A stretch of DNA of 64,000 bases, from positions 1 through 64,000 of the forward strand of contig JAURGZ010000001.1 of NCBI GenBank assembly GCA_030833525.1, read 5' to 3'. This document shows positions 1 to 64,000 of the stretch, piece by piece. The position numbers were made by a program, and so were the translations under genes. Origin of the DNA: Bacteroidota bacterium. GTDB taxonomy: Bacteria > Bacteroidota > Bacteroidia > NS11-12g > UBA955. Every line of letters starts with the position of its first letter. Position 1 is the stretch's first letter. A model generated the notes under the pieces. It was not told where the DNA came from. It did no database searches and saw only the letters and a list, made by a program, of their open reading frames with translations.

Positions 1-2781
1 AAGCCCTTGCCATTGCTCAACATTGGCCCCGACCAGCGCATTTGTACGTACGAGAGCGTGGTGTTGGATGCGGGTCACAACGACACGGTGAAGTACTTGT
101 GGAGCACCATGGACACGACCCAAAAGATCGAGATCAACGTAGCGGGTAAATACTCGGTGCGCGTGACAGAGACCAAGTGGTTGTGCCAGAAGTGGGATAC
201 GATGGAGCTGTTTGTCAACGACACGGTCATCGCCAATGCGGGACCTGACGTGACGATCTGCCACTTGAAGAGCACCTTGCTGGCGGCCCAGCACGCCCCT
301 GTGAACCGCACGGCGAGCTACACCTGGTACGATTTGACCGGTGCCAAGACCTTGGGTAGCGACATGGGTTATACGGTATCACCGAAGAACACGAATACCC
401 CGGGCCAACCCGCTCAGAACTTCTACTACCGCTTGTATGCGAGTGTGACCCAAGGGGGCCATACCTGCGAAGACGACGATACGGTGAAGGTGAAGGTGAA
501 TACACTTCCCTTTGTGAAGTGGGATCCCAAGCCCTTGAAGGCCCAGTGCTACGACTACGGTGACATTGAGTTGAACAACTTCTTCAACCGCGGCAAAGAG
601 ACCGGCGTGCGCATGTGGGCGGGTTCTTTGTGGAAGCCGAACAACATGATCGACAGCATTCTGCCCGATCGCCACTTGTTCAAGACCACCTTGTTGGACA
701 ACAACTTGCTTCAGAACGGCAACAACCTGCAGATGAAGGTATACGGCTGGTACAAAGACACGAACGGCTGTATCAACATCGACTCAGTGGTTCAGCGCAT
801 CAACGGCAACCCCGTGGTGGTGCTGGATACGCTATCATACTGCCAAGACTTGGGTGAAGCCCTGATGGACAATAGCATGATTCGCCCCAAGGTAAAAGTG
901 GGTGTGAAGTTGGATTGGTCGGTGTTGGATTACCCCAACGGCGTAGACCCCAGCAGCATTTTGGTGAATAACAACCCCTGGGGTACCCCCGATTGGCGCT
1001 TCAAGTTTGGAGACCCCACCGAAGACTATTACCAGGGTCAGTATAAGTTCCAGCTCTGCGTGGAAGACCAATTGACGGGCTGCCGTACTTGTGATTCTAC
1101 GATCATTGACATTGTAGCCGAACCTACGGTGAAGGTGAAGTCACCCGACCCTGTCTGCGTGAACTGGAAGTTGATGGAATTGTACGATTACATCACAGTC
1201 AACGGCGTTCAAGCCCAAGACGGCGACGGTTCCTTGTACGAGATCATCGAGTACAACTACAACCGCAACGACCCGAAGGTGAAGAACACCAATTTGATTG
1301 GCGGTCACCAGTTCCTTCCTGCCTTTGGAACGGGTACCTGGTACATACGCTACAGCAACGCGGGAACGGGTTGCTTGAAGCAAGACAGTTTCTACATCTA
1401 CGTAAACGATACGCCCGATGCGGTGATGCAGCCCCCCATTACGGTGTGCAGCAGCTTGGGTGATTTGGACTTGACCACCCGCGTGGACAAGGCGAACACG
1501 AAGCCTGCCTCTGCGGTAGGGGTGTGGAGCGGCCCGAACGTGAACTCAGCAACCAGCAAGTTTACGCCGGTTACCAACAAGACGGCCAACATCGAAGGCC
1601 CCCGCATCTTGACCTATGTGCTGACCGATAACAACGGTTGTACCGATACAGAATCCTACAACGTGTTTGTACGAACCCAGCCCGAGGTGCAGATCACCAC
1701 GCAAAAGCCGGCTCAGGCCTGCGAACGCACTCCGTTTGCGATACAGAGCAGCAGCTTGTTCAGCGATGGCAAAGTGACTTGGACGCGCTTGAACGGCTCA
1801 GACGGTTCGATCGACAATGCGGCATCCGAGAACATCAGCTACCAGCATGGCTTGCAGGATAGCGCGAACAAAGGAGCGTATTTGAAGGTAACCACAGTGC
1901 CCATCGCCAACGATGTGTGCCCGCCGGCCTCAGATAGCATCGAGATCATCTTGCACCAGTACCCTGTGTTGACGCCATTGGCGCTGCAGACGGGATGTGT
2001 GCCCTTGCTGACTACATGGATGGCTGAAGAGAACAAGGGCATTCCTGCCTCTCAGTTGCAGTACCGCTGGACTTTTGGAAACGGCGATACCAGCAACTTG
2101 CAAAACCCCAGCATTACCTACAAACAGCAGGGCAAGTACGACGTGAGCTTGACGGTGATCAACACGGCAGGCCCCTGCGCAGCGACGACGAGTTTGCGTC
2201 CTGCGGTAGAAGCATACCCGATTCCTGTAGCGAAGTTCGTAACCGATCCTCCTTACAGCACGACGGTGGCTTTGCCGAAGTTCAAGATTACGAACATGAG
2301 CACGATCACCCAGAGCCCATTTGCGCCCACCTTGCGCTACAACTGGGATTTTGGAACCGGCAATGCCAACGATACATCTACGATGAAGGATCCCCGCTTT
2401 GCCTATGGCAAGGATACGGCGACCTACACGATTCGCTTGATCACCACCAGCAACCACGGCTGCAGCGACACGGCTGAACGCAAAGTGGTGGTTGGGCCTG
2501 ATATCATTGTATTCATTCCTGACGTGTTCACTCCTGATGGAGCGGGTCCTCAGCGCAACAACACCTTCAACGCAGTGGCTAGCAACTTTAAAGCCTACAA
2601 CATGCGCATCTACAACCGCTGGGGTGAAAAGTTGTTCGAGACTGATGACATCAACATCGGTTGGGACGGTACTGCCAACGGCGCCGAGTGCCAACAAGAT
2701 GTTTACGTGTATCACATTGAAGTGATTTCATTTGACGACAAACCCTATAAGTTCGATGGTACGGTTACGCTCTTGCGCTAA
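1..2781 (+). CDS. PKD-domain protein with gliding motility-associated C-terminal (CHU_C, T9SS type B) sorting domain; 5'-truncated by window edge
   Basis: ORF open to window start; PKD-like 'YRWTFGNGDTSNLQNPSITYKQQGKYDVSLTV'; C-terminus 'VFIPDVFTPDGAGPQRNNTFNA...MRIYNRWGEKLFETDDINIGWDGTANG...DVYVYHIEV' is typical CHU_C. Confidence 0.93.
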   Translation, partial: KPLPLLNIGPDQRICTYESVVLDAGHNDTVKYLWSTMDTTQKIEINVAGKYSVRVTETKWLCQKWDTMELFVNDTVIANAGPDVTICHLKSTLLAAQHAPVNRTASYTWYDLTGAKTLGSDMGYTVSPKNTNTPGQPAQNFYYRLYASVTQGGHTCEDDDTVKVKVNTLPFVKWDPKPLKAQCYDYGDIELNNFFNRGKETGVRMWAGSLWKPNNMIDSILPDRHLFKTTLLDNNLLQNGNNLQMKVYGWYKDTNGCINIDSVVQRINGNPVVVLDTLSYCQDLGEALMDNSMIRPKVKVGVKLDWSVLDYPNGVDPSSILVNNNPWGTPDWRFKFGDPTEDYYQGQYKFQLCVEDQLTGCRTCDSTIIDIVAEPTVKVKSPDPVCVNWKLMELYDYITVNGVQAQDGDGSLYEIIEYNYNRNDPKVKNTNLIGGHQFLPAFGTGTWYIRYSNAGTGCLKQDSFYIYVNDTPDAVMQPPITVCSSLGDLDLTTRVDKANTKPASAVGVWSGPNVNSATSKFTPVTNKTANIEGPRILTYVLTDNNGCTDTESYNVFVRTQPEVQITTQKPAQACERTPFAIQSSSLFSDGKVTWTRLNGSDGSIDNAASENISYQHGLQDSANKGAYLKVTTVPIANDVCPPASDSIEIILHQYPVLTPLALQTGCVPLLTTWMAEENKGIPASQLQYRWTFGNGDTSNLQNPSITYKQQGKYDVSLTVINTAGPCAATTSLRPAVEAYPIPVAKFVTDPPYSTTVALPKFKITNMSTITQSPFAPTLRYNWDFGTGNANDTSTMKDPRFAYGKDTATYTIRLITTSNHGCSDTAERKVVVGPDIIVFIPDVFTPDGAGPQRNNTFNAVASNFKAYNMRIYNRWGEKLFETDDINIGWDGTANGAECQQDVYVYHIEVISFDDKPYKFDGTVTLLR

Positions 2782-2802
2782 CCACCGGCCATCTCTTTCA
2801 TA

Positions 2803-2833
2803 AAAAAAGCCCCGAATCTTCGGGGCTTTTTTT
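2803..2833. terminator. Bidirectional intrinsic terminator between convergent genes
   Basis: AAAAAAAGCCCCGAatctTCGGGGCTTTTTTT. Confidence 0.85.
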
Positions 2834-3026
2834 ATGAATCATGGGGTTGAAAAACCCCAATGAAGAATTATAGTCATACTTGAATGCCTTCGTCTGAATT
2901 ATGAATCATGGGGTTGAAAAACCCCAATGAAGAATTATAGTCCTACTTGAATGCCTTCGTCTGAATCAGGGGGTTGAAAAAACCAATCAAGGATCAGAGT
3001 CCTACTCGAATGGCTTCGGCCAACAG
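2834..3026. repeat. 67-bp tandem repeat: two near-identical copies (2834-2900, 2901-2967) plus a diverged third copy running into the 3' end of the adjacent kinase CDS
   Basis: ATGAATCATGGGGTTGAAAAACCCCAATGAAGAATTATAGTC[A/C]TACTTGAATGCCTTCGTCTGAAT[T/C] twice, 65/67 identical; third copy CTGAATCAGGGGGTTGAAAAAACCAATCAAGGATCAGAGTCCTACTCGAATGGCTTCGGCCAACA. Confidence 0.9.
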
Positions 3027-3983
3027 ACGATCGGCTTGAATGGGAACTACACCTGTTTCTTCACAAACCAGCCCCCCAGCGAGATTGCTTAAGGCAGCCA
3101 AGGTGTTCCAAGGGCATTTCTTGGCCAAACACAAGGCGGCCACGCTCACAACCGTGTCGCCCGCCCCGCTGACATCAGCGATGTTGCGAACATGAGCAGG
3201 CAGGAGGTATTCTTCTTCGCCGCACAAAAGGTATACGCCTTTTTCGCTCAGGGTTACCATGGTGGCTTGGTTGCGTAAGATGCCATTCAATTCATGAACA
3301 GCCGCTCGAATTTCGTCCATGCTCGACAGCGCCCCTTCTAAGTTCAGTCCCTCTCGAATCTCTTTGAGATTGGGTTTGAATAGGGTGGCCTTTTTATAGC
3401 TCAAGAAATTGGATTTTTTAGGATCTACAATGGTCGGAATGCCGTGCTTTTGACACAGCTCCAAAAAAGACTCGATGTTCAAGCCGTGCAATACACCCTT
3501 GTTGTAATCTTCAAAGATGACCACATCGGCATTGTCCAATTCGCGGCGAAAATGTTCTTCGAGCAAATACGAATCCAGGGTGTCCAGGTCGTCCTTTACT
3601 TCGTGGTCTATGCGCAGCAACTGGTGATTGTTGCCCAACACGCGTGTTTTGGTAGTGGTTTTGCGCTTGTCGCTAACCAGCAGAGCACGAGTGGTCATGC
3701 CGGCGTCTTCCAACAATCGTCGCAAGTCTTCCCCTTCTTTATCGCGGCCAATGGCCGAGCATAAAACGGGAATGGCCCCAAGGGCCTTGAGGTTTAAGGC
3801 TACGTTTCCGGCCCCTCCCAGTCGGCTGTCGAAGCGCTGAACGTCGACCACAGGAACAGGGGCTTCAGGGGAAACGCGATCTACTTTTCCAATGATGTAA
3901 TTGTCGACCATGACATCGCCCACAATGAGGACGCGCACGCCGTAAAAACTCTTCATCAAATCATCGATAGCAGTCTGTTGCAT
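2994..3983 (-). CDS. rfaE1: PfkB-family kinase, D-glycero-beta-D-manno-heptose-7-phosphate kinase-like (RfaE1 / HldE N-domain)
   Basis: 'VLIVGDVMVDNYIIGKVDRVSPEAPVPVVDV' and 'NIADVSGAGDTVVSVAAL'; start chosen at MQQTAIDD, just downstream of a TACCTTTG motif. Confidence 0.85.
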   Translation of the reverse strand: MQQTAIDDLMKSFYGVRVLIVGDVMVDNYIIGKVDRVSPEAPVPVVDVQRFDSRLGGAGNVALNLKALGAIPVLCSAIGRDKEGEDLRRLLEDAGMTTRALLVSDKRKTTTKTRVLGNNHQLLRIDHEVKDDLDTLDSYLLEEHFRRELDNADVVIFEDYNKGVLHGLNIESFLELCQKHGIPTIVDPKKSNFLSYKKATLFKPNLKEIREGLNLEGALSSMDEIRAAVHELNGILRNQATMVTLSEKGVYLLCGEEEYLLPAHVRNIADVSGAGDTVVSVAALCLAKKCPWNTLAALSNLAGGLVCEETGVVPIQADRLLAEAIRVGL

Positions 3984-3990
3984 GTATGGG

Positions 3991-3998
3991 CAAAGGTA
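3991..3998 (-). promoter_or_regulatory. Bacteroidota -7 element TACCTTTG, 7 nt upstream of ATG
   Basis: CAAAGGTA on + strand. Confidence 0.55.
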
Positions 3999-4003
3999 AG
4001 GGT

Positions 4004-5200
4004 TTAATTCAGGGCCTCGAAGGCCAGTTTGAGTCGACGGCAAGCTTCGAGCAAGGATTCTTCAGCGGCCGCATAAGAGAGCCGTATGCAATTGGGGGCT
4101 CCGAATCCAGTTCCGGATACGCAGCTTACACCGGCTGATTCCAAAAGGTAAAGACACAGGTCCTCGCTGCTTTCCAAGCTATTTCCTTGTGGGTCAGACT
4201 TGCCCAGGTAATGGCTTACGTCGGGGAATACATAAAAAGCCCCGGCCGGTACCGGCATTTGAAGGTGGGGAATCTCGTTCATGGCCTTGATGACCAAATC
4301 GCGCCGAGATTGAAACCGGTCGCACATTTGACGCACCTCAGACTGATCACCATTTAGAGCGGCTACTCCTGCCCATTGGGCTACGCTGTTGGCTCCTGAG
4401 GTAAACAGGCCTTGAACCTTGTCACAGGCCGCTACCAAGTCTTTGGGACCGGCTAAGTAACCCAAGCGCCAACCGGTCATGGCGTAGCCTTTGCTAAAGC
4501 CATTCACGATGGCCAGTCGATTTTGCAAGGCCTCATGGGTAGCCAAACTGCTGTGCGGCCCCTCGTATTGAATGTGCTCGTAAATCTCGTCAGAAAGGAT
4601 GAACACCTGCGGATACCGCTCCAGGACCTCAGCCCAAGCGTCGAGTTCGGCCGGCGTCATAACGGCCCCTGAAGGGTTGCAAGGGGAAGAAAAGAGCAGC
4701 AAGCGAGTTTTATCGGTAATGGCTGACTCCAGCTGCTGGGCCGAAGCTTTGAAATCTTGGCTCGCATCGGTATACAGAGGTACCACTTTGCCCCCGGCAT
4801 ATTCTACCATGGTCGGATAGCTCACCCAATACGGGGCGGGCAAGATGACTTCGTCGCCTGGGTTTACCAAAGCCAATACGGCATTGATCAAACTTTGCTT
4901 GGCGCCGCTGCTGATGATGATTTGGTCAGCTTGGTATTGGACCTTGTTTTCACGCAGCAATTTGTCGCAAATGGCCTGTCGCAATTCAGGTATGCCCGAA
5001 ACAGGAGGGTAGTGGGTTTGCCCAGATTGGGCAGCTTCATGAGCCGCTTCGCAAATGAAAGCAGGGGTGTCAAAATCGGGCTCACCAATGCTCAAACTGA
5101 TGATGTCACGCCCGGCGGCTTTGAGTTCGCGGGCTTTCTTGGTCATGGCCAAGGTTTGGCTTTCCACAATATCGGCTATGCGCTGACTGATACGGGTCAT
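4004..5200 (-). CDS. aspC: Pyridoxal phosphate-dependent class I/II aminotransferase (aspartate aminotransferase family)
   Basis: 'SLSIGEPDFDTPAFICEAAHEA', 'FSSPCNPSGAVMT', 'IVNGFSKGYAMTGWRLGYLAGP'; start at MTRISQRIADI. Confidence 0.92.
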   Translation of the reverse strand: MTRISQRIADIVESQTLAMTKKARELKAAGRDIISLSIGEPDFDTPAFICEAAHEAAQSGQTHYPPVSGIPELRQAICDKLLRENKVQYQADQIIISSGAKQSLINAVLALVNPGDEVILPAPYWVSYPTMVEYAGGKVVPLYTDASQDFKASAQQLESAITDKTRLLLFSSPCNPSGAVMTPAELDAWAEVLERYPQVFILSDEIYEHIQYEGPHSSLATHEALQNRLAIVNGFSKGYAMTGWRLGYLAGPKDLVAACDKVQGLFTSGANSVAQWAGVAALNGDQSEVRQMCDRFQSRRDLVIKAMNEIPHLQMPVPAGAFYVFPDVSHYLGKSDPQGNSLESSEDLCLYLLESAGVSCVSGTGFGAPNCIRLSYAAAEESLLEACRRLKLAFEALN

Positions 5201-5203
5201 ACA

Positions 5204-5211
5204 CAAAAATA
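5204..5211 (-). promoter_or_regulatory. -7 element TATTTTTG for the aminotransferase gene (divergent pair)
   Basis: CAAAAATA on + strand, 3 nt from ATG. Confidence 0.5.
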
Positions 5212-5235
5212 CCGAATCGGGCCGGCAATTGCCCG

Positions 5236-5243
5236 TATTTTTG
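5236..5243 (+). promoter_or_regulatory. -7 element TATTTTTG for the glycosyltransferase gene
   Basis: TATTTTTG 4 nt before GTG start at 5248. Confidence 0.5.
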
Positions 5244-5247
5244 TTCG

Positions 5248-6459
5248 GTGAAGATTCTGTTTGTTGCCAACCGCATGCCTTACCCGCCATATCGGGGAGA
5301 CAAATTGAAAATCTTCAATTTGGCCAAGCAATTGGCCCCTTTTCACCGCCTTCATTTGTTGACCGTGGCTGAGTCTCACGAAGACATTGCCTACGGGGAA
5401 CAATTGAAAAAAATGACCCTCGACAATGGGTTGCCATTGTTTGAGCGCATCGATTGGGTGTACCGGCCCAAGTTGAAGTCCTACGGGGCCGCCTTGTTGG
5501 GGCTGTTGGGGAATAGGCCCTTGCAACTCGCATTTTTTCGATCCCGAGCCTTTCAAAAGCGCTTGAATTTTTTTCTCGGTGAATCGTACGACGCCATTCA
5601 CGTGCAACACTTGCGCATGGGGCAATATTTTGATGGTTCTGTTCCCGCTAATGCCGTTTTGGATTTGCCCGACGCGTTTAGCTTGTATTGGAAGCGCAGG
5701 CGCGACCAAGCTCGAAATCCCTTGCTCAAATGGTTCAATGCCATGGAATATCGACGCATGAAAATCTGGGAACAGCGATTGCTTCCTCAGTTTGCGTTGA
5801 ACTTGGTCTGTTCCCACGAAGACCGGGCCTATTTGCAAGAACATTGTGGTTTGGCTCAAGGCCAACTCAATATGCTTCCCAATGGAGTTGACACCGATGC
5901 TTTTGCACCCCAGTCGGTCGATTCACCGAGGGCTCAAGTCTTGTTTACCGGGAACATGGATTATGCTCCCAATGTAGATGCCGTTGCATGGTTCGCTGCT
6001 GAGATTTGGCCAGAGGTATTGAAACAAGTGCCCCACGCGAAATGGATCATAGCCGGTCAACGGCCGGTGGCCTCGGTGCGGGCTTTGGAAAGTGAATCCA
6101 TACAAGTGCTGGGTTTTGTGCCCCATTTGGCTGATGCCTACGCCCATGCTCAGGTGGTGATAAGCCCATTGCGTTTGGGTGCGGGTACTCAAAACAAGGT
6201 TTTGGAAGCCATGAGCATGGCCAAAGCGGTTGTGAGCAGTGAGGTTGGATTTTACGGATTGGGCATCGAATCTGGGCAAGGCGTGGTGTTGGCCAAGACG
6301 GCGGCTGAAATTGCCAAGGCCACCGTCGCGTTGTTGCAGAATCCTGATCAGGCTGTTGACATTGGCCAAAAAGGTTATGAGTTGGTTCAGTCTCGATTTG
6401 CTTGGAGGGTAGTAGCCAAGCAATTGGAAAATTATTTACAAGGCATTCGAAGGGATTAG
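5248..6459 (+). CDS. Group 1 (GT4-like) glycosyltransferase, TIGR03087-like sugar transferase
   Basis: 'MKILFVANRMPYPPYRGDKLKIFNLAKQLA'; 'VLFTGNMDYAPNVDAVAWF'; 'PLRLGAGTQNKVLEAMSMAKAVVSS'; GTG start. Confidence 0.85.
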   Translation: MKILFVANRMPYPPYRGDKLKIFNLAKQLAPFHRLHLLTVAESHEDIAYGEQLKKMTLDNGLPLFERIDWVYRPKLKSYGAALLGLLGNRPLQLAFFRSRAFQKRLNFFLGESYDAIHVQHLRMGQYFDGSVPANAVLDLPDAFSLYWKRRRDQARNPLLKWFNAMEYRRMKIWEQRLLPQFALNLVCSHEDRAYLQEHCGLAQGQLNMLPNGVDTDAFAPQSVDSPRAQVLFTGNMDYAPNVDAVAWFAAEIWPEVLKQVPHAKWIIAGQRPVASVRALESESIQVLGFVPHLADAYAHAQVVISPLRLGAGTQNKVLEAMSMAKAVVSSEVGFYGLGIESGQGVVLAKTAAEIAKATVALLQNPDQAVDIGQKGYELVQSRFAWRVVAKQLENYLQGIRRD

Positions 6460-6485
6460 GGCACTCAAATCAGGCCCAGTACGTG

Positions 6486-6493
6486 TATATTTG
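6486..6493 (+). promoter_or_regulatory. -7 element TATATTTG, 4 nt before ATG
   Basis: gTATATTTGggctATG. Confidence 0.55.
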
Positions 6494-6497
6494 GGCT

Positions 6498-9400
6498 ATG
6501 AGAAAAGTGCTTTTTGTACTCTGTTCAATAGCCGCAATGACCTCGGGCATTGCGCAGTCAGGTGATTCCATGACCAAGCTTTTGCTCGGCCAAGTGAAGT
6601 TCAGAAACATTGGTCCAGCCAAGACAAGCGGTCGCGTGGTTGATTTTGCCGTTAATCCAGATCAACCTTCTCAATATTACGTAGCTACGGCCTACAGCGG
6701 CGTCTGGAAGACAGACAACAATGGCACTACTTTTCAACCCATTTTCGATCGTTATGGCACCCAGAGCATCGGGTGCGTGGCCATCAATCCGCAGAATGTC
6801 AACGAAATATTCGTAGGGACGGGCGAGAACAACAACCAACGCAGCGTGGGCTATGGAAATGGCCTGTACAAGAGCAGCGACGGGGGTAAGAATTTTCACC
6901 TCGTGGGCTTGAAAAACAGCGAACACATTGGCAATGTGGTGTTTCACCCCAGCGAAAAAGGCACCCTCTATGTGTCGGCCTACGGTCCTGTTTGGAGCAA
7001 AGGGGGAGAGCGAGGCGTTTACAAAAGCACCGACGGGGGTGAAACCTGGGTGCAGATGCACAAAGTTTCAGATTATACGGGTTGCAACGAAGTGCACATC
7101 GATCCCAGCAACCCTGCCATTGTTTATGCAGCCTATCACCAGCGCATGCGCCATGAATATACCTACCTGGGCGGTGGGCCTGAATCGGCGGTGTACCGTT
7201 CGATTGACGGTGGCAAAACCTGGAAAAAGCTAAACGGCGGCCTGCCAGGGGGTGATTTGGGAAGAATAGCCTTGGCCTTGCCCGCTGACCATAAGGGTTG
7301 GATTTACGCCATGGTAGAAGGTTCCAGTGACAAAGGGGGTATTTACCTATCAAAGGATTTCGGCGAAAGCTGGGTGAAGCAGAGCTCTTACCAGACTTCG
7401 GGGAATTACTACCAAGAATTGGTATTGGACCCCAATGACGGGGAGACGCTCTTCATGTTGGATACCTACCTTCACGGTTCAAGCGATGCTGGAAAAACAG
7501 TAAAACCGCTGTCTGAGACTTATAAACACGTAGATAACCACGCCCTGTGGGTAGACCCGTCGAACTCGAGCCATTGGTTGGCAGGTTGCGACGGCGGCAT
7601 CTATGAAACCTACGACAAAGGAGCGCAGTGGATTTTTAAGTCCAACCTGCCCATTACTCAGTTTTACCGGGTTTCGGTAGACAATTCAGAGCCTTTCTAT
7701 AACGTCTACGGTGGAACCCAAGACAACTACAGTTTGGGTGGCCCCAGCCGCAACAACAGCAACAACGGCATTGGCAGTGAAGAGTGGTTTGTGACGGTAG
7801 GGGGAGATGGTTTTAAATCTCAAATTGACCCCTACAATCCCAACATCGTATATGCGCAATGGCAGTACGGTGGGTTGATTCGTTTCGATCGCCAAACCGG
7901 TGAGGAGTTAGACATCAAACCCCATGTAGGGCCCGGGGAACCCGCATTGCGCTGGAATTGGGATGCGCCATTGCTGATTTCTCGTTACAACCCTGCTCGT
8001 TTGTATTTCGCAGCGAATCGCGTTTTTGTAAGCCCTGATCGCGGGAATTCATGGAAGGCCATTTCAGGGGATTTGAGCCAGCAAATCGACCGCAACAAGC
8101 TGCCCATCATGGATCAAATTTGGGGATTGGATGCGGTAGCCAAGAATCAGAGCACCAGTATTTACGGCAACATTACCTACTTGTGGGAGTCGTTTCACGA
8201 TTCCCTGACTTTGTTCGCGGGGACCGATGATGGGGTTGTACGCTATACCCAAGACGGGGGATTGAGCTGGAAAACCTGCAGCCAAAATTTCCCGGGTGCT
8301 CCGGCCAATACCTTTGTTTCCTCGATTTACAGTTCGCGATTCGACGCCCAAACGCTTTATGTCACCTTAGACAACCATCGCAGGGGAGATTACAAGCCTT
8401 ATGTGTTCAAGAGTACGAATTTGGGTAAGACTTGGGTAGCCATCAACACCGGCATTCCTGCCAATGCTCCCATCAAGTGCTTTTTGGAGGATTATAAAAA
8501 CAAGGATCTGCTGCTAGTCGGGCATGAGTTCGGTATGGTCATCAGTTTCAATGGAGGGAAGACTTGGTACAATTGGAACGGCGGCTTGCCGCCCATCGCC
8601 ATCAAGGATATGGTGTTTCAGGAGCGCGAAGATGATCTGGTAGTTGCCACTTTCGGCCGCGGATTCGCCGTGTGCGATGACTTTCATGTGCTGCGCGATT
8701 TGAGCGGAATCGGTCAATCAGCGGCATTGGCAACTATGACTGGTTCTTCAGCCAAGGCGAGCTCAGCCATATTGACGGTAGAAAAAGCCGATTTATTTGG
8801 AGAATCATCCCCTTTGGGTCGTCCCGGCAATGGATTTGTAGGCTCCACTCGTTATTTCGCTCCCAATCCCGATTTTGGGGCTCAAATCTATTTCTACAAT
8901 GCCGATGAGTATAAAAGCATTGAAGACCGCCGCCACGAGCGCGAAAAGGCGTTGGCAACAGATAAAATGGCCCAAGTTTATCCGCAGAAAGATTCCATTT
9001 ATTGGGAGTCGGTAGAGGCCTTGCCAGAGTATTTCATTCGCATTCGACTGTCTACGGGCACCCAATCGGTGGCCATGATTTCAGTGCCGTCTGGGGTTGG
9101 ATTCAAAAAAGTTTCATGGAACCTGCGCTATACAGACCGATCCGAATTGCCTTCAGGGAAAAATGGCAAGCCTGAATCGTCAGACTTTGTTCCCGAGGGT
9201 TTGTATGTCGCTGATTTGATGCGTTTGCATCAAGGTCAATGGATCACCTTAGCGACGGGCCAGCCATTTGAAGTTCGCCGCTTGTTTTCTTCCAGTTTGG
9301 CTCCCGCTTTGTCTCAGGCTGAACGTGAAATTTTCCAAGCTCGTGCAGCCGAAATTCGCAAGGAATTGTCTTTGATGCTTCGCCTGTTGAAAGAGTTGAA

Positions 9401-9767
9401 TGCAGGTTTGGAGGAGTTGAGCCATTTGGAATACGTACTCAAGCCCACTGACAAAGGAGATTTGAAAACGGTGGCCGAGTTGCAGAGTCAACGCTTAGCA
9501 CTGGATTTGGCCATTAACGGAAACCGTGCCTTGGCGGGTCATGAATTTGAAACGCCTGAATCCATTACAGAACGCGCAGGAAACCTTTGGTATTATGCCA
9601 ATAGCTCTACCTATGGCCCGACTCTGAGTCACCAACAAGCCTTGTCAGAGGTTGCGCAAGAAATGCAGCAGGTGAGAGTCGATATGGCAGCCGTTTTAAA
9701 GGCGTATGAAGAACTTGTGATGTCTTTGCGTGACAAAGGCTATCCGACGCCGGTATTGTTTCGCTAA
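6498..9767 (+). CDS. Secreted sortilin/VPS10- and BNR-repeat 'glycosyl hydrolase-like' beta-propeller protein
   Basis: Signal peptide MRKVLFVLCSIAAMTSGIAQ; repeated 'YKSTDGGETWVQM', 'YRSIDGGKTWKKL', 'YLSKDFGESWVKQ'. Confidence 0.85.
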   Translation: MRKVLFVLCSIAAMTSGIAQSGDSMTKLLLGQVKFRNIGPAKTSGRVVDFAVNPDQPSQYYVATAYSGVWKTDNNGTTFQPIFDRYGTQSIGCVAINPQNVNEIFVGTGENNNQRSVGYGNGLYKSSDGGKNFHLVGLKNSEHIGNVVFHPSEKGTLYVSAYGPVWSKGGERGVYKSTDGGETWVQMHKVSDYTGCNEVHIDPSNPAIVYAAYHQRMRHEYTYLGGGPESAVYRSIDGGKTWKKLNGGLPGGDLGRIALALPADHKGWIYAMVEGSSDKGGIYLSKDFGESWVKQSSYQTSGNYYQELVLDPNDGETLFMLDTYLHGSSDAGKTVKPLSETYKHVDNHALWVDPSNSSHWLAGCDGGIYETYDKGAQWIFKSNLPITQFYRVSVDNSEPFYNVYGGTQDNYSLGGPSRNNSNNGIGSEEWFVTVGGDGFKSQIDPYNPNIVYAQWQYGGLIRFDRQTGEELDIKPHVGPGEPALRWNWDAPLLISRYNPARLYFAANRVFVSPDRGNSWKAISGDLSQQIDRNKLPIMDQIWGLDAVAKNQSTSIYGNITYLWESFHDSLTLFAGTDDGVVRYTQDGGLSWKTCSQNFPGAPANTFVSSIYSSRFDAQTLYVTLDNHRRGDYKPYVFKSTNLGKTWVAINTGIPANAPIKCFLEDYKNKDLLLVGHEFGMVISFNGGKTWYNWNGGLPPIAIKDMVFQEREDDLVVATFGRGFAVCDDFHVLRDLSGIGQSAALATMTGSSAKASSAILTVEKADLFGESSPLGRPGNGFVGSTRYFAPNPDFGAQIYFYNADEYKSIEDRRHEREKALATDKMAQVYPQKDSIYWESVEALPEYFIRIRLSTGTQSVAMISVPSGVGFKKVSWNLRYTDRSELPSGKNGKPESSDFVPEGLYVADLMRLHQGQWITLATGQPFEVRRLFSSSLAPALSQAEREIFQARAAEIRKELSLMLRLLKELNAGLEELSHLEYVLKPTDKGDLKTVAELQSQRLALDLAINGNRALAGHEFETPESITERAGNLWYYANSSTYGPTLSHQQALSEVAQEMQQVRVDMAAVLKAYEELVMSLRDKGYPTPVLFR

Positions 9768-9775
9768 AAGGCTTT

Positions 9776-10147
9776 ATGGCGGCGAAATTGACTAGCGATG
9801 AACGCATCGCCCGAATGACCTTGTCTTCGGTGTATCCTTTGTATAGGCAAAAGGTAGAAAGAAAGGGGAGAGGCGAAGCCGAATTGAAAACAATCTTGGC
9901 TTGGTTCCTGGCTGTCCAGTTGGAAGAATTCGATGCTCTTTTGGCTGAGCCCATTTCCTTCGAAGCCCTATTTCAAAACCGCCAGCTATGCGCAGAAACG
10001 GAACTGGTTGGCGGTAGCATCTGCGGCATTCGCATTGCTGACATAGACAATGAACTCACTCAAAAGGTAAGGCGCTTGGATAAAATTGTAGATGAACTGG
10101 CGCAGGGTAAGGCGTTATCCAAAATCATGCGCAAGTTGGATGTATGA
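9776..10147 (+). CDS. DUF2200 family protein
   Basis: 'DERIARMTLSSVYPLYRQKVERKGRGEAEL...LVGGSICGIRIADIDNELTQKVRRLDKIVDELAQGK' matches remembered DUF2200 pattern. Confidence 0.8.
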   Translation: MAAKLTSDERIARMTLSSVYPLYRQKVERKGRGEAELKTILAWFLAVQLEEFDALLAEPISFEALFQNRQLCAETELVGGSICGIRIADIDNELTQKVRRLDKIVDELAQGKALSKIMRKLDV

Positions 10148-10183
10148 ATGCGTCGACGTTATTTGCCTGATGAGGCAAGGCAT

Positions 10184-10215
10184 AAAAAAAGCCCCGAGCA
10201 ATCGGGGCTTTTTTA
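10184..10215. terminator. Bidirectional intrinsic terminator between convergent genes
   Basis: AAAAAAAGCCCCGAgcaaTCGGGGCTTTTTT. Confidence 0.85.
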
Positions 10216-10230
10216 TGGAGCAAGAATGGA

Positions 10231-12678
10231 TTATTCGTGCCCTTCTTTGTCTTTGCAGCATGCCTTGGGAGCTTCCTCTTTTTTCTTGCAGCAATCTTTT
10301 TCGTCTTTTTTACAGTCTTGGCCGCTCTTGCAGTCCTTAGCCGGTTGACAAGCTGCGGTGCAAGGCATCAAGGCTCCGGTAGAATCAAAGTGGCTCATGC
10401 AAGCGGCCATCTCTTCTTCAGAGCAACCTTTGGCTTCACACTTGGCTTTGCACTGATCAGCGGTCATGCCTTCTTCGATGCACTCGTGTGCGGCACACAT
10501 GCCTTTGCTGTCACATTGTTCGGTTTTGGCTTCGCAGCCATCCATGTCTTGGCATTCGCCAGCAGAAGCACCCGAGATGTAGGGAGCGATGATCAAGGAA
10601 ACAATGGAAGTCAATTTGATCAAAATGTTCATGGAAGGACCACTGGTGTCTTTGAAAGGATCACCAACCGTATCACCGGTTACAGAGGCCTTGTGAGGCT
10701 CTGACTTCTTGTAGTATGTCTCGCCGTCGATGACTACCCCTTTTTCAAAAGATTTCTTGGCGTTGTCCCAAGCACCGCCGGCATTGTTTTGGAAAATACC
10801 CATCAATACGCCGCTTACGGTAATGCCGGCCAACATGCCACCCAATACCTCGGGTCCAAACAAGAAACCAACCAATACGGGAGACAACAAGGCAATGGCG
10901 CCAGGAGCCAACATTTCGCGAATAGAAGCTTTGGTCGAAATTTCTACACACTTCTCATATTCGGGTTCTGCTTTGTATTCCATGATGCCGGGAATCTCTT
11001 TGAATTGACGGCGAACTTCTTTGACCATGTCCATAGCGGCACGGCCTACGGCTGAAATAGCCAAAGCTGAGAAGATGAACGGTATCATGGCTCCGATGAA
11101 CAAGCCAGATAATACGTCGGCTTTGTAAATGTCAATGCTGTCAATGCCCGCTACACCTACGAAGGCGGCAAACAAGGCCAATGAGGTCAAGGCCGCTGAA
11201 GCGATGGCAAAACCTTTACCAGTAGCAGCAGTAGTGTTGCCTACGGCATCCAAAATGTCGGTACGACCGCGAACCTCTTCGGGCAATTCGCTCATTTCAG
11301 CAATACCGCCGGCATTGTCAGCGATAGGGCCGAAGGCGTCAATAGCCAACTGCATGGCTGTAGTGGCCATCATGCCCGCAGCCGCAATGGCTACACCGTA
11401 CAAACCGGCGAAGGCAAATGAACCGTAAATACCCGCAGCCAAAACCAAAATGGGGATCACGGTTGATTCCATACCAATGGCCAATCCGCCGATGATGTTA
11501 GTAGCGTGACCGGTAGCCGATTGTTGAATGATGCTGTTGACAGGGCGCTTACCCATAGCGGTATAGTATTCGGTAACAATGCTCATCAAAGCACCCACTA
11601 CCAAACCGACCATAATGGCTCCAAAAACTTGGCCTGAAGTGAAGATCACTCCGCGCAGTTCCATTTCAGCGGGCAACATCCAATCTACGATGAAGTAACA
11701 GGCTATGCCGGTGAAAATGATGGAAGACCAGTTGCCCATGTTCAAGGCGTTTTGAACATTGCCATCTTCGCCTTTGATGCGCACAAACCAGGTGCCCATG
11801 ATGGAGAAAACAATGCCCAAACCGGCGATCAACATGGGGAGCAAAATGGGGGACAAGCCACCGAAATTGTCTACCACAATGATTTCGCGACCCAAAACCA
11901 TGGTAGCCAAAATGGTAGCCACGTATGAGCCAAACAAATCGGCACCCATACCCGCAACGTCACCTACGTTATCACCCACGTTATCGGCGATGGTTGCAGG
12001 GTTGCGTGGATCGTCTTCGGGAATGCCGGCTTCTACTTTTCCTACCAAGTCAGCTCCCACGTCAGCAGCTTTTGTATAAATACCGCCACCCACGCGAGCG
12101 AACAACGCAATGGATTCAGCACCCAACGAGAAACCCGTCAATACTTCGATCGTACGTTCCATGCCTTCGGTGCCCATGCCTTCTCCAAACATTTTGTAGA
12201 AAATGATGAACAAACCGCCCAAACCCAATACGGCCAAACCGGCAACACCCAGACCCATAACGGTTCCTCCATTGAAGGAAACACGCAATGCATTGGGCAA
12301 GCTCGTTTTAGCAGCTTGAGTGGTACGAACGTTCGCTTTGGTTGCGATGTTCATGCCAAAATAGCCAGCGGTGGCAGAGAAAAATGCACCGATCAAGAAG
12401 GCTACGGCAATCAGCCAATGCGAATGAATGGCACGACCGTTAACTTCGGTGATGGTACCGCTGTAAGCCAACAAAACGGCGGCTACAATGGCGAAATAGC
12501 TTAACACTTTCCACTCGGCGCGCAAGAAAGCCATGGCGCCTTTGGCAATTTTGGAGGCCAGGTTTTGCATTTTTTCATCACCGGCGTCTTGCTTGCCTAC
12601 CCATGCGCTTTTCAGGGCCATCACGACGAGGCCTAATACACCCAGGGCGGGAATCAAATAAAGAATCGAACTGTTCAT
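10231..12678 (-). CDS. hppA: Membrane-bound cation-pumping pyrophosphatase (K+-dependent type by GNTTAAT motif) with Cys-rich C-terminal extension
   Basis: '[55 protein letters not shown]'; '[24 protein letters not shown]'; '[22 protein letters not shown]'. Confidence 0.97.
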
Positions 12679-12775
12679 AAATCTTGGCTATATACTATAG
12701 TAAGGGGCGCGAAATTAACCCTTTGCAGTGAAAACGTAAAAGGTTTCCACCAATCAGCCGCTAAACTTTTTAGTC

Positions 12776-14812
12776 TTAAGGCGTTTGAATGATCAAAGGT
12801 TGGCTGAATCTCACAGAGCTGAGTTCAAGCGAAAGGGAATAAATTCCGGGGGAAACAGCCCATTTCAATTGAGCTTGGCCTGCCGCGGAATTGACCTTGC
12901 CTTGGTGCAGCATTCGACCACTTGCATCGAGCAGTTCCCAATTCCATGGCCCATCGATGGGTAATCCCGCGATTTGAATCTCGCCCTGACTAGGCTGGGG
13001 GTATATGGAGAGGCTGGGGGAGGCCCACTCTTCACCAGAGGCCATGCGGGTGCTTCCAAACTGGGCAGCACTGGTTTGCCAATAGGTTCCTGAACCGGTT
13101 TCTATGAGCTCCACGCTTCGCACGGCGTACAGGGTTCCTGCATCGATGAGCATTCGGTCTTCAAAAACCAACTCGGTCAAGGGTTCGCGATTCAATTGGT
13201 ACCAGATGCGATTGACGGTATCAACTCGGTAAACGTTGTAGCCGGCTACGGTTTCGCTGCAAGCGTCCCAGCGCAGCCAATTGGAGCCCAATTGGCGTTG
13301 AACCCTCAGGGCCCCAGGTCGGGGACTTGGACTCATTTCCAGGGTTGGGTCGCCCATAAGGGCGATGAAAACGCCTTTCCAAGAGCCGTTGAACGAGCCG
13401 TTGAAGTAATCATTGACATTGTTTTGAGTGATGCGAGCTCCGTAGCCCATGTGCATACCCATGCCCATGTGGTGTACATACCATTTGGGAATGCCGCCCC
13501 AAAAACAGCTCAAACTGCCGGCAGCCAAGGCTGAACGCATCAGGTTGTTTTTGATGTCCCAATCGCCAAAATAACTGCCTGCAAGCATGGTGAAAGCATT
13601 GAAGAAACTGTCTTTTTGTGCCGCAAATTGAGCCGAAGTTCCCACTCCGTTGCAGCTGGTGTAGCTGCCGGCTCCGCAGCCATAGCTCCACAAATAGGAC
13701 CGATTTTTTTGACTACTGAGGTAGTCAGCGGCATCGTTGGTGCTAGACAGGGGCAACAAAGCAGCAAAATTGTGGTAGCCGCTAGAGGCTAAATTCAAGC
13801 CTGTAAAGTTGTTGTCGATCAGCGCGATCTTCTCAAATTGAGAGCGCTTCAGGCCGTAATGCCAATCCATGCTGCGTCGCAAATATTGGCGAGTCAAGGC
13901 GGTGTCGTCCTTGTTAAAGGCATCCATTTGGTAGAAATCGGCTCGGCCCATGTCCAATTCTACTTGGTTGGCTATGACACTTTGGTCGAATTTGCCATCA
14001 CCCGGGACATTGTGATGCCGCGTTTGATTGCCGGTGGTGCAACTCACGGTTTCGTCTGTGTAATTGCCTTTCAAGTCGCCGTAATAAGCATCGGCAGGCC
14101 ATGCACCGGTATGGTTTCCAACCCCTTCTACGTGTCCATCTGGCGGCGGACGATCGCCCGAATTGGAAAAGTAGCCACTGTAGGGCACGGGAACATGGCC
14201 TATGATGTACAAAGCGCTGGGCTGGAATTTGCTTTGATTGCAAAAGGCGAGAATTCGGGTTTTTACAGCCGCGGCGCTTTCGCCTCTGCCGGCGTACAGG
14301 CAGTCAGAAAACCAACCTCGTGCCAAGAGGTTCTCACGCAGTTCTTGTATGTCCTGAGATAAGGCACCTATATAAGCACTGTCGATGAGCAATAACATGT
14401 GGCCTCGCTGCGCTCGGCCAAAAAACCATGAACTATCAGGTGCTACCCGAAAAGCCTCATTGCCCGCATAGGTAAATCCAAAGGCTTCGAACCCGCCGCT
14501 GGTATTCACTTTGGCCACCAAGTATTCCATGGCTTGACCGGGAAGCAAGTCGGGATCGGTCCATGAAGTGTCGCCAGAAGTCCCGGAAATGTTGATCAAG
14601 GGACTGCCCCAATCGCCGTTGGTATGAATCAAGTTGCGTTTGTAGATGCGAAAGGTGCCGCTGTAGGTCTCGGGTTTCCATTCCAAGCGCAAACCATTTT
14701 CGCCCAATGCCTCTGCATGGAAACGATGAACCTGAGTTTTGGCGACTTGGGCTAGGAGAGAAGAGCCTGCCAAAAGTGCCAGCAACGAGCAAATTCGTGG
14801 GTTAATATTCAT
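12776..14812 (-). CDS. Secreted T9SS (type A sorting domain) protein; central region resembles a C25/gingipain-like fold
   Basis: Signal peptide MNINPRICSLLALLAGSSLLAQ; C-terminus 'SLSIYPQPSQGEIQIAGL...ELLDASGRMLHQGKV..GIYSLSLE'; 'ALYIIGHVPVPYSG...AWPADAYYGDL' and 'ALMGDPTLEM'. Confidence 0.75.
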   Translation of the reverse strand: MNINPRICSLLALLAGSSLLAQVAKTQVHRFHAEALGENGLRLEWKPETYSGTFRIYKRNLIHTNGDWGSPLINISGTSGDTSWTDPDLLPGQAMEYLVAKVNTSGGFEAFGFTYAGNEAFRVAPDSSWFFGRAQRGHMLLLIDSAYIGALSQDIQELRENLLARGWFSDCLYAGRGESAAAVKTRILAFCNQSKFQPSALYIIGHVPVPYSGYFSNSGDRPPPDGHVEGVGNHTGAWPADAYYGDLKGNYTDETVSCTTGNQTRHHNVPGDGKFDQSVIANQVELDMGRADFYQMDAFNKDDTALTRQYLRRSMDWHYGLKRSQFEKIALIDNNFTGLNLASSGYHNFAALLPLSSTNDAADYLSSQKNRSYLWSYGCGAGSYTSCNGVGTSAQFAAQKDSFFNAFTMLAGSYFGDWDIKNNLMRSALAAGSLSCFWGGIPKWYVHHMGMGMHMGYGARITQNNVNDYFNGSFNGSWKGVFIALMGDPTLEMSPSPRPGALRVQRQLGSNWLRWDACSETVAGYNVYRVDTVNRIWYQLNREPLTELVFEDRMLIDAGTLYAVRSVELIETGSGTYWQTSAAQFGSTRMASGEEWASPSLSIYPQPSQGEIQIAGLPIDGPWNWELLDASGRMLHQGKVNSAAGQAQLKWAVSPGIYSLSLELSSVRFSQPLIIQTP

Positions 14813-14858
14813 GGCACAGCAATTATACAAATTGCCTGAGACAAACAGGGAAAAGCCT

Positions 14859-14866
14859 TAAATTTG
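14859..14866 (+). promoter_or_regulatory. -7 element TAAATTTG upstream of nuoI
   Basis: cttAAATTTGCgcc, 61 nt before ATG. Confidence 0.45.
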
Positions 14867-14927
14867 CGCCGCGCGGGTGTGTGCTGCGAGCACAAGAAAA
14901 ACCCAGCATAAAGGCCAACAGAATTCA

Positions 14928-15473
14928 ATGGAGAAACTGAGCAATCGATCTAAGTTGGTGGTCAACAAAGAGATGAGCTTTTCAGAGCGCATCTATTTGC
15001 CAGCCATCCTCAAAGGAATGGCGATTACCTTGAAGCATTTTTTCAAGCCCGCCGCCACGGTGAAATATCCTGAGCAAACGCGCCCTATGTCTTCCATATA
15101 CCGAGGACAACACGTGTTGAAGCGCGATGAATCGGGTCGTGAGCGTTGCACCGCCTGCGGTTTGTGTGCAGTGGCTTGTCCTGCAGAAGCCATCACCATG
15201 GTGGCCTCTGAGCGCGAAAAAGGCGAGGAACATTTGTACCGGGAAGAGAAATATGCATCGACTTATGAAATCAACATGCTTCGTTGCATTTTTTGCGGTC
15301 TATGCGAAGAAGCTTGCCCCAAGCAAGCCATTTTCTTGACCGATCGCATTGTCGATGCTGATTTTGGTCGTGGCGAATTCATATACGGCAAAGACCGATT
15401 GGTAGAGCCCGTAGACGAGCGAGTGGATGTCTCAAAGCGCCAAGTTTGGTCCTATAACAACGAAAACGCATGA
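14928..15473 (+). CDS. nuoI: NADH-quinone oxidoreductase subunit I
   Basis: Two 4Fe-4S motifs CTACGLCAVACP and CIFCGLCEEACP. Confidence 0.95.
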   Translation: MEKLSNRSKLVVNKEMSFSERIYLPAILKGMAITLKHFFKPAATVKYPEQTRPMSSIYRGQHVLKRDESGRERCTACGLCAVACPAEAITMVASEREKGEEHLYREEKYASTYEINMLRCIFCGLCEEACPKQAIFLTDRIVDADFGRGEFIYGKDRLVEPVDERVDVSKRQVWSYNNENA

Positions 15474-16015
15474 GTTCTTTGCCCATTCCTTTTTTGGTCT
15501 TGTCTTTTTTGACCATTCTCTGCGCCTTGTATGTGGTTTCGAGTAAGAACCCCGTGCACAGCGTGTTGGCCTTAATCGTGGCTTTCTTTAGCATTTCAGC
15601 GCATTATGTGTTGTTGAATGCTCAGTTCTTGGCCATTGTCAACCTCATGGTCTACGCCGGCGCCATCATGGTGCTCTTCTTGTTCGTGCTCATGCTCCTG
15701 AATTTGGGTAAAGCCGCTGAGCCCATCAAGTCCAATGCCTGGGCCATTTCGGCCGCCATCTCTGCCGGAAGCATTTTGTTGATTTTAACCGCAGCCTTTC
15801 AGCGCAGCGGTGAACAAGTGTATCGCAACCCCTCAGACTCGGTGGGTTTGGTGAAAAATTTGGGTAAGGTCTTATTCGGGGAGTATTTGATACCCTTTGA
15901 ATTGTCTGGGGCTTTGTTCATAGGCGCCATGGTAGGGGCTGTTCTGCTCGGCAAGCGCGATTCGGGTGATCACGAATCGGCGGCCTTGGCTGAAGAGAAA
16001 GGAGAAAACGCATGA
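15470..16015 (+). CDS. nuoJ: NADH-quinone oxidoreductase subunit J
   Basis: 'SKNPVHSVLALIVAFFSISAHYVLLNAQFLAIVNLMVYAGAIMVLFLFVLMLLNL'. Confidence 0.95.
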   Translation: MSSLPIPFLVLSFLTILCALYVVSSKNPVHSVLALIVAFFSISAHYVLLNAQFLAIVNLMVYAGAIMVLFLFVLMLLNLGKAAEPIKSNAWAISAAISAGSILLILTAAFQRSGEQVYRNPSDSVGLVKNLGKVLFGEYLIPFELSGALFIGAMVGAVLLGKRDSGDHESAALAEEKGENA

Positions 16016-16332
16016 ATACTGTTTTTCAACAGGTTGATATAAGCCATTACATTTACCTCAGCACGGTGCTTTTCTGCATTGGATTGTTCGGGGTTTTGTT
16101 TCGGCGCAATGCCATCGTGCTTTTGATGTGCATCGAACTGATGCTCAATTCGGTGAATTTGTTGTTGACCGCATTTTCGACCTACATGGGCGATTCGAGT
16201 GGTCAACTTTTTGTGTTCTTTATCATGGTAGTAGCCGCAGCTGAAGCCGCTGTGGGTCTGGCCATTTTGGTGATGATTTACCGAAATACGCGCAGTACGA
16301 CTGTCAACTTCTTAAGCAATTTGAAAGGCTAA
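16012..16332 (+). CDS. nuoK: NADH-quinone oxidoreductase subunit K
   Basis: 'CIGLFGVLFRRNAIVLLMCIELMLNSVNLLLTAF...AAEAAVGLAILVMIYRNTRS'. Confidence 0.96.
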   Translation: MNTVFQQVDISHYIYLSTVLFCIGLFGVLFRRNAIVLLMCIELMLNSVNLLLTAFSTYMGDSSGQLFVFFIMVVAAAEAAVGLAILVMIYRNTRSTTVNFLSNLKG

Positions 16333-16334
16333 TC

Positions 16335-18218
16335 ATGGGATTGTATGCATTGATATTGTGGCCCTTGTTGGGTTTTGCCATCAACGGTTTGTTGGGTTCT
16401 AAGTTGCCCAAAACAGTGGTGGGAATGATCGGTACAGCGGCTGTACTCATTCCTTTTGTGAGTGCGGTTTCCATGTGGGGAGCCGTTCAAGAAGGTGCTT
16501 TAGTTAGCCGGGCCTTTACATTTTTACAAGTGGGCGATTTGCACATAGAGTTCAAACTGCTGCTCGATCGCTTGAGCCTGGTGATGGCCTTGGTGATTAC
16601 CGGTATTGGCACCTTGATTCACCTGTATTCCATGGCTTACATGGCTGAAGATGCCGGTTTTTATAAGTTTTTCGCTTACCTAAACCTGTTTGTATTCAAC
16701 ATGTTGATTTTGGTTCTGGGAGCCAATTTCATGATGCTTTTCTTCGGCTGGGAAGGGGTAGGACTTTGCTCTTACTTGCTCATTGGCTTTTGGTACCACA
16801 ACCCCGAATTTGGTTATGCAGCTCGCAAAGCCTTTGTGATGAACCGCATAGGTGACTTGGGCTTGTTGTTGGGACTGTTTTTGGTGATCCAACATTTTGG
16901 TAGTCTGGACTATCAAGTGGTATTCAGCGAGGTAGCCAAGGTGTCGCATCCTCAGTGGGTGTACACGAGCATCGCTGTTTTGTTGTTTATAGGTGCCATG
17001 GGTAAGAGTGCTCAAATTCCTTTGTACACTTGGTTGCCCGATGCCATGGCGGGTCCAACCCCTGTGTCAGCCCTGATTCACGCCGCTACCATGGTAACAG
17101 CCGGTGTCTATTTGGTGGTTCGCAGCGAGGCTTTATACGCATTGGCGCCAGTGGCCCGCGATTTGATATTGTACATAGGCTTGGCAACAAGCTTGATGGC
17201 GGCCTTCATCGGTTTGAAACAAAACGACATCAAAAAGGTGCTGGCCTATTCAACGGTTTCTCAGCTGGGTTTGATGTTCATCGCTTTGGGTTGCGGGGCT
17301 TATTCAGCCGCCATGTTCCATTTGGTGACCCACGCCTTCTTCAAAGCCCTGTTGTTTTTGGGCTCGGGTTCGGTCATTCACGGCATGCACCACGAACAAG
17401 ACATTCGCCGCATGGGCGGTTTGCGCAAGGCCATGCCCTTGACCTATTGGACCTTCTTAATCGGTACGCTGGCCATCAGCGGTTTCCCCTTCTTGTCAGG
17501 ATTCTTTTCCAAAGACGAAATTTTGCTTCACACCTTCCAACACAGCCCAGTGGTTTATGCCTTGGCCGTGTTTTCGGCTGGTTTGACTGGAATTTACATG
17601 TTCCGCATGTTTTTCTTGACGTTCCACGGTACGTATCGCAATTCGCATTATCCCTTTGAAAAAGTGCACGAAAGCCCAGCCTTGATGACCATTCCTTTGG
17701 CCATTTTGGCGGTTTTGAGTGTATTGGGAGGTTTGTTGAATTTGCCTCATTACTTAACCCATAACATGGCTGAGGGCTTGGCTCATTGGTTGGCCCCCTT
17801 GTTTGTTTTCGGTGACGCTAGCGTTCATGTGGAGGCTTCCACTGAATGGGCATTGCTGGGCGTTGCCGTCTCTGTTTTTGCCATTGCCTTCTTTTGGATG
17901 CGCCATAAATACATCAGCCAGGGAGCTGTAGCCGAAGAAGATGCAGATATGCCTGCTTCTGGGTCTGTGCTGGCTCACAAGTTTTACGTAGACGAGTTGT
18001 ACGATAGTTTGTTTGCTCGCCCTTTGCAGCGTCTAGGCGAGTGGATGTACCGAGTCTTGGATCGCAAGGGCTTTGTTCAAGGAACCGATGCCTTGGGAGC
18101 CATTACCCTCTGGAAAGCTAGAGTGGCAGCCCGTCTTCAATCGGGTAACATAGAATTGTATTTGATTATCATGGTGCTGGCAGCGGCGCTGATGTTGGGC
18201 CTGGAAATGTTTGCATAA
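16335..18218 (+). CDS. nuoL: NADH-quinone oxidoreductase subunit L
   Basis: 'MGKSAQIPLYTWLPDAMAGPTPVSALIHAATMVTAGVYLVVR'. Confidence 0.96.
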   Translation: MGLYALILWPLLGFAINGLLGSKLPKTVVGMIGTAAVLIPFVSAVSMWGAVQEGALVSRAFTFLQVGDLHIEFKLLLDRLSLVMALVITGIGTLIHLYSMAYMAEDAGFYKFFAYLNLFVFNMLILVLGANFMMLFFGWEGVGLCSYLLIGFWYHNPEFGYAARKAFVMNRIGDLGLLLGLFLVIQHFGSLDYQVVFSEVAKVSHPQWVYTSIAVLLFIGAMGKSAQIPLYTWLPDAMAGPTPVSALIHAATMVTAGVYLVVRSEALYALAPVARDLILYIGLATSLMAAFIGLKQNDIKKVLAYSTVSQLGLMFIALGCGAYSAAMFHLVTHAFFKALLFLGSGSVIHGMHHEQDIRRMGGLRKAMPLTYWTFLIGTLAISGFPFLSGFFSKDEILLHTFQHSPVVYALAVFSAGLTGIYMFRMFFLTFHGTYRNSHYPFEKVHESPALMTIPLAILAVLSVLGGLLNLPHYLTHNMAEGLAHWLAPLFVFGDASVHVEASTEWALLGVAVSVFAIAFFWMRHKYISQGAVAEEDADMPASGSVLAHKFYVDELYDSLFARPLQRLGEWMYRVLDRKGFVQGTDALGAITLWKARVAARLQSGNIELYLIIMVLAAALMLGLEMFA

Positions 18219-19674
18219 TATGGTATTGATTCTTCTGTCGCTCGCGACCGCTTTGTTGAGCTATTTGTTGGGTGCTCGATTGAACCGAATGACGGCCTTT
18301 GCTTTGGCCTTGTTGCCCGGTTTAGGAGCCTTGATTCTTGGAGTGGGTACCGTCGATCTCCCATGGTTCTCAGAGCACATTCGTTTGACATTGGCGCCCA
18401 ACCACTGGGGACTGGTTATGTTGGTTCTCACCAACGCCATGGTGCCCTTGATTGTCTTAGCCGGTTGGAGAGACGGTGTTCATTTCTCTTTGCAAGTAGC
18501 TTTGACCTTTTTCATGCAGGCAGCCTTGAACGGTGTGTTCATGGCCCAAGATGGATTGGCCTTTTACATTTTCTGGGAATTGGCATTGATACCCATTTAT
18601 TTCTTGGCCTTGCGCTTCAGTGAAGGCGATCGTTTTGCTGTTACCCTGAAGTTCTTCTTGTATACCTTCTTAGGTTCTTTGGCCATGTTGGCTTCTTTGT
18701 TCTATCTCTATAGCCAAACCGCTGTGGGAGATGACGGCCATCACAGTTTTGCTTATGCTGCCTTGCAAGCCGTTGAATTGAGCAGCACCGAGGGCTTTTG
18801 GGTAGGGCTGGGCTTGTTCTTGGCTTTCGCTGTCAAAATTCCCCTCATGCCTTTCCACGCTTGGCAGTCTGATACCTATACCCAAGCTCCAGCTGGAGGT
18901 ACCATGTTGCTTTCAGGCATCATGTTGAAAATGGGCTTGTATGGTTTGTTTGTGTGGTTCGTCGCCCTAGCACCAGAATCTTTGCGCTATGAATTCATTG
19001 CCGATTGGTTGAATTTCCGCGATCTGATTCTCATCATGGGTCTGGCCGGCATTTTGTATGGAGCTTTTATTGCCATGCGTCAAAACGATGCCAAGCGCTT
19101 GATCGCTTTTTCTTCTTTGTCGCACGTAGGCTTGATCGCCATGGCGCTGTTGACCTTGAAAAGCGATGGCACGAATGGAGCTGTTTTGCAGATGCTGGTG
19201 CACGGCATCAACGCCATAGGTTTGTTCATGGTCGTGGATATTGTGGAGCGTCGTCTGGGCCATCGCGATTTGACCCAAATGGGCGGATTCGCGAAATCAT
19301 CTCCCTTGTTCGCAGCTCTTACCTTGATCGTGGTATTGGGTACGGTGGCCGTTCCCTTGACCAATGGTTTTCCTGGAGAATTTCTCATGCTGAAAGCGGT
19401 ATACAATTCAGGAACCGGTGCCTGTGGCATTTTAGCCGCATTGACCATTGTTTTCTGTGCCGTTTACATGCTGCGATTCTTCCAGCTTTCGTTCATGGGT
19501 CCTGAAAAGCAAGTTTTAAGCCCTCTCAGCTGGAACGAAAAATGGGCATTGATGCTGATTGCAGGAATGGTTTTGTACTTAGGAGTTCAACCTCAAGTTG
19601 TTGTGGATTTTATACAGTCGAATACCGAACAATGGCTCAATGCCATTGCTGAAAGTGGAGGGATGTTGTCATGA
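18211..19674 (+). CDS. nuoM: NADH-quinone oxidoreductase subunit M
   Basis: 'AFAVKIPLMPFHAWQSDTYTQAPAGGTMLLSGIMLKMGLYGL'. Confidence 0.95.
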   Translation: MHNMVLILLSLATALLSYLLGARLNRMTAFALALLPGLGALILGVGTVDLPWFSEHIRLTLAPNHWGLVMLVLTNAMVPLIVLAGWRDGVHFSLQVALTFFMQAALNGVFMAQDGLAFYIFWELALIPIYFLALRFSEGDRFAVTLKFFLYTFLGSLAMLASLFYLYSQTAVGDDGHHSFAYAALQAVELSSTEGFWVGLGLFLAFAVKIPLMPFHAWQSDTYTQAPAGGTMLLSGIMLKMGLYGLFVWFVALAPESLRYEFIADWLNFRDLILIMGLAGILYGAFIAMRQNDAKRLIAFSSLSHVGLIAMALLTLKSDGTNGAVLQMLVHGINAIGLFMVVDIVERRLGHRDLTQMGGFAKSSPLFAALTLIVVLGTVAVPLTNGFPGEFLMLKAVYNSGTGACGILAALTIVFCAVYMLRFFQLSFMGPEKQVLSPLSWNEKWALMLIAGMVLYLGVQPQVVVDFIQSNTEQWLNAIAESGGMLS

Positions 19675-21029
19675 GCGCGCTTCTGATTGTTTTTCTTGGC
19701 GCTATAGCCTTGTTGTTTGCGGGCATCAATCGCCCTGAAAAGGCCTTGAAATGGCCAGCAGTGGGCATTCTCTTGTTGGCGGCCGCCACGGCTTTTGCCA
19801 ACTGGGATTGGGTATCTTGGCTTGAATTGCCTGATACAATGATGGCCTATTCCAGCATGGATCAGATGTATGTCGCCTTGATTTGCTTAGTGGCCGCATT
19901 GGCCATAGCCGTATTTGAAGGTTTGGAAAGCCTAGGCAGCGATCGCTTGGGCTTGATGATGCTCAGCCTCAGCGGCGGCATCATGATCATTGGTCAAGAA
20001 AACTTGGTTATGTTGTTCTTGGGCATAGAGGTACTTTCCATACCCTTGTATGTATTGGCTGGCTCAGACAAGCGCAATTTGTTCGGCAACGAAGCCGCTA
20101 TCAAGTATTTCTTGATGGGCGCCTTCTCTACGGCTATTTTGTTACTTGGTTCTGCTTTTTTGTATGGTTCAACGGGAACTCTGGTGTTGAGCACCATGAC
20201 CAACAAGGCAAGCATGTATGCCCATTTCGGAGTTTACCCTCCCATGTTGACGGCTGGTTTGATCCTATTGGGGATTGGTTTGCTCTTCAAAATATCGGCT
20301 GTGCCTTTCCATTTTTGGGCTCCTGATGTCTATGAAGGCAGCCCCGCTCGAAGCACGGCCTTCATGGCAACTGTGGTCAAAATTGCGGGTTTTTCAGCGT
20401 TGGCAAGAGTGGCCTTGGCTTTTGAACCTATGGTGCTTTGGTTCCAGAGTTCAGTCGCCATCATAGCCGTATTGAGCATTTTGCTGGGCAATTTGTTGGC
20501 ACTGGTTCAGTCTTCACCCAAGCGAATGTTGGCCTATTCCAGTATCGCTCATGCGGGTTATATGATGCTAGCGCTTACTTTGGTTGGTCAGGCAGCTTTT
20601 TCGGTAGAATCCATCTTGTTCTTGTATTTGGCTTCTTACAGCTTGGCTAGCATTGCCGCCTTTGCTTGGGTGGAATGGGCTAGTGAACGCAGTGGCAAGG
20701 TAGACTTTAGCATGTTCCAGGGCCTTGGCCAAAATCCTTGGGTATCGGTGAATTTGGTATTGGTGTTTTTGTCGCTGGCAGGAATTCCCCTCACAGCGGG
20801 TTTCGCGGGTAAATACTATCTGTTTTCAGCAGCATTTGAGATCGCTCCTTGGGCGGTGGGATTGGCCCTGTTGGGTTCGTTCTTGAGCATTGCCTATTAC
20901 TTCCGTGCCTTTCAGCAGGCTTGGTCCCAGCAAGAAAATCAAGAGTCCATATCCATACCGGTGGGATTCGCCGTCATCTCAGCCTTGATTCTACTGGTAG
21001 GCTGCGCCCCCATGTGGTTCTTGCCCTAA
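19671..21029 (+). CDS. nuoN: NADH-quinone oxidoreductase subunit N
   Basis: 'LFKISAVPFHFWAPDVYEGSPARSTAFMATVVKIAGFSAL'. Confidence 0.95.
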   Translation: MSALLIVFLGAIALLFAGINRPEKALKWPAVGILLLAAATAFANWDWVSWLELPDTMMAYSSMDQMYVALICLVAALAIAVFEGLESLGSDRLGLMMLSLSGGIMIIGQENLVMLFLGIEVLSIPLYVLAGSDKRNLFGNEAAIKYFLMGAFSTAILLLGSAFLYGSTGTLVLSTMTNKASMYAHFGVYPPMLTAGLILLGIGLLFKISAVPFHFWAPDVYEGSPARSTAFMATVVKIAGFSALARVALAFEPMVLWFQSSVAIIAVLSILLGNLLALVQSSPKRMLAYSSIAHAGYMMLALTLVGQAAFSVESILFLYLASYSLASIAAFAWVEWASERSGKVDFSMFQGLGQNPWVSVNLVLVFLSLAGIPLTAGFAGKYYLFSAAFEIAPWAVGLALLGSFLSIAYYFRAFQQAWSQQENQESISIPVGFAVISALILLVGCAPMWFLP

Positions 21030-21595
21030 AAGCAGAAGCCGATTCGGTAAACAATTCGACCCAAAGGCATCAGGCTGCTTATTTCGCTGTTGGTGGCGAT
21101 TCCCACCATGACCCAAGAAGCCATGTTGGAGCCGTAGACGTATCCGATGCCAAAAATGGGAGAGGTAATGGTCTCTTTCTCCACTGTGCCCGTGTTTTGG
21201 GCCCGAATGATTTTGTATTCTCCCTGCAAGTAAAGGTTCTGTATCGACAGACGAGCAAAAACTTCACCTCCGAACTGAAGCTGGGCTCGTGGGCTCATGC
21301 CAGCGGCCGTTACCAATGCGAAGTGGGGTCCAATCCCGGCATAAAAGCGGTTTTGGACATTGTACAAGGCTATGGGGTATGCCTCGAGGTAAATGCCGTT
21401 GTACAAGGAGAAAATTTGAGTTTCGAGACCGTATTGCAGATGCTCCGTAAATGACAACTCAGACGATTTCTGATATTCATCGCTCGATTGACGTTCATTT
21501 GTGCGCATTCGACTGCTGTCCAGACCTTCGTATTGGCCAAATAAGGGTAGTGTACAAACGGCGATTAGGAAGCAAAAGGATTCTTTCAATTGCAT
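21026..21595 (-). CDS. Hypothetical exported/outer-membrane-like protein
   Basis: Signal-peptide-like N-terminus MQLKESFCFLIAVCTLPLFGQ; alternating aromatic C-terminal strands ending in F; convergent 4-nt overlap with nuoN. Confidence 0.6.
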   Translation of the reverse strand: MQLKESFCFLIAVCTLPLFGQYEGLDSSRMRTNERQSSDEYQKSSELSFTEHLQYGLETQIFSLYNGIYLEAYPIALYNVQNRFYAGIGPHFALVTAAGMSPRAQLQFGGEVFARLSIQNLYLQGEYKIIRAQNTGTVEKETITSPIFGIGYVYGSNMASWVMVGIATNSEISSLMPLGRIVYRIGFCF

Positions 21596-21643
21596 GAGAC
21601 TAGGCCTTGATTGCCCGCAATATTAGGCCTTAATTTGCAGTGC

Positions 21644-22720
21644 ATGACCAACAGCAGCAAGCGGGTTCACAATTTCTCAGCAGGACCCTCCATATTGGCC
21701 CAATCGGCCTTCGAAAAGAGCATTCAAGATATTCAAAACTTTGCGGGCACGGGTTTGTCTGTGCTGGAAGTATCGCACCGTGGCAAGGAGTTTCAAGCCG
21801 TAATGGACGAAGCACATGCCCTGGTGAAGCAAATTTTGGGGTTGGACGATGAGTGGGATGTGTTGTTCCTTCAAGGGGGGGCTAGCACCCAGTTCTTCCA
21901 AATTCCCATGAATTTCTTGCGCAGCAAAGCGGCTTATTTGAATACCGGTGTTTGGTCTAAAAAAGCCATCGCTGAAGCTAAAGGCTATGGAGCCGTTGAT
22001 GTCGTAGCGAGTAGCGCCGATACCAACTTCCATATCATTCCTTCGGCCTACAGCATTCCTGCCGATGCCGATTACTTTCACTGCACGAGCAACAATACGA
22101 TTTATGGCACTCAAATGCCTGATTTCCCAGATAGCCCAGTACCCATGGTTTGCGACATGAGCAGCGATATTTTCTCTCGCCCGGTTGATGTTTCGAAATT
22201 CTCCATGATTTATGCGGGTGCTCAAAAGAATATGGGACCTGCTGGCGTAACCCTGGTGGCCGTTCGCAAATCCTTGTACGCCCGTACAGCAGATCGACAC
22301 ATTCCCACTATGTTGCAGTATGCCGTACACGCCGAAAATGGCAGCATGTACAATACCCCTCCCGTATTCCCGATTTTGGTTTCCAAATACAATTTGGAAT
22401 GGGTGCGCGACATGGGCGGATTAACCGCCATGGAAGCTCGCAACCAATCGAAGGCTGACTTGCTTTACAAGGCCATTGATGATAGCCCGTTGTTCGAGGG
22501 TACCGCCGATAAGGGTTCTAGAAGCCGAATGAACGTTTGCTTTGTTCCCAAAGACAAAGAATCAGACCTCGAAGCCCGTTTTATGGCGGCTTGCAAAGAG
22601 GCAGGAATTAGCGGCATCAAAGGGCATCGTTCTGTGGGAGGGTTTAGAGCGTCTCTTTACAATGCCTTGCCGATTGAGAGTGTAGAAGCATTGGTTCAGG
22701 TCATACAATCTTTTTCGTAA
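21644..22720 (+). CDS. serC: Phosphoserine aminotransferase
   Basis: 'RVHNFSAGPSILAQ', 'VLEVSHRGKEF', 'IYAGAQKNMGPAGVTLVAVRK', 'KGHRSVGGFRASLYNALP'. Confidence 0.96.
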   Translation: MTNSSKRVHNFSAGPSILAQSAFEKSIQDIQNFAGTGLSVLEVSHRGKEFQAVMDEAHALVKQILGLDDEWDVLFLQGGASTQFFQIPMNFLRSKAAYLNTGVWSKKAIAEAKGYGAVDVVASSADTNFHIIPSAYSIPADADYFHCTSNNTIYGTQMPDFPDSPVPMVCDMSSDIFSRPVDVSKFSMIYAGAQKNMGPAGVTLVAVRKSLYARTADRHIPTMLQYAVHAENGSMYNTPPVFPILVSKYNLEWVRDMGGLTAMEARNQSKADLLYKAIDDSPLFEGTADKGSRSRMNVCFVPKDKESDLEARFMAACKEAGISGIKGHRSVGGFRASLYNALPIESVEALVQVIQSFS

Positions 22721-22721
22721 C

Positions 22722-23672
22722 ATGAGAATTCTAGCCAACGACGGCATCGATGCAGCTGGTAAATCCATTTTGGAAGCCGCTGGTTTCGAGGTCATCACAG
22801 ATAATATAGCCCAGGCTGATTTGGCAAGCCGAATCGCTGAATTTGACGCCTTGATTGTGCGCAGTGCCACCAAGGTAACGGCCGAAATCATGGATGCAGG
22901 TCAACTGAAACTCATTGCTCGTGCGGGTGTGGGTATGGACAACATCGACTTGAAGCATGCCGGTTCCAAAGGCATCGTCGTGGTCAATACGCCCAACGCA
23001 TCTTCGCGCAGCGTAGCCGAATTGGTGTTTGCCCATTTGTTTTCAGTGGCTCGTTACTTGCATGAATCGAATCGCAACATGCCCCAGCACGGCAAGGAAG
23101 ATTTTGCTTCCATGAAGAAAAAAGCCTCCAATGGTTTTGAACTCATGGGCAAGAAAATCGGGATTGTAGGCTTTGGCCGCATCGGCATCGAGGTGGCTAA
23201 AATGGCCATTGGTTTAGGCATGGAAGTACTGATTTACGACTACAAGGAACGCGAGTTCGAAGTGGTGGTTCAACACCATACGCCCTATCAGCAGCACAAT
23301 TTTCAAGTGGTGCTCAAAGGGCAGAAGTTGGAAAGCGTGTTGGCCCATTCTGATGTTGTAACGGTGCATACCCCTGGCAGTGCTGAAGTAATAGGTTCTG
23401 CTGAATTGGCACATATGAAATCAGGTTCTGTATTGATCAATTGCGCTCGCGGAGGAGTGGTCAATGAGCCTGCACTTCGTTCAGCCTTGGAATCAGGTCA
23501 TATCGCCTTTGCGGGTGTCGATGTTTTTGTGCAGGAGCCTCCTGTGAACGACGATTTGTTGCTGGCGCCCAATGTGAGTTTGTCTGCCCATGTTGGAGCC
23601 TCTACGCCAGAAGCCCAAGAGCGAGTGGGAATCGAGTTGGCCGAGCGCATTTGCCAACACTTGAAAGCTTAA
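22722..23672 (+). CDS. serA: D-3-phosphoglycerate dehydrogenase
   Basis: 'LIARAGVGMDNIDLKHAGSKGIVVVNTPNASSRSVAE', 'KKIGIVGFGRIGIEVAKMA', 'INCARGGVVNEPAL'. Confidence 0.93.
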   Translation: MRILANDGIDAAGKSILEAAGFEVITDNIAQADLASRIAEFDALIVRSATKVTAEIMDAGQLKLIARAGVGMDNIDLKHAGSKGIVVVNTPNASSRSVAELVFAHLFSVARYLHESNRNMPQHGKEDFASMKKKASNGFELMGKKIGIVGFGRIGIEVAKMAIGLGMEVLIYDYKEREFEVVVQHHTPYQQHNFQVVLKGQKLESVLAHSDVVTVHTPGSAEVIGSAELAHMKSGSVLINCARGGVVNEPALRSALESGHIAFAGVDVFVQEPPVNDDLLLAPNVSLSAHVGASTPEAQERVGIELAERICQHLKA

Positions 23673-23676
23673 CGCT

Positions 23677-24879
23677 GTGAAATTCTTTCCATTTCGATCG
23701 CTGGTACCTCGTTCAGATACCGCGGCTCAGGTTACTTCGTTGGGTTCGGGTAAAATGCCCTTGAAATGGCTTCAAAAGCGAGCTCAAGATAATGCTTTGA
23801 GTTATTTGCGTGTAGTTAAGCCTGAATACATTCAGCCTGAATTGGAAGCGGGTACCGATGCGTACTATGCGGCATCCAAGGCCAATTTCGATGCTTTGTT
23901 GAATGAGAATGCGCTCGAAGAATGGCCAGAAGGTCTTTGCTATTACCGTCAATCCAAACCCGATGGTTCGCATTACGAAGGGTGGATCGTAGGAGTAACA
24001 GCAGAAGGATATAGAAATGGTCGTATTGTTCGCCACGAGAATACCATCAAATCCAAAGAAAACCGACTGGTGAAATACCTGCAAACCCTGCATGCCATGG
24101 CCGAGCCCGTGTTGTTTACCCAAAAACTACCCGCAGCGGTATTGACTTTGGGCAAAGAACTGGGAAGCGGTGCACCCCGCCTTCATTATACCGATGCACA
24201 GGGTTTGGTGCACGAGCTGTTTCCGCTGCCCTGCACTGACCCTCGCTGTCAGCAAGTACTGGAATCGTTGATGCAACTTCCCAAGGTGTACATCGCTGAC
24301 GGGCACCATCGGGTAGCCGCTTGTTCCACTTTCTTAGAGGGTCAAGAAGATCAAGGTTTCATGGCCTTGTTGCTAGACGATGAAGAGCTGGCTATCAAAT
24401 CGTTTCACCGAGTATTCACAGACCCATCGTGGACACAGACTTTGGAACAGTTTCAGGCTGACTTGGAAGCTTTGGGATTGAATCCTAAGCCCTGTGTCAT
24501 GGAAGGGCTAGTCATTCAGCACGGAGAATGTGTCCTGATGCACCGCGAGGGAACTTTGAGAGTGCAACTGCTCAAACCCGAGTCGACCCAGGCCGATGAG
24601 TTATTGGACGTGCACCAAGCCGAAATACAAGTGCTCAAGCCCTTGTTTGACGTTCAAGACTCCAGCCACGATGCGCGAATGAGTTTCATGCGCGGGGATA
24701 CACCCATGAGCGAATTGCAAAAGCAGCTCAACGAGGGCTGCATCCAAATGGCCATGGTTTTGGCTCCTTGCAGCATAGACGAAGTAAAGCAAGTGGGCGA
24801 TCAGGGTTTGATCATGCCTCCCAAAAGCACCTGGATAGAACCCAAGATGCAAACGGGAATGATCACGCAACTGTTTTAA
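23677..24879 (+). CDS. DUF1015 family protein with ParB/SerK-like DGHHR motif
   Basis: '[15 protein letters not shown]', '[15 protein letters not shown]', C-terminal '[23 protein letters not shown]' as in DUF1015 proteins. Confidence 0.85.
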
Positions 24880-25205
24880 AACAAACTCAATTGTTTCTTC
24901 TCGGGCTTGATCCCGAAAACCTCACCCAGCGAATCTTGCAATTCGTTGAGTGATTCTTTGCGCAAAGAGTAAATGCTGGAGGTTTTGACCGGCTTCATGA
25001 GAATGTAACCACCTTCTTTGAGTTTTTGTAGATGACCAGATACCGTGCTTTGGCTATAGGGTAGGGCGTCTACTATGTCTTGGCAAGTACAAGCGCCTTG
25101 CTGCTTCAAATGCAAGAGAATCGCAATGCGAGCGGGGTGGCCAATGGCCTTGCTCAATCGAGCTAGGGCTTGTAAACTATCTTCAAATGAATCGGTCTTT
25201 CTCAT
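24876..25205 (-). CDS. ArsR-family winged-helix transcriptional regulator, C-terminus QLSLF
   Basis: '[55 protein letters not shown]'. Confidence 0.9.
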
Positions 25206-25257
25206 GGCAATTTGAGGACCGCGAATATACGTTTATTCAAGTTTCAACTGAAAAAGG

Positions 25258-26163
25258 CTATGAAACTTTTTTGTGCTTCCATCGGCGATGACTCCAGAGC
25301 CAGTAAGCCGGTTGTTGGCGAATCTCGTTTTCGATGGCGGTGGCAATGGAATCGGTGATGGCACCCGTTGGTTCCAGAGACGGGTCTTGGCACAGCCAAT
25401 GCGTTCTGGCTTCATAGCGACTGCGTCCCACTTTTTGGCAGCTCAGGTAAACCAAACCGAGGTTCAATTTCTTGGCAATTTTTTCGGAACCCATCATAAA
25501 GGCCGTTTCTTGATTCAGGAAAGAAGTCCAATGGGCTCCTTTCCCCGAGGATGGACTTTGGTCGCCTATGAAGGCCGTGACCGTGCAATGCGCTTTGTTT
25601 TGGCTCATGATTCGCAGAATTTGCTCCATGGGCACAGCGTTAACCTGAAACCGAGTGCGCTGATGGAACATCAACCAATCAAAACCCGGGTTGCTCAGGG
25701 TTTTGTACACGCATTGAACCTTTTGCTCGCAGCTCAACTGGGACATGAGGCAAATCCATTCCCAATTTCCGCAATGACTCATGACGACAATGGCACTTCG
25801 TTGGTCGCGGTTCAATTCATCGTATATGGACTGGTCTACATTGACCATGCGTCGACTCAATTCTTCGGCTGAAATGCTGAGGCCCTTGATGGTTTCAACC
25901 AATACGTCGCAGAAGTGGCGATAAAATTCGCGTTCGATGGTTTTTCGATCTGCCGCCGATTTCTCAGGAAATGAATGGGCCAGATTTTCGCGCACCACCT
26001 TTTTGCGGTAACCGAACAGGCCATAAATCAAGACAAACAAGACATCTGAGATGCGGTGAAGCACCCAGAAAGGCAATAATGATAAGCCCTTGAATATGGG
26101 GTATACCAGCACGCGAAAGGCCCAAGGTGCGGGAGGTACGCTATGGCGCTGGTAATCTTCCAT
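25258..26163 (-). CDS. LpxL/HtrB-like lysophospholipid (lipid A) acyltransferase
   Basis: 'RISDVLFVLIYGLFGYRKKVVRENLAHSFPEKS', 'VMSHCGNWEW', 'FIGDQSP', 'PAYWLWSHRRWKHK'. Confidence 0.88.
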   Translation of the reverse strand: MEDYQRHSVPPAPWAFRVLVYPIFKGLSLLPFWVLHRISDVLFVLIYGLFGYRKKVVRENLAHSFPEKSAADRKTIEREFYRHFCDVLVETIKGLSISAEELSRRMVNVDQSIYDELNRDQRSAIVVMSHCGNWEWICLMSQLSCEQKVQCVYKTLSNPGFDWLMFHQRTRFQVNAVPMEQILRIMSQNKAHCTVTAFIGDQSPSSGKGAHWTSFLNQETAFMMGSEKIAKKLNLGLVYLSCQKVGRSRYEARTHWLCQDPSLEPTGAITDSIATAIENEIRQQPAYWLWSHRRWKHKKVS

Positions 26164-27233
26164 TATTTGAAGTAGCTGAAGTCTTCGCCTGCGGGCAAGG
26201 ATTGCAAACTGGCGTACATCAAGTCAATGAACGATTGCACATCGTCAAACTGAACCATTTCTACGGTGGTATGCATGTACTTCAGGGGCAAGGAAATCAG
26301 GGCTGAGGCCACGCCCATGCCAGAATAGGCAAAACTATCGGTATCGGTGCCTGTGCTGCGGCTTACTGCATTTCGTTGAATGGCAATATCTTTTTGTTTA
26401 GCGGCTCCTATGATATGCTGTAGCAACTTGTTTTGAACCGCAGGGCCGTAGGTAACCACGGCTCCTTTTCCGCATTGGGTATCGCCTTGCAATTTCTTGT
26501 TGTAAAGAGGGGCATGGGTATCGTGGGTGACATCGGTGCAAATCGCCACGTTCGGATTGATGCGGCGGGAAATCATTTCGGCACCTCTGAGTCCAATTTC
26601 TTCTTGAACACTGTTGACCACATACAAGCTGAAGGGAAGAGCGAGTTTATCTTCTTTGATTTTGCGCGCCACTTCAGCAATCATAAAGCCGCCCATTCGA
26701 TTGTCTAAGGCACGGCCTACGATGTAACGGTCATTTAACACCTTCATGTCTGCCTCGAATACAACGACGGCTCCAATGTGCACTCCTTTGTCTAGAACCT
26801 CTTGTTTGTTGGAACAGCCCAAGTCTACGCAGATATTCTCGGGTTTGGTTTCGGGGTCTTTCCCCATGCGCACGTGTACGGCGGGCCACCCGAAGACACC
26901 GTCGACGATTTGACCGCCTTCGCAATGCACTTTGCAGCGCATGCTAGGAGCAATTTGCCAATCGCTACCCCCGTTTCGAATCACATACAAATAACCGTCG
27001 TCGCTGATGTAATTGACAAACCAAGAAATCTCATCGGCATGGGCTTCGATGACCACTTTGTAGTCGCAGCCAGGGTTGATAACCCCAACGGCAGTGCCAT
27101 AGGTGTCGGTAAAAGACTCATCGATGTAAGGCTGGAGATAGTCGAGCCAAATCTTTTGACCGCTGTGTTCAAAGCCTGTGGGGCTTACGTTGTTCAAGTA
27201 GGTTTCCAGGAAATCGAGTGATTCTTTGCGCAT
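26163..27233 (-). CDS. M42 family metallopeptidase / endoglucanase-like
   Basis: 'VVIEAHADEISWFVNYISDDGYL', 'YIVGRALDNRMGGFMIAEVARK', 'VNSVQEEIGLRGAEM', 'TDTDSFAYSGMGVASALISLPLKYMHTTVEMV'; ORF may begin at 27251. Confidence 0.9.
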   Translation of the reverse strand: MRKESLDFLETYLNNVSPTGFEHSGQKIWLDYLQPYIDESFTDTYGTAVGVINPGCDYKVVIEAHADEISWFVNYISDDGYLYVIRNGGSDWQIAPSMRCKVHCEGGQIVDGVFGWPAVHVRMGKDPETKPENICVDLGCSNKQEVLDKGVHIGAVVVFEADMKVLNDRYIVGRALDNRMGGFMIAEVARKIKEDKLALPFSLYVVNSVQEEIGLRGAEMISRRINPNVAICTDVTHDTHAPLYNKKLQGDTQCGKGAVVTYGPAVQNKLLQHIIGAAKQKDIAIQRNAVSRSTGTDTDSFAYSGMGVASALISLPLKYMHTTVEMVQFDDVQSFIDLMYASLQSLPAGEDFSYFK

Positions 27234-27401
27234 GACCACGAATGTCGCCAATTCGCCGATTTAGACGGCGCCGGGTTTTCAACTTTGTTTGCACCGATGG
27301 GCAAATTTTGGGCAAATGGCTTTGGGCTGAGTCGGAGCACCGGGACTAGCTCGCCCTGCCGGGCTCGCTGATCCCTAGAGGGGGGAGTCCCAAACACCTA
27401 A

Positions 27402-27430
27402 GCCCGCGGCGAAGCTGCGGGCCATTTTTA
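27402..27430 (+). terminator. Intrinsic-terminator-like hairpin on + strand upstream of the tRNA terminator
   Basis: GCCCGCggcgaagctGCGGGCcaTTTTTAT. Confidence 0.5.
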
Positions 27431-27478
27431 TGCTCATCATCGCCTTGTATCCCTTCGGGCTTCGGCTCGTTTGAGCAT

Positions 27479-27504
27479 AAAAAAAGCCGCACATGGTGCG
27501 GCTT
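27479..27504 (-). terminator. Intrinsic terminator downstream of tRNA-Val
   Basis: Minus strand: GCCGCACcatGTGCGGCTTTTTTT. Confidence 0.8.
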
Positions 27505-27511
27505 GGGTGTT

Positions 27512-27589
27512 TGGTGGGAGCTGAGGGATTCGAACCCCCGACCCTCTGCTTGTAAGGCAGATGCTCTAAACCAACTGAGCTAAGCTCCC
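27512..27589 (-). tRNA. tRNA-Val (anticodon TAC), CCA encoded
   Basis: Minus strand GGGAGCTTAGCTCAGTTGGTTTAGAGCATCTGCCTTACAAGCAGAGGGTCGGGGGTTCGAATCCCTCAGCTCCCACCA; cloverleaf arms visible, anticodon loop TTACAAG. Confidence 0.96.
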
Positions 27590-27747
27590 GAGGAATTTCT
27601 TCCCTTTCGGGGGTGCAAATATAGCAAGAGAATTGAACTGCGAATCGCACTCTGAAGAATTTTTTTTTTGAAAAACCACAAGTTGGGAACTTAAGTGAGT
27701 GAATGTAAAAGGGTTAAGTAAAGCGAGCCCGAGCGAGCTAGATGTAC

Positions 27748-27755
27748 TACCTTTG
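27748..27755 (+). promoter_or_regulatory. -7 element TACCTTTG, 7 nt before ATG
   Basis: gtacTACCTTTGaaagcgcATG. Confidence 0.5.
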
Positions 27756-27762
27756 AAAGCGC

Positions 27763-29133
27763 ATGCAAGTAGCTCAAAATATCCTCGAAACCATAGGCAA
27801 TACGCCCATGGTCAAGTTGAATAAGTTGGTGGCAGGGTTGCCCTGCGAGGTGTACGCTAAAGTAGAGACCGTGAATCCCGGCAATTCGATCAAGGATCGC
27901 ATGGCCCTGAAGATGATCGAAGACGCTGAAAAATCGGGTGCTTTGAAACCGGGAGGGGTCATCATCGAGGGTACCAGTGGAAATACGGGTATGGGTTTGG
28001 CCATTGCGGCTGTGGTGAAAGGCTACCGCTGCATTTTTACTACCACCGACAAGCAGAGCAAAGAAAAAGTAGACGCCTTGAAGGCTTTTGGCGCTGAAGT
28101 CATTGTGTGCCCAACCGACGTGGATCCTGAAGATCCCCGTTCGTACTATTCGGTTTCGAGCCGCTTAGCGGCTGAGGTTCCCAATGCCTGGAAACCCAAT
28201 CAATACGACAATTTGAGCAATAGCCAGGCCCATTACGAGCAAACGGGTCCTGAGATTTGGGCACAAACCGAAGGCAAAATAACGCACCTGGTGGTTGGAG
28301 TGGGTACCGGTGGCACCCTGTGCGGAACCGGGCGCTTTTTGAAAGAACAGAATCCCCAGATTCAGCTACTGGGAATCGATACTTATGGTTCGATTTTCAA
28401 GAAATACAAAGAGACAGGGGAGTTTGATAAGAACGAGATTTACCCCTACATCACCGAAGGCATTGGCGAAGATTTCTTGCCGGCCAATGTTGATTTCTCG
28501 CTCATCGATCATTTTGAAAAGGTTACCGATGCCGATGCGGCTATCATGACACGCCGCATTCCCCGCGAAGAGGGGATTTTTGTGGGCAACAGCGCTGGCG
28601 CCGCCATGGCAGGTCTCATGCAAATGAAAGACCGATTCAAAAAGGGAGACGTGGTGGTGGTGATTTTCCACGACCACGGCACCCGGTATTTGGGTAAGAT
28701 GTTCAATGAAGACTGGATGCGCGACCGCGGATTCCTGGCGCCCAAAGCATTGACCACCGCCTTGGATTTGGTACAGAGTCATGTGCATCAGCCCTTGGTC
28801 ACGGCTCTCGATAGCGACAAAGCTGAGGCTGCTTTTGCCAAAATGCAGAAATACGGAATCAGCCAATTGCCGGTGAAAAACCAAGCCGGTGAATGGGTGG
28901 GGTCGCTTGAAGATGCTCGACTGTATTCGGCGATCTTGCAAGATTCCAACCGATTGAATGATTCGGTTTCGGCCTTGATGGGGCCCGCTTATCCGACGGT
29001 GGCCTTCAGCGCGGGAATCAAGGAAGTTTCGAATTTGATAAACAAAGAGAACCATGCGGTGTTAATGATGGATATGGGCGGCCATTGGCACATCATTACC
29101 CGACAGGATTTGATACAAGCCATCGCCCATTAA
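27763..29133 (+). CDS. Cystathionine beta-synthase / PLP-dependent cysteine synthase family with C-terminal CBS domains
   Basis: 'ILETIGNTPMVKLNKLV', 'EGTSGNTGMGLAIAA', 'VGVGTGGTLCGTGRF', C-terminal 'AEAAFAKMQKYGISQLPVKNQAGEWVGSL'. Confidence 0.92.
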   Translation: MQVAQNILETIGNTPMVKLNKLVAGLPCEVYAKVETVNPGNSIKDRMALKMIEDAEKSGALKPGGVIIEGTSGNTGMGLAIAAVVKGYRCIFTTTDKQSKEKVDALKAFGAEVIVCPTDVDPEDPRSYYSVSSRLAAEVPNAWKPNQYDNLSNSQAHYEQTGPEIWAQTEGKITHLVVGVGTGGTLCGTGRFLKEQNPQIQLLGIDTYGSIFKKYKETGEFDKNEIYPYITEGIGEDFLPANVDFSLIDHFEKVTDADAAIMTRRIPREEGIFVGNSAGAAMAGLMQMKDRFKKGDVVVVIFHDHGTRYLGKMFNEDWMRDRGFLAPKALTTALDLVQSHVHQPLVTALDSDKAEAAFAKMQKYGISQLPVKNQAGEWVGSLEDARLYSAILQDSNRLNDSVSALMGPAYPTVAFSAGIKEVSNLINKENHAVLMMDMGGHWHIITRQDLIQAIAH

Positions 29134-29137
29134 GGCC

Positions 29138-29926
29138 ATGCGCGAATGCATCGATATGCTCGGACGCGGCGTTCGGGTTCCTCACCGGGTGAGCCGCATT
29201 GTTTCGTTGGTTCCTTCTCAAACCGACCTGCTCTACCATTGGCTTCCGGCTGATACCATCGTGGGGCAGACCTTGTTCTGCGTGAACCCCGAGCGCCAAT
29301 GGGCCATCGATAAGAGTGTAGGGGGGACCAAAAAGGTCCATCTGGATAAAATTCGCCAGCTTCAGCCCGACTTGATCATTGCCAACAAAGAAGAGAACGA
29401 TAAGGAGCAAATCGAGGCCCTGGCCCAAGAATTTCCTGTATGGGTGAGCGACATCAAAACCTTGGACGATTTTGCAACTTTCGCCACCCAAATCGCCGAT
29501 GTTTTGCACATCCCGCAAAAAGCAGCAGATTTTTTGCAAAAACTGCAAAATGCCAAACAATCCTGGCCTGATTTTGAAGGTGCCACCTGCATGTATTTGA
29601 TCTGGAAAGACCCCTATATGGCGGCGGGAAAAGGAACCTTCATCGACAACATGTTGGGAGAATTGAATTTGAAAAATGTGGTTCAAGAGCCGCGATACCC
29701 CAGCTTGGATGAGTGGAAAGCCTTGCCCGAAACCCCCGACATTATCATGCTTTCTTCTGAGCCTTATCCCTTCAAACAGGAGCACATCGAAGCCCTAGAA
29801 GAACAGTTTCCATCGGCCTGGGTCTGTTTGGTTGACGGTGAACCTTTTAGCTGGTATGGCCCGCCCTTGTTGCGATTGGCCGATACGGCTAAGCGTTTGA
29901 AAGCAGAACTCGACGGGGCAGCCTGA
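29138..29926 (+). CDS. Helical-backbone metal receptor / BtuF-like substrate-binding protein without obvious signal peptide
   Basis: 'RVSRIVSLVPSQTDLLYHWLPADTIVGQTLFCVNP', 'LQPDLIIANKEENDKEQIEAL'. Confidence 0.82.
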   Translation: MRECIDMLGRGVRVPHRVSRIVSLVPSQTDLLYHWLPADTIVGQTLFCVNPERQWAIDKSVGGTKKVHLDKIRQLQPDLIIANKEENDKEQIEALAQEFPVWVSDIKTLDDFATFATQIADVLHIPQKAADFLQKLQNAKQSWPDFEGATCMYLIWKDPYMAAGKGTFIDNMLGELNLKNVVQEPRYPSLDEWKALPETPDIIMLSSEPYPFKQEHIEALEEQFPSAWVCLVDGEPFSWYGPPLLRLADTAKRLKAELDGAA

Positions 29927-29937
29927 GCCAATTGCCT

Positions 29938-29945
29938 TACCTTTG
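29938..29945 (+). promoter_or_regulatory. -7 element TACCTTTG, 4 nt before GTG at 29950
   Basis: ccTTACCTTTGcagcGTG. Confidence 0.5.
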
Positions 29946-29949
29946 CAGC

Positions 29950-30714
29950 GTGGGAATCATCATCAAGACACCCGAACAAATTGAGGGCATTCGCCGCAGC
30001 TCCCGATTGGCAGCTGAAACATTGAAATACTTAGAGCCCTTCGTGGTTCCCGGCGCCAAAACGGCTGATTTGGATCGCAAGGCAGAAGAGTTTGTGCGCG
30101 ACCATGGGGCGATTCCGGCTACCAAAGGGTATAAGGGCTATAAGCACGCCAGCTGCATTTCCCCCAACGATGTGGTGTGCCATGGGGTTCCCAATCAATA
30201 CGAACTGCAGTGGGGCGACATTGTCAACATTGACATCACTACCATTTTAGATGGATTTTACGGCGATACTTGCAAAATGTACAGCGTAGGGGAAATCAGC
30301 CCATACGCGCAGAAATTGGTCGATGTAACCCGCGAGTGTTTGCGATTGGGCATGCAAGAGTGCAAACCCGATGCTCGTTTGGGCAACGTGGGCTGGGCCA
30401 TTGCTGAACATGCCCACAAACACGGTTACACGGTGGTCTATGAATTCTGTGGTCACGGGGTAGGTTTGAAGTTTCACGAAGACCCCGAAGTGGCGCACAT
30501 TGCCGAAAAGGGCTCTGGCGTCTTGCTCAAGCCCGGCATGACCTTTACCATTGAGCCCATGATCAACGCCGGCAAGGCTCGCACCAAGGTAGATCGCAAA
30601 GACGGTTGGACCGCGCGCACCATTGATGGCAAATTGTCGGCTCAATTCGAGCACACCATTTTGATTACCGAAACAGGCTTCGAGGCCTTGACAGACGTAT
30701 ACGGAGACTTCTGA
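29950..30714 (+). CDS. map: Methionine aminopeptidase type I
   Basis: 'IIIKTPEQIEGIRRSSRLAAETLK', 'HASCISPNDVVCHGVPN', 'YEFCGHGVGLKFHEDPEV', 'GMTFTIEPMI'; GTG start preferred over upstream TTG at 29932. Confidence 0.95.
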   Translation: MGIIIKTPEQIEGIRRSSRLAAETLKYLEPFVVPGAKTADLDRKAEEFVRDHGAIPATKGYKGYKHASCISPNDVVCHGVPNQYELQWGDIVNIDITTILDGFYGDTCKMYSVGEISPYAQKLVDVTRECLRLGMQECKPDARLGNVGWAIAEHAHKHGYTVVYEFCGHGVGLKFHEDPEVAHIAEKGSGVLLKPGMTFTIEPMINAGKARTKVDRKDGWTARTIDGKLSAQFEHTILITETGFEALTDVYGDF

Positions 30715-31538
30715 TGAAAATCACGCCCATTGCCACAGGTTTTTTCAAATTGGATGGAGGGGCCATGTTTGGCACCGTTCCCAAGAGCATTTGGAACAAA
30801 CTCAATCCCGCAGACGAAAACAACCTTTGCCAATGGGCGATGCGTTGTTTGCTCATTCAATACGGAGATCGAAACATATTAATCGATACAGGCATTGGGC
30901 GCAAACAGAGCGAGAAGTTCTTTTCTTTCTACCAGTTGAGCGGTGAAGACAGCCTGTTGAGTAGCCTGGATGCAGCGGGTCTGCAACCCTGCGATATCAC
31001 CGATTTGGTGTTGACGCACCTGCATTTTGATCACGTGGGTGGGGCCGTGAGCCGAGGCGAATCAGGTGAACTGCAACCCACCTTTGCCAATGCGGCCGTT
31101 CACGTAACCGAAGCTCAGTGGAAACACGCTCACAACAGCAATCCCCGCGAGAAAGCCTCATTCTTGGAAGAGAATTACCAAGCATTGGCAGACCGTTTGG
31201 TGATGGTTCAAGAAGGCCAAGAGTTTTTGCCGGGGCTTGAAGCTTGTGTATTTGATGGTCATACGCTGGGAATGCTGTGTCCCATGATTCACACGGCAGA
31301 AGGTCCCCTGTTGTACGCGGCTGATTTGTACCCTTCGGTGGCGCATATTCCCGCGAACTACGTCATGGGATATGACATACAGCCCTTGATCACCATGCAA
31401 GAACGCTCCCGAATGAATGAGAGAGCGGTCAGCGAAGGCATTCGGTTCTTCTTTGAACACGATGCACGCTGCATCTCAGCGGCCCTAACCCAAGATGAAC
31501 GAGGTCGCTTTGTGGCTTGCGACTCTGTTTTGCCCTAA
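30714..31538 (+). CDS. MBL-fold metallohydrolase
   Basis: 'ITDLVLTHLHFDHVGGAVSRGE', 'FDGHTLGMLCPMI', 'HDA' metal motifs. Confidence 0.9.
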   Translation: MKITPIATGFFKLDGGAMFGTVPKSIWNKLNPADENNLCQWAMRCLLIQYGDRNILIDTGIGRKQSEKFFSFYQLSGEDSLLSSLDAAGLQPCDITDLVLTHLHFDHVGGAVSRGESGELQPTFANAAVHVTEAQWKHAHNSNPREKASFLEENYQALADRLVMVQEGQEFLPGLEACVFDGHTLGMLCPMIHTAEGPLLYAADLYPSVAHIPANYVMGYDIQPLITMQERSRMNERAVSEGIRFFFEHDARCISAALTQDERGRFVACDSVLP

Positions 31539-31551
31539 GGCTGAATGCCTG

Positions 31552-34338
31552 TTACTGGGCCAATCCGTATTTTTTCAAATCCAAGATTTCTCCCGTGGCC
31601 GTTTCGTACACGATGGCAATGCTTTGAATGCAGGCTTGCTGTTCAGCCGCGGTGGTAGCCGCCGAAAGCGAACCGGCACTGCGCCATTGCTTGCTGTTGT
31701 AAGCATCGCTCTTGGCTCCATACACTTGTGAACCCAATTGGTAGATGCGAGCATCTAAGGGATTGAGCTTCATGGATTCTGTCAGGCTAGCCAAGGATTC
31801 GTCGTATTGGCCTGCTGAGGCTTCATAAGCCGCGCGCATGTAATAGCCTTCAGCATCGCCGGGGCGGCTCTCGAGATACGTGTTCATGCAGGCTATGGCT
31901 TGGTCGAATTGGCGCAATCCGCCGTGAAACTCGGCTTTGGCAAACAAGGCCTTGCTGTATTCGGGAAACAGCTTCAAGCTGTTGTCCATGCAGATGATGG
32001 CTGAATCCATGTTCCCACTGTTGGCGTAGGCCATGCCCATGTAAAAATGGGTTTCGCTGTTGCGCGCATCGAGTTTGTGATAGGCTTTAAAATGCTCTAT
32101 GCCTTCAGCAAATCGACTGCTCATGACCGCTTGAATGCCCTTGAGGTCTTCGCGGCTTTTGCGCTCAATGACCCAGCCCATGGGTTTCCCATCTACCATT
32201 GGGCTGTACAGGGTTCCCCAAACGGGAATTTCGTTGTTCAATCGCGCTTCGTCGAAGTAGGCATTGTAAAAAATAGCGTAATCCCAATCTTTACCGGCCC
32301 GGTCGTCAAAACGCGTATAACCCACGTGAACGTTGCTATCGTGGCGCATGTAATACTTGACCTGGTCCATGCCGTAGGTCAATACGGTGTATTTCTTGTT
32401 GGGGTTCTTGCGGGCAATGTTCTCCAAAAACCATTCAGAAGATGGGCGCAAGCTGGCCAGGTAATAATCCATCTCGTATTTCCCATAGGCCCCTTGGGTT
32501 CCCCCCACGGTTTCGTTGAAGTACACGTAGCTCAAGGGGTGATTTTGAGCGACAAAACTGGCGGGAAGTGCGCATCCGGCCAGGGCCAAGCCTGGAACGG
32601 CAAACGCAGCCCAGCGGGCTTTCAAGGCTTTTTCCAAGGACCAGAATCCCACGGCAGCTCCCGCTACAAAGAGGGGAAGGGTGAAGAGGATTTGGCGCAA
32701 TCCGCCGTAGACCTGCGAATGGTTGTAGAAGATGTAGGCAATGGGGAAAATAGCGGCAAACAGAATCAAGCCTTGGCTGCCGTCTTTTTTCCAATAGCGG
32801 GGAAAGAACACCAAGAACAAGGCAAATCCCAACAGGCTGATCAAGGGTAAGGTGATGGCCACATACTGCATCAAATAGGTGCGGGGAAGCATGTTGGAAT
32901 CGTAAATGACACCGTCGAACAGCTGCCGAATGCTGCCCTGATAATTGGTAAAGGCTTCCAAGGCAGCGAAGGGATTGCTCAGCGGAGCATCCCAGCCATA
33001 GGGCCATGCATAGATGCCCATGAAGAAGGAAAGCAGGGCAAACAGCGCCAGGGCCACGATCCAGCGAAGTCCACCGGTCCATTTCAATCGCAAGAAGGAA
33101 CCCAGCTCAATGCGACGCACGTAGCTCAGCACCCCGTACAAACCAATGATGGCGATGGAAAGCAAACCTCCAATGCGAATGGAAATGCCCAATGCGGTGA
33201 AAAACACCAAGCCCAGGGCCGTCGAAGGCTGCACCCGGGGAAATTGGCGAAAGAATTTCACCGAGTAATACAAAGACGCTACATACCCCAAGGCGAAGGG
33301 AATGTCTTTGGGATTGTTCAGGGCTTCGCCCAGCAAGCGAGGGGTGAAAAACAGCAACAGCAGCGATATCCAGGCATATTTCCAAGATCCACCGGTCACT
33401 TGCCGAACCAACAATGCCCCAAAAAATAGGGTAAAGAAGCCAAACATGGCGTTCCACCAGTGCCGAAATTCCATGATGTCATCGGTGCCTACGGCATGCC
33501 CCAACAGGGTGGTAAAGGTGTCAAAACTGGACCCGTACAAGTGCATCAAACGCTCAGGGTCAACCAAAGTCGCAGTATTGGCGCCTTCCTGAGCATAGGC
33601 CCGCGCCAAGGTGTTCATTTTTTGCCCTTTCAAAGCCAGGGTATCTACGGGTATGCTCATGCCCACCTTGTCGAGCAAGTAATTGGCCGTGAGCTTGGAA
33701 TATTCGTACTGCGTGAATTCGTCACCCGAGATGGCGGCATCGCGGCTCATGGTCAACATGCCCACCAATAGCAGAAGGGCCAGGGTTAGAAAACCCGTGC
33801 GGTGCAAATTCCCGTCGACTTTTCCATAATAACGAAGGCTTCGACGGCATTTTTCGCTGAGCAGAGCCATGGCCGTGCTTTTGGAATTGGCTTTTCCCTG
33901 TTCAACTACGCGAATGGGAGCGGTTAATTTTCCTAAGGCATAATGCAAATCAGATTCAGTCGCAGGAGAGAATCCTTCTTCAGCAAAAGCCGCTGCGGCC
34001 TGAATGGGCATCCATGCCATGCGGGTATCTGAGGCGTCTTGCTCGCTGCCGTGAAACAGCGATTTCCAATCGAAACCCGGTACCAAACTGCCGGTTCGAA
34101 CCACTGCGTCACCCCGATAGGCTTCGCTCAGTTTATTGAAATCAGCTGCATTGGCCTGCCCGGTTGCAATGGCGTAAACCTCGCAGTTGGCGCTTTGAAT
34201 GGCGTTTTTCCATTCGCTTAAGCTGCGGTAAACCTGGACCTTCTCAGGCCACTGGGTCTGCGATTCGCTCAACAACCAAAGGGCCGTACTAGGGGTCTGA
34301 TTTGCGGTTGTCGCTTGGGATTTCTTGCTAGAAGCCAT
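31552..34338 (-). CDS. Polytopic membrane protein: N-terminal unknown domain, GT39/ArnT-like glycosyltransferase core and C-terminal TPR repeats
   Basis: 'DAAISGDEFTQYEYSKLTANYLL', 'FFTPRLLGEALNNPKDIPFALGYVASLYY'; C-terminal 'SETHFYMGMAYANSGNMDSAIICMDNSLKLFPEYSKALFAKAEF'. Confidence 0.72.
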   Translation of the reverse strand: MASSKKSQATTANQTPSTALWLLSESQTQWPEKVQVYRSLSEWKNAIQSANCEVYAIATGQANAADFNKLSEAYRGDAVVRTGSLVPGFDWKSLFHGSEQDASDTRMAWMPIQAAAAFAEEGFSPATESDLHYALGKLTAPIRVVEQGKANSKSTAMALLSEKCRRSLRYYGKVDGNLHRTGFLTLALLLLVGMLTMSRDAAISGDEFTQYEYSKLTANYLLDKVGMSIPVDTLALKGQKMNTLARAYAQEGANTATLVDPERLMHLYGSSFDTFTTLLGHAVGTDDIMEFRHWWNAMFGFFTLFFGALLVRQVTGGSWKYAWISLLLLFFTPRLLGEALNNPKDIPFALGYVASLYYSVKFFRQFPRVQPSTALGLVFFTALGISIRIGGLLSIAIIGLYGVLSYVRRIELGSFLRLKWTGGLRWIVALALFALLSFFMGIYAWPYGWDAPLSNPFAALEAFTNYQGSIRQLFDGVIYDSNMLPRTYLMQYVAITLPLISLLGFALFLVFFPRYWKKDGSQGLILFAAIFPIAYIFYNHSQVYGGLRQILFTLPLFVAGAAVGFWSLEKALKARWAAFAVPGLALAGCALPASFVAQNHPLSYVYFNETVGGTQGAYGKYEMDYYLASLRPSSEWFLENIARKNPNKKYTVLTYGMDQVKYYMRHDSNVHVGYTRFDDRAGKDWDYAIFYNAYFDEARLNNEIPVWGTLYSPMVDGKPMGWVIERKSREDLKGIQAVMSSRFAEGIEHFKAYHKLDARNSETHFYMGMAYANSGNMDSAIICMDNSLKLFPEYSKALFAKAEFHGGLRQFDQAIACMNTYLESRPGDAEGYYMRAAYEASAGQYDESLASLTESMKLNPLDARIYQLGSQVYGAKSDAYNSKQWRSAGSLSAATTAAEQQACIQSIAIVYETATGEILDLKKYGLAQ

Positions 34339-34407
34339 AGAAAGGCAAACTTAATTGACACAATTGGCAATTGGCAACTCCTTGTACAAGTTGTTTCTTT
34401 GCACTCA

Positions 34408-35418
34408 ATGCTAGGAATAGGAATAGTGGGCTTGGGTTACTGGGGTCCCAATTTGGTTCGCAATTTTTCAGCGGCTGCTGAAGCTGAGGTTCGCTGCGTG
34501 GCTGATCGCGACGCCGCCCGTCTTCAGAAGATTCACAGTTTGTACCCGGCGGTTGACCTGCTCAGCGAGGCCACCGAGGTCTTTCAGCGCAGCGACATCG
34601 ATGCCGTGGTGCTGGCTACGCCCATCAATACCCATTTCCCATTGGCGAAAATGGCTTTAGAAGCGGGCAAGCACGTGCTGGTAGAAAAGCCTTTGGCCAC
34701 AAGCCGTGCCGAAGTGTTGGAATTGATGGAAATTGCCGACCGCAAAGGCTTGCAACTCATGGTTGATCATACCTTCCTTTACACGGGGGCGGTTCAGAAA
34801 ATCAAGTCGCTGGTGGATTCTGGCGAATTGGGTGAACTGCAATACTTCGATTCTACGCGCATCAACTTGGGTTTGTTCAATCCCAATTGGAGTGTGATTT
34901 GGGACCTCGCGGTACACGACTTGTCCATTTTCGATTACATCTCATCGGGGAAAAAACCGGTTGCCGTAAGCGCTACGGGTATTTCCCATACCCAAATGGG
35001 CATTGAAGACATTGCCTACATTTCCCTGTTTTTCAACGATAGCACCATCGCTCATATCACCTCGAGCTGGATCAGCCCGGTGAAAATTCGAAAAACAATG
35101 ATCGGTGGTTCGAAAAAGATGGTGATTTACGATGACGTGGAGCCTACTGAGAAAATCAAAATTTACGACAGTGGTTTTTCTGTGAGCTCTCCCGAAGACA
35201 TGCACCGCTGGTTGGTCGATTACCGTTTTGGCGATATCGCCATTCCCAAAATTGCTCAAACCGAAGCCCTGCTTGGGGTTGCGCAAGATTTTGTGTCAGC
35301 CATTGTACGTGGGACTCGACCCATAAGCGACCGGGAAAGCGGGTTGAATGTGGTGACCATATTGGAAGCCGCCCAGCAAAGCGTCAAGCAGCGGGGGCAG
35401 ACGGTTTCGCTGGTATAG
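34408..35418 (+). CDS. Gfo/Idh/MocA family oxidoreductase
   Basis: 'GIGIVGLGYWGPNLVRNF', 'ATPINTHFPLAKMALEAGKHVLVEKPLA', 'DLAVHDLSIFDY'. Confidence 0.93.
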   Translation: MLGIGIVGLGYWGPNLVRNFSAAAEAEVRCVADRDAARLQKIHSLYPAVDLLSEATEVFQRSDIDAVVLATPINTHFPLAKMALEAGKHVLVEKPLATSRAEVLELMEIADRKGLQLMVDHTFLYTGAVQKIKSLVDSGELGELQYFDSTRINLGLFNPNWSVIWDLAVHDLSIFDYISSGKKPVAVSATGISHTQMGIEDIAYISLFFNDSTIAHITSSWISPVKIRKTMIGGSKKMVIYDDVEPTEKIKIYDSGFSVSSPEDMHRWLVDYRFGDIAIPKIAQTEALLGVAQDFVSAIVRGTRPISDRESGLNVVTILEAAQQSVKQRGQTVSLV

Positions 35419-35438
35419 GAAATTTGCATTCCGTATGC

Positions 35439-35446
35439 TAATTTTG
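35439..35446 (+). promoter_or_regulatory. -7 element TAATTTTG upstream of rpsA
   Basis: atgcTAATTTTGccgccc. Confidence 0.5.
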
Positions 35447-35456
35447 CCGCCCATTC

Positions 35457-35464
35457 AAAGGAGG
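35457..35464 (+). promoter_or_regulatory. Strong Shine-Dalgarno AAAGGAGG upstream of the rpsA TTG start
   Basis: ttcAAAGGAGGaacctttaacTTG; 10 nt spacer. Confidence 0.75.
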
Positions 35465-35474
35465 AACCTTTAAC

Positions 35475-37613
35475 TTGATTAACGAAGAAAACATTCAACA
35501 AACCGAAGAAGCTCCCGTAGTTTCTACCCCTGCGAAGGCCAAGAAGGCCGATGTACAGGTTGTGTCTGCCCACGATGATTTCGATTGGGACGCGGACGAC
35601 GCTGGATTCCAAACCTACAGCGCTACCGAGCGCCAAGCTTTGGCATCGGCTTACACCAACACCTTTAACCCCATTACCGAAAAACAGGTAGTGAAAGGCA
35701 AAGTAGTAGCCATCAACGACAAAGACGTAGTGGTGAACATCGGCTTCAAAAGCGACGGCATGGTGCCTCGCCAAGAATTCCGTGATGTGCCTGAGTTGGC
35801 CGTAGGGGATGACGTTGAAGTATTCATTGATATCGCTGAAGACCGCATGGGTCAATTGATTTTGAGCCGCCGCAAAGCTTTGCAAGAAACGGCTTGGGAT
35901 AAGATTGTAGAAGCCCACGAAAGCGACGCTATCGTAACTGGTTTCGTGCGTTCTCGCACCAAAGGCGGTTTGGTGGTTGATGTATTCGGGTTCGATACGT
36001 TCTTGCCCGGTTCTCAAATCGATACCAAGCCTGTTCGTGATTACGACCAGTATGTAGGTAAAAACATGGATTTCAAGATTGTGAAGATCAACGACGTTTA
36101 CAAAAACGTTGTGGTTTCTCACAAGGCCTTGATCGAAGACGATATTGAAGCGCAGAAATCTGAAATTTTGTCCAAGTTGGAAAAAGGACAAGTGATCGAG
36201 GGTGTCGTGAAGAACATGACCACCTTTGGTGTATTTGTTGACTTGGGTGGAATTGACGGTTTGTTGCACATCACCGATATCTCTTGGGGCCGCATCAATC
36301 ACCCTGAAGAGGTGTTGAAGTTGGACGAGAAGATCCAGGTAGTAATCTTGGATTACGACGATACCAAGAAGCGTATTTCTTTGGGATTGAAGCAGTTGAC
36401 TTCACATCCTTGGGACAATTTGGCCATCGATATTTCAGAAGGCTCCAAAGTAAAAGGCCGCGTAGTATCTGTAGCCGATTACGGAGCATTCGTAGAAATC
36501 ACCCCCGGTGTAGAAGGTTTGGTTCACGTAAGCGAAATGAGCTGGAGCTCTCACTTGCGCAACCCATCAGAATACTTGCAGGTTGGTGAGGAAATCGAAG
36601 CTGTCGTTATTTCTTTGGACCGCAACGAACACAAAATGAGCTTGGGCATCAAGCAGTTGACTCAAGATCCTTGGGTTGATATCGCCGCTCGTTACCCCAT
36701 CGATAGCAAGCACACCGGTTTGGTTAAGAATTTGACCTCATACGGCTTGTTCTTGGAATTGGAAGAGGGAATCGACGGTTTGGTTCACGTTTCAGATTTG
36801 AGCTGGAACAAGAAAATCAAGCACCCCAGCGAATTCACCAAGAAAGGTGAAAAGATGGAAGTGGTTGTATTGGAAGTGGACGAAGAAAACCGCCGCTTGA
36901 GCTTGGGTCACAAGCAATTGGAGGAGAATCCTTGGGAGACCTTCGAATCCATCTTTACGATCGGATCGGTTCACCAGGGTACATTGACCTCTATCAACGA
37001 CAAGGGCGCTACTGTTCAAATGCAGTATGGTGTAGAGGCATTTGCTCCTACTCGCCACTTGAAGAAAGAAGACAACAGCGCAGCCAAAGAAGACGAAGTG
37101 ATGGATTTCGAAATCATCGAGTTCAGCAAAGACGCCAAGCGCATCATCGTTTCTCACACGAATTTGTGGAAAGGTGCTGAGCGTGAGCGCGTAAAAGCTG
37201 ATAAAGATGGCAAAGACAAAGCCCGTCGCAGCGCTTCTAAAGCCGTTAAGAAAATCAATCAAACCCAAGAGCGTAGCACCATGGGTGAGTTGGATGCATT
37301 GGCCGAATTGCGTGCGCAGTTTGAAAAAGCCGAGCGTTCAGCCGCCGCTGCTGCTCCCAAAGCGGAGAAAGCCGCAGCCCCAAAGGCTGAAAAAGTGGCT
37401 CCCGCTAAGGAACAAGCTTCTGTTGAGCAGGGTGATTTGAAATCTTTGAGCGGTTTGGGTCCTGCTATGGAAAAGCGTTTGAAAGAACAAGGTGTAAACA
37501 GCGTAGCTGATTTGACTGCCTTGGACGAAGCTAAGATCGCGAGCATCGTGGAAGCCGATGCCAAAATCTCAGCTGACGCTTTGAACAAGTGGATCGCTGA
37601 AGCCAAAGGCTAA
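35475..37613 (+). CDS. rpsA: 30S ribosomal protein S1 (six S1 repeats) with Lys/Ala-rich linker and HhH-like C-terminal domain
   Basis: Repeated S1 motifs, e.g. 'GVVKNMTTFGVFVDLGGIDGLLHITDISW', 'GRVVSVADYGAFVEITPGVEGLVHVSEMSW'; TTG start. Confidence 0.95.
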   Translation: MINEENIQQTEEAPVVSTPAKAKKADVQVVSAHDDFDWDADDAGFQTYSATERQALASAYTNTFNPITEKQVVKGKVVAINDKDVVVNIGFKSDGMVPRQEFRDVPELAVGDDVEVFIDIAEDRMGQLILSRRKALQETAWDKIVEAHESDAIVTGFVRSRTKGGLVVDVFGFDTFLPGSQIDTKPVRDYDQYVGKNMDFKIVKINDVYKNVVVSHKALIEDDIEAQKSEILSKLEKGQVIEGVVKNMTTFGVFVDLGGIDGLLHITDISWGRINHPEEVLKLDEKIQVVILDYDDTKKRISLGLKQLTSHPWDNLAIDISEGSKVKGRVVSVADYGAFVEITPGVEGLVHVSEMSWSSHLRNPSEYLQVGEEIEAVVISLDRNEHKMSLGIKQLTQDPWVDIAARYPIDSKHTGLVKNLTSYGLFLELEEGIDGLVHVSDLSWNKKIKHPSEFTKKGEKMEVVVLEVDEENRRLSLGHKQLEENPWETFESIFTIGSVHQGTLTSINDKGATVQMQYGVEAFAPTRHLKKEDNSAAKEDEVMDFEIIEFSKDAKRIIVSHTNLWKGAERERVKADKDGKDKARRSASKAVKKINQTQERSTMGELDALAELRAQFEKAERSAAAAAPKAEKAAAPKAEKVAPAKEQASVEQGDLKSLSGLGPAMEKRLKEQGVNSVADLTALDEAKIASIVEADAKISADALNKWIAEAKG

Positions 37614-37631
37614 TTAATTGCAATTTCTCAG

Positions 37632-37663
37632 AAAGCCCCGCCCATGGCGGGGCTTTCTTTTTT
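37632..37663 (+). terminator. Intrinsic terminator after rpsA
   Basis: AAAGCCCCGCccatGGCGGGGCTTTCTTTTTT. Confidence 0.85.
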
Positions 37664-37705
37664 ACCCCAATCCCCAATTCTGTTGTATTTTTACCTTTCC
37701 CATCC

Positions 37706-38350
37706 ATGAATGAGCAACTGTTAGCCGCCATCGCCCTGAGTTTGCTTCACGGTTTGATTCCGAGCCATTGGTTGCCCTTGTTGGCTCTGTCCAAAAAGCA
37801 AAAGTGGTCTTTGTCTAAAACCTTAAGCTACACCGCTATGGCGGGTATGGCCCATGCTGCCAGCACCATTTTGATTGGACTCGCTTTGATTTTTGGCTTT
37901 TCAGGCGCCTTGGTCTTTCTCAGCCAAGGTCAAGAGCCCTCCAATACGAGTTTGGTTCAAGGATTGGATTACTTGCCCGCCGTTTTGTTGATGGTGGTAG
38001 GGGGTGTTTTTTTATTCAAACATTACCGACATAAGCACTTTCACGTGCACGGCATCAATAGCGATAAGAGAGGCATTGGGTTTTTGTTGGCATTGCTATT
38101 GGCCATGTTCCTATCGCCTTGCTTGGAAATTGAAGTATTCTTCGTCACCTTGTTCGAACAACACGGTTTGTCTGCGGTTTATAAGCTCATCGCTGTTTAC
38201 GGTTTCAGTACCATTCTTTCCATGTGCACGGGGGTTTGGATCATGTACAAAGGCATAGAGCGCTTTGATTCGCACAAGATTGAGCACAACGCGGGTATGA
38301 TCAGCGGTTGGGTCTTGGTGCTCTCTGGTCTGATGATGTGGCCATTTTAA
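37706..38350 (+). CDS. Polytopic membrane protein with His-rich loop, possible metal transporter
   Basis: 'LLHGLIPSHWLPLLAL', 'GMAHAASTILIGLA', 'KHYRHKHFHVHG', several hydrophobic helices. Confidence 0.6.
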   Translation: MNEQLLAAIALSLLHGLIPSHWLPLLALSKKQKWSLSKTLSYTAMAGMAHAASTILIGLALIFGFSGALVFLSQGQEPSNTSLVQGLDYLPAVLLMVVGGVFLFKHYRHKHFHVHGINSDKRGIGFLLALLLAMFLSPCLEIEVFFVTLFEQHGLSAVYKLIAVYGFSTILSMCTGVWIMYKGIERFDSHKIEHNAGMISGWVLVLSGLMMWPF

Positions 38351-39087
38351 TCTTCCGTTTGGCCGAGAAATCGATCAATCCAGGAATGGGCCAGGTACAA
38401 TAGGGGTAGCAGCACAACGGCCATGCCTACTTTGTAGAAATAATTCAAGGTACCTACTTGTAGAACCCATTTCAAGGGGAAACCTGCGCCCCACCAGAAG
38501 GCGATGACCAATACAACATAGCTGTCGATGAGCTGGCTAACCAGGGTTGACCCGGTGGCCCGAATCCAAATTTGATTGCTTGATTGGCTCGATTTCAATT
38601 TTTCAAATACGAAGGCATCGACCAATTGCCCCACTAAAAAGGCGACCAATGAACCCATGATGATGAACAGACCTTGCCCGAAAATCGCATTGAAGGCAGC
38701 GCTCATGTCGCTAAGTCCGCGGTTTTCGCCGCTATTGAGCCAAAAATCGGCCCCTTTGAGCTGCATGGCGATGCGCACCGTAATGAAGGCGTACACCAAC
38801 ATACCGGCGGCTAAGTAGCTCAAAAACTTCACGCCCTTTTTGCCGAAATATTCGTTGATCAAATCGGTCAAGATGAATACGAATGGCCAAAGTATCACCC
38901 CTGCGGTCATGTCGAAATTGAATGCGTCTCCAAAGAGGTTCCACTGAGCCGGTGCAATGCCCAAGGTCCCTTCCAAACTGAAGATTTTGGCTCCAATGAA
39001 TTCGGCTACCAGGGCATTGGTTAAAAACAAAAAGCCCAAAATCGTGAATAAAACTTGGCGTTTGGACAGGGTAGGAGTTGACTGCAT
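38347..39087 (-). CDS. Queuosine precursor transporter (YhhQ family)
   Basis: 'NALVAEFIGAKIFSL', 'GVILWPFVFILTDLINEYFGKKGVKFLSYLAAG'. Confidence 0.88.
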   Translation of the reverse strand: MQSTPTLSKRQVLFTILGFLFLTNALVAEFIGAKIFSLEGTLGIAPAQWNLFGDAFNFDMTAGVILWPFVFILTDLINEYFGKKGVKFLSYLAAGMLVYAFITVRIAMQLKGADFWLNSGENRGLSDMSAAFNAIFGQGLFIIMGSLVAFLVGQLVDAFVFEKLKSSQSSNQIWIRATGSTLVSQLIDSYVVLVIAFWWGAGFPLKWVLQVGTLNYFYKVGMAVVLLPLLYLAHSWIDRFLGQTED

Positions 39088-39189
39088 AGGGCGTTACAAA
39101 GCACAAAGGTAGCCCGTGCTCGTTTATGATAATAGACACCCGAAAAAGCGGGGGGTAGACTTTGTGTTTTTGGATTGATTTTTGAAATC

Positions 39190-40248
39190 ATGTGCCGAGT
39201 GAAAATTGTTGTCGTTAGTTTGTTCCTTTGGTTTGCGGGGCCTTTGTGGGCCCAGTCTTCAATTTCGGCTCAGATGAAGGAAGGGCAACGGCATTTTGAT
39301 GCGGGCCATTTCAAAGAGGCCTCTCTCTGTTTTTCCAAAGCCATTGAAAAATTGCCAGCTTCCAAACCGGGTCTTCAAAATCCTGAGTTGGCCATGGCCT
39401 ACTATGCCCGTGCCCTGTGCCTGTTGAAGCTCAAAGACAACGGTTCTGCGGTAGTGGATTTTAACAAATGCATTTTTCTAGACACTACTTTGCAGGAAGC
39501 CTATTACAACAGGGCCGTGGCCTATCATGCTACTCAGAACTACCACTTTGCCTTGGCTGATTTATCTCGTTTTTTAAGCTATCAACCAGCCGATACCTCG
39601 GCGCGTCAATTGCGCATGCGCATGGCTCAACAAATGAGTGAATTCGAATTGGCCGCCTCTGATGCTTGGTATTTGTACCGCTTGCAAGGGCAAGAACGCT
39701 TCTTTAAGGAATGGACCAACCACTGCTTGATGGGGGAATTATGGGGACGATATGTTCTGGGTTCTGATACGGCGTTGCTGGAGCATCCGCAGTGGACATG
39801 GATACACATGGACCGCGCTTGGGCCTTGCATGTTCAAGGTTCCTACGAGCAAAGCCAAGGGGAGATATCCCTTTACATGACAGGCCGCGACCGCGAATTC
39901 TCGGCTTATCACTTGCAGGCTGACAACTGCACCTACATGGGCGAGTACGAAAAGGCTCGGCAGATTTATTCAGAACTGATGGAAATGGAGCCCAATAACG
40001 CTGATTTATGGGTAGACGTGGCTCTGGTCTCATTGCAGGAAAAAGATTGGTCTCGGGCTGAAAAGGAGCTGACCAAGGCCATTTCAAGCAAGACCACGCT
40101 CTTGGCCTACGCATATTTATCTCGCGGAGTTGCGCGATACGAGGCTGGAAAGCGGGCAGAGGCTTGCCAAGATTGGAACCGGGGCCATATGCTGGGGGAT
40201 CCGGCGGCTGGTCATTATTTTCGAACCCGATGCAGCACACAACCATGA
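39190..40248 (+). CDS. TPR-repeat exported protein
   Basis: Signal peptide MCRVKIVVVSLFLWFAGPLWAQ; TPR units such as 'ALCLLKLKDNGSAVVDFNKCIFLDTTLQEAYYNRAVAYHATQNYHFALADLSRFL'. Confidence 0.85.
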   Translation: MCRVKIVVVSLFLWFAGPLWAQSSISAQMKEGQRHFDAGHFKEASLCFSKAIEKLPASKPGLQNPELAMAYYARALCLLKLKDNGSAVVDFNKCIFLDTTLQEAYYNRAVAYHATQNYHFALADLSRFLSYQPADTSARQLRMRMAQQMSEFELAASDAWYLYRLQGQERFFKEWTNHCLMGELWGRYVLGSDTALLEHPQWTWIHMDRAWALHVQGSYEQSQGEISLYMTGRDREFSAYHLQADNCTYMGEYEKARQIYSELMEMEPNNADLWVDVALVSLQEKDWSRAEKELTKAISSKTTLLAYAYLSRGVARYEAGKRAEACQDWNRGHMLGDPAAGHYFRTRCSTQP

Positions 40249-41195
40249 AAAATAGAGGCATTCAGGTTTGGGCCTTGGTGGCTTTGTTGTTCGCAGGAGC
40301 TGCGCCGCTTGACATTGCGAAACCCTCCTCGCAGCTGGATTGGTCTGTTTACCAAGACTCTACTTTCGAAAAATGGGGGTCACGATTCGCTTTCTTAGCC
40401 TTGGACCCGGCTTCTTCCAAACAGTTGTGCCAGCAAGCAGGCCCTATGTTTTGGCGTCAAGTGTTGGATTTGAGCAAAGATTCTTCGGTGATAGTACACG
40501 TTCAAACCCGCCAAACCTTTGGAGTATTGCCCGCCAAATTCATCGATTCGTTGGAACACATTGGAAAGCTTGATTCTTTTGCCAAGGCCTTTCGCATGGC
40601 TTTGGGCTTTGATAGTTTGGCTCCCATTAAGTTCGTTCGAGGCAAATCGCAGTTTTTCCAATACCATAAAATCGGGCCTCTCATGAATGAGGCTTTTGCT
40701 GTATTCCGTCAACAAGGGTTGGACCCGCGCATTGCAGAAATGCTGTTGCTGATTGAAAGCCCCAATAACCCAGGGGGTGTTTCAAGTTCTGGCGCCGTGG
40801 GGCACTTTCAACTCATGCCGTTCGTAGCGAAGAAATACGGTTTGAGTGTTTCACCCGGCCACGATGAGCGCTTGGATTTTTCGCGCAGCGCCTACGCCGC
40901 GGCTCGCTTGATCAAAGAGTATGCAGAACCCAATGCCGATGCCATTTGTGTTGCTGCTGGGTTAGAGGTAGACCGCCAGGCTTTGTGGTATCAGATGCTC
41001 ATCTTGCACATATACAACGCCGGTGCAGCCAGCGTGAAAGAAGCCGCTGCAGTAATCGGTTCAGCCAGCGACCCGTATGAGTGGATTCAGCAGTTTTGGA
41101 AAACCAAAGCAGGTCGTTTTGGCAATCAATCCCAAAACTATTCTCAGGTGGCTTTGGCCTCTTATTGCAAGTACAGGGATTTCCTGTACCATTGA
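40245..41195 (+). CDS. Lytic transglycosylase (SLT domain) protein
   Basis: 'RIAEMLLLIESPNNPGGVSSSGAVGHFQLMPFVAKKYGL'; start overlaps preceding stop (ATGA). Confidence 0.82.
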   Translation: MKNRGIQVWALVALLFAGAAPLDIAKPSSQLDWSVYQDSTFEKWGSRFAFLALDPASSKQLCQQAGPMFWRQVLDLSKDSSVIVHVQTRQTFGVLPAKFIDSLEHIGKLDSFAKAFRMALGFDSLAPIKFVRGKSQFFQYHKIGPLMNEAFAVFRQQGLDPRIAEMLLLIESPNNPGGVSSSGAVGHFQLMPFVAKKYGLSVSPGHDERLDFSRSAYAAARLIKEYAEPNADAICVAAGLEVDRQALWYQMLILHIYNAGAASVKEAAAVIGSASDPYEWIQQFWKTKAGRFGNQSQNYSQVALASYCKYRDFLYH

Positions 41196-41207
41196 TGGTT
41201 TCGGCAT

Positions 41208-41951
41208 CTAAGGCTTGAGAAAATCAGCCGTCCAAAGGCCCCACTTGTGCAGGCGGTACTGAAGGCTTACGCCAAGTACTCCCAGCCCATATTGAACACT
41301 GCGTCTGAAGTTGATGGAGCTGGCTTCGGGAAAATAACGGGTGGGACAGGAAATTTCACCCACTTTGAATCCGACAGCGAACAATTGAGCAATGATTTGA
41401 TTGTCGAATACAAAGTCATCTGAATTTTTATCGAAGTGTACCGTTTGTAAGACCTTTTTGTGATAAGCGCGATAACCTGTGTGGTACTCACTCAGGTGTT
41501 GCCCCATGATGGCGTTCTGCACGGCCGTCAACATTCGGTTGCTCCAGTATTTGTACCTAGGCATCCCTCCATCCAAAGCTCCTTTTCCCAGAATGCGAGA
41601 AGCAAAGGCTGCGTCGTAGACCCCGCTGGCCACCATGCTGACCAAGGCCTGAAGGAGTTTAGGGGTATACTGGTAATCGGGATGAACCATGACGATGATG
41701 TCGGCGTTCAGCGATAGGGCTTGGGTGTAGCAAGTTTTTTGATTGCCTCCATAGCCGCGGTTCAGAGGGTGAATCCAAATGTGTTCAATGCCCAAAGAAC
41801 GAGCCAATTCAGCCGTTTGGTCAGAACTGGCGTCGTCTACCAAAATGACATGGTCTACCCAAGCCCGGTCAATTTCTGAGACCGTTTGAGCCAATGTGGC
41901 CTGGGCGTTGTAGGCAGGCAACACCACCGCTATGCTTTGACCGTATATCAT
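41208..41951 (-). CDS. Glycosyltransferase family 2
   Basis: 'IAVVLPAYNAQATLAQTVSEID', 'HVILVDDASSDQTAELA', 'DIIVMVHPDYQYTPKL', 'SEYHTGYRAYHKKVL'. Confidence 0.92.
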   Translation of the reverse strand: MIYGQSIAVVLPAYNAQATLAQTVSEIDRAWVDHVILVDDASSDQTAELARSLGIEHIWIHPLNRGYGGNQKTCYTQALSLNADIIVMVHPDYQYTPKLLQALVSMVASGVYDAAFASRILGKGALDGGMPRYKYWSNRMLTAVQNAIMGQHLSEYHTGYRAYHKKVLQTVHFDKNSDDFVFDNQIIAQLFAVGFKVGEISCPTRYFPEASSINFRRSVQYGLGVLGVSLQYRLHKWGLWTADFLKP

Positions 41952-42142
41952 GAGGCAAAAATGACGCTGAACCGCTTGATTTAATCGACTAGAGTGTCAA
42001 GAAAACTAAACAAATGAAATCTGTTGCCCATTATCAAACGGCGTAAATCATTAATATATTGAGTAAATATAGGGCTAATTTAGACGCATTTTAAATTGAA
42101 TAACCTGTGTACAAATTGTTCCCCACCTCTCAGGGGTCAATC

Positions 42143-42150
42143 TATATTTG
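42143..42150 (+). promoter_or_regulatory. -7 element TATATTTG upstream of the act operon
   Basis: tcTATATTTGcagtgcg; possible TTG -33 at 42116. Confidence 0.5.
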
Positions 42151-42179
42151 CAGTGCGAAAAACCCCTTCGTAATCACAC

Positions 42180-43487
42180 ATGATCATTAAACATTTGAAA
42201 GGTTGGGCCCTCGCTGCCATTCTTGCAGTCTCGGCTCCAGTTCTCGCCCAGGATGCACCCAGTGCAGATGAAGGTAAAAAGCTCTACGAAGCCAACAATT
42301 GTGGAAGCTGTCACGCCCTAGACAAGAAAGTGGTAGGTCCCGCCCTGAGAGGGGTGACCGATCGCCGTTCTGAAGAATGGTTGATTCAGTGGATCCGTAA
42401 CAACGAAAAATTCCGCAAGAGCGGTGATGCCGATGCCAATGCTTTGTACGAAGAGTATGGTGGAGCAGCTATGAACATTTTCGAGAATTTGTCTCCTCTG
42501 CAGGTTCAGCACATTCTCGAATACATCAAAACGGCTCCTGCTCCCGTTCAGGAAAAGGCACAGACTACAGGTGTAACGGCTGAAGAAGACAACAGCAACA
42601 GCATCTACATTTTGTTGATTTTGGTCGCTGTATTCGCGGTGGTATTGTTGGTTTTATCAAAGGTTAAAAACACCTTGTTGCGCGTTGCCGCTGAACAAGA
42701 TCCTGAAACTTATGCCGAGCAAATGAACAAACTTCCTTTGTGGAAGCGTTTGTTGCCCAAGAAGTTGGCCAATATGAACACCACGGTTTTGAGTTTGTTC
42801 ATCACCTTGATCATTGGTCTTCCCATGGCAGGCTATGGATATAAGTTCTCCATTTCTGAAGTAGGGGTTCAGAAAGGGTACGCTCCCGAACAACCCATTG
42901 CGTTTTCTCACAAACTTCACGCCGGTGATTTGCAGTTGAATTGTCGCTATTGCCATAGCACAGTTGAAGAGAGCAAATCAGCGAGCATTCCTGCGTTGAA
43001 CACTTGTATGAACTGTCACAAGGGTGTTCAATTGACAGAAAAATACAACGGCAACGTGTCTCCTGAGATTCAGAAGATTTACGATGCCTTGGATTACGAT
43101 CCTGAAGCCAAACCCGGTGAAGAATTTGGCGACAATCCCAAACCCATTCGTTGGGTTCGCATTCACAACTTGCCCGACCACGCTTATTTCAACCACTCAC
43201 AGCACGTGAAAGTGGGCAAATTGGAATGCCAAACTTGCCACGGTCCCATTGAGCGCATGGAAAAGGTGCAGCAGTGGAACACCTTGCAAATGGGCTGGTG
43301 CATCGATTGCCACCGCAATGCAGGTATTGACGCAGCGAACAACAACTATTACGCTGCTTTGCACGCTAAAGCGGCCAGCGATTTGGAAAATAACGGCAAC
43401 AACAGCCAATACTTTGGACCTGATGGAAAAGTGCGCATTACTCCCGCTATGAACGGCGGATTGGAGTGTGCCAAGTGCCACTATTAA
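42180..43487 (+). CDS. actA: Alternative complex III multiheme cytochrome subunit ActA (six CXXCH)
   Basis: CGSCH, CRYCH, CMNCH, CQTCH, CIDCH, CAKCH; context with actB-F. Confidence 0.92.
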   Translation: MIIKHLKGWALAAILAVSAPVLAQDAPSADEGKKLYEANNCGSCHALDKKVVGPALRGVTDRRSEEWLIQWIRNNEKFRKSGDADANALYEEYGGAAMNIFENLSPLQVQHILEYIKTAPAPVQEKAQTTGVTAEEDNSNSIYILLILVAVFAVVLLVLSKVKNTLLRVAAEQDPETYAEQMNKLPLWKRLLPKKLANMNTTVLSLFITLIIGLPMAGYGYKFSISEVGVQKGYAPEQPIAFSHKLHAGDLQLNCRYCHSTVEESKSASIPALNTCMNCHKGVQLTEKYNGNVSPEIQKIYDALDYDPEAKPGEEFGDNPKPIRWVRIHNLPDHAYFNHSQHVKVGKLECQTCHGPIERMEKVQQWNTLQMGWCIDCHRNAGIDAANNNYYAALHAKAASDLENNGNNSQYFGPDGKVRITPAMNGGLECAKCHY

Positions 43488-43507
43488 TTAGAAAAGAGAA
43501 AATCACC

Positions 43508-46500
43508 ATGTCAAACAATATGAAATATTGGAAAGGCGAGGAGGAGTTGAATAGAGATGCCCGCTTTTTGGCGGCTCAAAAAAACGAGTTCAACGAATCA
43601 TTGCCATTGGATGAAGTATTGAGCGAAGACGGATTCGAATTGAATTCCAATCGCCGAGACTTTTTGAAATATTTTGGTTTTAGTGTAACGGCCGTAACCT
43701 TGGCTGCTTGCTACAAGACCAACGTTCGTCACGCAGTTCCCTATTTGGTTAAGCCCGAAGAGGTGACTCCTGGTGTGGCCAACTATTACCGTTCTACCTG
43801 TGGCGCTTGCTCAGTGGGTTGCGGTATTGAAGTGAAAGTGCGTGAGGGTCGTCCCATCAAGGTAGATGGAAGTGCTGATTCTCCCATTTCTGGGGGTGGA
43901 TTGTGCGCTGCTGGTCAGGCATCCATTCTGTCTTTGTACGACACCGAGCGTTTGGCTAACCCCTTGCATTTGGGTGCTGAAGCCAAAGATTGGTCAGAGC
44001 TTGACAACGGTATCAAAGCCAAATTGGCTTCCATTAGCCAATCCGGTAAAGGAATCGCAGTGGTTTCAGGAACGGTACACGGTCCAACCACGTTGAAAGC
44101 CATTTCTGATTTCACGGCCGCATACCCCACCGCGAAGCACGTGATGTACGATGCGGTTTCATACAGTGGCATGTTGGACGCAAACGCGGCTGATTTTGGA
44201 ACCCGCGCCATTCCACGTTACGATTTTTCCAAAGCCAATGTCATTGTCAGTTTTGCCGCTGACTTTTTGGGAACCTGGGTTTCTCCCGTTGAATTCTCCA
44301 AGGCCTATGGTAAAAAGCGCCGTCCCGATGCCGAGGGAGGAATGAACCAGCATTTCCAATTTGAATCTGCATTGAGCATGACCGGCACCAATGCCGATCA
44401 CCGCTTCCCCATGAAGATGAGCCAAGAGCGTTTGTACTTGTCTTCTTTGTACAATTATCTCGCTCAGAAGGCTGGTGCTACTCAAATGCCAGTGGTAAAG
44501 CAAGGTGAATTGGCTGGAAACGCATTGAAATCGGCTGCCGAAGCTCTTTGGAATGCCAAAGGTGCTAGCATCGTGGTCAGCGGTAGCAATGATAAAGTGA
44601 GCCAGCAATTGGTGAACGCCATCAACGTTTTGTTGGGCAACTACGGCTCAACTCTGCACATGGATCAGCACAGCAAGCAGCACCAGGGTAGCGATAGCGA
44701 ATTGGCTGCTGTTTTGAAAGGCTTGAATGACAAGAGCATTGCCGCTGTGATTTTCTACGGTGCCAACCCCGTTTACAACCGCGGTCAAGAATGGCAGGCG
44801 GCCATTGCCAAAGCTGAGTTGTCTGTTTCATTTGCTGCCAGCAAAGATGAGACGGCTACGGTTTGCCAATACGTTTGCCCCGATAGTCACTATTTGGAAT
44901 CTTGGTCAGATGCTGAACCCCAAGCCGGTGTTTACCATTTGGGTCAGCCAACCATTACTCGAGTATTCAATACCCGCCAGGCTCAATTGTCTTTGTTGAC
45001 TTGGTCAGGAGCGGCTCCTCAAATCGACGCTGATCCCTTTGCTAAAAAAGGCATTTTGTCCCAGAAGTTTGAAGCCGATCCTTATTACATCTATTTGGCT
45101 AACAACTGGAAGTCTCAAGGCTTGAACGAAGCTGCTTGGACCAAAGCTTTGGAAATGGGTGTAGTAAGCGGTACCGCAAGTGCTGCTAGCATGGCCTATT
45201 CAGGCAATGCCGTAGCCTTGGCTAGTGAGGTAGCTTCTGTGAAAGCTGATAACGGCATCGAATTGAACTTCTACGCTCCTGTGGGCGTTCGCGACGGTGC
45301 GCATGGAAACAACCCTTGGTTGCATGAGATGCCCGACCCCGTGAGCAAGGTTTCTTGGGACAACTACGTGGCTTTGCCAAAGTCTTTGGCTTCTGAATTG
45401 GGAATCAAAGAGCGCGATACGGTGAACATCAAAGCCGGTGAGCTCATGTATCAAAACGTTCCCGCATTGATCCAGCCCGGTCAAGCCAATGGCACTTTGG
45501 CAATGGCTTTGGGTTATGGAAGAACGGCCGCCGGTAAAGTCGGGGGCTCCGTTGAAAAGGGATTTGAAACCATTGGATTCAACGCCTTCAATTTGGGCGG
45601 TGGCACTTCTACAGTGGTTGGAAATGTTGAAATCACCAAAGGTGATGCTCAATACCACTTGGCTCAAACCCAAACCCACCACAGCATTGAAGGTCGTGAC
45701 ATTGTTCGCGAAACCACCTTGGATGCCTTCAAGAAGAACCCCAAAGCAGGAAATGATAAGGCCGCTACCCATGTGTACACCATTTGGGAAAAGCGCGACT
45801 ACCGCAAGGACGGTTCCCCCAACCATTTATGGGGAATGGCCATCGACTTGAACGCTTGTACCGGTTGCGGTTCTTGCGTAGTGAGTTGCTCGATTGAAAA
45901 CAACGTACCCGTTGTGGGCCGCGATGAAATTCGTTTGCGTCGCGAGATGCACTGGATTCGCATCGATCGCTACTACAGCTTTGTTTCTGAAGAGTCTACC
46001 ATGACTCGCGAAGCCGATATTGCTACGGCTGATGCCGCCAACAAAGGCGAATACAGCCACTGGGAGAATGTACAAGTCATTCACCAGCCCATGATGTGCC
46101 AGCATTGTGCACAGGCTCCTTGTGAGACGGTTTGCCCAGTATTGGCAACTACTCACTCAAGCGAGGGTCTGAACCAAATGACCTACAACCGTTGCATTGG
46201 AACCAAATATTGCGGTAACAATTGCCCCTATAAGGTTCGTCGATTCAACTGGTTCCGCTACAACGACAACGATGCGTTCGATTTCCACTTCAACAACCCC
46301 TTGGGTAAGATGGTCATCAACCCTGATGTAACCGTTCGTACCCGCGGTGTGATGGAGAAGTGTTCTTTCTGCGTGCAGCGCATTCAGGAAGGCAAGCTGA
46401 AAGCCAAGCGTGCAGGTAAATCTCCCAATGAAGTTCAGGTGGAGACGGCTTGCCAACGCGCCTGCCCAAGCAACGCCATTGTTTTCGGTGATTTGCACAA

Positions 46501-46621
46501 TCCTGAGAGTGAAATTTCCAAGCTTTACCGCAACGAACGTGGTTTCCGAGTTTTGGATGAGATCAACGTACAATCTTCGGTTACTTACATGACCAAGGTT
46601 CGCAACACAACTAAGGCTTAA
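43508..46621 (+). CDS. actB: Alternative complex III ActB (TAT-signal molybdopterin-oxidoreductase-like / Fe-S protein)
   Basis: 'NRRDFLKYFGFSVTAVTLAAC', 'CGACSVGCGIEVKVREGRPIKVDG', ferredoxin motifs 'CTGCGSCVVSCSIENN', 'CQHCAQAPCETVCP'. Confidence 0.94.
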   Translation: MSNNMKYWKGEEELNRDARFLAAQKNEFNESLPLDEVLSEDGFELNSNRRDFLKYFGFSVTAVTLAACYKTNVRHAVPYLVKPEEVTPGVANYYRSTCGACSVGCGIEVKVREGRPIKVDGSADSPISGGGLCAAGQASILSLYDTERLANPLHLGAEAKDWSELDNGIKAKLASISQSGKGIAVVSGTVHGPTTLKAISDFTAAYPTAKHVMYDAVSYSGMLDANAADFGTRAIPRYDFSKANVIVSFAADFLGTWVSPVEFSKAYGKKRRPDAEGGMNQHFQFESALSMTGTNADHRFPMKMSQERLYLSSLYNYLAQKAGATQMPVVKQGELAGNALKSAAEALWNAKGASIVVSGSNDKVSQQLVNAINVLLGNYGSTLHMDQHSKQHQGSDSELAAVLKGLNDKSIAAVIFYGANPVYNRGQEWQAAIAKAELSVSFAASKDETATVCQYVCPDSHYLESWSDAEPQAGVYHLGQPTITRVFNTRQAQLSLLTWSGAAPQIDADPFAKKGILSQKFEADPYYIYLANNWKSQGLNEAAWTKALEMGVVSGTASAASMAYSGNAVALASEVASVKADNGIELNFYAPVGVRDGAHGNNPWLHEMPDPVSKVSWDNYVALPKSLASELGIKERDTVNIKAGELMYQNVPALIQPGQANGTLAMALGYGRTAAGKVGGSVEKGFETIGFNAFNLGGGTSTVVGNVEITKGDAQYHLAQTQTHHSIEGRDIVRETTLDAFKKNPKAGNDKAATHVYTIWEKRDYRKDGSPNHLWGMAIDLNACTGCGSCVVSCSIENNVPVVGRDEIRLRREMHWIRIDRYYSFVSEESTMTREADIATADAANKGEYSHWENVQVIHQPMMCQHCAQAPCETVCPVLATTHSSEGLNQMTYNRCIGTKYCGNNCPYKVRRFNWFRYNDNDAFDFHFNNPLGKMVINPDVTVRTRGVMEKCSFCVQRIQEGKLKAKRAGKSPNEVQVETACQRACPSNAIVFGDLHNPESEISKLYRNERGFRVLDEINVQSSVTYMTKVRNTTKA

Positions 46622-46642
46622 CCTACCTAAAAGAGTTAAAGA

Positions 46643-47992
46643 ATGATACACGATTCCATCATTAGAGAAAGGCTGGTAACGGGCGATAAGACTGCGGCAG
46701 ATGTAACCCGCGACATTGCTCGTCCCATTTTGAACCAACCCAGCACCGCCTGGAAGGTAGGCTTTACCCTTTCGGTCATTTTCTTGGGCATTTTTGCCTT
46801 GAGTTTGTTTTACACCCTGTGGACCGGTATTGGTGTTTGGAACATCAACAAATCGGTAATGTGGGGTTGGGATATCACGAACTTCGTATTTTGGGTAGGT
46901 ATTGGTCACGCCGGTACCTTGATTTCAGCGGTTCTGCTGCTTTTCCGTCAAAAATGGCGCATGAGTATCAACCGTTCAGCTGAGGCCATGACGATTTTCG
47001 CCGTTATCTGTGCCGCCATGTTCCCTGTGTTTCACATGGGTCGTGTTTGGGTTGGATACTGGGCTCTTCCTTTGCCAAACGGCTTTGGTTCCCTGTGGGT
47101 GAACTTCAACTCTCCCTTGTTGTGGGACGTATTCGCCATTTCGACGTACTTCTCTGTATCGTTGTTGTTCTGGTACATTGGTTTGATTCCTGATATCGCC
47201 ACGATTCGCGATAAGGTGACCACCAAGGGTGCCAAATTCTGGTACGGCTTGTTCTCCATGGGATGGACAGGTTCTACCCGAACTTGGGCTCGCTATGAAT
47301 TGATTTCGTTGATTTTGGCTGGTTTGAGTACTCCTCTGGTATTGTCTGTGCACACCATCGTATCGACTGACTTTGCTACCTCCGTGATTCCCGGTTGGCA
47401 CACGACCATTTTCCCTCCCTACTTTGTAGCGGGTGCTATTTTCTCTGGATTTGGCATGGTGGCTACCTTGTTGGTCGTGGCGCGCAAAGTGATGAACTAC
47501 GAAAACTACATCACCATTGGTCATTTGGAAGCCATGTGTAAGATCATCATGGTGACCGGTTCTTTGGTGGGTATCGCTTATTTGACTGAATTCTTCATTG
47601 CTTGGTATAGCGGTGTTGAATACGAACAATACGCGTTCTTGAACCGTGCTTTCGGTCCCTACTGGTGGGCTTACTGGAGCATGATGAGCTGCAACTTGAT
47701 TGCTCCTCAGGTTTTCTGGTTCAAATGGTGCCGCACGACTCCTTGGTTCATTTTCATCATGAGCATCGTGGTGAACGTGGGTATGTGGTTCGAGCGTTTC
47801 GTGATCATTGTAACCTCATTGCACCGCGATTATTTGCCCTCTAGCTGGGTAATGTACTCGGGTTCATTGACAGAGGTAGGTTTGTTCTTGGGTACCTTCG
47901 GTATCTTCTTTACCTGCTTCTTCTTGTTTGCTAAGTTCTTGCCTGTTATCAACATGGCTGAAGTTAAATCCATCTTGCGCAACCGCGAGTAA
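46643..47992 (+). CDS. actC: Alternative complex III ActC (NrfD/PsrC-like membrane subunit)
   Basis: NrfD-like helices '[32 protein letters not shown]'; synteny. Confidence 0.94.
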
Positions 47993-48012
47993 TCAATTAG
48001 GAGAATTGCTGA

Positions 48013-48579
48013 ATGGCTATTTTAGATAAAAACCTCAGTCTGCGCAACCGCAACAAAATGCTGGTTGGCGTTTACGAAGACGAAGACAATGTGATGCACG
48101 CGACCCAGTCATTGGTCGACGCTGGCATCCGTGTTCACGACGTGTACACTCCTTATCCGGTGCACGGCTTGGACCGCATCATGGGCATTCGCCGTAGCCG
48201 TTTGGCTCGTGTGGCGTTTTTCTGTGGATTGACGGGCTTAAGCTTGGCTGTTACCATGATTTGGTATATGTACGTACACGATTGGCCAATGAACATCGGT
48301 AACAAGCCTGAGCGTTTTACGCCTAGCTGGATTCCCGTCATGTTTGAGGCTACCGTTTTGTGTACCGCATTCGGCATGGGCTTCTTCTTTTTCTGGAGAA
48401 ACCGCATGTTGCACGGAGTGAAGAACGAAGTGCTCGATTTGCGCCAAACAGACGACCGTATGATCATTGCCGTGGAGACTCAAGAGGGCATGGACGAGAA
48501 ATCGACCTTAGAACTCATGAAGAAGCACGGTGCAGTTGAATTGCGTGAATTCCACAATGGGGTTCAAACTATCTTATAA
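48013..48579 (+). CDS. actD: Alternative complex III ActD (DUF3341)
   Basis: 'LVGVYEDEDNVMHATQSLVDAGIRVHDVYTPYPVHGLDRIMGIRRSRL'. Confidence 0.94.
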   Translation: MAILDKNLSLRNRNKMLVGVYEDEDNVMHATQSLVDAGIRVHDVYTPYPVHGLDRIMGIRRSRLARVAFFCGLTGLSLAVTMIWYMYVHDWPMNIGNKPERFTPSWIPVMFEATVLCTAFGMGFFFFWRNRMLHGVKNEVLDLRQTDDRMIIAVETQEGMDEKSTLELMKKHGAVELREFHNGVQTIL

Positions 48580-48588
48580 ATCAAGGAT

Positions 48589-49227
48589 ATGAAGAAAGTG
48601 AATCAGATTTTATTGTCGGCAACCTTGGCCTCTGCTCTTCTCGGCGGATGCGTAAGTCGTGGAAACGATCCGGGATGGGAATACGCCCCCGATATGTACT
48701 ATTCCAAGGGATATGAGCCTTATTCTCAGGCCGATTCTTCTGCCTTGAACCCCTATGGCATGAGCATGCGTACTCCTGCGGTAGGTTCGGTGGCCATGGG
48801 TAAGAGCGATTACGTGTATCCTTACGAAAACAACGGTGCTGGATATGAATTGGCTGGTGCAGAATTGACCATGCCTGAAGGATTCAGCGACGCCGATGGA
48901 CGCGGTCAGTATTTGTATGACATTTACTGCGCTCCTTGCCACGGCGCTAAGGGTAACAACGATGGAGCTGTGTTCCAGAAAGCGGCGAATTTGAAGCCTG
49001 CTTGGAAAGGATACAGCGACCCCTACATTCAAACCTTGCCTGTAGGTAAGATTTACCACACGTTAACCTACGGTAAAAACAACATGGGTAGCCACGCTTC
49101 GGTTTTGGCTCCTTTGGACCGCTGGAAAGTGATCAATTATGTAAAACAGCTTAGCATGCAATCGGCCGCTGCTCCTGCAGCATCGGCAACCGAGAATGCG
49201 GCATCAGAAATGGAAACTGCTAACTAA
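48589..49227 (+). CDS. actE: Alternative complex III ActE (monoheme cytochrome c lipoprotein)
   Basis: Lipobox LLGGC; 'YDIYCAPCHGAKGNNDG'; 'YEPYSQ'. Confidence 0.93.
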   Translation: MKKVNQILLSATLASALLGGCVSRGNDPGWEYAPDMYYSKGYEPYSQADSSALNPYGMSMRTPAVGSVAMGKSDYVYPYENNGAGYELAGAELTMPEGFSDADGRGQYLYDIYCAPCHGAKGNNDGAVFQKAANLKPAWKGYSDPYIQTLPVGKIYHTLTYGKNNMGSHASVLAPLDRWKVINYVKQLSMQSAAAPAASATENAASEMETAN

Positions 49228-49231
49228 TACC

Positions 49232-50656
49232 ATGGGACACGGACATCACATTGAAATAAAACAAGAGAACTTTGTAGTTCCTGCTAAAGCCAAACGGTTT
49301 GCCATCCTCATGATGGTAATAGGCTTGGTATTGACGGGCATTGGTTTGGCCACTTTGGGTGGTTCCAATGCACATTCGCACGATGCAGTGGCTCATGAGA
49401 CAGAAGCCCATGCTGCTGAGTCTCATCAAGAGAACCACGGCGGCGAAACTGCTGCGGCTCATGAAAGTCATGAAGAAGCCCATGCTGAAGCCCATGGCAA
49501 TGTGGAAAATGAGAAATTTGGCCCTCGTGCTGCATTCCATGCAGAAGAAAAGCCTGCTATGACCCGTTTTTGGGCGAATTTGCTGGTGGCTGGATTTTAC
49601 TTCCTGATGATTTCGCTTTGCGCCCTTTTCTGGGTAGCAGTTCAATACGTAGCCAACGCCGGTTGGTCCACCGCCATCAAGCGCGTTCCCGAGGCCATGC
49701 TTACGTTCATCCCTGTGCCTTTTGTGGTATTGATGTTGGCCGTTTTGGTGGCCAAGACTGATTTGTACCACTGGGCTCATTATGAGCACTTGCACTTGGG
49801 ACCTGGAGATGCAGGTTATGACAAGGTATTGGACGGCAAGAGCGGTTTCTTGAATTCCACTATGTTGTTGGCTTTCCCCACCATTTTGGTAGCCATTTGG
49901 TACATGTTGGGTCGCAAACTTCGCAGTTTGTCAGCCCAAGAGGATCAAGCGACCAAAGGCGATGTAAGCTTCTTCAAGAAGAGCATTCGCTATTCAGCTG
50001 GCTTTGCAGTGTTGTTTGGTTTCACCATCAGCATCATTGTTTGGTTGTTTATCATGAGCGTTGATGCTCACTGGTATTCTACGATTTTTGGTGTTTACAA
50101 CTTCATTTCTACTTGGGTAACGGCCATATCCATCATTGCCTTGTTCGTGGTTTATTTGAAGAAAGAAGGCTATTTGGCCATTGTTTCTGACGAACACATC
50201 CATGACTTGGGTAAGTTCATGTTTGCCTTTACCATTTTCTGGGCTTACGTATGGTTGAGCCAGTACTTGTTGATTTGGTACGCGCACATTCCCGAAGAGA
50301 TGTACTACTATCAGATTCGATTTGAAGATTACAAGGCCAATTTCTTGGGTAACTTGATTTTGAACTTCTGCGTACCCTTCTTGTTCTTATTGATGCGTTC
50401 AGCGAAGCGTTTCCGCCCCTTGTTGGTGACCATCGCTGTGACCATGTGTTTGGCTCACTATCACGACATTTGGTTCAATGTGTTCCCCGGCGTTTTCGGC
50501 CCTGGAATGCAAATCGGAGTCATGGAAGTAGGTGTATACATGACCTTTGCTGGTCTGTTTATCTACTGGGTATTGACGGCGTTGACCAAACGCGGTTTGA
50601 TTGCCGTGAACCACCCCTACATCGAGGAATCTGCACACCACGACGTGGGAGTTTAA
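49232..50656 (+). CDS. actF: Alternative complex III ActF (quinol:cytochrome c oxidoreductase membrane subunit) with His-rich segment
   Basis: 'FGFTISIIVWLFIMSVDAHWYSTIFGVYNFISTWVTAI', 'EDYKANFLGNLILNF', 'AHYHDIWFNVFPGVFG'. Confidence 0.92.
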   Translation: MGHGHHIEIKQENFVVPAKAKRFAILMMVIGLVLTGIGLATLGGSNAHSHDAVAHETEAHAAESHQENHGGETAAAHESHEEAHAEAHGNVENEKFGPRAAFHAEEKPAMTRFWANLLVAGFYFLMISLCALFWVAVQYVANAGWSTAIKRVPEAMLTFIPVPFVVLMLAVLVAKTDLYHWAHYEHLHLGPGDAGYDKVLDGKSGFLNSTMLLAFPTILVAIWYMLGRKLRSLSAQEDQATKGDVSFFKKSIRYSAGFAVLFGFTISIIVWLFIMSVDAHWYSTIFGVYNFISTWVTAISIIALFVVYLKKEGYLAIVSDEHIHDLGKFMFAFTIFWAYVWLSQYLLIWYAHIPEEMYYYQIRFEDYKANFLGNLILNFCVPFLFLLMRSAKRFRPLLVTIAVTMCLAHYHDIWFNVFPGVFGPGMQIGVMEVGVYMTFAGLFIYWVLTALTKRGLIAVNHPYIEESAHHDVGV

Positions 50657-50675
50657 GACGCTCGAAATAAGCTTG

Positions 50676-50706
50676 AAAAAGGGCCACCATCGGTGGCCCT
50701 TTTTCG
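50676..50706 (+). terminator. Intrinsic terminator at end of act operon
   Basis: AAAAAGGGCCACCatcGGTGGCCCTTTTTC. Confidence 0.87.
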
Positions 50707-50728
50707 TATCCAAGCCCTTGAAAAATCG

Positions 50729-50736
50729 TAATTTTG
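50729..50736 (+). promoter_or_regulatory. -7 element TAATTTTG, 6 nt before valS ATG
   Basis: cgTAATTTTGcagcgaATG. Confidence 0.5.
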
Positions 50737-50742
50737 CAGCGA

Positions 50743-53364
50743 ATGGAATTATCGGCGAAATACAGTCCCAATGAAATAGAAGGCAAGTGGTACAGCTATT
50801 GGCTGGAGCAGCGTTTGTTTGAATCAAAGCCCGATCATCGCAAACCCTACACCGTGGTGATACCCCCTCCCAATGTAACAGGGGTGTTGCACATGGGCCA
50901 TATGTTGAACAACACCATTCAAGATGTATTGGTTCGACGTGCGCGCATGAAGGGCTTCAATGCTTGTTGGGTGCCGGGAACCGATCATGCCAGCATTGCA
51001 ACAGAAGCCAAAGTTGTCAAGTTGTTGGCTTCGCAAGGCATTCAAAAGAAAGACCTCAGCCGTGAAGACTTTCTGAAACACGCCTGGGATTGGAAAGAGA
51101 AATACGGGGGCATCATTCTGGAACAGTTGAAAAAGTTGGGATCCAGCTGCGATTGGTCCCGCACACGCTTTACCATGGAGCCCAGTCTGTATCAAGCGGT
51201 GGTTGATGTTTTCGTTGATCTGTACCAAAAAGGGTTGATTTACCGCGGTACCAAAATGGTGAATTGGGATCCTGAGGGTTTGACCACATTAAGCGACGAA
51301 GAGGTTATTTTCAGAGAGCAGTACGACCAATTGTATTACGTCAAATACGAAGGTGTTGACTTTGATGGGTCGTTACAGGTTGCCACTGCTCGCCCCGAAA
51401 CCATAGCGGGCGACGTGGCAGTTTGCGTGCATCCCGAAGATGAACGCTACCAAAACTGGATCGGCAAAAAAGTACGGGTACCCCTGATCAATAGGGAAGT
51501 GGCTATCATAGCCGATGACTACATCGATCGCGAATTTGGAACCGGTGTTCTGAAAGTCACTCCGGCCCACGATATTCACGATTACGAAATCGGCCAGAAA
51601 TTCCAATTGCCCATCATCGATACCTTGACCGAAGATGGACGAATCTCTGAGGCGGGTGCACGTTGCATAGGAATGGATCGATTCGAAGCCCGAAAGGTTT
51701 GGGTCGAGGACCTGAAGGCAGCAGGGCTGTTGGAAAAGACCGAAGATTACACCCACAACGTGGGATTCTCCGAGCGCACCGATGCCGTCGTAGAGCCTCG
51801 AATTTCAACCCAGTGGTTCCTGGACATGAAGAAATTCATGGAAAAGAACCCCGAGGTGCTCAGTTCGGTGATGAGCGATGAGGTTCGATTCTTTCCTGAA
51901 AAATTGAAAAATACCTACCGCCATTGGATGGAGAATGTACGCGATTGGAACATTTCTCGTCAGTTGTGGTGGGGCCATCGCATTCCGGCCTGGTATAGTC
52001 CTGATGGGGAATTCGTGGTAGCGGCCACCGCTGAACAAGCTCAAGCTGAGTTTGCAAACAAAGGCAAGTCCATTCATGTCCATGATTTGGTTCAAGACCC
52101 CGATGTACTCGATACTTGGTTCAGCAGCTGGCTGTGGCCCATATCGGTATTCGATGGAATAGGAGCCAACGCTGACCGCAGCGAGCTCGATTATTATTAC
52201 CCCACCCAGGATTTGGTCACCGGGCCCGATATATTGTTCTTTTGGGTGGCTCGCATGATCATGGCCGGCTATGAGTTTGAAGGGAAGAAGCCTTTTGAAA
52301 ACGTGTATTTCACAGGTCTGATTCGCGATAAACAACGCCGCAAAATGTCCAAGAGTCTGGGCAACAGTCCCGATGCCTTGGAATTGATTGAACGCTTTGG
52401 CGCCGATGCCGTTCGAATGGGATTGCTTCTTTGTGCACCCGCTGGAAATGACATTTTGTTTGACGAGAGCCAGATTGAGCAGGGCCGAAATTTCTGCAAT
52501 AAAATTTGGAACGCGTATCGCTTGGTTGAGATGTGGGAGCCAGTTGAAGTGGCTCAACGACCTTACGAGAAAGAAGCGGGTGACTGGTTTGAGAAACGCT
52601 TGAATTCAGCCCTTGCAGAGAACGAGCATCACTTTGGTCAATTCCGCTTAAGCGATGCCTTGATGAATCTCTATAAATTGGTATGGGATGACTTCTGCTC
52701 CGTATACTTAGAGGCCATTAAACCGGCTTATGGGGAGCGAATTTCTGAAACCGCATGGAATCAAGCGAGAGCCTATTTCGCAACCTTGGTTCGAGCTTTG
52801 CATCCCTTCATGCCCTTCATTACCGAAGAGTTGCACCATGCCCTGCACGAGCAGAAACCCAGTGCAGCGTGTGCTGTGAGTGATTATCCGGTGGTGGAAG
52901 TACAGGTTCAAAACGACGCATTGGATCCCATGGCTATGGTGAGTGAAGTGCGAAATTTGCGGGCACAAAAGGGGATTTCACCCAAAGAAGCCCTGGAGAT
53001 TTGCATATTCGGGGATCCCGACCTCTTAAAAGGATACGGCCATATGGTCTCCAAGATGGCCAACTGCACGGCAGTTTGGAACCCCAGTGATCGCCCCACG
53101 GGCGCAGCCTCATTCTTGGTGGGAACCTTAGAGGTTCTGGTCGCCTTAGGTCAATCTTTGGATGTAGAAGGAGAGAAGGAACGCATTCTGCAGGAAATGA
53201 ATCGCTTGAAAGGCTTCTTGAAAGGAGTAGAATCCAAGCTCAACAACGAAAAGTTTGTTGCCAATGCCCAAGCTGATGTGGTGGAACGTGAGCGTCAAAA
53301 ACAAAGCGATACCCTCACCAAGTTGAAAAACCTAGAAGGTCAATTGGCCGCCTTGGGTTCCTAG
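50743..53364 (+). CDS. valS: Valyl-tRNA synthetase
   Basis: 'PPPNVTGVLHMGHMLNNTIQDVLVRRARMKGFNACWVPGTDHASIATE'; 'DKQRRKMSKSLGNSPD'. Confidence 0.97.
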   Translation: MELSAKYSPNEIEGKWYSYWLEQRLFESKPDHRKPYTVVIPPPNVTGVLHMGHMLNNTIQDVLVRRARMKGFNACWVPGTDHASIATEAKVVKLLASQGIQKKDLSREDFLKHAWDWKEKYGGIILEQLKKLGSSCDWSRTRFTMEPSLYQAVVDVFVDLYQKGLIYRGTKMVNWDPEGLTTLSDEEVIFREQYDQLYYVKYEGVDFDGSLQVATARPETIAGDVAVCVHPEDERYQNWIGKKVRVPLINREVAIIADDYIDREFGTGVLKVTPAHDIHDYEIGQKFQLPIIDTLTEDGRISEAGARCIGMDRFEARKVWVEDLKAAGLLEKTEDYTHNVGFSERTDAVVEPRISTQWFLDMKKFMEKNPEVLSSVMSDEVRFFPEKLKNTYRHWMENVRDWNISRQLWWGHRIPAWYSPDGEFVVAATAEQAQAEFANKGKSIHVHDLVQDPDVLDTWFSSWLWPISVFDGIGANADRSELDYYYPTQDLVTGPDILFFWVARMIMAGYEFEGKKPFENVYFTGLIRDKQRRKMSKSLGNSPDALELIERFGADAVRMGLLLCAPAGNDILFDESQIEQGRNFCNKIWNAYRLVEMWEPVEVAQRPYEKEAGDWFEKRLNSALAENEHHFGQFRLSDALMNLYKLVWDDFCSVYLEAIKPAYGERISETAWNQARAYFATLVRALHPFMPFITEELHHALHEQKPSAACAVSDYPVVEVQVQNDALDPMAMVSEVRNLRAQKGISPKEALEICIFGDPDLLKGYGHMVSKMANCTAVWNPSDRPTGAASFLVGTLEVLVALGQSLDVEGEKERILQEMNRLKGFLKGVESKLNNEKFVANAQADVVERERQKQSDTLTKLKNLEGQLAALGS

Positions 53365-53367
53365 TAT

Positions 53368-53397
53368 AAAAAAAGGAGGGCAAAGCCCTCCTTTTTT
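53368..53397. terminator. Bidirectional intrinsic terminator between convergent valS and haloperoxidase genes
   Basis: AAAAAAGGAGGGCaaaGCCCTCCTTTTTT. Confidence 0.85.
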
Positions 53398-53415
53398 GCA
53401 ATACCATCCATATTG

Positions 53416-54750
53416 CTATTGCCGGGTTTGAAGATGGGCGATGTGGTATTCGCCTAATTTCATTCCCTGATCGCGTCCATGAACGATGGCATCGCGAAAG
53501 TGAATGCCTCCGTACAAACGGCTGAAGCAAGCTTCTTTGGCCGCTGCATGGAAATTGGCAAATGCTCGCGTTCCCAGTCCAAACTCCATTTCAGCGCTGT
53601 CAATGTAGCTGACTTCACCAAAAATATCGGTTAGAATGGTGGCGGCTGCACCAGATACCACACTGTGTGCACTGGGGTACTCAGGAAAAGAGGGTGTTTG
53701 AATGGCGGGAGACCAAGCCGAATCCCAATGGTTGCGAATGACGGTCTCAGGCCGAATGTACTCGTATTTGTATTTGGCTTTGAAAGCCATGATGAAGGCA
53801 TCGTACACAGCTGCAGACAATCGAACCATGCCTTCAGCCGATTCCATAAGAGTCAAGTGTTGGTTGCGCGCAACGGTGCTGTAAGTGGAAAGCCAATGAC
53901 CCAAAGGACTCACTTTCAATATGTTGATGGTGGCATGGCCGTAATGTACGGTGGCATTTGGGTTGTCGTCCCAGTATTTAGCCATGCGCAAGCCATTGCT
54001 GTCCAAATGAGAAACCGTGTCTTTTACTTCTTGTGCCTGCATCATGTAAGCCGAAGTTGGATCGGTTGAATAGGGTGCCGGTCCTGGCAGGGGAATGAAT
54101 TCAGCATCGGGAGCCAAGCTAGGCCTGATTTTGCCCCAGTTGGGTTCTACCGCGTCTGAAAAGTTGGGAGAGGTGGGTTGCCAGTATCCAGGAGCATTCT
54201 TGGCGAGGTAATATTCCTTGCCTCGGTAGTAGTTAAAAGAGTCGCTTTTTGACCATTCGACAATTTGTTTGCCTACTTCTTCTCCCCATGCCACAGAATT
54301 GTTGAACACTTTGGAACTCAATTGCTTTTTGTAGAAGGCGAGTTGCCGGTCTCTGAAATTGGCAATGCTGTCTTCTTTGTAGACCAAGGCCTTAGATGTA
54401 TAAGTATGGGCAGCTATGGCCACCAAATCCAAGCAAAAATCTTGACTGGTGTCCAAGCTTAGGTTTAGGGCGGGCAAATCGTGCAACTGACCGGCTAGGC
54501 TTTTTTGTTCAGGATAAAACGGCACCAATGATTCGTAAGCCGCGACGGCAGCATAGAAATAACGACGTCCACCCACGGGAGGGGGAACACGGTCTACTAC
54601 CACTGCATTTTGAATGGCGATGTTGCAATCGCTCAGGGCATCGTGGTTGAGAATAGATCGGTGTTCAGTAGGTTCTTGGTTGCAACTGGGCGCTAAAAAT
54701 GCCGCGCTCATGGCTAACAATAGGCCTAATCTGTATTGGAATTTCATCAT
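53416..54750 (-). CDS. Vanadium-dependent haloperoxidase / PAP2-superfamily lipoprotein
   Basis: Lipobox FLAPSC; 'KYKYEYIRPETVI', 'FPEYPSAHSVVSGAAATIL', 'RLYGGIHFRDAIVHGRDQG'. Confidence 0.9.
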   Translation of the reverse strand: MMKFQYRLGLLLAMSAAFLAPSCNQEPTEHRSILNHDALSDCNIAIQNAVVVDRVPPPVGGRRYFYAAVAAYESLVPFYPEQKSLAGQLHDLPALNLSLDTSQDFCLDLVAIAAHTYTSKALVYKEDSIANFRDRQLAFYKKQLSSKVFNNSVAWGEEVGKQIVEWSKSDSFNYYRGKEYYLAKNAPGYWQPTSPNFSDAVEPNWGKIRPSLAPDAEFIPLPGPAPYSTDPTSAYMMQAQEVKDTVSHLDSNGLRMAKYWDDNPNATVHYGHATINILKVSPLGHWLSTYSTVARNQHLTLMESAEGMVRLSAAVYDAFIMAFKAKYKYEYIRPETVIRNHWDSAWSPAIQTPSFPEYPSAHSVVSGAAATILTDIFGEVSYIDSAEMEFGLGTRAFANFHAAAKEACFSRLYGGIHFRDAIVHGRDQGMKLGEYHIAHLQTRQ

Positions 54751-54773
54751 AGGAACGTAAAAATACAACAATT

Positions 54774-54803
54774 AAAAAAGGCCTCAGCAATCGCTGAGGC
54801 CCT
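54774..54803 (-). terminator. Intrinsic terminator after the 49-aa ORF
   Basis: Minus strand GGCCTCAGCgattGCTGAGGCCTTTTTT. Confidence 0.8.
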
Positions 54804-54836
54804 ATTTGAAATTTGGTTTCGTTCTAAATTGCAGGA

Positions 54837-54986
54837 TTATGCCTGGTCTTCGATCACGATTCCTGACTCGCCTTTGTAGGGAGACTGAATCTGAACGAAC
54901 GTCTTAAGGCGCTTGATATCAGCAACTCGCTTAGAAGAGCGGCTGCGGTTTTTTGCTTCTTTTCTTTTCAAACGTGTAACGGCCAT
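54837..54986 (-). CDS. 49-aa basic small protein (MAVTRLKRKEAKNRSRSSKRVADIKRLKTFVQIQSPYKGESGIVIEDQA); absent from supplied ORF track
   Basis: Clean ATG-to-TAA ORF between a TATATTTG promoter motif (55002-55009) and an intrinsic terminator. Confidence 0.75.
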   Translation of the reverse strand: MAVTRLKRKEAKNRSRSSKRVADIKRLKTFVQIQSPYKGESGIVIEDQA

Positions 54987-55001
54987 AACCTTATTTTGGT
55001 G

Positions 55002-55009
55002 CAAATATA
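55002..55009 (-). promoter_or_regulatory. -7 element TATATTTG for the 49-aa ORF
   Basis: CAAATATA on + strand, 15 nt from ATG. Confidence 0.5.
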
Positions 55010-55012
55010 GGG

Positions 55013-58000
55013 TCAATTCTTTACTGTGTCAAGTGTTTTGCCTTGAGCATTCACGAATTCTACCTTTTCCACGCTGGGATTGATCCAAACCCCAGGATAC
55101 GAGCTGCTGAGATAGCCATTGCCTGCACTCAAATTGACCTTTCTTTTGCCACCAACCTTCAGATAAACCCAAGCGTGTTGCGCATCTTTAGGTGCTCGTA
55201 AAAATCGATGAGTGCTTTTGGGACTCATGAAACTCAGCGCTTTGTTGTCGTTTTGGCCGGCCAGGAAAATAGGGCCGCTGGTACCGGGGACCACCAATAA
55301 ACTGCGTCCGTCACCCGGAACATAAAAGCCGCATTGGGCCCCATTTTCTGCAATCCACTGGGTTGGAGATTCTTGCTGATTCCACAATACAAAACCATTC
55401 AGGGCATCGTCCTTTCCGTGTTGGACTCGGGTAGAAGCATTGTTTCCAATGGCTAGAATATCTTCGAATCCGTCGGCATTCAAATCCAGGCTGGCCAGGC
55501 CATATAAAGGACCTGCTTGCGTCTCCCAAGGAAGCGATTCAATTCTGAATTTCCCACCCTCATTGACGGCCACAAAGTGGTCAAAATAATTGGCCAACTG
55601 ATATCGTTCCAGGTTTTCTTGGCCGAATATTTCCACAATGTCTTTGTTCGCGATGTCTTTGTAGGTGGTGAAATGCTTATTCATGAAGCCGGGATAAGCC
55701 CTAGCCATCTCCTCGAGTTGATACAGGGTATATTCCTTGCCTTGGCGCACTTTGCCAAAGAACATATCCATGCTGCCGTTTTGATCCAAATCGGTGTAAT
55801 ACACCTTCAAGGGTTCTTCTTGGGTAGCTTGTATGAAACTGTTTCGACCCTTATTGCCCACGACCACATCCAGATCTCCGTCGTTGTCAATGTCAATCGG
55901 CAATAGGCTATTGATCCAACCCGAATGCTGATCCAGGCCCCAGCTGGCGGTCGCGTTTTCAAAGCCATTACCCTTGTTGAGCAGCAGCACCAACGGGGTG
56001 TATTCCCCCGCTAATAACAAATCGAGTTTATTGTCTCCGTTGCAATCAGCAAAGGCGGCGGTGCAAACCATGCCTGCATTCGCCAGGGCAGGATACCAAG
56101 CTGAAGTCACATCGGTGAATCGACCTTGATCGTTTCTCAACAGGTAACTGCGAATGTCAATTTGGGGGTAGAAGCCAGGCATGACTCGGCCACCCACGAA
56201 CAGGTCCCAATCTCCATCGCCGTCCATGTCTCCCGAGATGACACAGGAGCCGCTGTTGAGCACGCGCGGAAGTCGCTCGCTTTGGTTGCTGAATTCACCA
56301 CGGCCATTGTTGATGTATAAGCGGTGAGCATACTGATCACTGGGCCAAGAATATTCGCTTCCACCTGCAGCCACGTAAAAATCAAGGTCGCCGTCGTTGT
56401 CAGCATCAAAGAAAAGGCATCCTGTAATGTCGACGTCCATGCCTTGCAACAGGGATTGTGCAGATTGCGCTTTGAACCGGCCACTTTTGTCTTGAATGAA
56501 GAAACTGGCTGCAGGTGCCTGATTGGGAACCCCGGTTCGGGCATTGGCAATGAAGATGTCTTCCAAACCGTCGCCATTGATGTCACCACTGCACATGCCA
56601 GGGCCGAGTCGTGTAAAACGATGGGGTAGCAAGGGCTCGCGTTTGAAATCGGGGTTTTCTTGTTCGCGGTGCCAGAATTCCAAGCCCAAATCAGCCGCCG
56701 TGAACCATTGATCACCTTGTTTTTCTCGGAATTCGCGTGGCTGTGCCTTGTCGTCGGTAACGGTCCAGAATCCTGAAGTTGGAATTTCTGAACTGCTCCA
56801 AGCACTTCCGTTGGGGAAAAAACAAACCACACTGTCAACCTGTACAGGGCTGATGAACAAACAGGGTTGTGAAGAACTTTGGTAGCCATGGGCCGAATTG
56901 AGCTCCATGATTTGTGTTTGATTGCCCCTGTGAATCAAAACTTTGGTTCCATAGCCCATGCGATTGCTCTTGCTCAAATTGAACTGGAGCTTGACCAAAG
57001 TGGGCTTGGGATTCAGGTTGTTTTGGTAAACCGACAATGGAGAACCTTGGTTGCAAATGATCAAATCAGCATCGCCATCTCCATCCAAATCTCCGTAAGC
57101 TGAACCGGTGCTCAAAGAGGGTTCTTCCAAACCCCAAGTTTCGGTGACTTTCTCAAATCCTTTACCTTTTTGGTTGAGGAAGGCATAGTTGCTGATCTTT
57201 TCAAAAGGCAACATGGACAAAAGCTCTTCATGCGTAACCCCTTTGCCCTCTTGCTGTTGTTTTCGGTTTTGAAACAGCATGAAGTCTTGGTCGGTAACGT
57301 CGCGGTAATAGCCATTGGTGATGTGCAAATCTTGGTAACCATCTCCGTCAAAGTCTACGAACAAGGGCGACCAACTCCAATCAGTTCTCGCGATGCCGAA
57401 TAAATAAGCTTCATCGCTGAATGCACCTTGCCCGTGGTTGATCTGCAGGGCGTTTTTCATATACTGATACCCATAGCCATTTTTAAAGCCCACCATGGTG
57501 TAGTCGTAATCTTTGGGCCCTCCCATGGTCATGAAACGGCGCTGGTCATCGGCGAGCATATCGACCGATAGAAAATCGAGTTTTCCATCGTTGTTGATGT
57601 CAGCTTGGTCGCTGCCCATGCTGTTGTTGCTCGTATGCTTGAAGCGTTGCGCATTTTCATCGACAAACCCACCCTGTTGGTTATTGATCAGCACGTAATC
57701 AGGAACATGGTAGTCGTTGCAGACGTATATGTCATCCCATCCGTCGGCGTTGATGTCAAAAACAGTAGCACTCAGTGCATACCCCATTGCTTTTACTCCC
57801 GCTTCTTCACTCACATCTTGGAAATGCCCGCCATCGTTTCGGTATAAATGCTGTTGGCTGTTGTCGTCCAATCGAAAGGTTTTGCTAAAACGAATGTCGA
57901 CATCGCTGAAAAACCGATCGGCGTGATTGGCCACATACAAATCCAAGTCGCCATCTCGATCGTAATCCAAAAAACTAGCCGTTGTGGCATTGCCTGGGTC

Positions 58001-58504
58001 ATCCAATCCATAGGCCTTGGCTTCTTCTTTGAAATTCAAGTTTCCCTGATTGACGAATAACAAATTCCTTTTTTTATCTCCATTTTGCGATGGCCCAGAT
58101 CGGCACACATAGATGTCCAATAAACCGTCGTTGTTGACATCGGCAAAACTCACACCTGTGCACCATTCAGAGGTGCTAACACCAGCGGCCTCTGTGATGT
58201 CTTCGAACTGCATGTTACCCTTGTTGCGATACAGTCGCGATGAACTTGAATTGCCGCTTACGAATACTTCGGGTAAGCCATCGTTGTCCAAATCACCAAT
58301 GCCTACACCATTGCCGTTGTACAAATAATGGTAGGTGAACTGGTTGAGGCTATCGTTTTCGGGAACTTCATTGGTGAAATCAATCCCCGTTTCGCTGGGA
58401 CTGAGCAGTTCAAAGCGACCCTCTAAAGACGGTGAACAACCTTGCATGCTCAACAGTCCCAGTGCCAGGGTACTGAGCAGGATGTGGGGTATATGTAGCT
58501 TCAT
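55013..58504 (-). CDS. FG-GAP/VCBS repeat CRTAC1/UnbV-like lipoprotein
   Basis: Lipobox LLSMQGC; many 'DxDxDGxxD' repeats, e.g. 'GIGDLDNDGLPEVFVSGN', 'FADVNNDGLLDIYVCRSG', 'DYDRDGDLDLYVAN'. Confidence 0.9.
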   Translation of the reverse strand: MKLHIPHILLSTLALGLLSMQGCSPSLEGRFELLSPSETGIDFTNEVPENDSLNQFTYHYLYNGNGVGIGDLDNDGLPEVFVSGNSSSSRLYRNKGNMQFEDITEAAGVSTSEWCTGVSFADVNNDGLLDIYVCRSGPSQNGDKKRNLLFVNQGNLNFKEEAKAYGLDDPGNATTASFLDYDRDGDLDLYVANHADRFFSDVDIRFSKTFRLDDNSQQHLYRNDGGHFQDVSEEAGVKAMGYALSATVFDINADGWDDIYVCNDYHVPDYVLINNQQGGFVDENAQRFKHTSNNSMGSDQADINNDGKLDFLSVDMLADDQRRFMTMGGPKDYDYTMVGFKNGYGYQYMKNALQINHGQGAFSDEAYLFGIARTDWSWSPLFVDFDGDGYQDLHITNGYYRDVTDQDFMLFQNRKQQQEGKGVTHEELLSMLPFEKISNYAFLNQKGKGFEKVTETWGLEEPSLSTGSAYGDLDGDGDADLIICNQGSPLSVYQNNLNPKPTLVKLQFNLSKSNRMGYGTKVLIHRGNQTQIMELNSAHGYQSSSQPCLFISPVQVDSVVCFFPNGSAWSSSEIPTSGFWTVTDDKAQPREFREKQGDQWFTAADLGLEFWHREQENPDFKREPLLPHRFTRLGPGMCSGDINGDGLEDIFIANARTGVPNQAPAASFFIQDKSGRFKAQSAQSLLQGMDVDITGCLFFDADNDGDLDFYVAAGGSEYSWPSDQYAHRLYINNGRGEFSNQSERLPRVLNSGSCVISGDMDGDGDWDLFVGGRVMPGFYPQIDIRSYLLRNDQGRFTDVTSAWYPALANAGMVCTAAFADCNGDNKLDLLLAGEYTPLVLLLNKGNGFENATASWGLDQHSGWINSLLPIDIDNDGDLDVVVGNKGRNSFIQATQEEPLKVYYTDLDQNGSMDMFFGKVRQGKEYTLYQLEEMARAYPGFMNKHFTTYKDIANKDIVEIFGQENLERYQLANYFDHFVAVNEGGKFRIESLPWETQAGPLYGLASLDLNADGFEDILAIGNNASTRVQHGKDDALNGFVLWNQQESPTQWIAENGAQCGFYVPGDGRSLLVVPGTSGPIFLAGQNDNKALSFMSPKSTHRFLRAPKDAQHAWVYLKVGGKRKVNLSAGNGYLSSSYPGVWINPSVEKVEFVNAQGKTLDTVKN

Positions 58505-58527
58505 GTGGGTAATTTACAAAATGGAGG

Positions 58528-59790
58528 TTACATGCGCTTCTGATCCATGCGCAAAAACAGGAAAAGCAGCAAGGTAAAGGCCCATAAACTGCTACCTCCG
58601 GCCGAAATAAAGGGCAGAGGAATGCCTATGACCGGTACAATGCCTATGGTCATGCCGACATTGATGGCAAAGTGCACAAAGAATATGGAGGCGGCAGAAT
58701 AGCCCATGACGCGCGCTGCCGTGGTGGTTTGTCGTTCGCTCAGAAAAACCAAGCGCATCAGCAATGAGCCGTAAATGAAAAAGAAAACCAATACCCCTAG
58801 CAGGCCCCATTCTTCTCCAATGGTGCAAAAAATAAAGTCGGTATGCTGCTCAGGAACAAATCCCATCTTGGTTTGGGTGCCTTCCATGAATCCACGGCCG
58901 CTGAATTCGCCCGCACCAATGGCGATTTTACTTTGTTCCAAATTGAACCCAACTCCCAAACGATCTTCCTTCAATTGGAGGACCAATTCAATTCGATCGC
59001 GTTGATATTGCTGAAGAATTTGGTTGTAAAACCAACCAATGGTGGCCGAGTATACCAATGAAACCACGAGAATCATCAGGGTTAATCTCACTAGGTTCTT
59101 GTTTGATCGTGTAAAATAGATAAATAAGCTAGCCAGGCCAGCCAATATGCCATATTCGTACCAGTACGAGACCCCAAGGCTTTCCAAATAGATTTTGATG
59201 ATGGCCAGAAAGCCGAGCCAAACAGCCGAGATCAAGATGAATCCAGGAAGGCCTTCCCGATAGAGCATGAAAAAGAAAGCCGTGAATACCAAGGCACTAC
59301 CTGTATCGTTCTGTAGCAGAATCAGGCCCATGGGTAGCAAGAAAAGCAACAGGGCGATGGTAACGTTTTTCCACCCTTTGAAGCGCACCCCGTAGGTTCC
59401 CAAGAATTTGCTCAAAGCTAGGGCCGTGGCTACTTTGGCAAATTCAGAGGGCTGAATGCCGAAACCACCATATCCAAACCAACTTTTGGCTCCCGCTACC
59501 TCTTTGCCCAAAAACAAAACGGCAATGTTCAAGGCAATGGCCAAACCATAGAACCCGTAGGCGAAATAATCCATGAGCCTAACATTGGCATAAGCTATGA
59601 ACAAGGCCAGTAGGCCAGCAGAGGCTATAAAAACCAGTTGTTTGCGAGCCACAGTAGAAAGCGACAACCATTCTTGGTCAACACCGGCCGATGCCGAATA
59701 TATGTTGATGAATCCAATCAAAACCAACCCGATATACGCCAGCAGGGCGATGGGGTCCAAGCGATTCTCTATGCTTTGTTTGAAGGGCAT
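58528..59790 (-). CDS. rodA: Rod shape-determining protein RodA (SEDS glycosyltransferase)
   Basis: 'YGGFGIQPSEFAKVATALALSKFL', 'QNDTGSALVFTAFFFMLYREGL', 'FIFCTIGEEWGLLGVL'. Confidence 0.95.
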   Translation of the reverse strand: MPFKQSIENRLDPIALLAYIGLVLIGFINIYSASAGVDQEWLSLSTVARKQLVFIASAGLLALFIAYANVRLMDYFAYGFYGLAIALNIAVLFLGKEVAGAKSWFGYGGFGIQPSEFAKVATALALSKFLGTYGVRFKGWKNVTIALLLFLLPMGLILLQNDTGSALVFTAFFFMLYREGLPGFILISAVWLGFLAIIKIYLESLGVSYWYEYGILAGLASLFIYFTRSNKNLVRLTLMILVVSLVYSATIGWFYNQILQQYQRDRIELVLQLKEDRLGVGFNLEQSKIAIGAGEFSGRGFMEGTQTKMGFVPEQHTDFIFCTIGEEWGLLGVLVFFFIYGSLLMRLVFLSERQTTTAARVMGYSAASIFFVHFAINVGMTIGIVPVIGIPLPFISAGGSSLWAFTLLLFLFLRMDQKRM

Positions 59791-61637
59791 TAGGGGGTTT
59801 CCAAACGGGCGTTAAACATGTTTTCCTTCATGTAGGGTTTTTTGGTGTCGCGCTCGGGATGTAAATAGCGCTCCATCAACAAACTGGCTATGGGAGCTGC
59901 ATAGGTAGCGCCGAATCCTGCATTTTCTACGATTACGGCAATGGCAATTTGGGGGTCATCTTTGGGGGCGAAAGCAATGAAGAGAGAGTGGTCCTTGCCA
60001 TGCGGATTTTGAGCGGTACCGGTTTTGGCACATACCACTACGCTATCCAAGGCGGCACCTCGGGCCGTGCCCCCGACTTGGGTTACCATTTCCATTCCCT
60101 GAATGACCGGGACAAAATGCCGGGGTTCAATGCCGGTATAATGAGCCGTTCTGAATCGACGGTCCCAAGCGGTATCGCTATAGCCCTCAATTTGTTTGAC
60201 CAAATGGGGGGTGTAATAATAGCCCCGGTTGGCGATGATGGCAGCTAAGTTGGCCAATTGAATGGGGGTGAGCAAGATTTCGCCCTGACCAATGCCCAAT
60301 GAAATGATCATGGAACTCCTCCATCGTTCACCGTGGCGTCGATCGAGCTGCGCCACACTGGGAATGTTTCCTCCCGATTCGCCCAACAGGTCAATTCCTG
60401 TGGGGCTTCCCAATCCAAAGCGTCTCCAATACGATTCGAGTATGGCATAGCCCTCCCTAACGTTTCCGTACTTGGGGGCATCGATGATGTCTCGAAACAA
60501 TTGGCAGTAATAGGCGTTGCAGCTGATTTGGATGGATTGAGCCAAGGCCAAAGGGCTTGGATGCGGGTGGCATCCTACCGTAATGGAGCCCATGTGATAC
60601 CCTCCGGCACAAGAATGCCGAGTCTCGGGAGTTAAAATACCCTCTTGCAGTCCTATCAGGGCCAATATGGGTTTTACCGTACTGCCTGGAGGATAAACCC
60701 CTTTTACAGCCCGGTTGTACAAGGGCTTTTTGGGGTCAATCAACAGCTTGCGAAATTCTTCGGTGCGCTGTTGACCCACTAGCAAATTCGGGTTGTAGTG
60801 TGGGCTGTTGTAAAAGGCCAGTACTTCGCCCGTTTTGGGTTCGATGGCTACAATGCTTCCTCTTTTTCCGGCCATCAAGGAGTCGGCGAGCAGCTGCAGA
60901 GCCATGTCCAGGCTGAGCTGCACATCAGGGCCGGCTATGGCGGGTTTGTTGAATGATTCATTCTTAACCGTGCCTTGCTCCACATAGGTTCGGTCTTGCC
61001 AAACCGTTTTGACTCCCTTGATGCCTCGAATTTGGTTTTCGTAGTATTTCTCAATGCCCGTAATGCCCACCAAATCACCGGGTTGGTAGTAAGGGTCAGA
61101 TTCGAGCATCTCTTCTGAAACCTCGCCCAAATAGCCAAAAGCATGGGCGCTACCGTTGAAGTTGTATAAGCGGTCGGTTTTCGGCTCTACGTAATAGGCC
61201 TTGAGTCGATAGAGGTTTTCTCGAATGATGGCATATTGTTCTGGACTGAGGTTGGAGAAAAAAACAGCCGATCGATCATAGGAATTGTTGCGTTGTCTCT
61301 TCTTGGAATTGATCCAAGCCAACAAAGTGCGCTGAGCAAAATCAGCTGAATCCAATCCCAAAATTTGGCATATCAGCACAGAATCGGCACTTCCCATTTT
61401 TTTGGGGAAAACCTTGAGGTCGTATGCGGGGGTGTTGCGCACCAATATGCGGCCGTTTCGGTCAAATAAAACCGATCGGCCCGGGTACAGGGTCACCTTG
61501 TTGAGGGCATTGTTGATGGCCATTTGCTCATAGGGCGTAGTTCCCAGTTGCAAACCCGCAATGCGCATCGCATACAGCAACAAAATGGCCGCGAAAGTCA
61601 AAATGTAAACCCAACGACGGTTGCTGTTCTGGTCCAT
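59790..61637 (-). CDS. mrdA: Penicillin-binding protein 2
   Basis: 'GRSVLFDRNGRILVRNTPAYDL', 'KGVYPPGSTVKPILALIGLQEG' (SxxK), 'CAKTGTAQNPHG' (KTG). Confidence 0.95.
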   Translation of the reverse strand: MDQNSNRRWVYILTFAAILLLYAMRIAGLQLGTTPYEQMAINNALNKVTLYPGRSVLFDRNGRILVRNTPAYDLKVFPKKMGSADSVLICQILGLDSADFAQRTLLAWINSKKRQRNNSYDRSAVFFSNLSPEQYAIIRENLYRLKAYYVEPKTDRLYNFNGSAHAFGYLGEVSEEMLESDPYYQPGDLVGITGIEKYYENQIRGIKGVKTVWQDRTYVEQGTVKNESFNKPAIAGPDVQLSLDMALQLLADSLMAGKRGSIVAIEPKTGEVLAFYNSPHYNPNLLVGQQRTEEFRKLLIDPKKPLYNRAVKGVYPPGSTVKPILALIGLQEGILTPETRHSCAGGYHMGSITVGCHPHPSPLALAQSIQISCNAYYCQLFRDIIDAPKYGNVREGYAILESYWRRFGLGSPTGIDLLGESGGNIPSVAQLDRRHGERWRSSMIISLGIGQGEILLTPIQLANLAAIIANRGYYYTPHLVKQIEGYSDTAWDRRFRTAHYTGIEPRHFVPVIQGMEMVTQVGGTARGAALDSVVVCAKTGTAQNPHGKDHSLFIAFAPKDDPQIAIAVIVENAGFGATYAAPIASLLMERYLHPERDTKKPYMKENMFNARLETP

Positions 61638-61639
61638 GG

Positions 61640-62149
61640 TTATTTCGTTGAGAATGAGGCGCGCAGCAACAGGAATAGCCCTATGGTTCCAGCGGTGCTA
61701 ATCAGGGATGTAAGCAAGATCGATCCCCAAGCAGAAGCTTTGAAGTAGTCCAAGGAGAAGAATACGACATGGTGAACGAAGGTCAAACTGCCTACGTAGC
61801 TCAAATAGCTGGGCCAACCTTTGGATTGGGGGGTCAAATATGCATCACCTTGCAGGAGCAGGCTATCGGTATCCAGTGCTTTTCGGTCGTAGAGGTCTTT
61901 GGCAAAAGCCAAGGAAACGCAAGCCCCGGTGTGCATGCCAAAACTGCCGCTGAGCAGGTCGATTAAAAAACCGAAAACGAAGGCTGAGGCCAAAACAATG
62001 AAGCGATTGGACTGAACATTCAAGACAAAAAATAGATAGACATAGGGAAGGGGCTTGAGCCAAACACCCATGTTGATTTCCTGGATTAGGTAGGCTTGCA
62101 AGAATGCCAGTAAAATCGCCGCTATGCTATACTTCAGTGCTTCAATCAT
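61640..62149 (-). CDS. mreD: Rod shape-determining protein MreD-like
   Basis: Hydrophobic; 'ASAFVFGFLIDLLSGSFGMHTGACVSLAF'; position between mreC and mrdA. Confidence 0.85.
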   Translation of the reverse strand: MIEALKYSIAAILLAFLQAYLIQEINMGVWLKPLPYVYLFFVLNVQSNRFIVLASAFVFGFLIDLLSGSFGMHTGACVSLAFAKDLYDRKALDTDSLLLQGDAYLTPQSKGWPSYLSYVGSLTFVHHVVFFSLDYFKASAWGSILLTSLISTAGTIGLFLLLRASFSTK

Positions 62150-62996
62150 GATTTTGCATTTCTTGGTGGGCTTGCATCAGTTGAGTCTCTTCTTTTTCCA
62201 TGAGGTTTTCCACTATGCTGACATAGCGCAATCGCTCAAAGTCCACTCCAAGTGCGACGTCCAATTCTACGTAAGTGTTGTCTGCCGATTCGCGAATCTG
62301 AGAAACCCGACCAATGGGCAGTCCAGGCGGGAACAAGGTGCTGTAGTAGCTGGTTTGAACGTGCATGCCTTTGCGAATGCGTTCGGCTTTGTTGACTTCC
62401 ATGACCCGCACTCGGCTTGGGTCGCCGCCCGGCCAAGCCAGTACGCCTTGCTGCAATTGAACTTCTTTGAAATAGGGTGTTAATTCAAACTTGGAGTTCA
62501 ATACACTCATTACCAAGCTGTAATGCGCGCTTGTTTCGATCACAATGCCTACGATGCCATTGGGGGCAATGACACCCATATTGGGCCTGATTCCATCGTT
62601 TTGACCCTTGTCAATGATCAAAATGTTGTTGCGCAGGCGGGTGTTGCTACGTATGACTTTGGCCTGTCTGTATCGGTAATTCAGGGCCTTGTGATGTGCG
62701 CTGTCGTAGTGCGATTGGAGAAAGGTGCTATCGGGAGAGGCGCCGAACTGCTCCAATAGGTTGCGCAGACGCAAATTTTCCCGGGCCAATTGTTCGTTTT
62801 CAGCCCGCAGCCCGAAATAGTAATCTGAGTTGGATTTCCATTCATCCATCTGCCGGTAAAGGCCCAAGCTGGATTGAACGTAAAAACTGTGTTGATAGAG
62901 GTGAAACCGCATGACCTGATTGACCGAGAACCCCAGAAGGAGTATGGTCAAAAGCAAGTAGGATTGCTTCCGTATCCAACGGAATAGGATCCTCAT
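62142..62996 (-). CDS. mreC: Rod shape-determining protein MreC
   Basis: 'NNILIIDKGQNDGIRPNMGVIAPNGIVGIVIETSAHYSLVMSVLNS'. Confidence 0.94.
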   Translation of the reverse strand: MRILFRWIRKQSYLLLTILLLGFSVNQVMRFHLYQHSFYVQSSLGLYRQMDEWKSNSDYYFGLRAENEQLARENLRLRNLLEQFGASPDSTFLQSHYDSAHHKALNYRYRQAKVIRSNTRLRNNILIIDKGQNDGIRPNMGVIAPNGIVGIVIETSAHYSLVMSVLNSKFELTPYFKEVQLQQGVLAWPGGDPSRVRVMEVNKAERIRKGMHVQTSYYSTLFPPGLPIGRVSQIRESADNTYVELDVALGVDFERLRYVSIVENLMEKEETQLMQAHQEMQNHD

Positions 62997-63006
62997 GGTC
63001 GATGGA

Positions 63007-64000
63007 TTAAGCGGTCATCAAAAACTTGAAACGCCCAATGTTCTTGAGTGCGGTTCCAGTGCCCCGAACAACGGCCCTCAAGGGGTCTTCGGCGATGTTT
63101 ACCTTCAACTTGGTTTTCGCTGAAACACGTTTATCCAAGCCGCGCAAAAGCGCTCCACCACCTGTGAGCCATATTCCATTGGTGAGAATGTCGGCGCTCA
63201 ATTCGGGGGGGGATTGCTCCAAGGCGCGAAGAATGGCTTCTTCGACTTTCATGATGCTTTTGTCTAGCGAACGTGCAATCTCGCTGTAACTGACCATGAT
63301 TTGCTTGGGAATACCCGTCATGAGGTCGCGACCGTATACGGCGTAATCATCTGGCGGATTTTCCAATTCCTGCAAAGCAGACCCAATGTGGATTTTGATT
63401 TTTTCAGCTGTGCGCTCTCCAATGAGCAAGTTGTGCTCCCGGCGCATGTATTCCAAAATGTCCAAGTTGAATTCATCTCCTGCCACTCGAATGCTCTCAT
63501 CACAGACGATTCCACCCAAAGCGATAATTGCAATCTCAGTGGTTCCGCCCCCGATATCAATGATCATATTGCCTTGTGGCTGAGTTACATCAATGCCAAT
63601 ACCAACCGCCGCTGCCATGGGTTCGTGAATGAGATACACCTCTTTGGCGCCGCTGCGTTCTGCACTGTCCTTAACCGCTCTTTTTTCCACTTCGGTAATG
63701 CCAGAAGGAATGCAAATGACCATTTTGAGTTGAGGGCTGATCCAATTTTGCTTTTGGTTCATCATTTTGATCATGCCTCGAATCATATGCTCGGCAGCTT
63801 GGAAATCTGCTATGACACCGTCTTTGAGAGGGCGAACCGTGCGAATGCCTTCGTTCTCTTTACCGTACATCTGCATGGCCTCTGAACCAATGGCTATCAC
63901 ATTGCCAGTATTTCGTTCCAGTGCAATGATAGACGGTTCGTCTACCACTACTTTATCCTTGTAAATGATCAAGGTATTGGCAGTGCCCAAATCGATGGCA
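63007..64000 (-). CDS. mreB: Rod shape-determining protein MreB, N-terminus beyond window edge
   Basis: 'AIDLGTANTLIIYKDKVVVDEPSIIALE', 'IDIGGGTTEIAIIALGGIV', 'LTGGGALLRGLDKRV'. Confidence 0.97.
   Translation of the reverse strand, partial: AIDLGTANTLIIYKDKVVVDEPSIIALERNTGNVIAIGSEAMQMYGKENEGIRTVRPLKDGVIADFQAAEHMIRGMIKMMNQKQNWISPQLKMVICIPSGITEVEKRAVKDSAERSGAKEVYLIHEPMAAAVGIGIDVTQPQGNMIIDIGGGTTEIAIIALGGIVCDESIRVAGDEFNLDILEYMRREHNLLIGERTAEKIKIHIGSALQELENPPDDYAVYGRDLMTGIPKQIMVSYSEIARSLDKSIMKVEEAILRALEQSPPELSADILTNGIWLTGGGALLRGLDKRVSAKTKLKVNIAEDPLRAVVRGTGTALKNIGRFKFLMTA

Follow-up and report, generated by a model that had tools for sequence, protein, structure and literature searches.

Clamp-driven control of transcription is described, in the literature cited here, for phage T4, where recruitment of gp55 and gp33 by the clamp gp45 couples transcription to replication; in both proteins a linker joins the clamp motif to the protein body, and in gp55 the motif lies in a disordered C-terminal part (PMC7892883; PMC9690074). 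Transposases of insertion sequences also carry clamp motifs, which are usually C-terminal and follow a weak QLxLF consensus with Q1 and the hydrophobic positions 4 and 5 conserved, and replacement of Q1 and F5 by alanine abolished clamp binding (PMC4549789). The bacterial clamp clients in these sources are replication, repair, mobile-element and initiation-control proteins.

ArsR/SmtB regulators are small dimeric repressors, and autoregulation is common among them. The window (the whole stretch of DNA that was analysed, 64,000 nucleotides) encodes a protein of this type with a C-terminus resembling that of a clamp client, which is compared below with its relatives and with the systems named above.

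The regulator gene and its neighbourhood

The original prediction was that an ArsR-family protein encoded here ends in QLSLF, an exact clamp-binding pentapeptide. The open reading frame translation and the minus-strand codons from 24893 to 24876 (CAA TTG AGT TTG TTT TAA) bore this out, and the protein ends in KKQLSLF directly before the stop. The following features were assigned to the gene and its product.

24876..25205, minus strand: arsR-type regulator gene, 109 aa, stop codon included (open reading frame, family profiles, full-length orthologues)
24879..24893, minus strand: QLSLF, predicted beta-clamp-binding motif, residues 105-109 (conservation and comparison with DnaE)
24879..24914, minus strand: unstructured 12-residue tail with the motif, residues 98-109 (AlphaFold; variable linker)
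25011..25052, minus strand: predicted DNA-recognition helix, residues 52-65 (modelled helix and invariant QSTVS.HL)
25083..25091, minus strand: CxC, C39-T-C41 (C41 alone conserved among orthologues)

Pfam and NCBIfam assigned the protein to ArsR/HTH_5 and HTH_metalloreg, with profile scores above the cut-offs (HTH_5, 37.4 bits against 22; HTH_20, 40.4 against 27; NF033788, 61.1 against 55). Its fold matches SmtB, CadC, CzrA and ArsR, so that profiles and fold agree on membership of the ArsR/SmtB winged-helix family, and comparison of sequence and fold with the PDB also placed it among ArsR-type winged-helix regulators. AlphaFold2, run with the family alignment, gave a confident winged helix-turn-helix through residue 97, where the last helix ends; residues 98-109 were without structure in the model, and the mean pLDDT of residues 101-109 was 62.

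It had further been remarked that GACTCQD (residues 37-43) places a CxC at the position typical of metal-sensing ArsR proteins. This did not extend to the family: only 11 of 59 scorable orthologues, from the own genus and parts of genera g5 and g6, have the CxC, and thus a two-cysteine site is not a family property and metal sensing through it is not supported as a family trait. Cys41 occurs in 58 of the 59, with one orthologue lacking it, and a single-cysteine redox or other input to the regulator is possible. Judged from its sequence, the protein is an ArsR-fold regulator but is not classed as a metal sensor, as its orthologues do not conserve the cysteine site (CxC) in alpha-3 that characterises that class.

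The genes around arsR are as follows.

22722..23672, plus strand: SerA-type 2-hydroxyacid dehydrogenase gene, convergent with arsR (neighbour kept in part of the family)
23677..24879, plus strand: DUF1015 gene, convergent with arsR (stop overlaps the arsR stop in TTTTAAAA)
25258..26163, minus strand: LpxL/HtrB-type lipid A acyltransferase gene (syntenic upstream neighbour of arsR)
26163..27251, minus strand: M42 family peptidase gene, first in the run (family profiles, synteny); a conserved MRKE start suggests that its true start is 27233
27512-27589, minus strand: tRNA-Val (tac), directly upstream of the M42 gene

In most relatives the same strand carries the M42 peptidase, the LpxL-type acyltransferase and arsR in this order, and the convergent side is occupied either by SerC-SerA-DUF1015 or by an XRE gene; in genus g6, a nitroreductase gene stands in front of arsR instead. 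A tRNA precedes the M42 gene in several relatives too. In genus g13 (L106:4433-4840 and 13 other loci), a DUF3127 protein is encoded directly upstream of the M42-LpxL-arsR run, and it ends in DDLPF, resembling the protein-interaction tail of SSB. At 24874-24881 of the window, the stops of arsR and DUF1015 overlap in TTTTAAAA, and both proteins end in Phe.

Conservation and origin of the tail

Of the family's 70 genomes, 62 have an orthologue; the eight that lack one are all less than 90% complete. When relatives and the order were searched, 60 genomes gave an orthologue that aligned through residue 109 at 135 bits or more; the two further orthologues are a diverged pair in genus g10 (ending QQKLF and QQKLL), one of which was checked to lie between LpxL and XRE. 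The C-termini are not unrelated: Q..[LM]F is retained at the very end. Among 61 distinct proteins, Q at position -5 is found in all and F at -1 in 60, while position -2 holds L in 55 and M in six; position -3 is mostly S or T, position -4 is L, T, M, A, S or Q, and position -6 is K or R in 55. Besides QLSLF, the tails read QMSLF, QLSMF, QASLF, QTSLF (in genus g13), QTTLF and others. The linker positions -14 to -8 have an entropy of about 1.7 to 3.4 bits, and linker length varies as well. The codons of the motif are equally free (CAA and CAG, six Leu codons, and six Ser codons from both Ser codon families), which, together with the fixed Q, L/M and F, indicates that selection acts on the protein. 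As read from the aligned sequences, this pattern is characteristic of a short linear motif selected at the protein level.

Outside the family, homologues scored 110 bits or less, both in the remainder of the order (family f2) and in 396 genomes across the phylum. With a single exception, those whose sequences were inspected have a Cys-rich C-terminal tail (NCC, for instance), and not one of them has the motif at its end. The phylum-wide sister ArsR clade (loci L068-L096) almost always ends in Cys-Cys (NCC, KCC), which may form a metal or redox site. In a tree of the DNA-binding part, calculated without the tail, a strongly supported branch splits the motif-bearing from the CC-tailed proteins, and the only other sequence to fall among the former is a distant one from Bacillota, at the end of a very long branch. 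The tail is limited to one orthologous clade with conserved M42-LpxL-ArsR synteny. The simplest reading of these sequences is that the tail was gained once, in the ancestor of the family. A phage origin was considered and rejected, as one scan of viral contigs gave two distant relatives only, both without the motif.

The clamp-binding reading of QLSLF was strengthened by comparison with DnaE, since the orthologues keep the motif and its variants obey the same rules as the clamp motif in DnaE from those genomes. DnaE of the own genome has an internal GQTSLFG (peptide KISGQTSLFGAAF), and at the equivalent site the DnaE homologues in relatives carry Q[TGMSFAN][SG][LM]F (30 loci aligned); QTSLF and QASLF are common to ArsR tails and DnaE. 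The second DnaE-like protein has GQEALFP. The ArsR tail thus conserves Q1, L/M4 and F5 in a stretch predicted to be unstructured, and it matches the DnaE clamp motif of its own lineage. The clamp itself (DnaN of genome G000, 373 aa) was aligned over its full length with solved clamps, of which PDB 8dt6 was the best match, along with those of P. aeruginosa and E. coli. Compared with the residues that form the pocket in E. coli, it keeps L155, T172, L177, P242, V247 and the MPM end and differs by H175N, R176K and R246A; most of the binding pocket is preserved in the alignment.

Other explanations of the tail were weighed against these data. There is almost no chance that QLSLF is an accidental match in one protein, or that its F and stop are a by-product of the palindromic TTTTAAAA, in which the two convergent stops overlap. 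About 0.003 exact C-terminal QLSLF matches per genome would be expected at random (1,800 genes, local composition). In pattern searches of the whole own genome, from which its genome-wide counts were taken, the arsR-type gene was the sole plausible gene ending in QLxLF; the remaining matches were TGG continuations, very short frames and one 64-aa frame judged non-coding. Of the other neighbour genes that code for at least 120 aa, 383 in all, none ends in Q..[LM]F. What decides the matter is conservation across the family rather than a single match: the motif is maintained in 13 coded genera, which rules out a chance match, and F is retained beside unrelated convergent XRE genes, which rules out the stop overlap as its source. 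ArsR proteins dimerise via terminal helices, and a structural tail that completes the dimer or the winged-helix fold, like the C-terminal helices of SmtB and CadC, and has no partner would be in keeping with this. Such a role is very improbable, as the linker drifts in length and sequence while the last five residues stay, in the AlphaFold model the tail has low confidence and is not part of the fold, and the sister ArsRs have unrelated CC tails at the C-terminus. It is somewhat less improbable, though still unlikely, that another partner (RNA polymerase, a protease adaptor or the product of a neighbouring gene) recognises the tail as a conserved linear motif and that its resemblance to a clamp motif is a coincidence. 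The signature is small, with strict conservation of Q, L/M and F alone; yet its variants coincide with those of DnaE in the same genomes, down to identical QTSLF and QASLF, a DnaN with the pocket is encoded in the genome, and the motif occupies a C-terminus that is free and flexible, like that of known clamp clients (PMC4549789). Conservation, DnaE-like grammar and predicted disorder together argue that the ArsR tail very probably docks on DnaN.

Promoter and proposed role of the regulator

The region upstream of arsR was compared over loci L009-L065 and L097-L116, and one further feature was assigned in the window.

25222..25229, minus strand: TATATTCG, candidate -7 promoter element of arsR, 16 bp before the ATG (equivalents in orthologues)

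Immediately in front of the arsR start, nearly all orthologues, from every genus, have an element resembling TAnnTTTG, the Bacteroidota type of -7 element, although LpxL is close upstream. In genera g5 and g6, (A/G)CGATWA repeats follow directly after it, as in the promoter region TATATTTGCaatt-CGATAA of a g5 or g6 relative, and in g6 CGATWA repeats also occur about 30 bp upstream of it, some as CGATAATTATCG. Clear repeats were confined to these two genera, and no exact CGATWA-type repeat was seen at TATATTCG in the window; no clear candidate came from an automated search for dyads in front of M42, LpxL and arsR. Because of the dedicated promoter-like element and the CGATWA half-sites in two genera, arsR probably has its own promoter and represses itself.

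The pattern TATWTTTGN{4,8}CGATWA recovered arsR itself in most g5 and g6 genomes. No credible wider regulon emerged from this search, in which other matches were scattered and the controls were not empty, and it did not yield a target gene from which an advantage of coupling to replication could be understood. In g5 (L201, L202, L209), a cytochrome c gene is repeatedly preceded by a TATATTTG...GCGATWA site. This gene resembles the first gene of an alternative complex III (Act-complex-like) operon, and from its upstream site it is a possible second target of ArsR.

Taken together, sequence comparison and the structural model favour, with a probability of roughly 70%, an autoregulating ArsR-type repressor with an acquired C-terminal peptide for docking on DnaN. 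The N-terminal 97 residues would bind DNA as a dimer, and the short flexible tail of each subunit would insert its Q-x-[S/T]-[L/M]-F end in the hydrophobic pocket of DnaN, in a manner likened to that of DnaE and clamp-recruited transposases. The two tails of the dimer would be offered to the two-pocket DnaN ring, and the dimer would be tied both to fork clamps and to those remaining on newly made DNA. As the likeliest consequence, replication would set the amount of repressor at operators, in one direction or the other: the repressor may be delivered to freshly replicated promoters or withdrawn while many clamps are loaded. That recruitment to the clamp has a regulatory consequence in either direction is given about even odds. 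The more specific proposal of a promoter-specific repressor carried by the clamp, with fork passage or the number of loaded clamps directly setting repression of its regulon, is more tentative still.

A different role of a clamp-bound tail must be set against this. The protein could be a factor in replication initiation or a post-replicative factor, in the manner of Hda and YabA, or the tail could serve only to keep it near DNA. Hda/HdaA and YabA are indeed clamp-bound regulators of initiation (PMC3836487; PMC12779278), and the pattern search yielded no convincing regulon. However, the recognition helix is intact and invariant across orthologues (QSTVS.HL), a dedicated promoter with operator-like repeats is the usual layout of an autorepressor, and a family profile search showed the protein to be without an AAA+ domain. 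A role outside gene control is thus rather unlikely, and the autoregulating repressor that docks on DnaN is preferred.

Comparison with known systems

By sequence and winged-helix fold, the protein belongs with SmtB of M. smegmatis (8qkf), the As(III)-responsive ArsR (6j0e), SrnR (7p6f) and RexT (7txm). It differs from ArsR/SmtB regulators in lacking a conserved metal site and in its added clamp-motif tail, and such a tail is not described in the matched ArsR database families or in these four structures. In the open-access literature, no ArsR or other bacterial one-component transcription factor with a clamp motif was found. The sequence data suggest a so far undescribed link of DNA replication to gene control.

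Hda/HdaA and YabA are likewise regulators, and DnaN keeps them at the replisome (PMC3836487; PMC12779278), but their targets are DnaA and replication initiation, and they are not winged-helix transcription factors. Transposases of insertion sequences share DNA binding and a C-terminal weak QLxLF motif with positions 1, 4 and 5 conserved amid variable context (PMC4549789). However, they are enzymes of mobile elements, whereas the ArsR-type protein is a regulator whose gene keeps a fixed syntenic place on the chromosome.

The nearest working analogues are gp33 and gp55 of T4, by analogy and not by homology. These are a co-activator and a sigma-like factor, respectively; both are bound to RNA polymerase, carry motifs of the LDFL type and have a clamp that is a trimer. 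The ArsR-type protein, by contrast, is cellular: a winged-helix, promoter-specific regulator whose motif is the bacterial QLxLF. If the proposed role is true, gene regulation would be added to the cellular roles of the clamp, and a protein of 109 aa, with two point mutations, would offer a small tractable system for the resetting of promoter-specific repression behind the fork. It would then be a chromosomal counterpart of the clamp-dependent transcription of T4.
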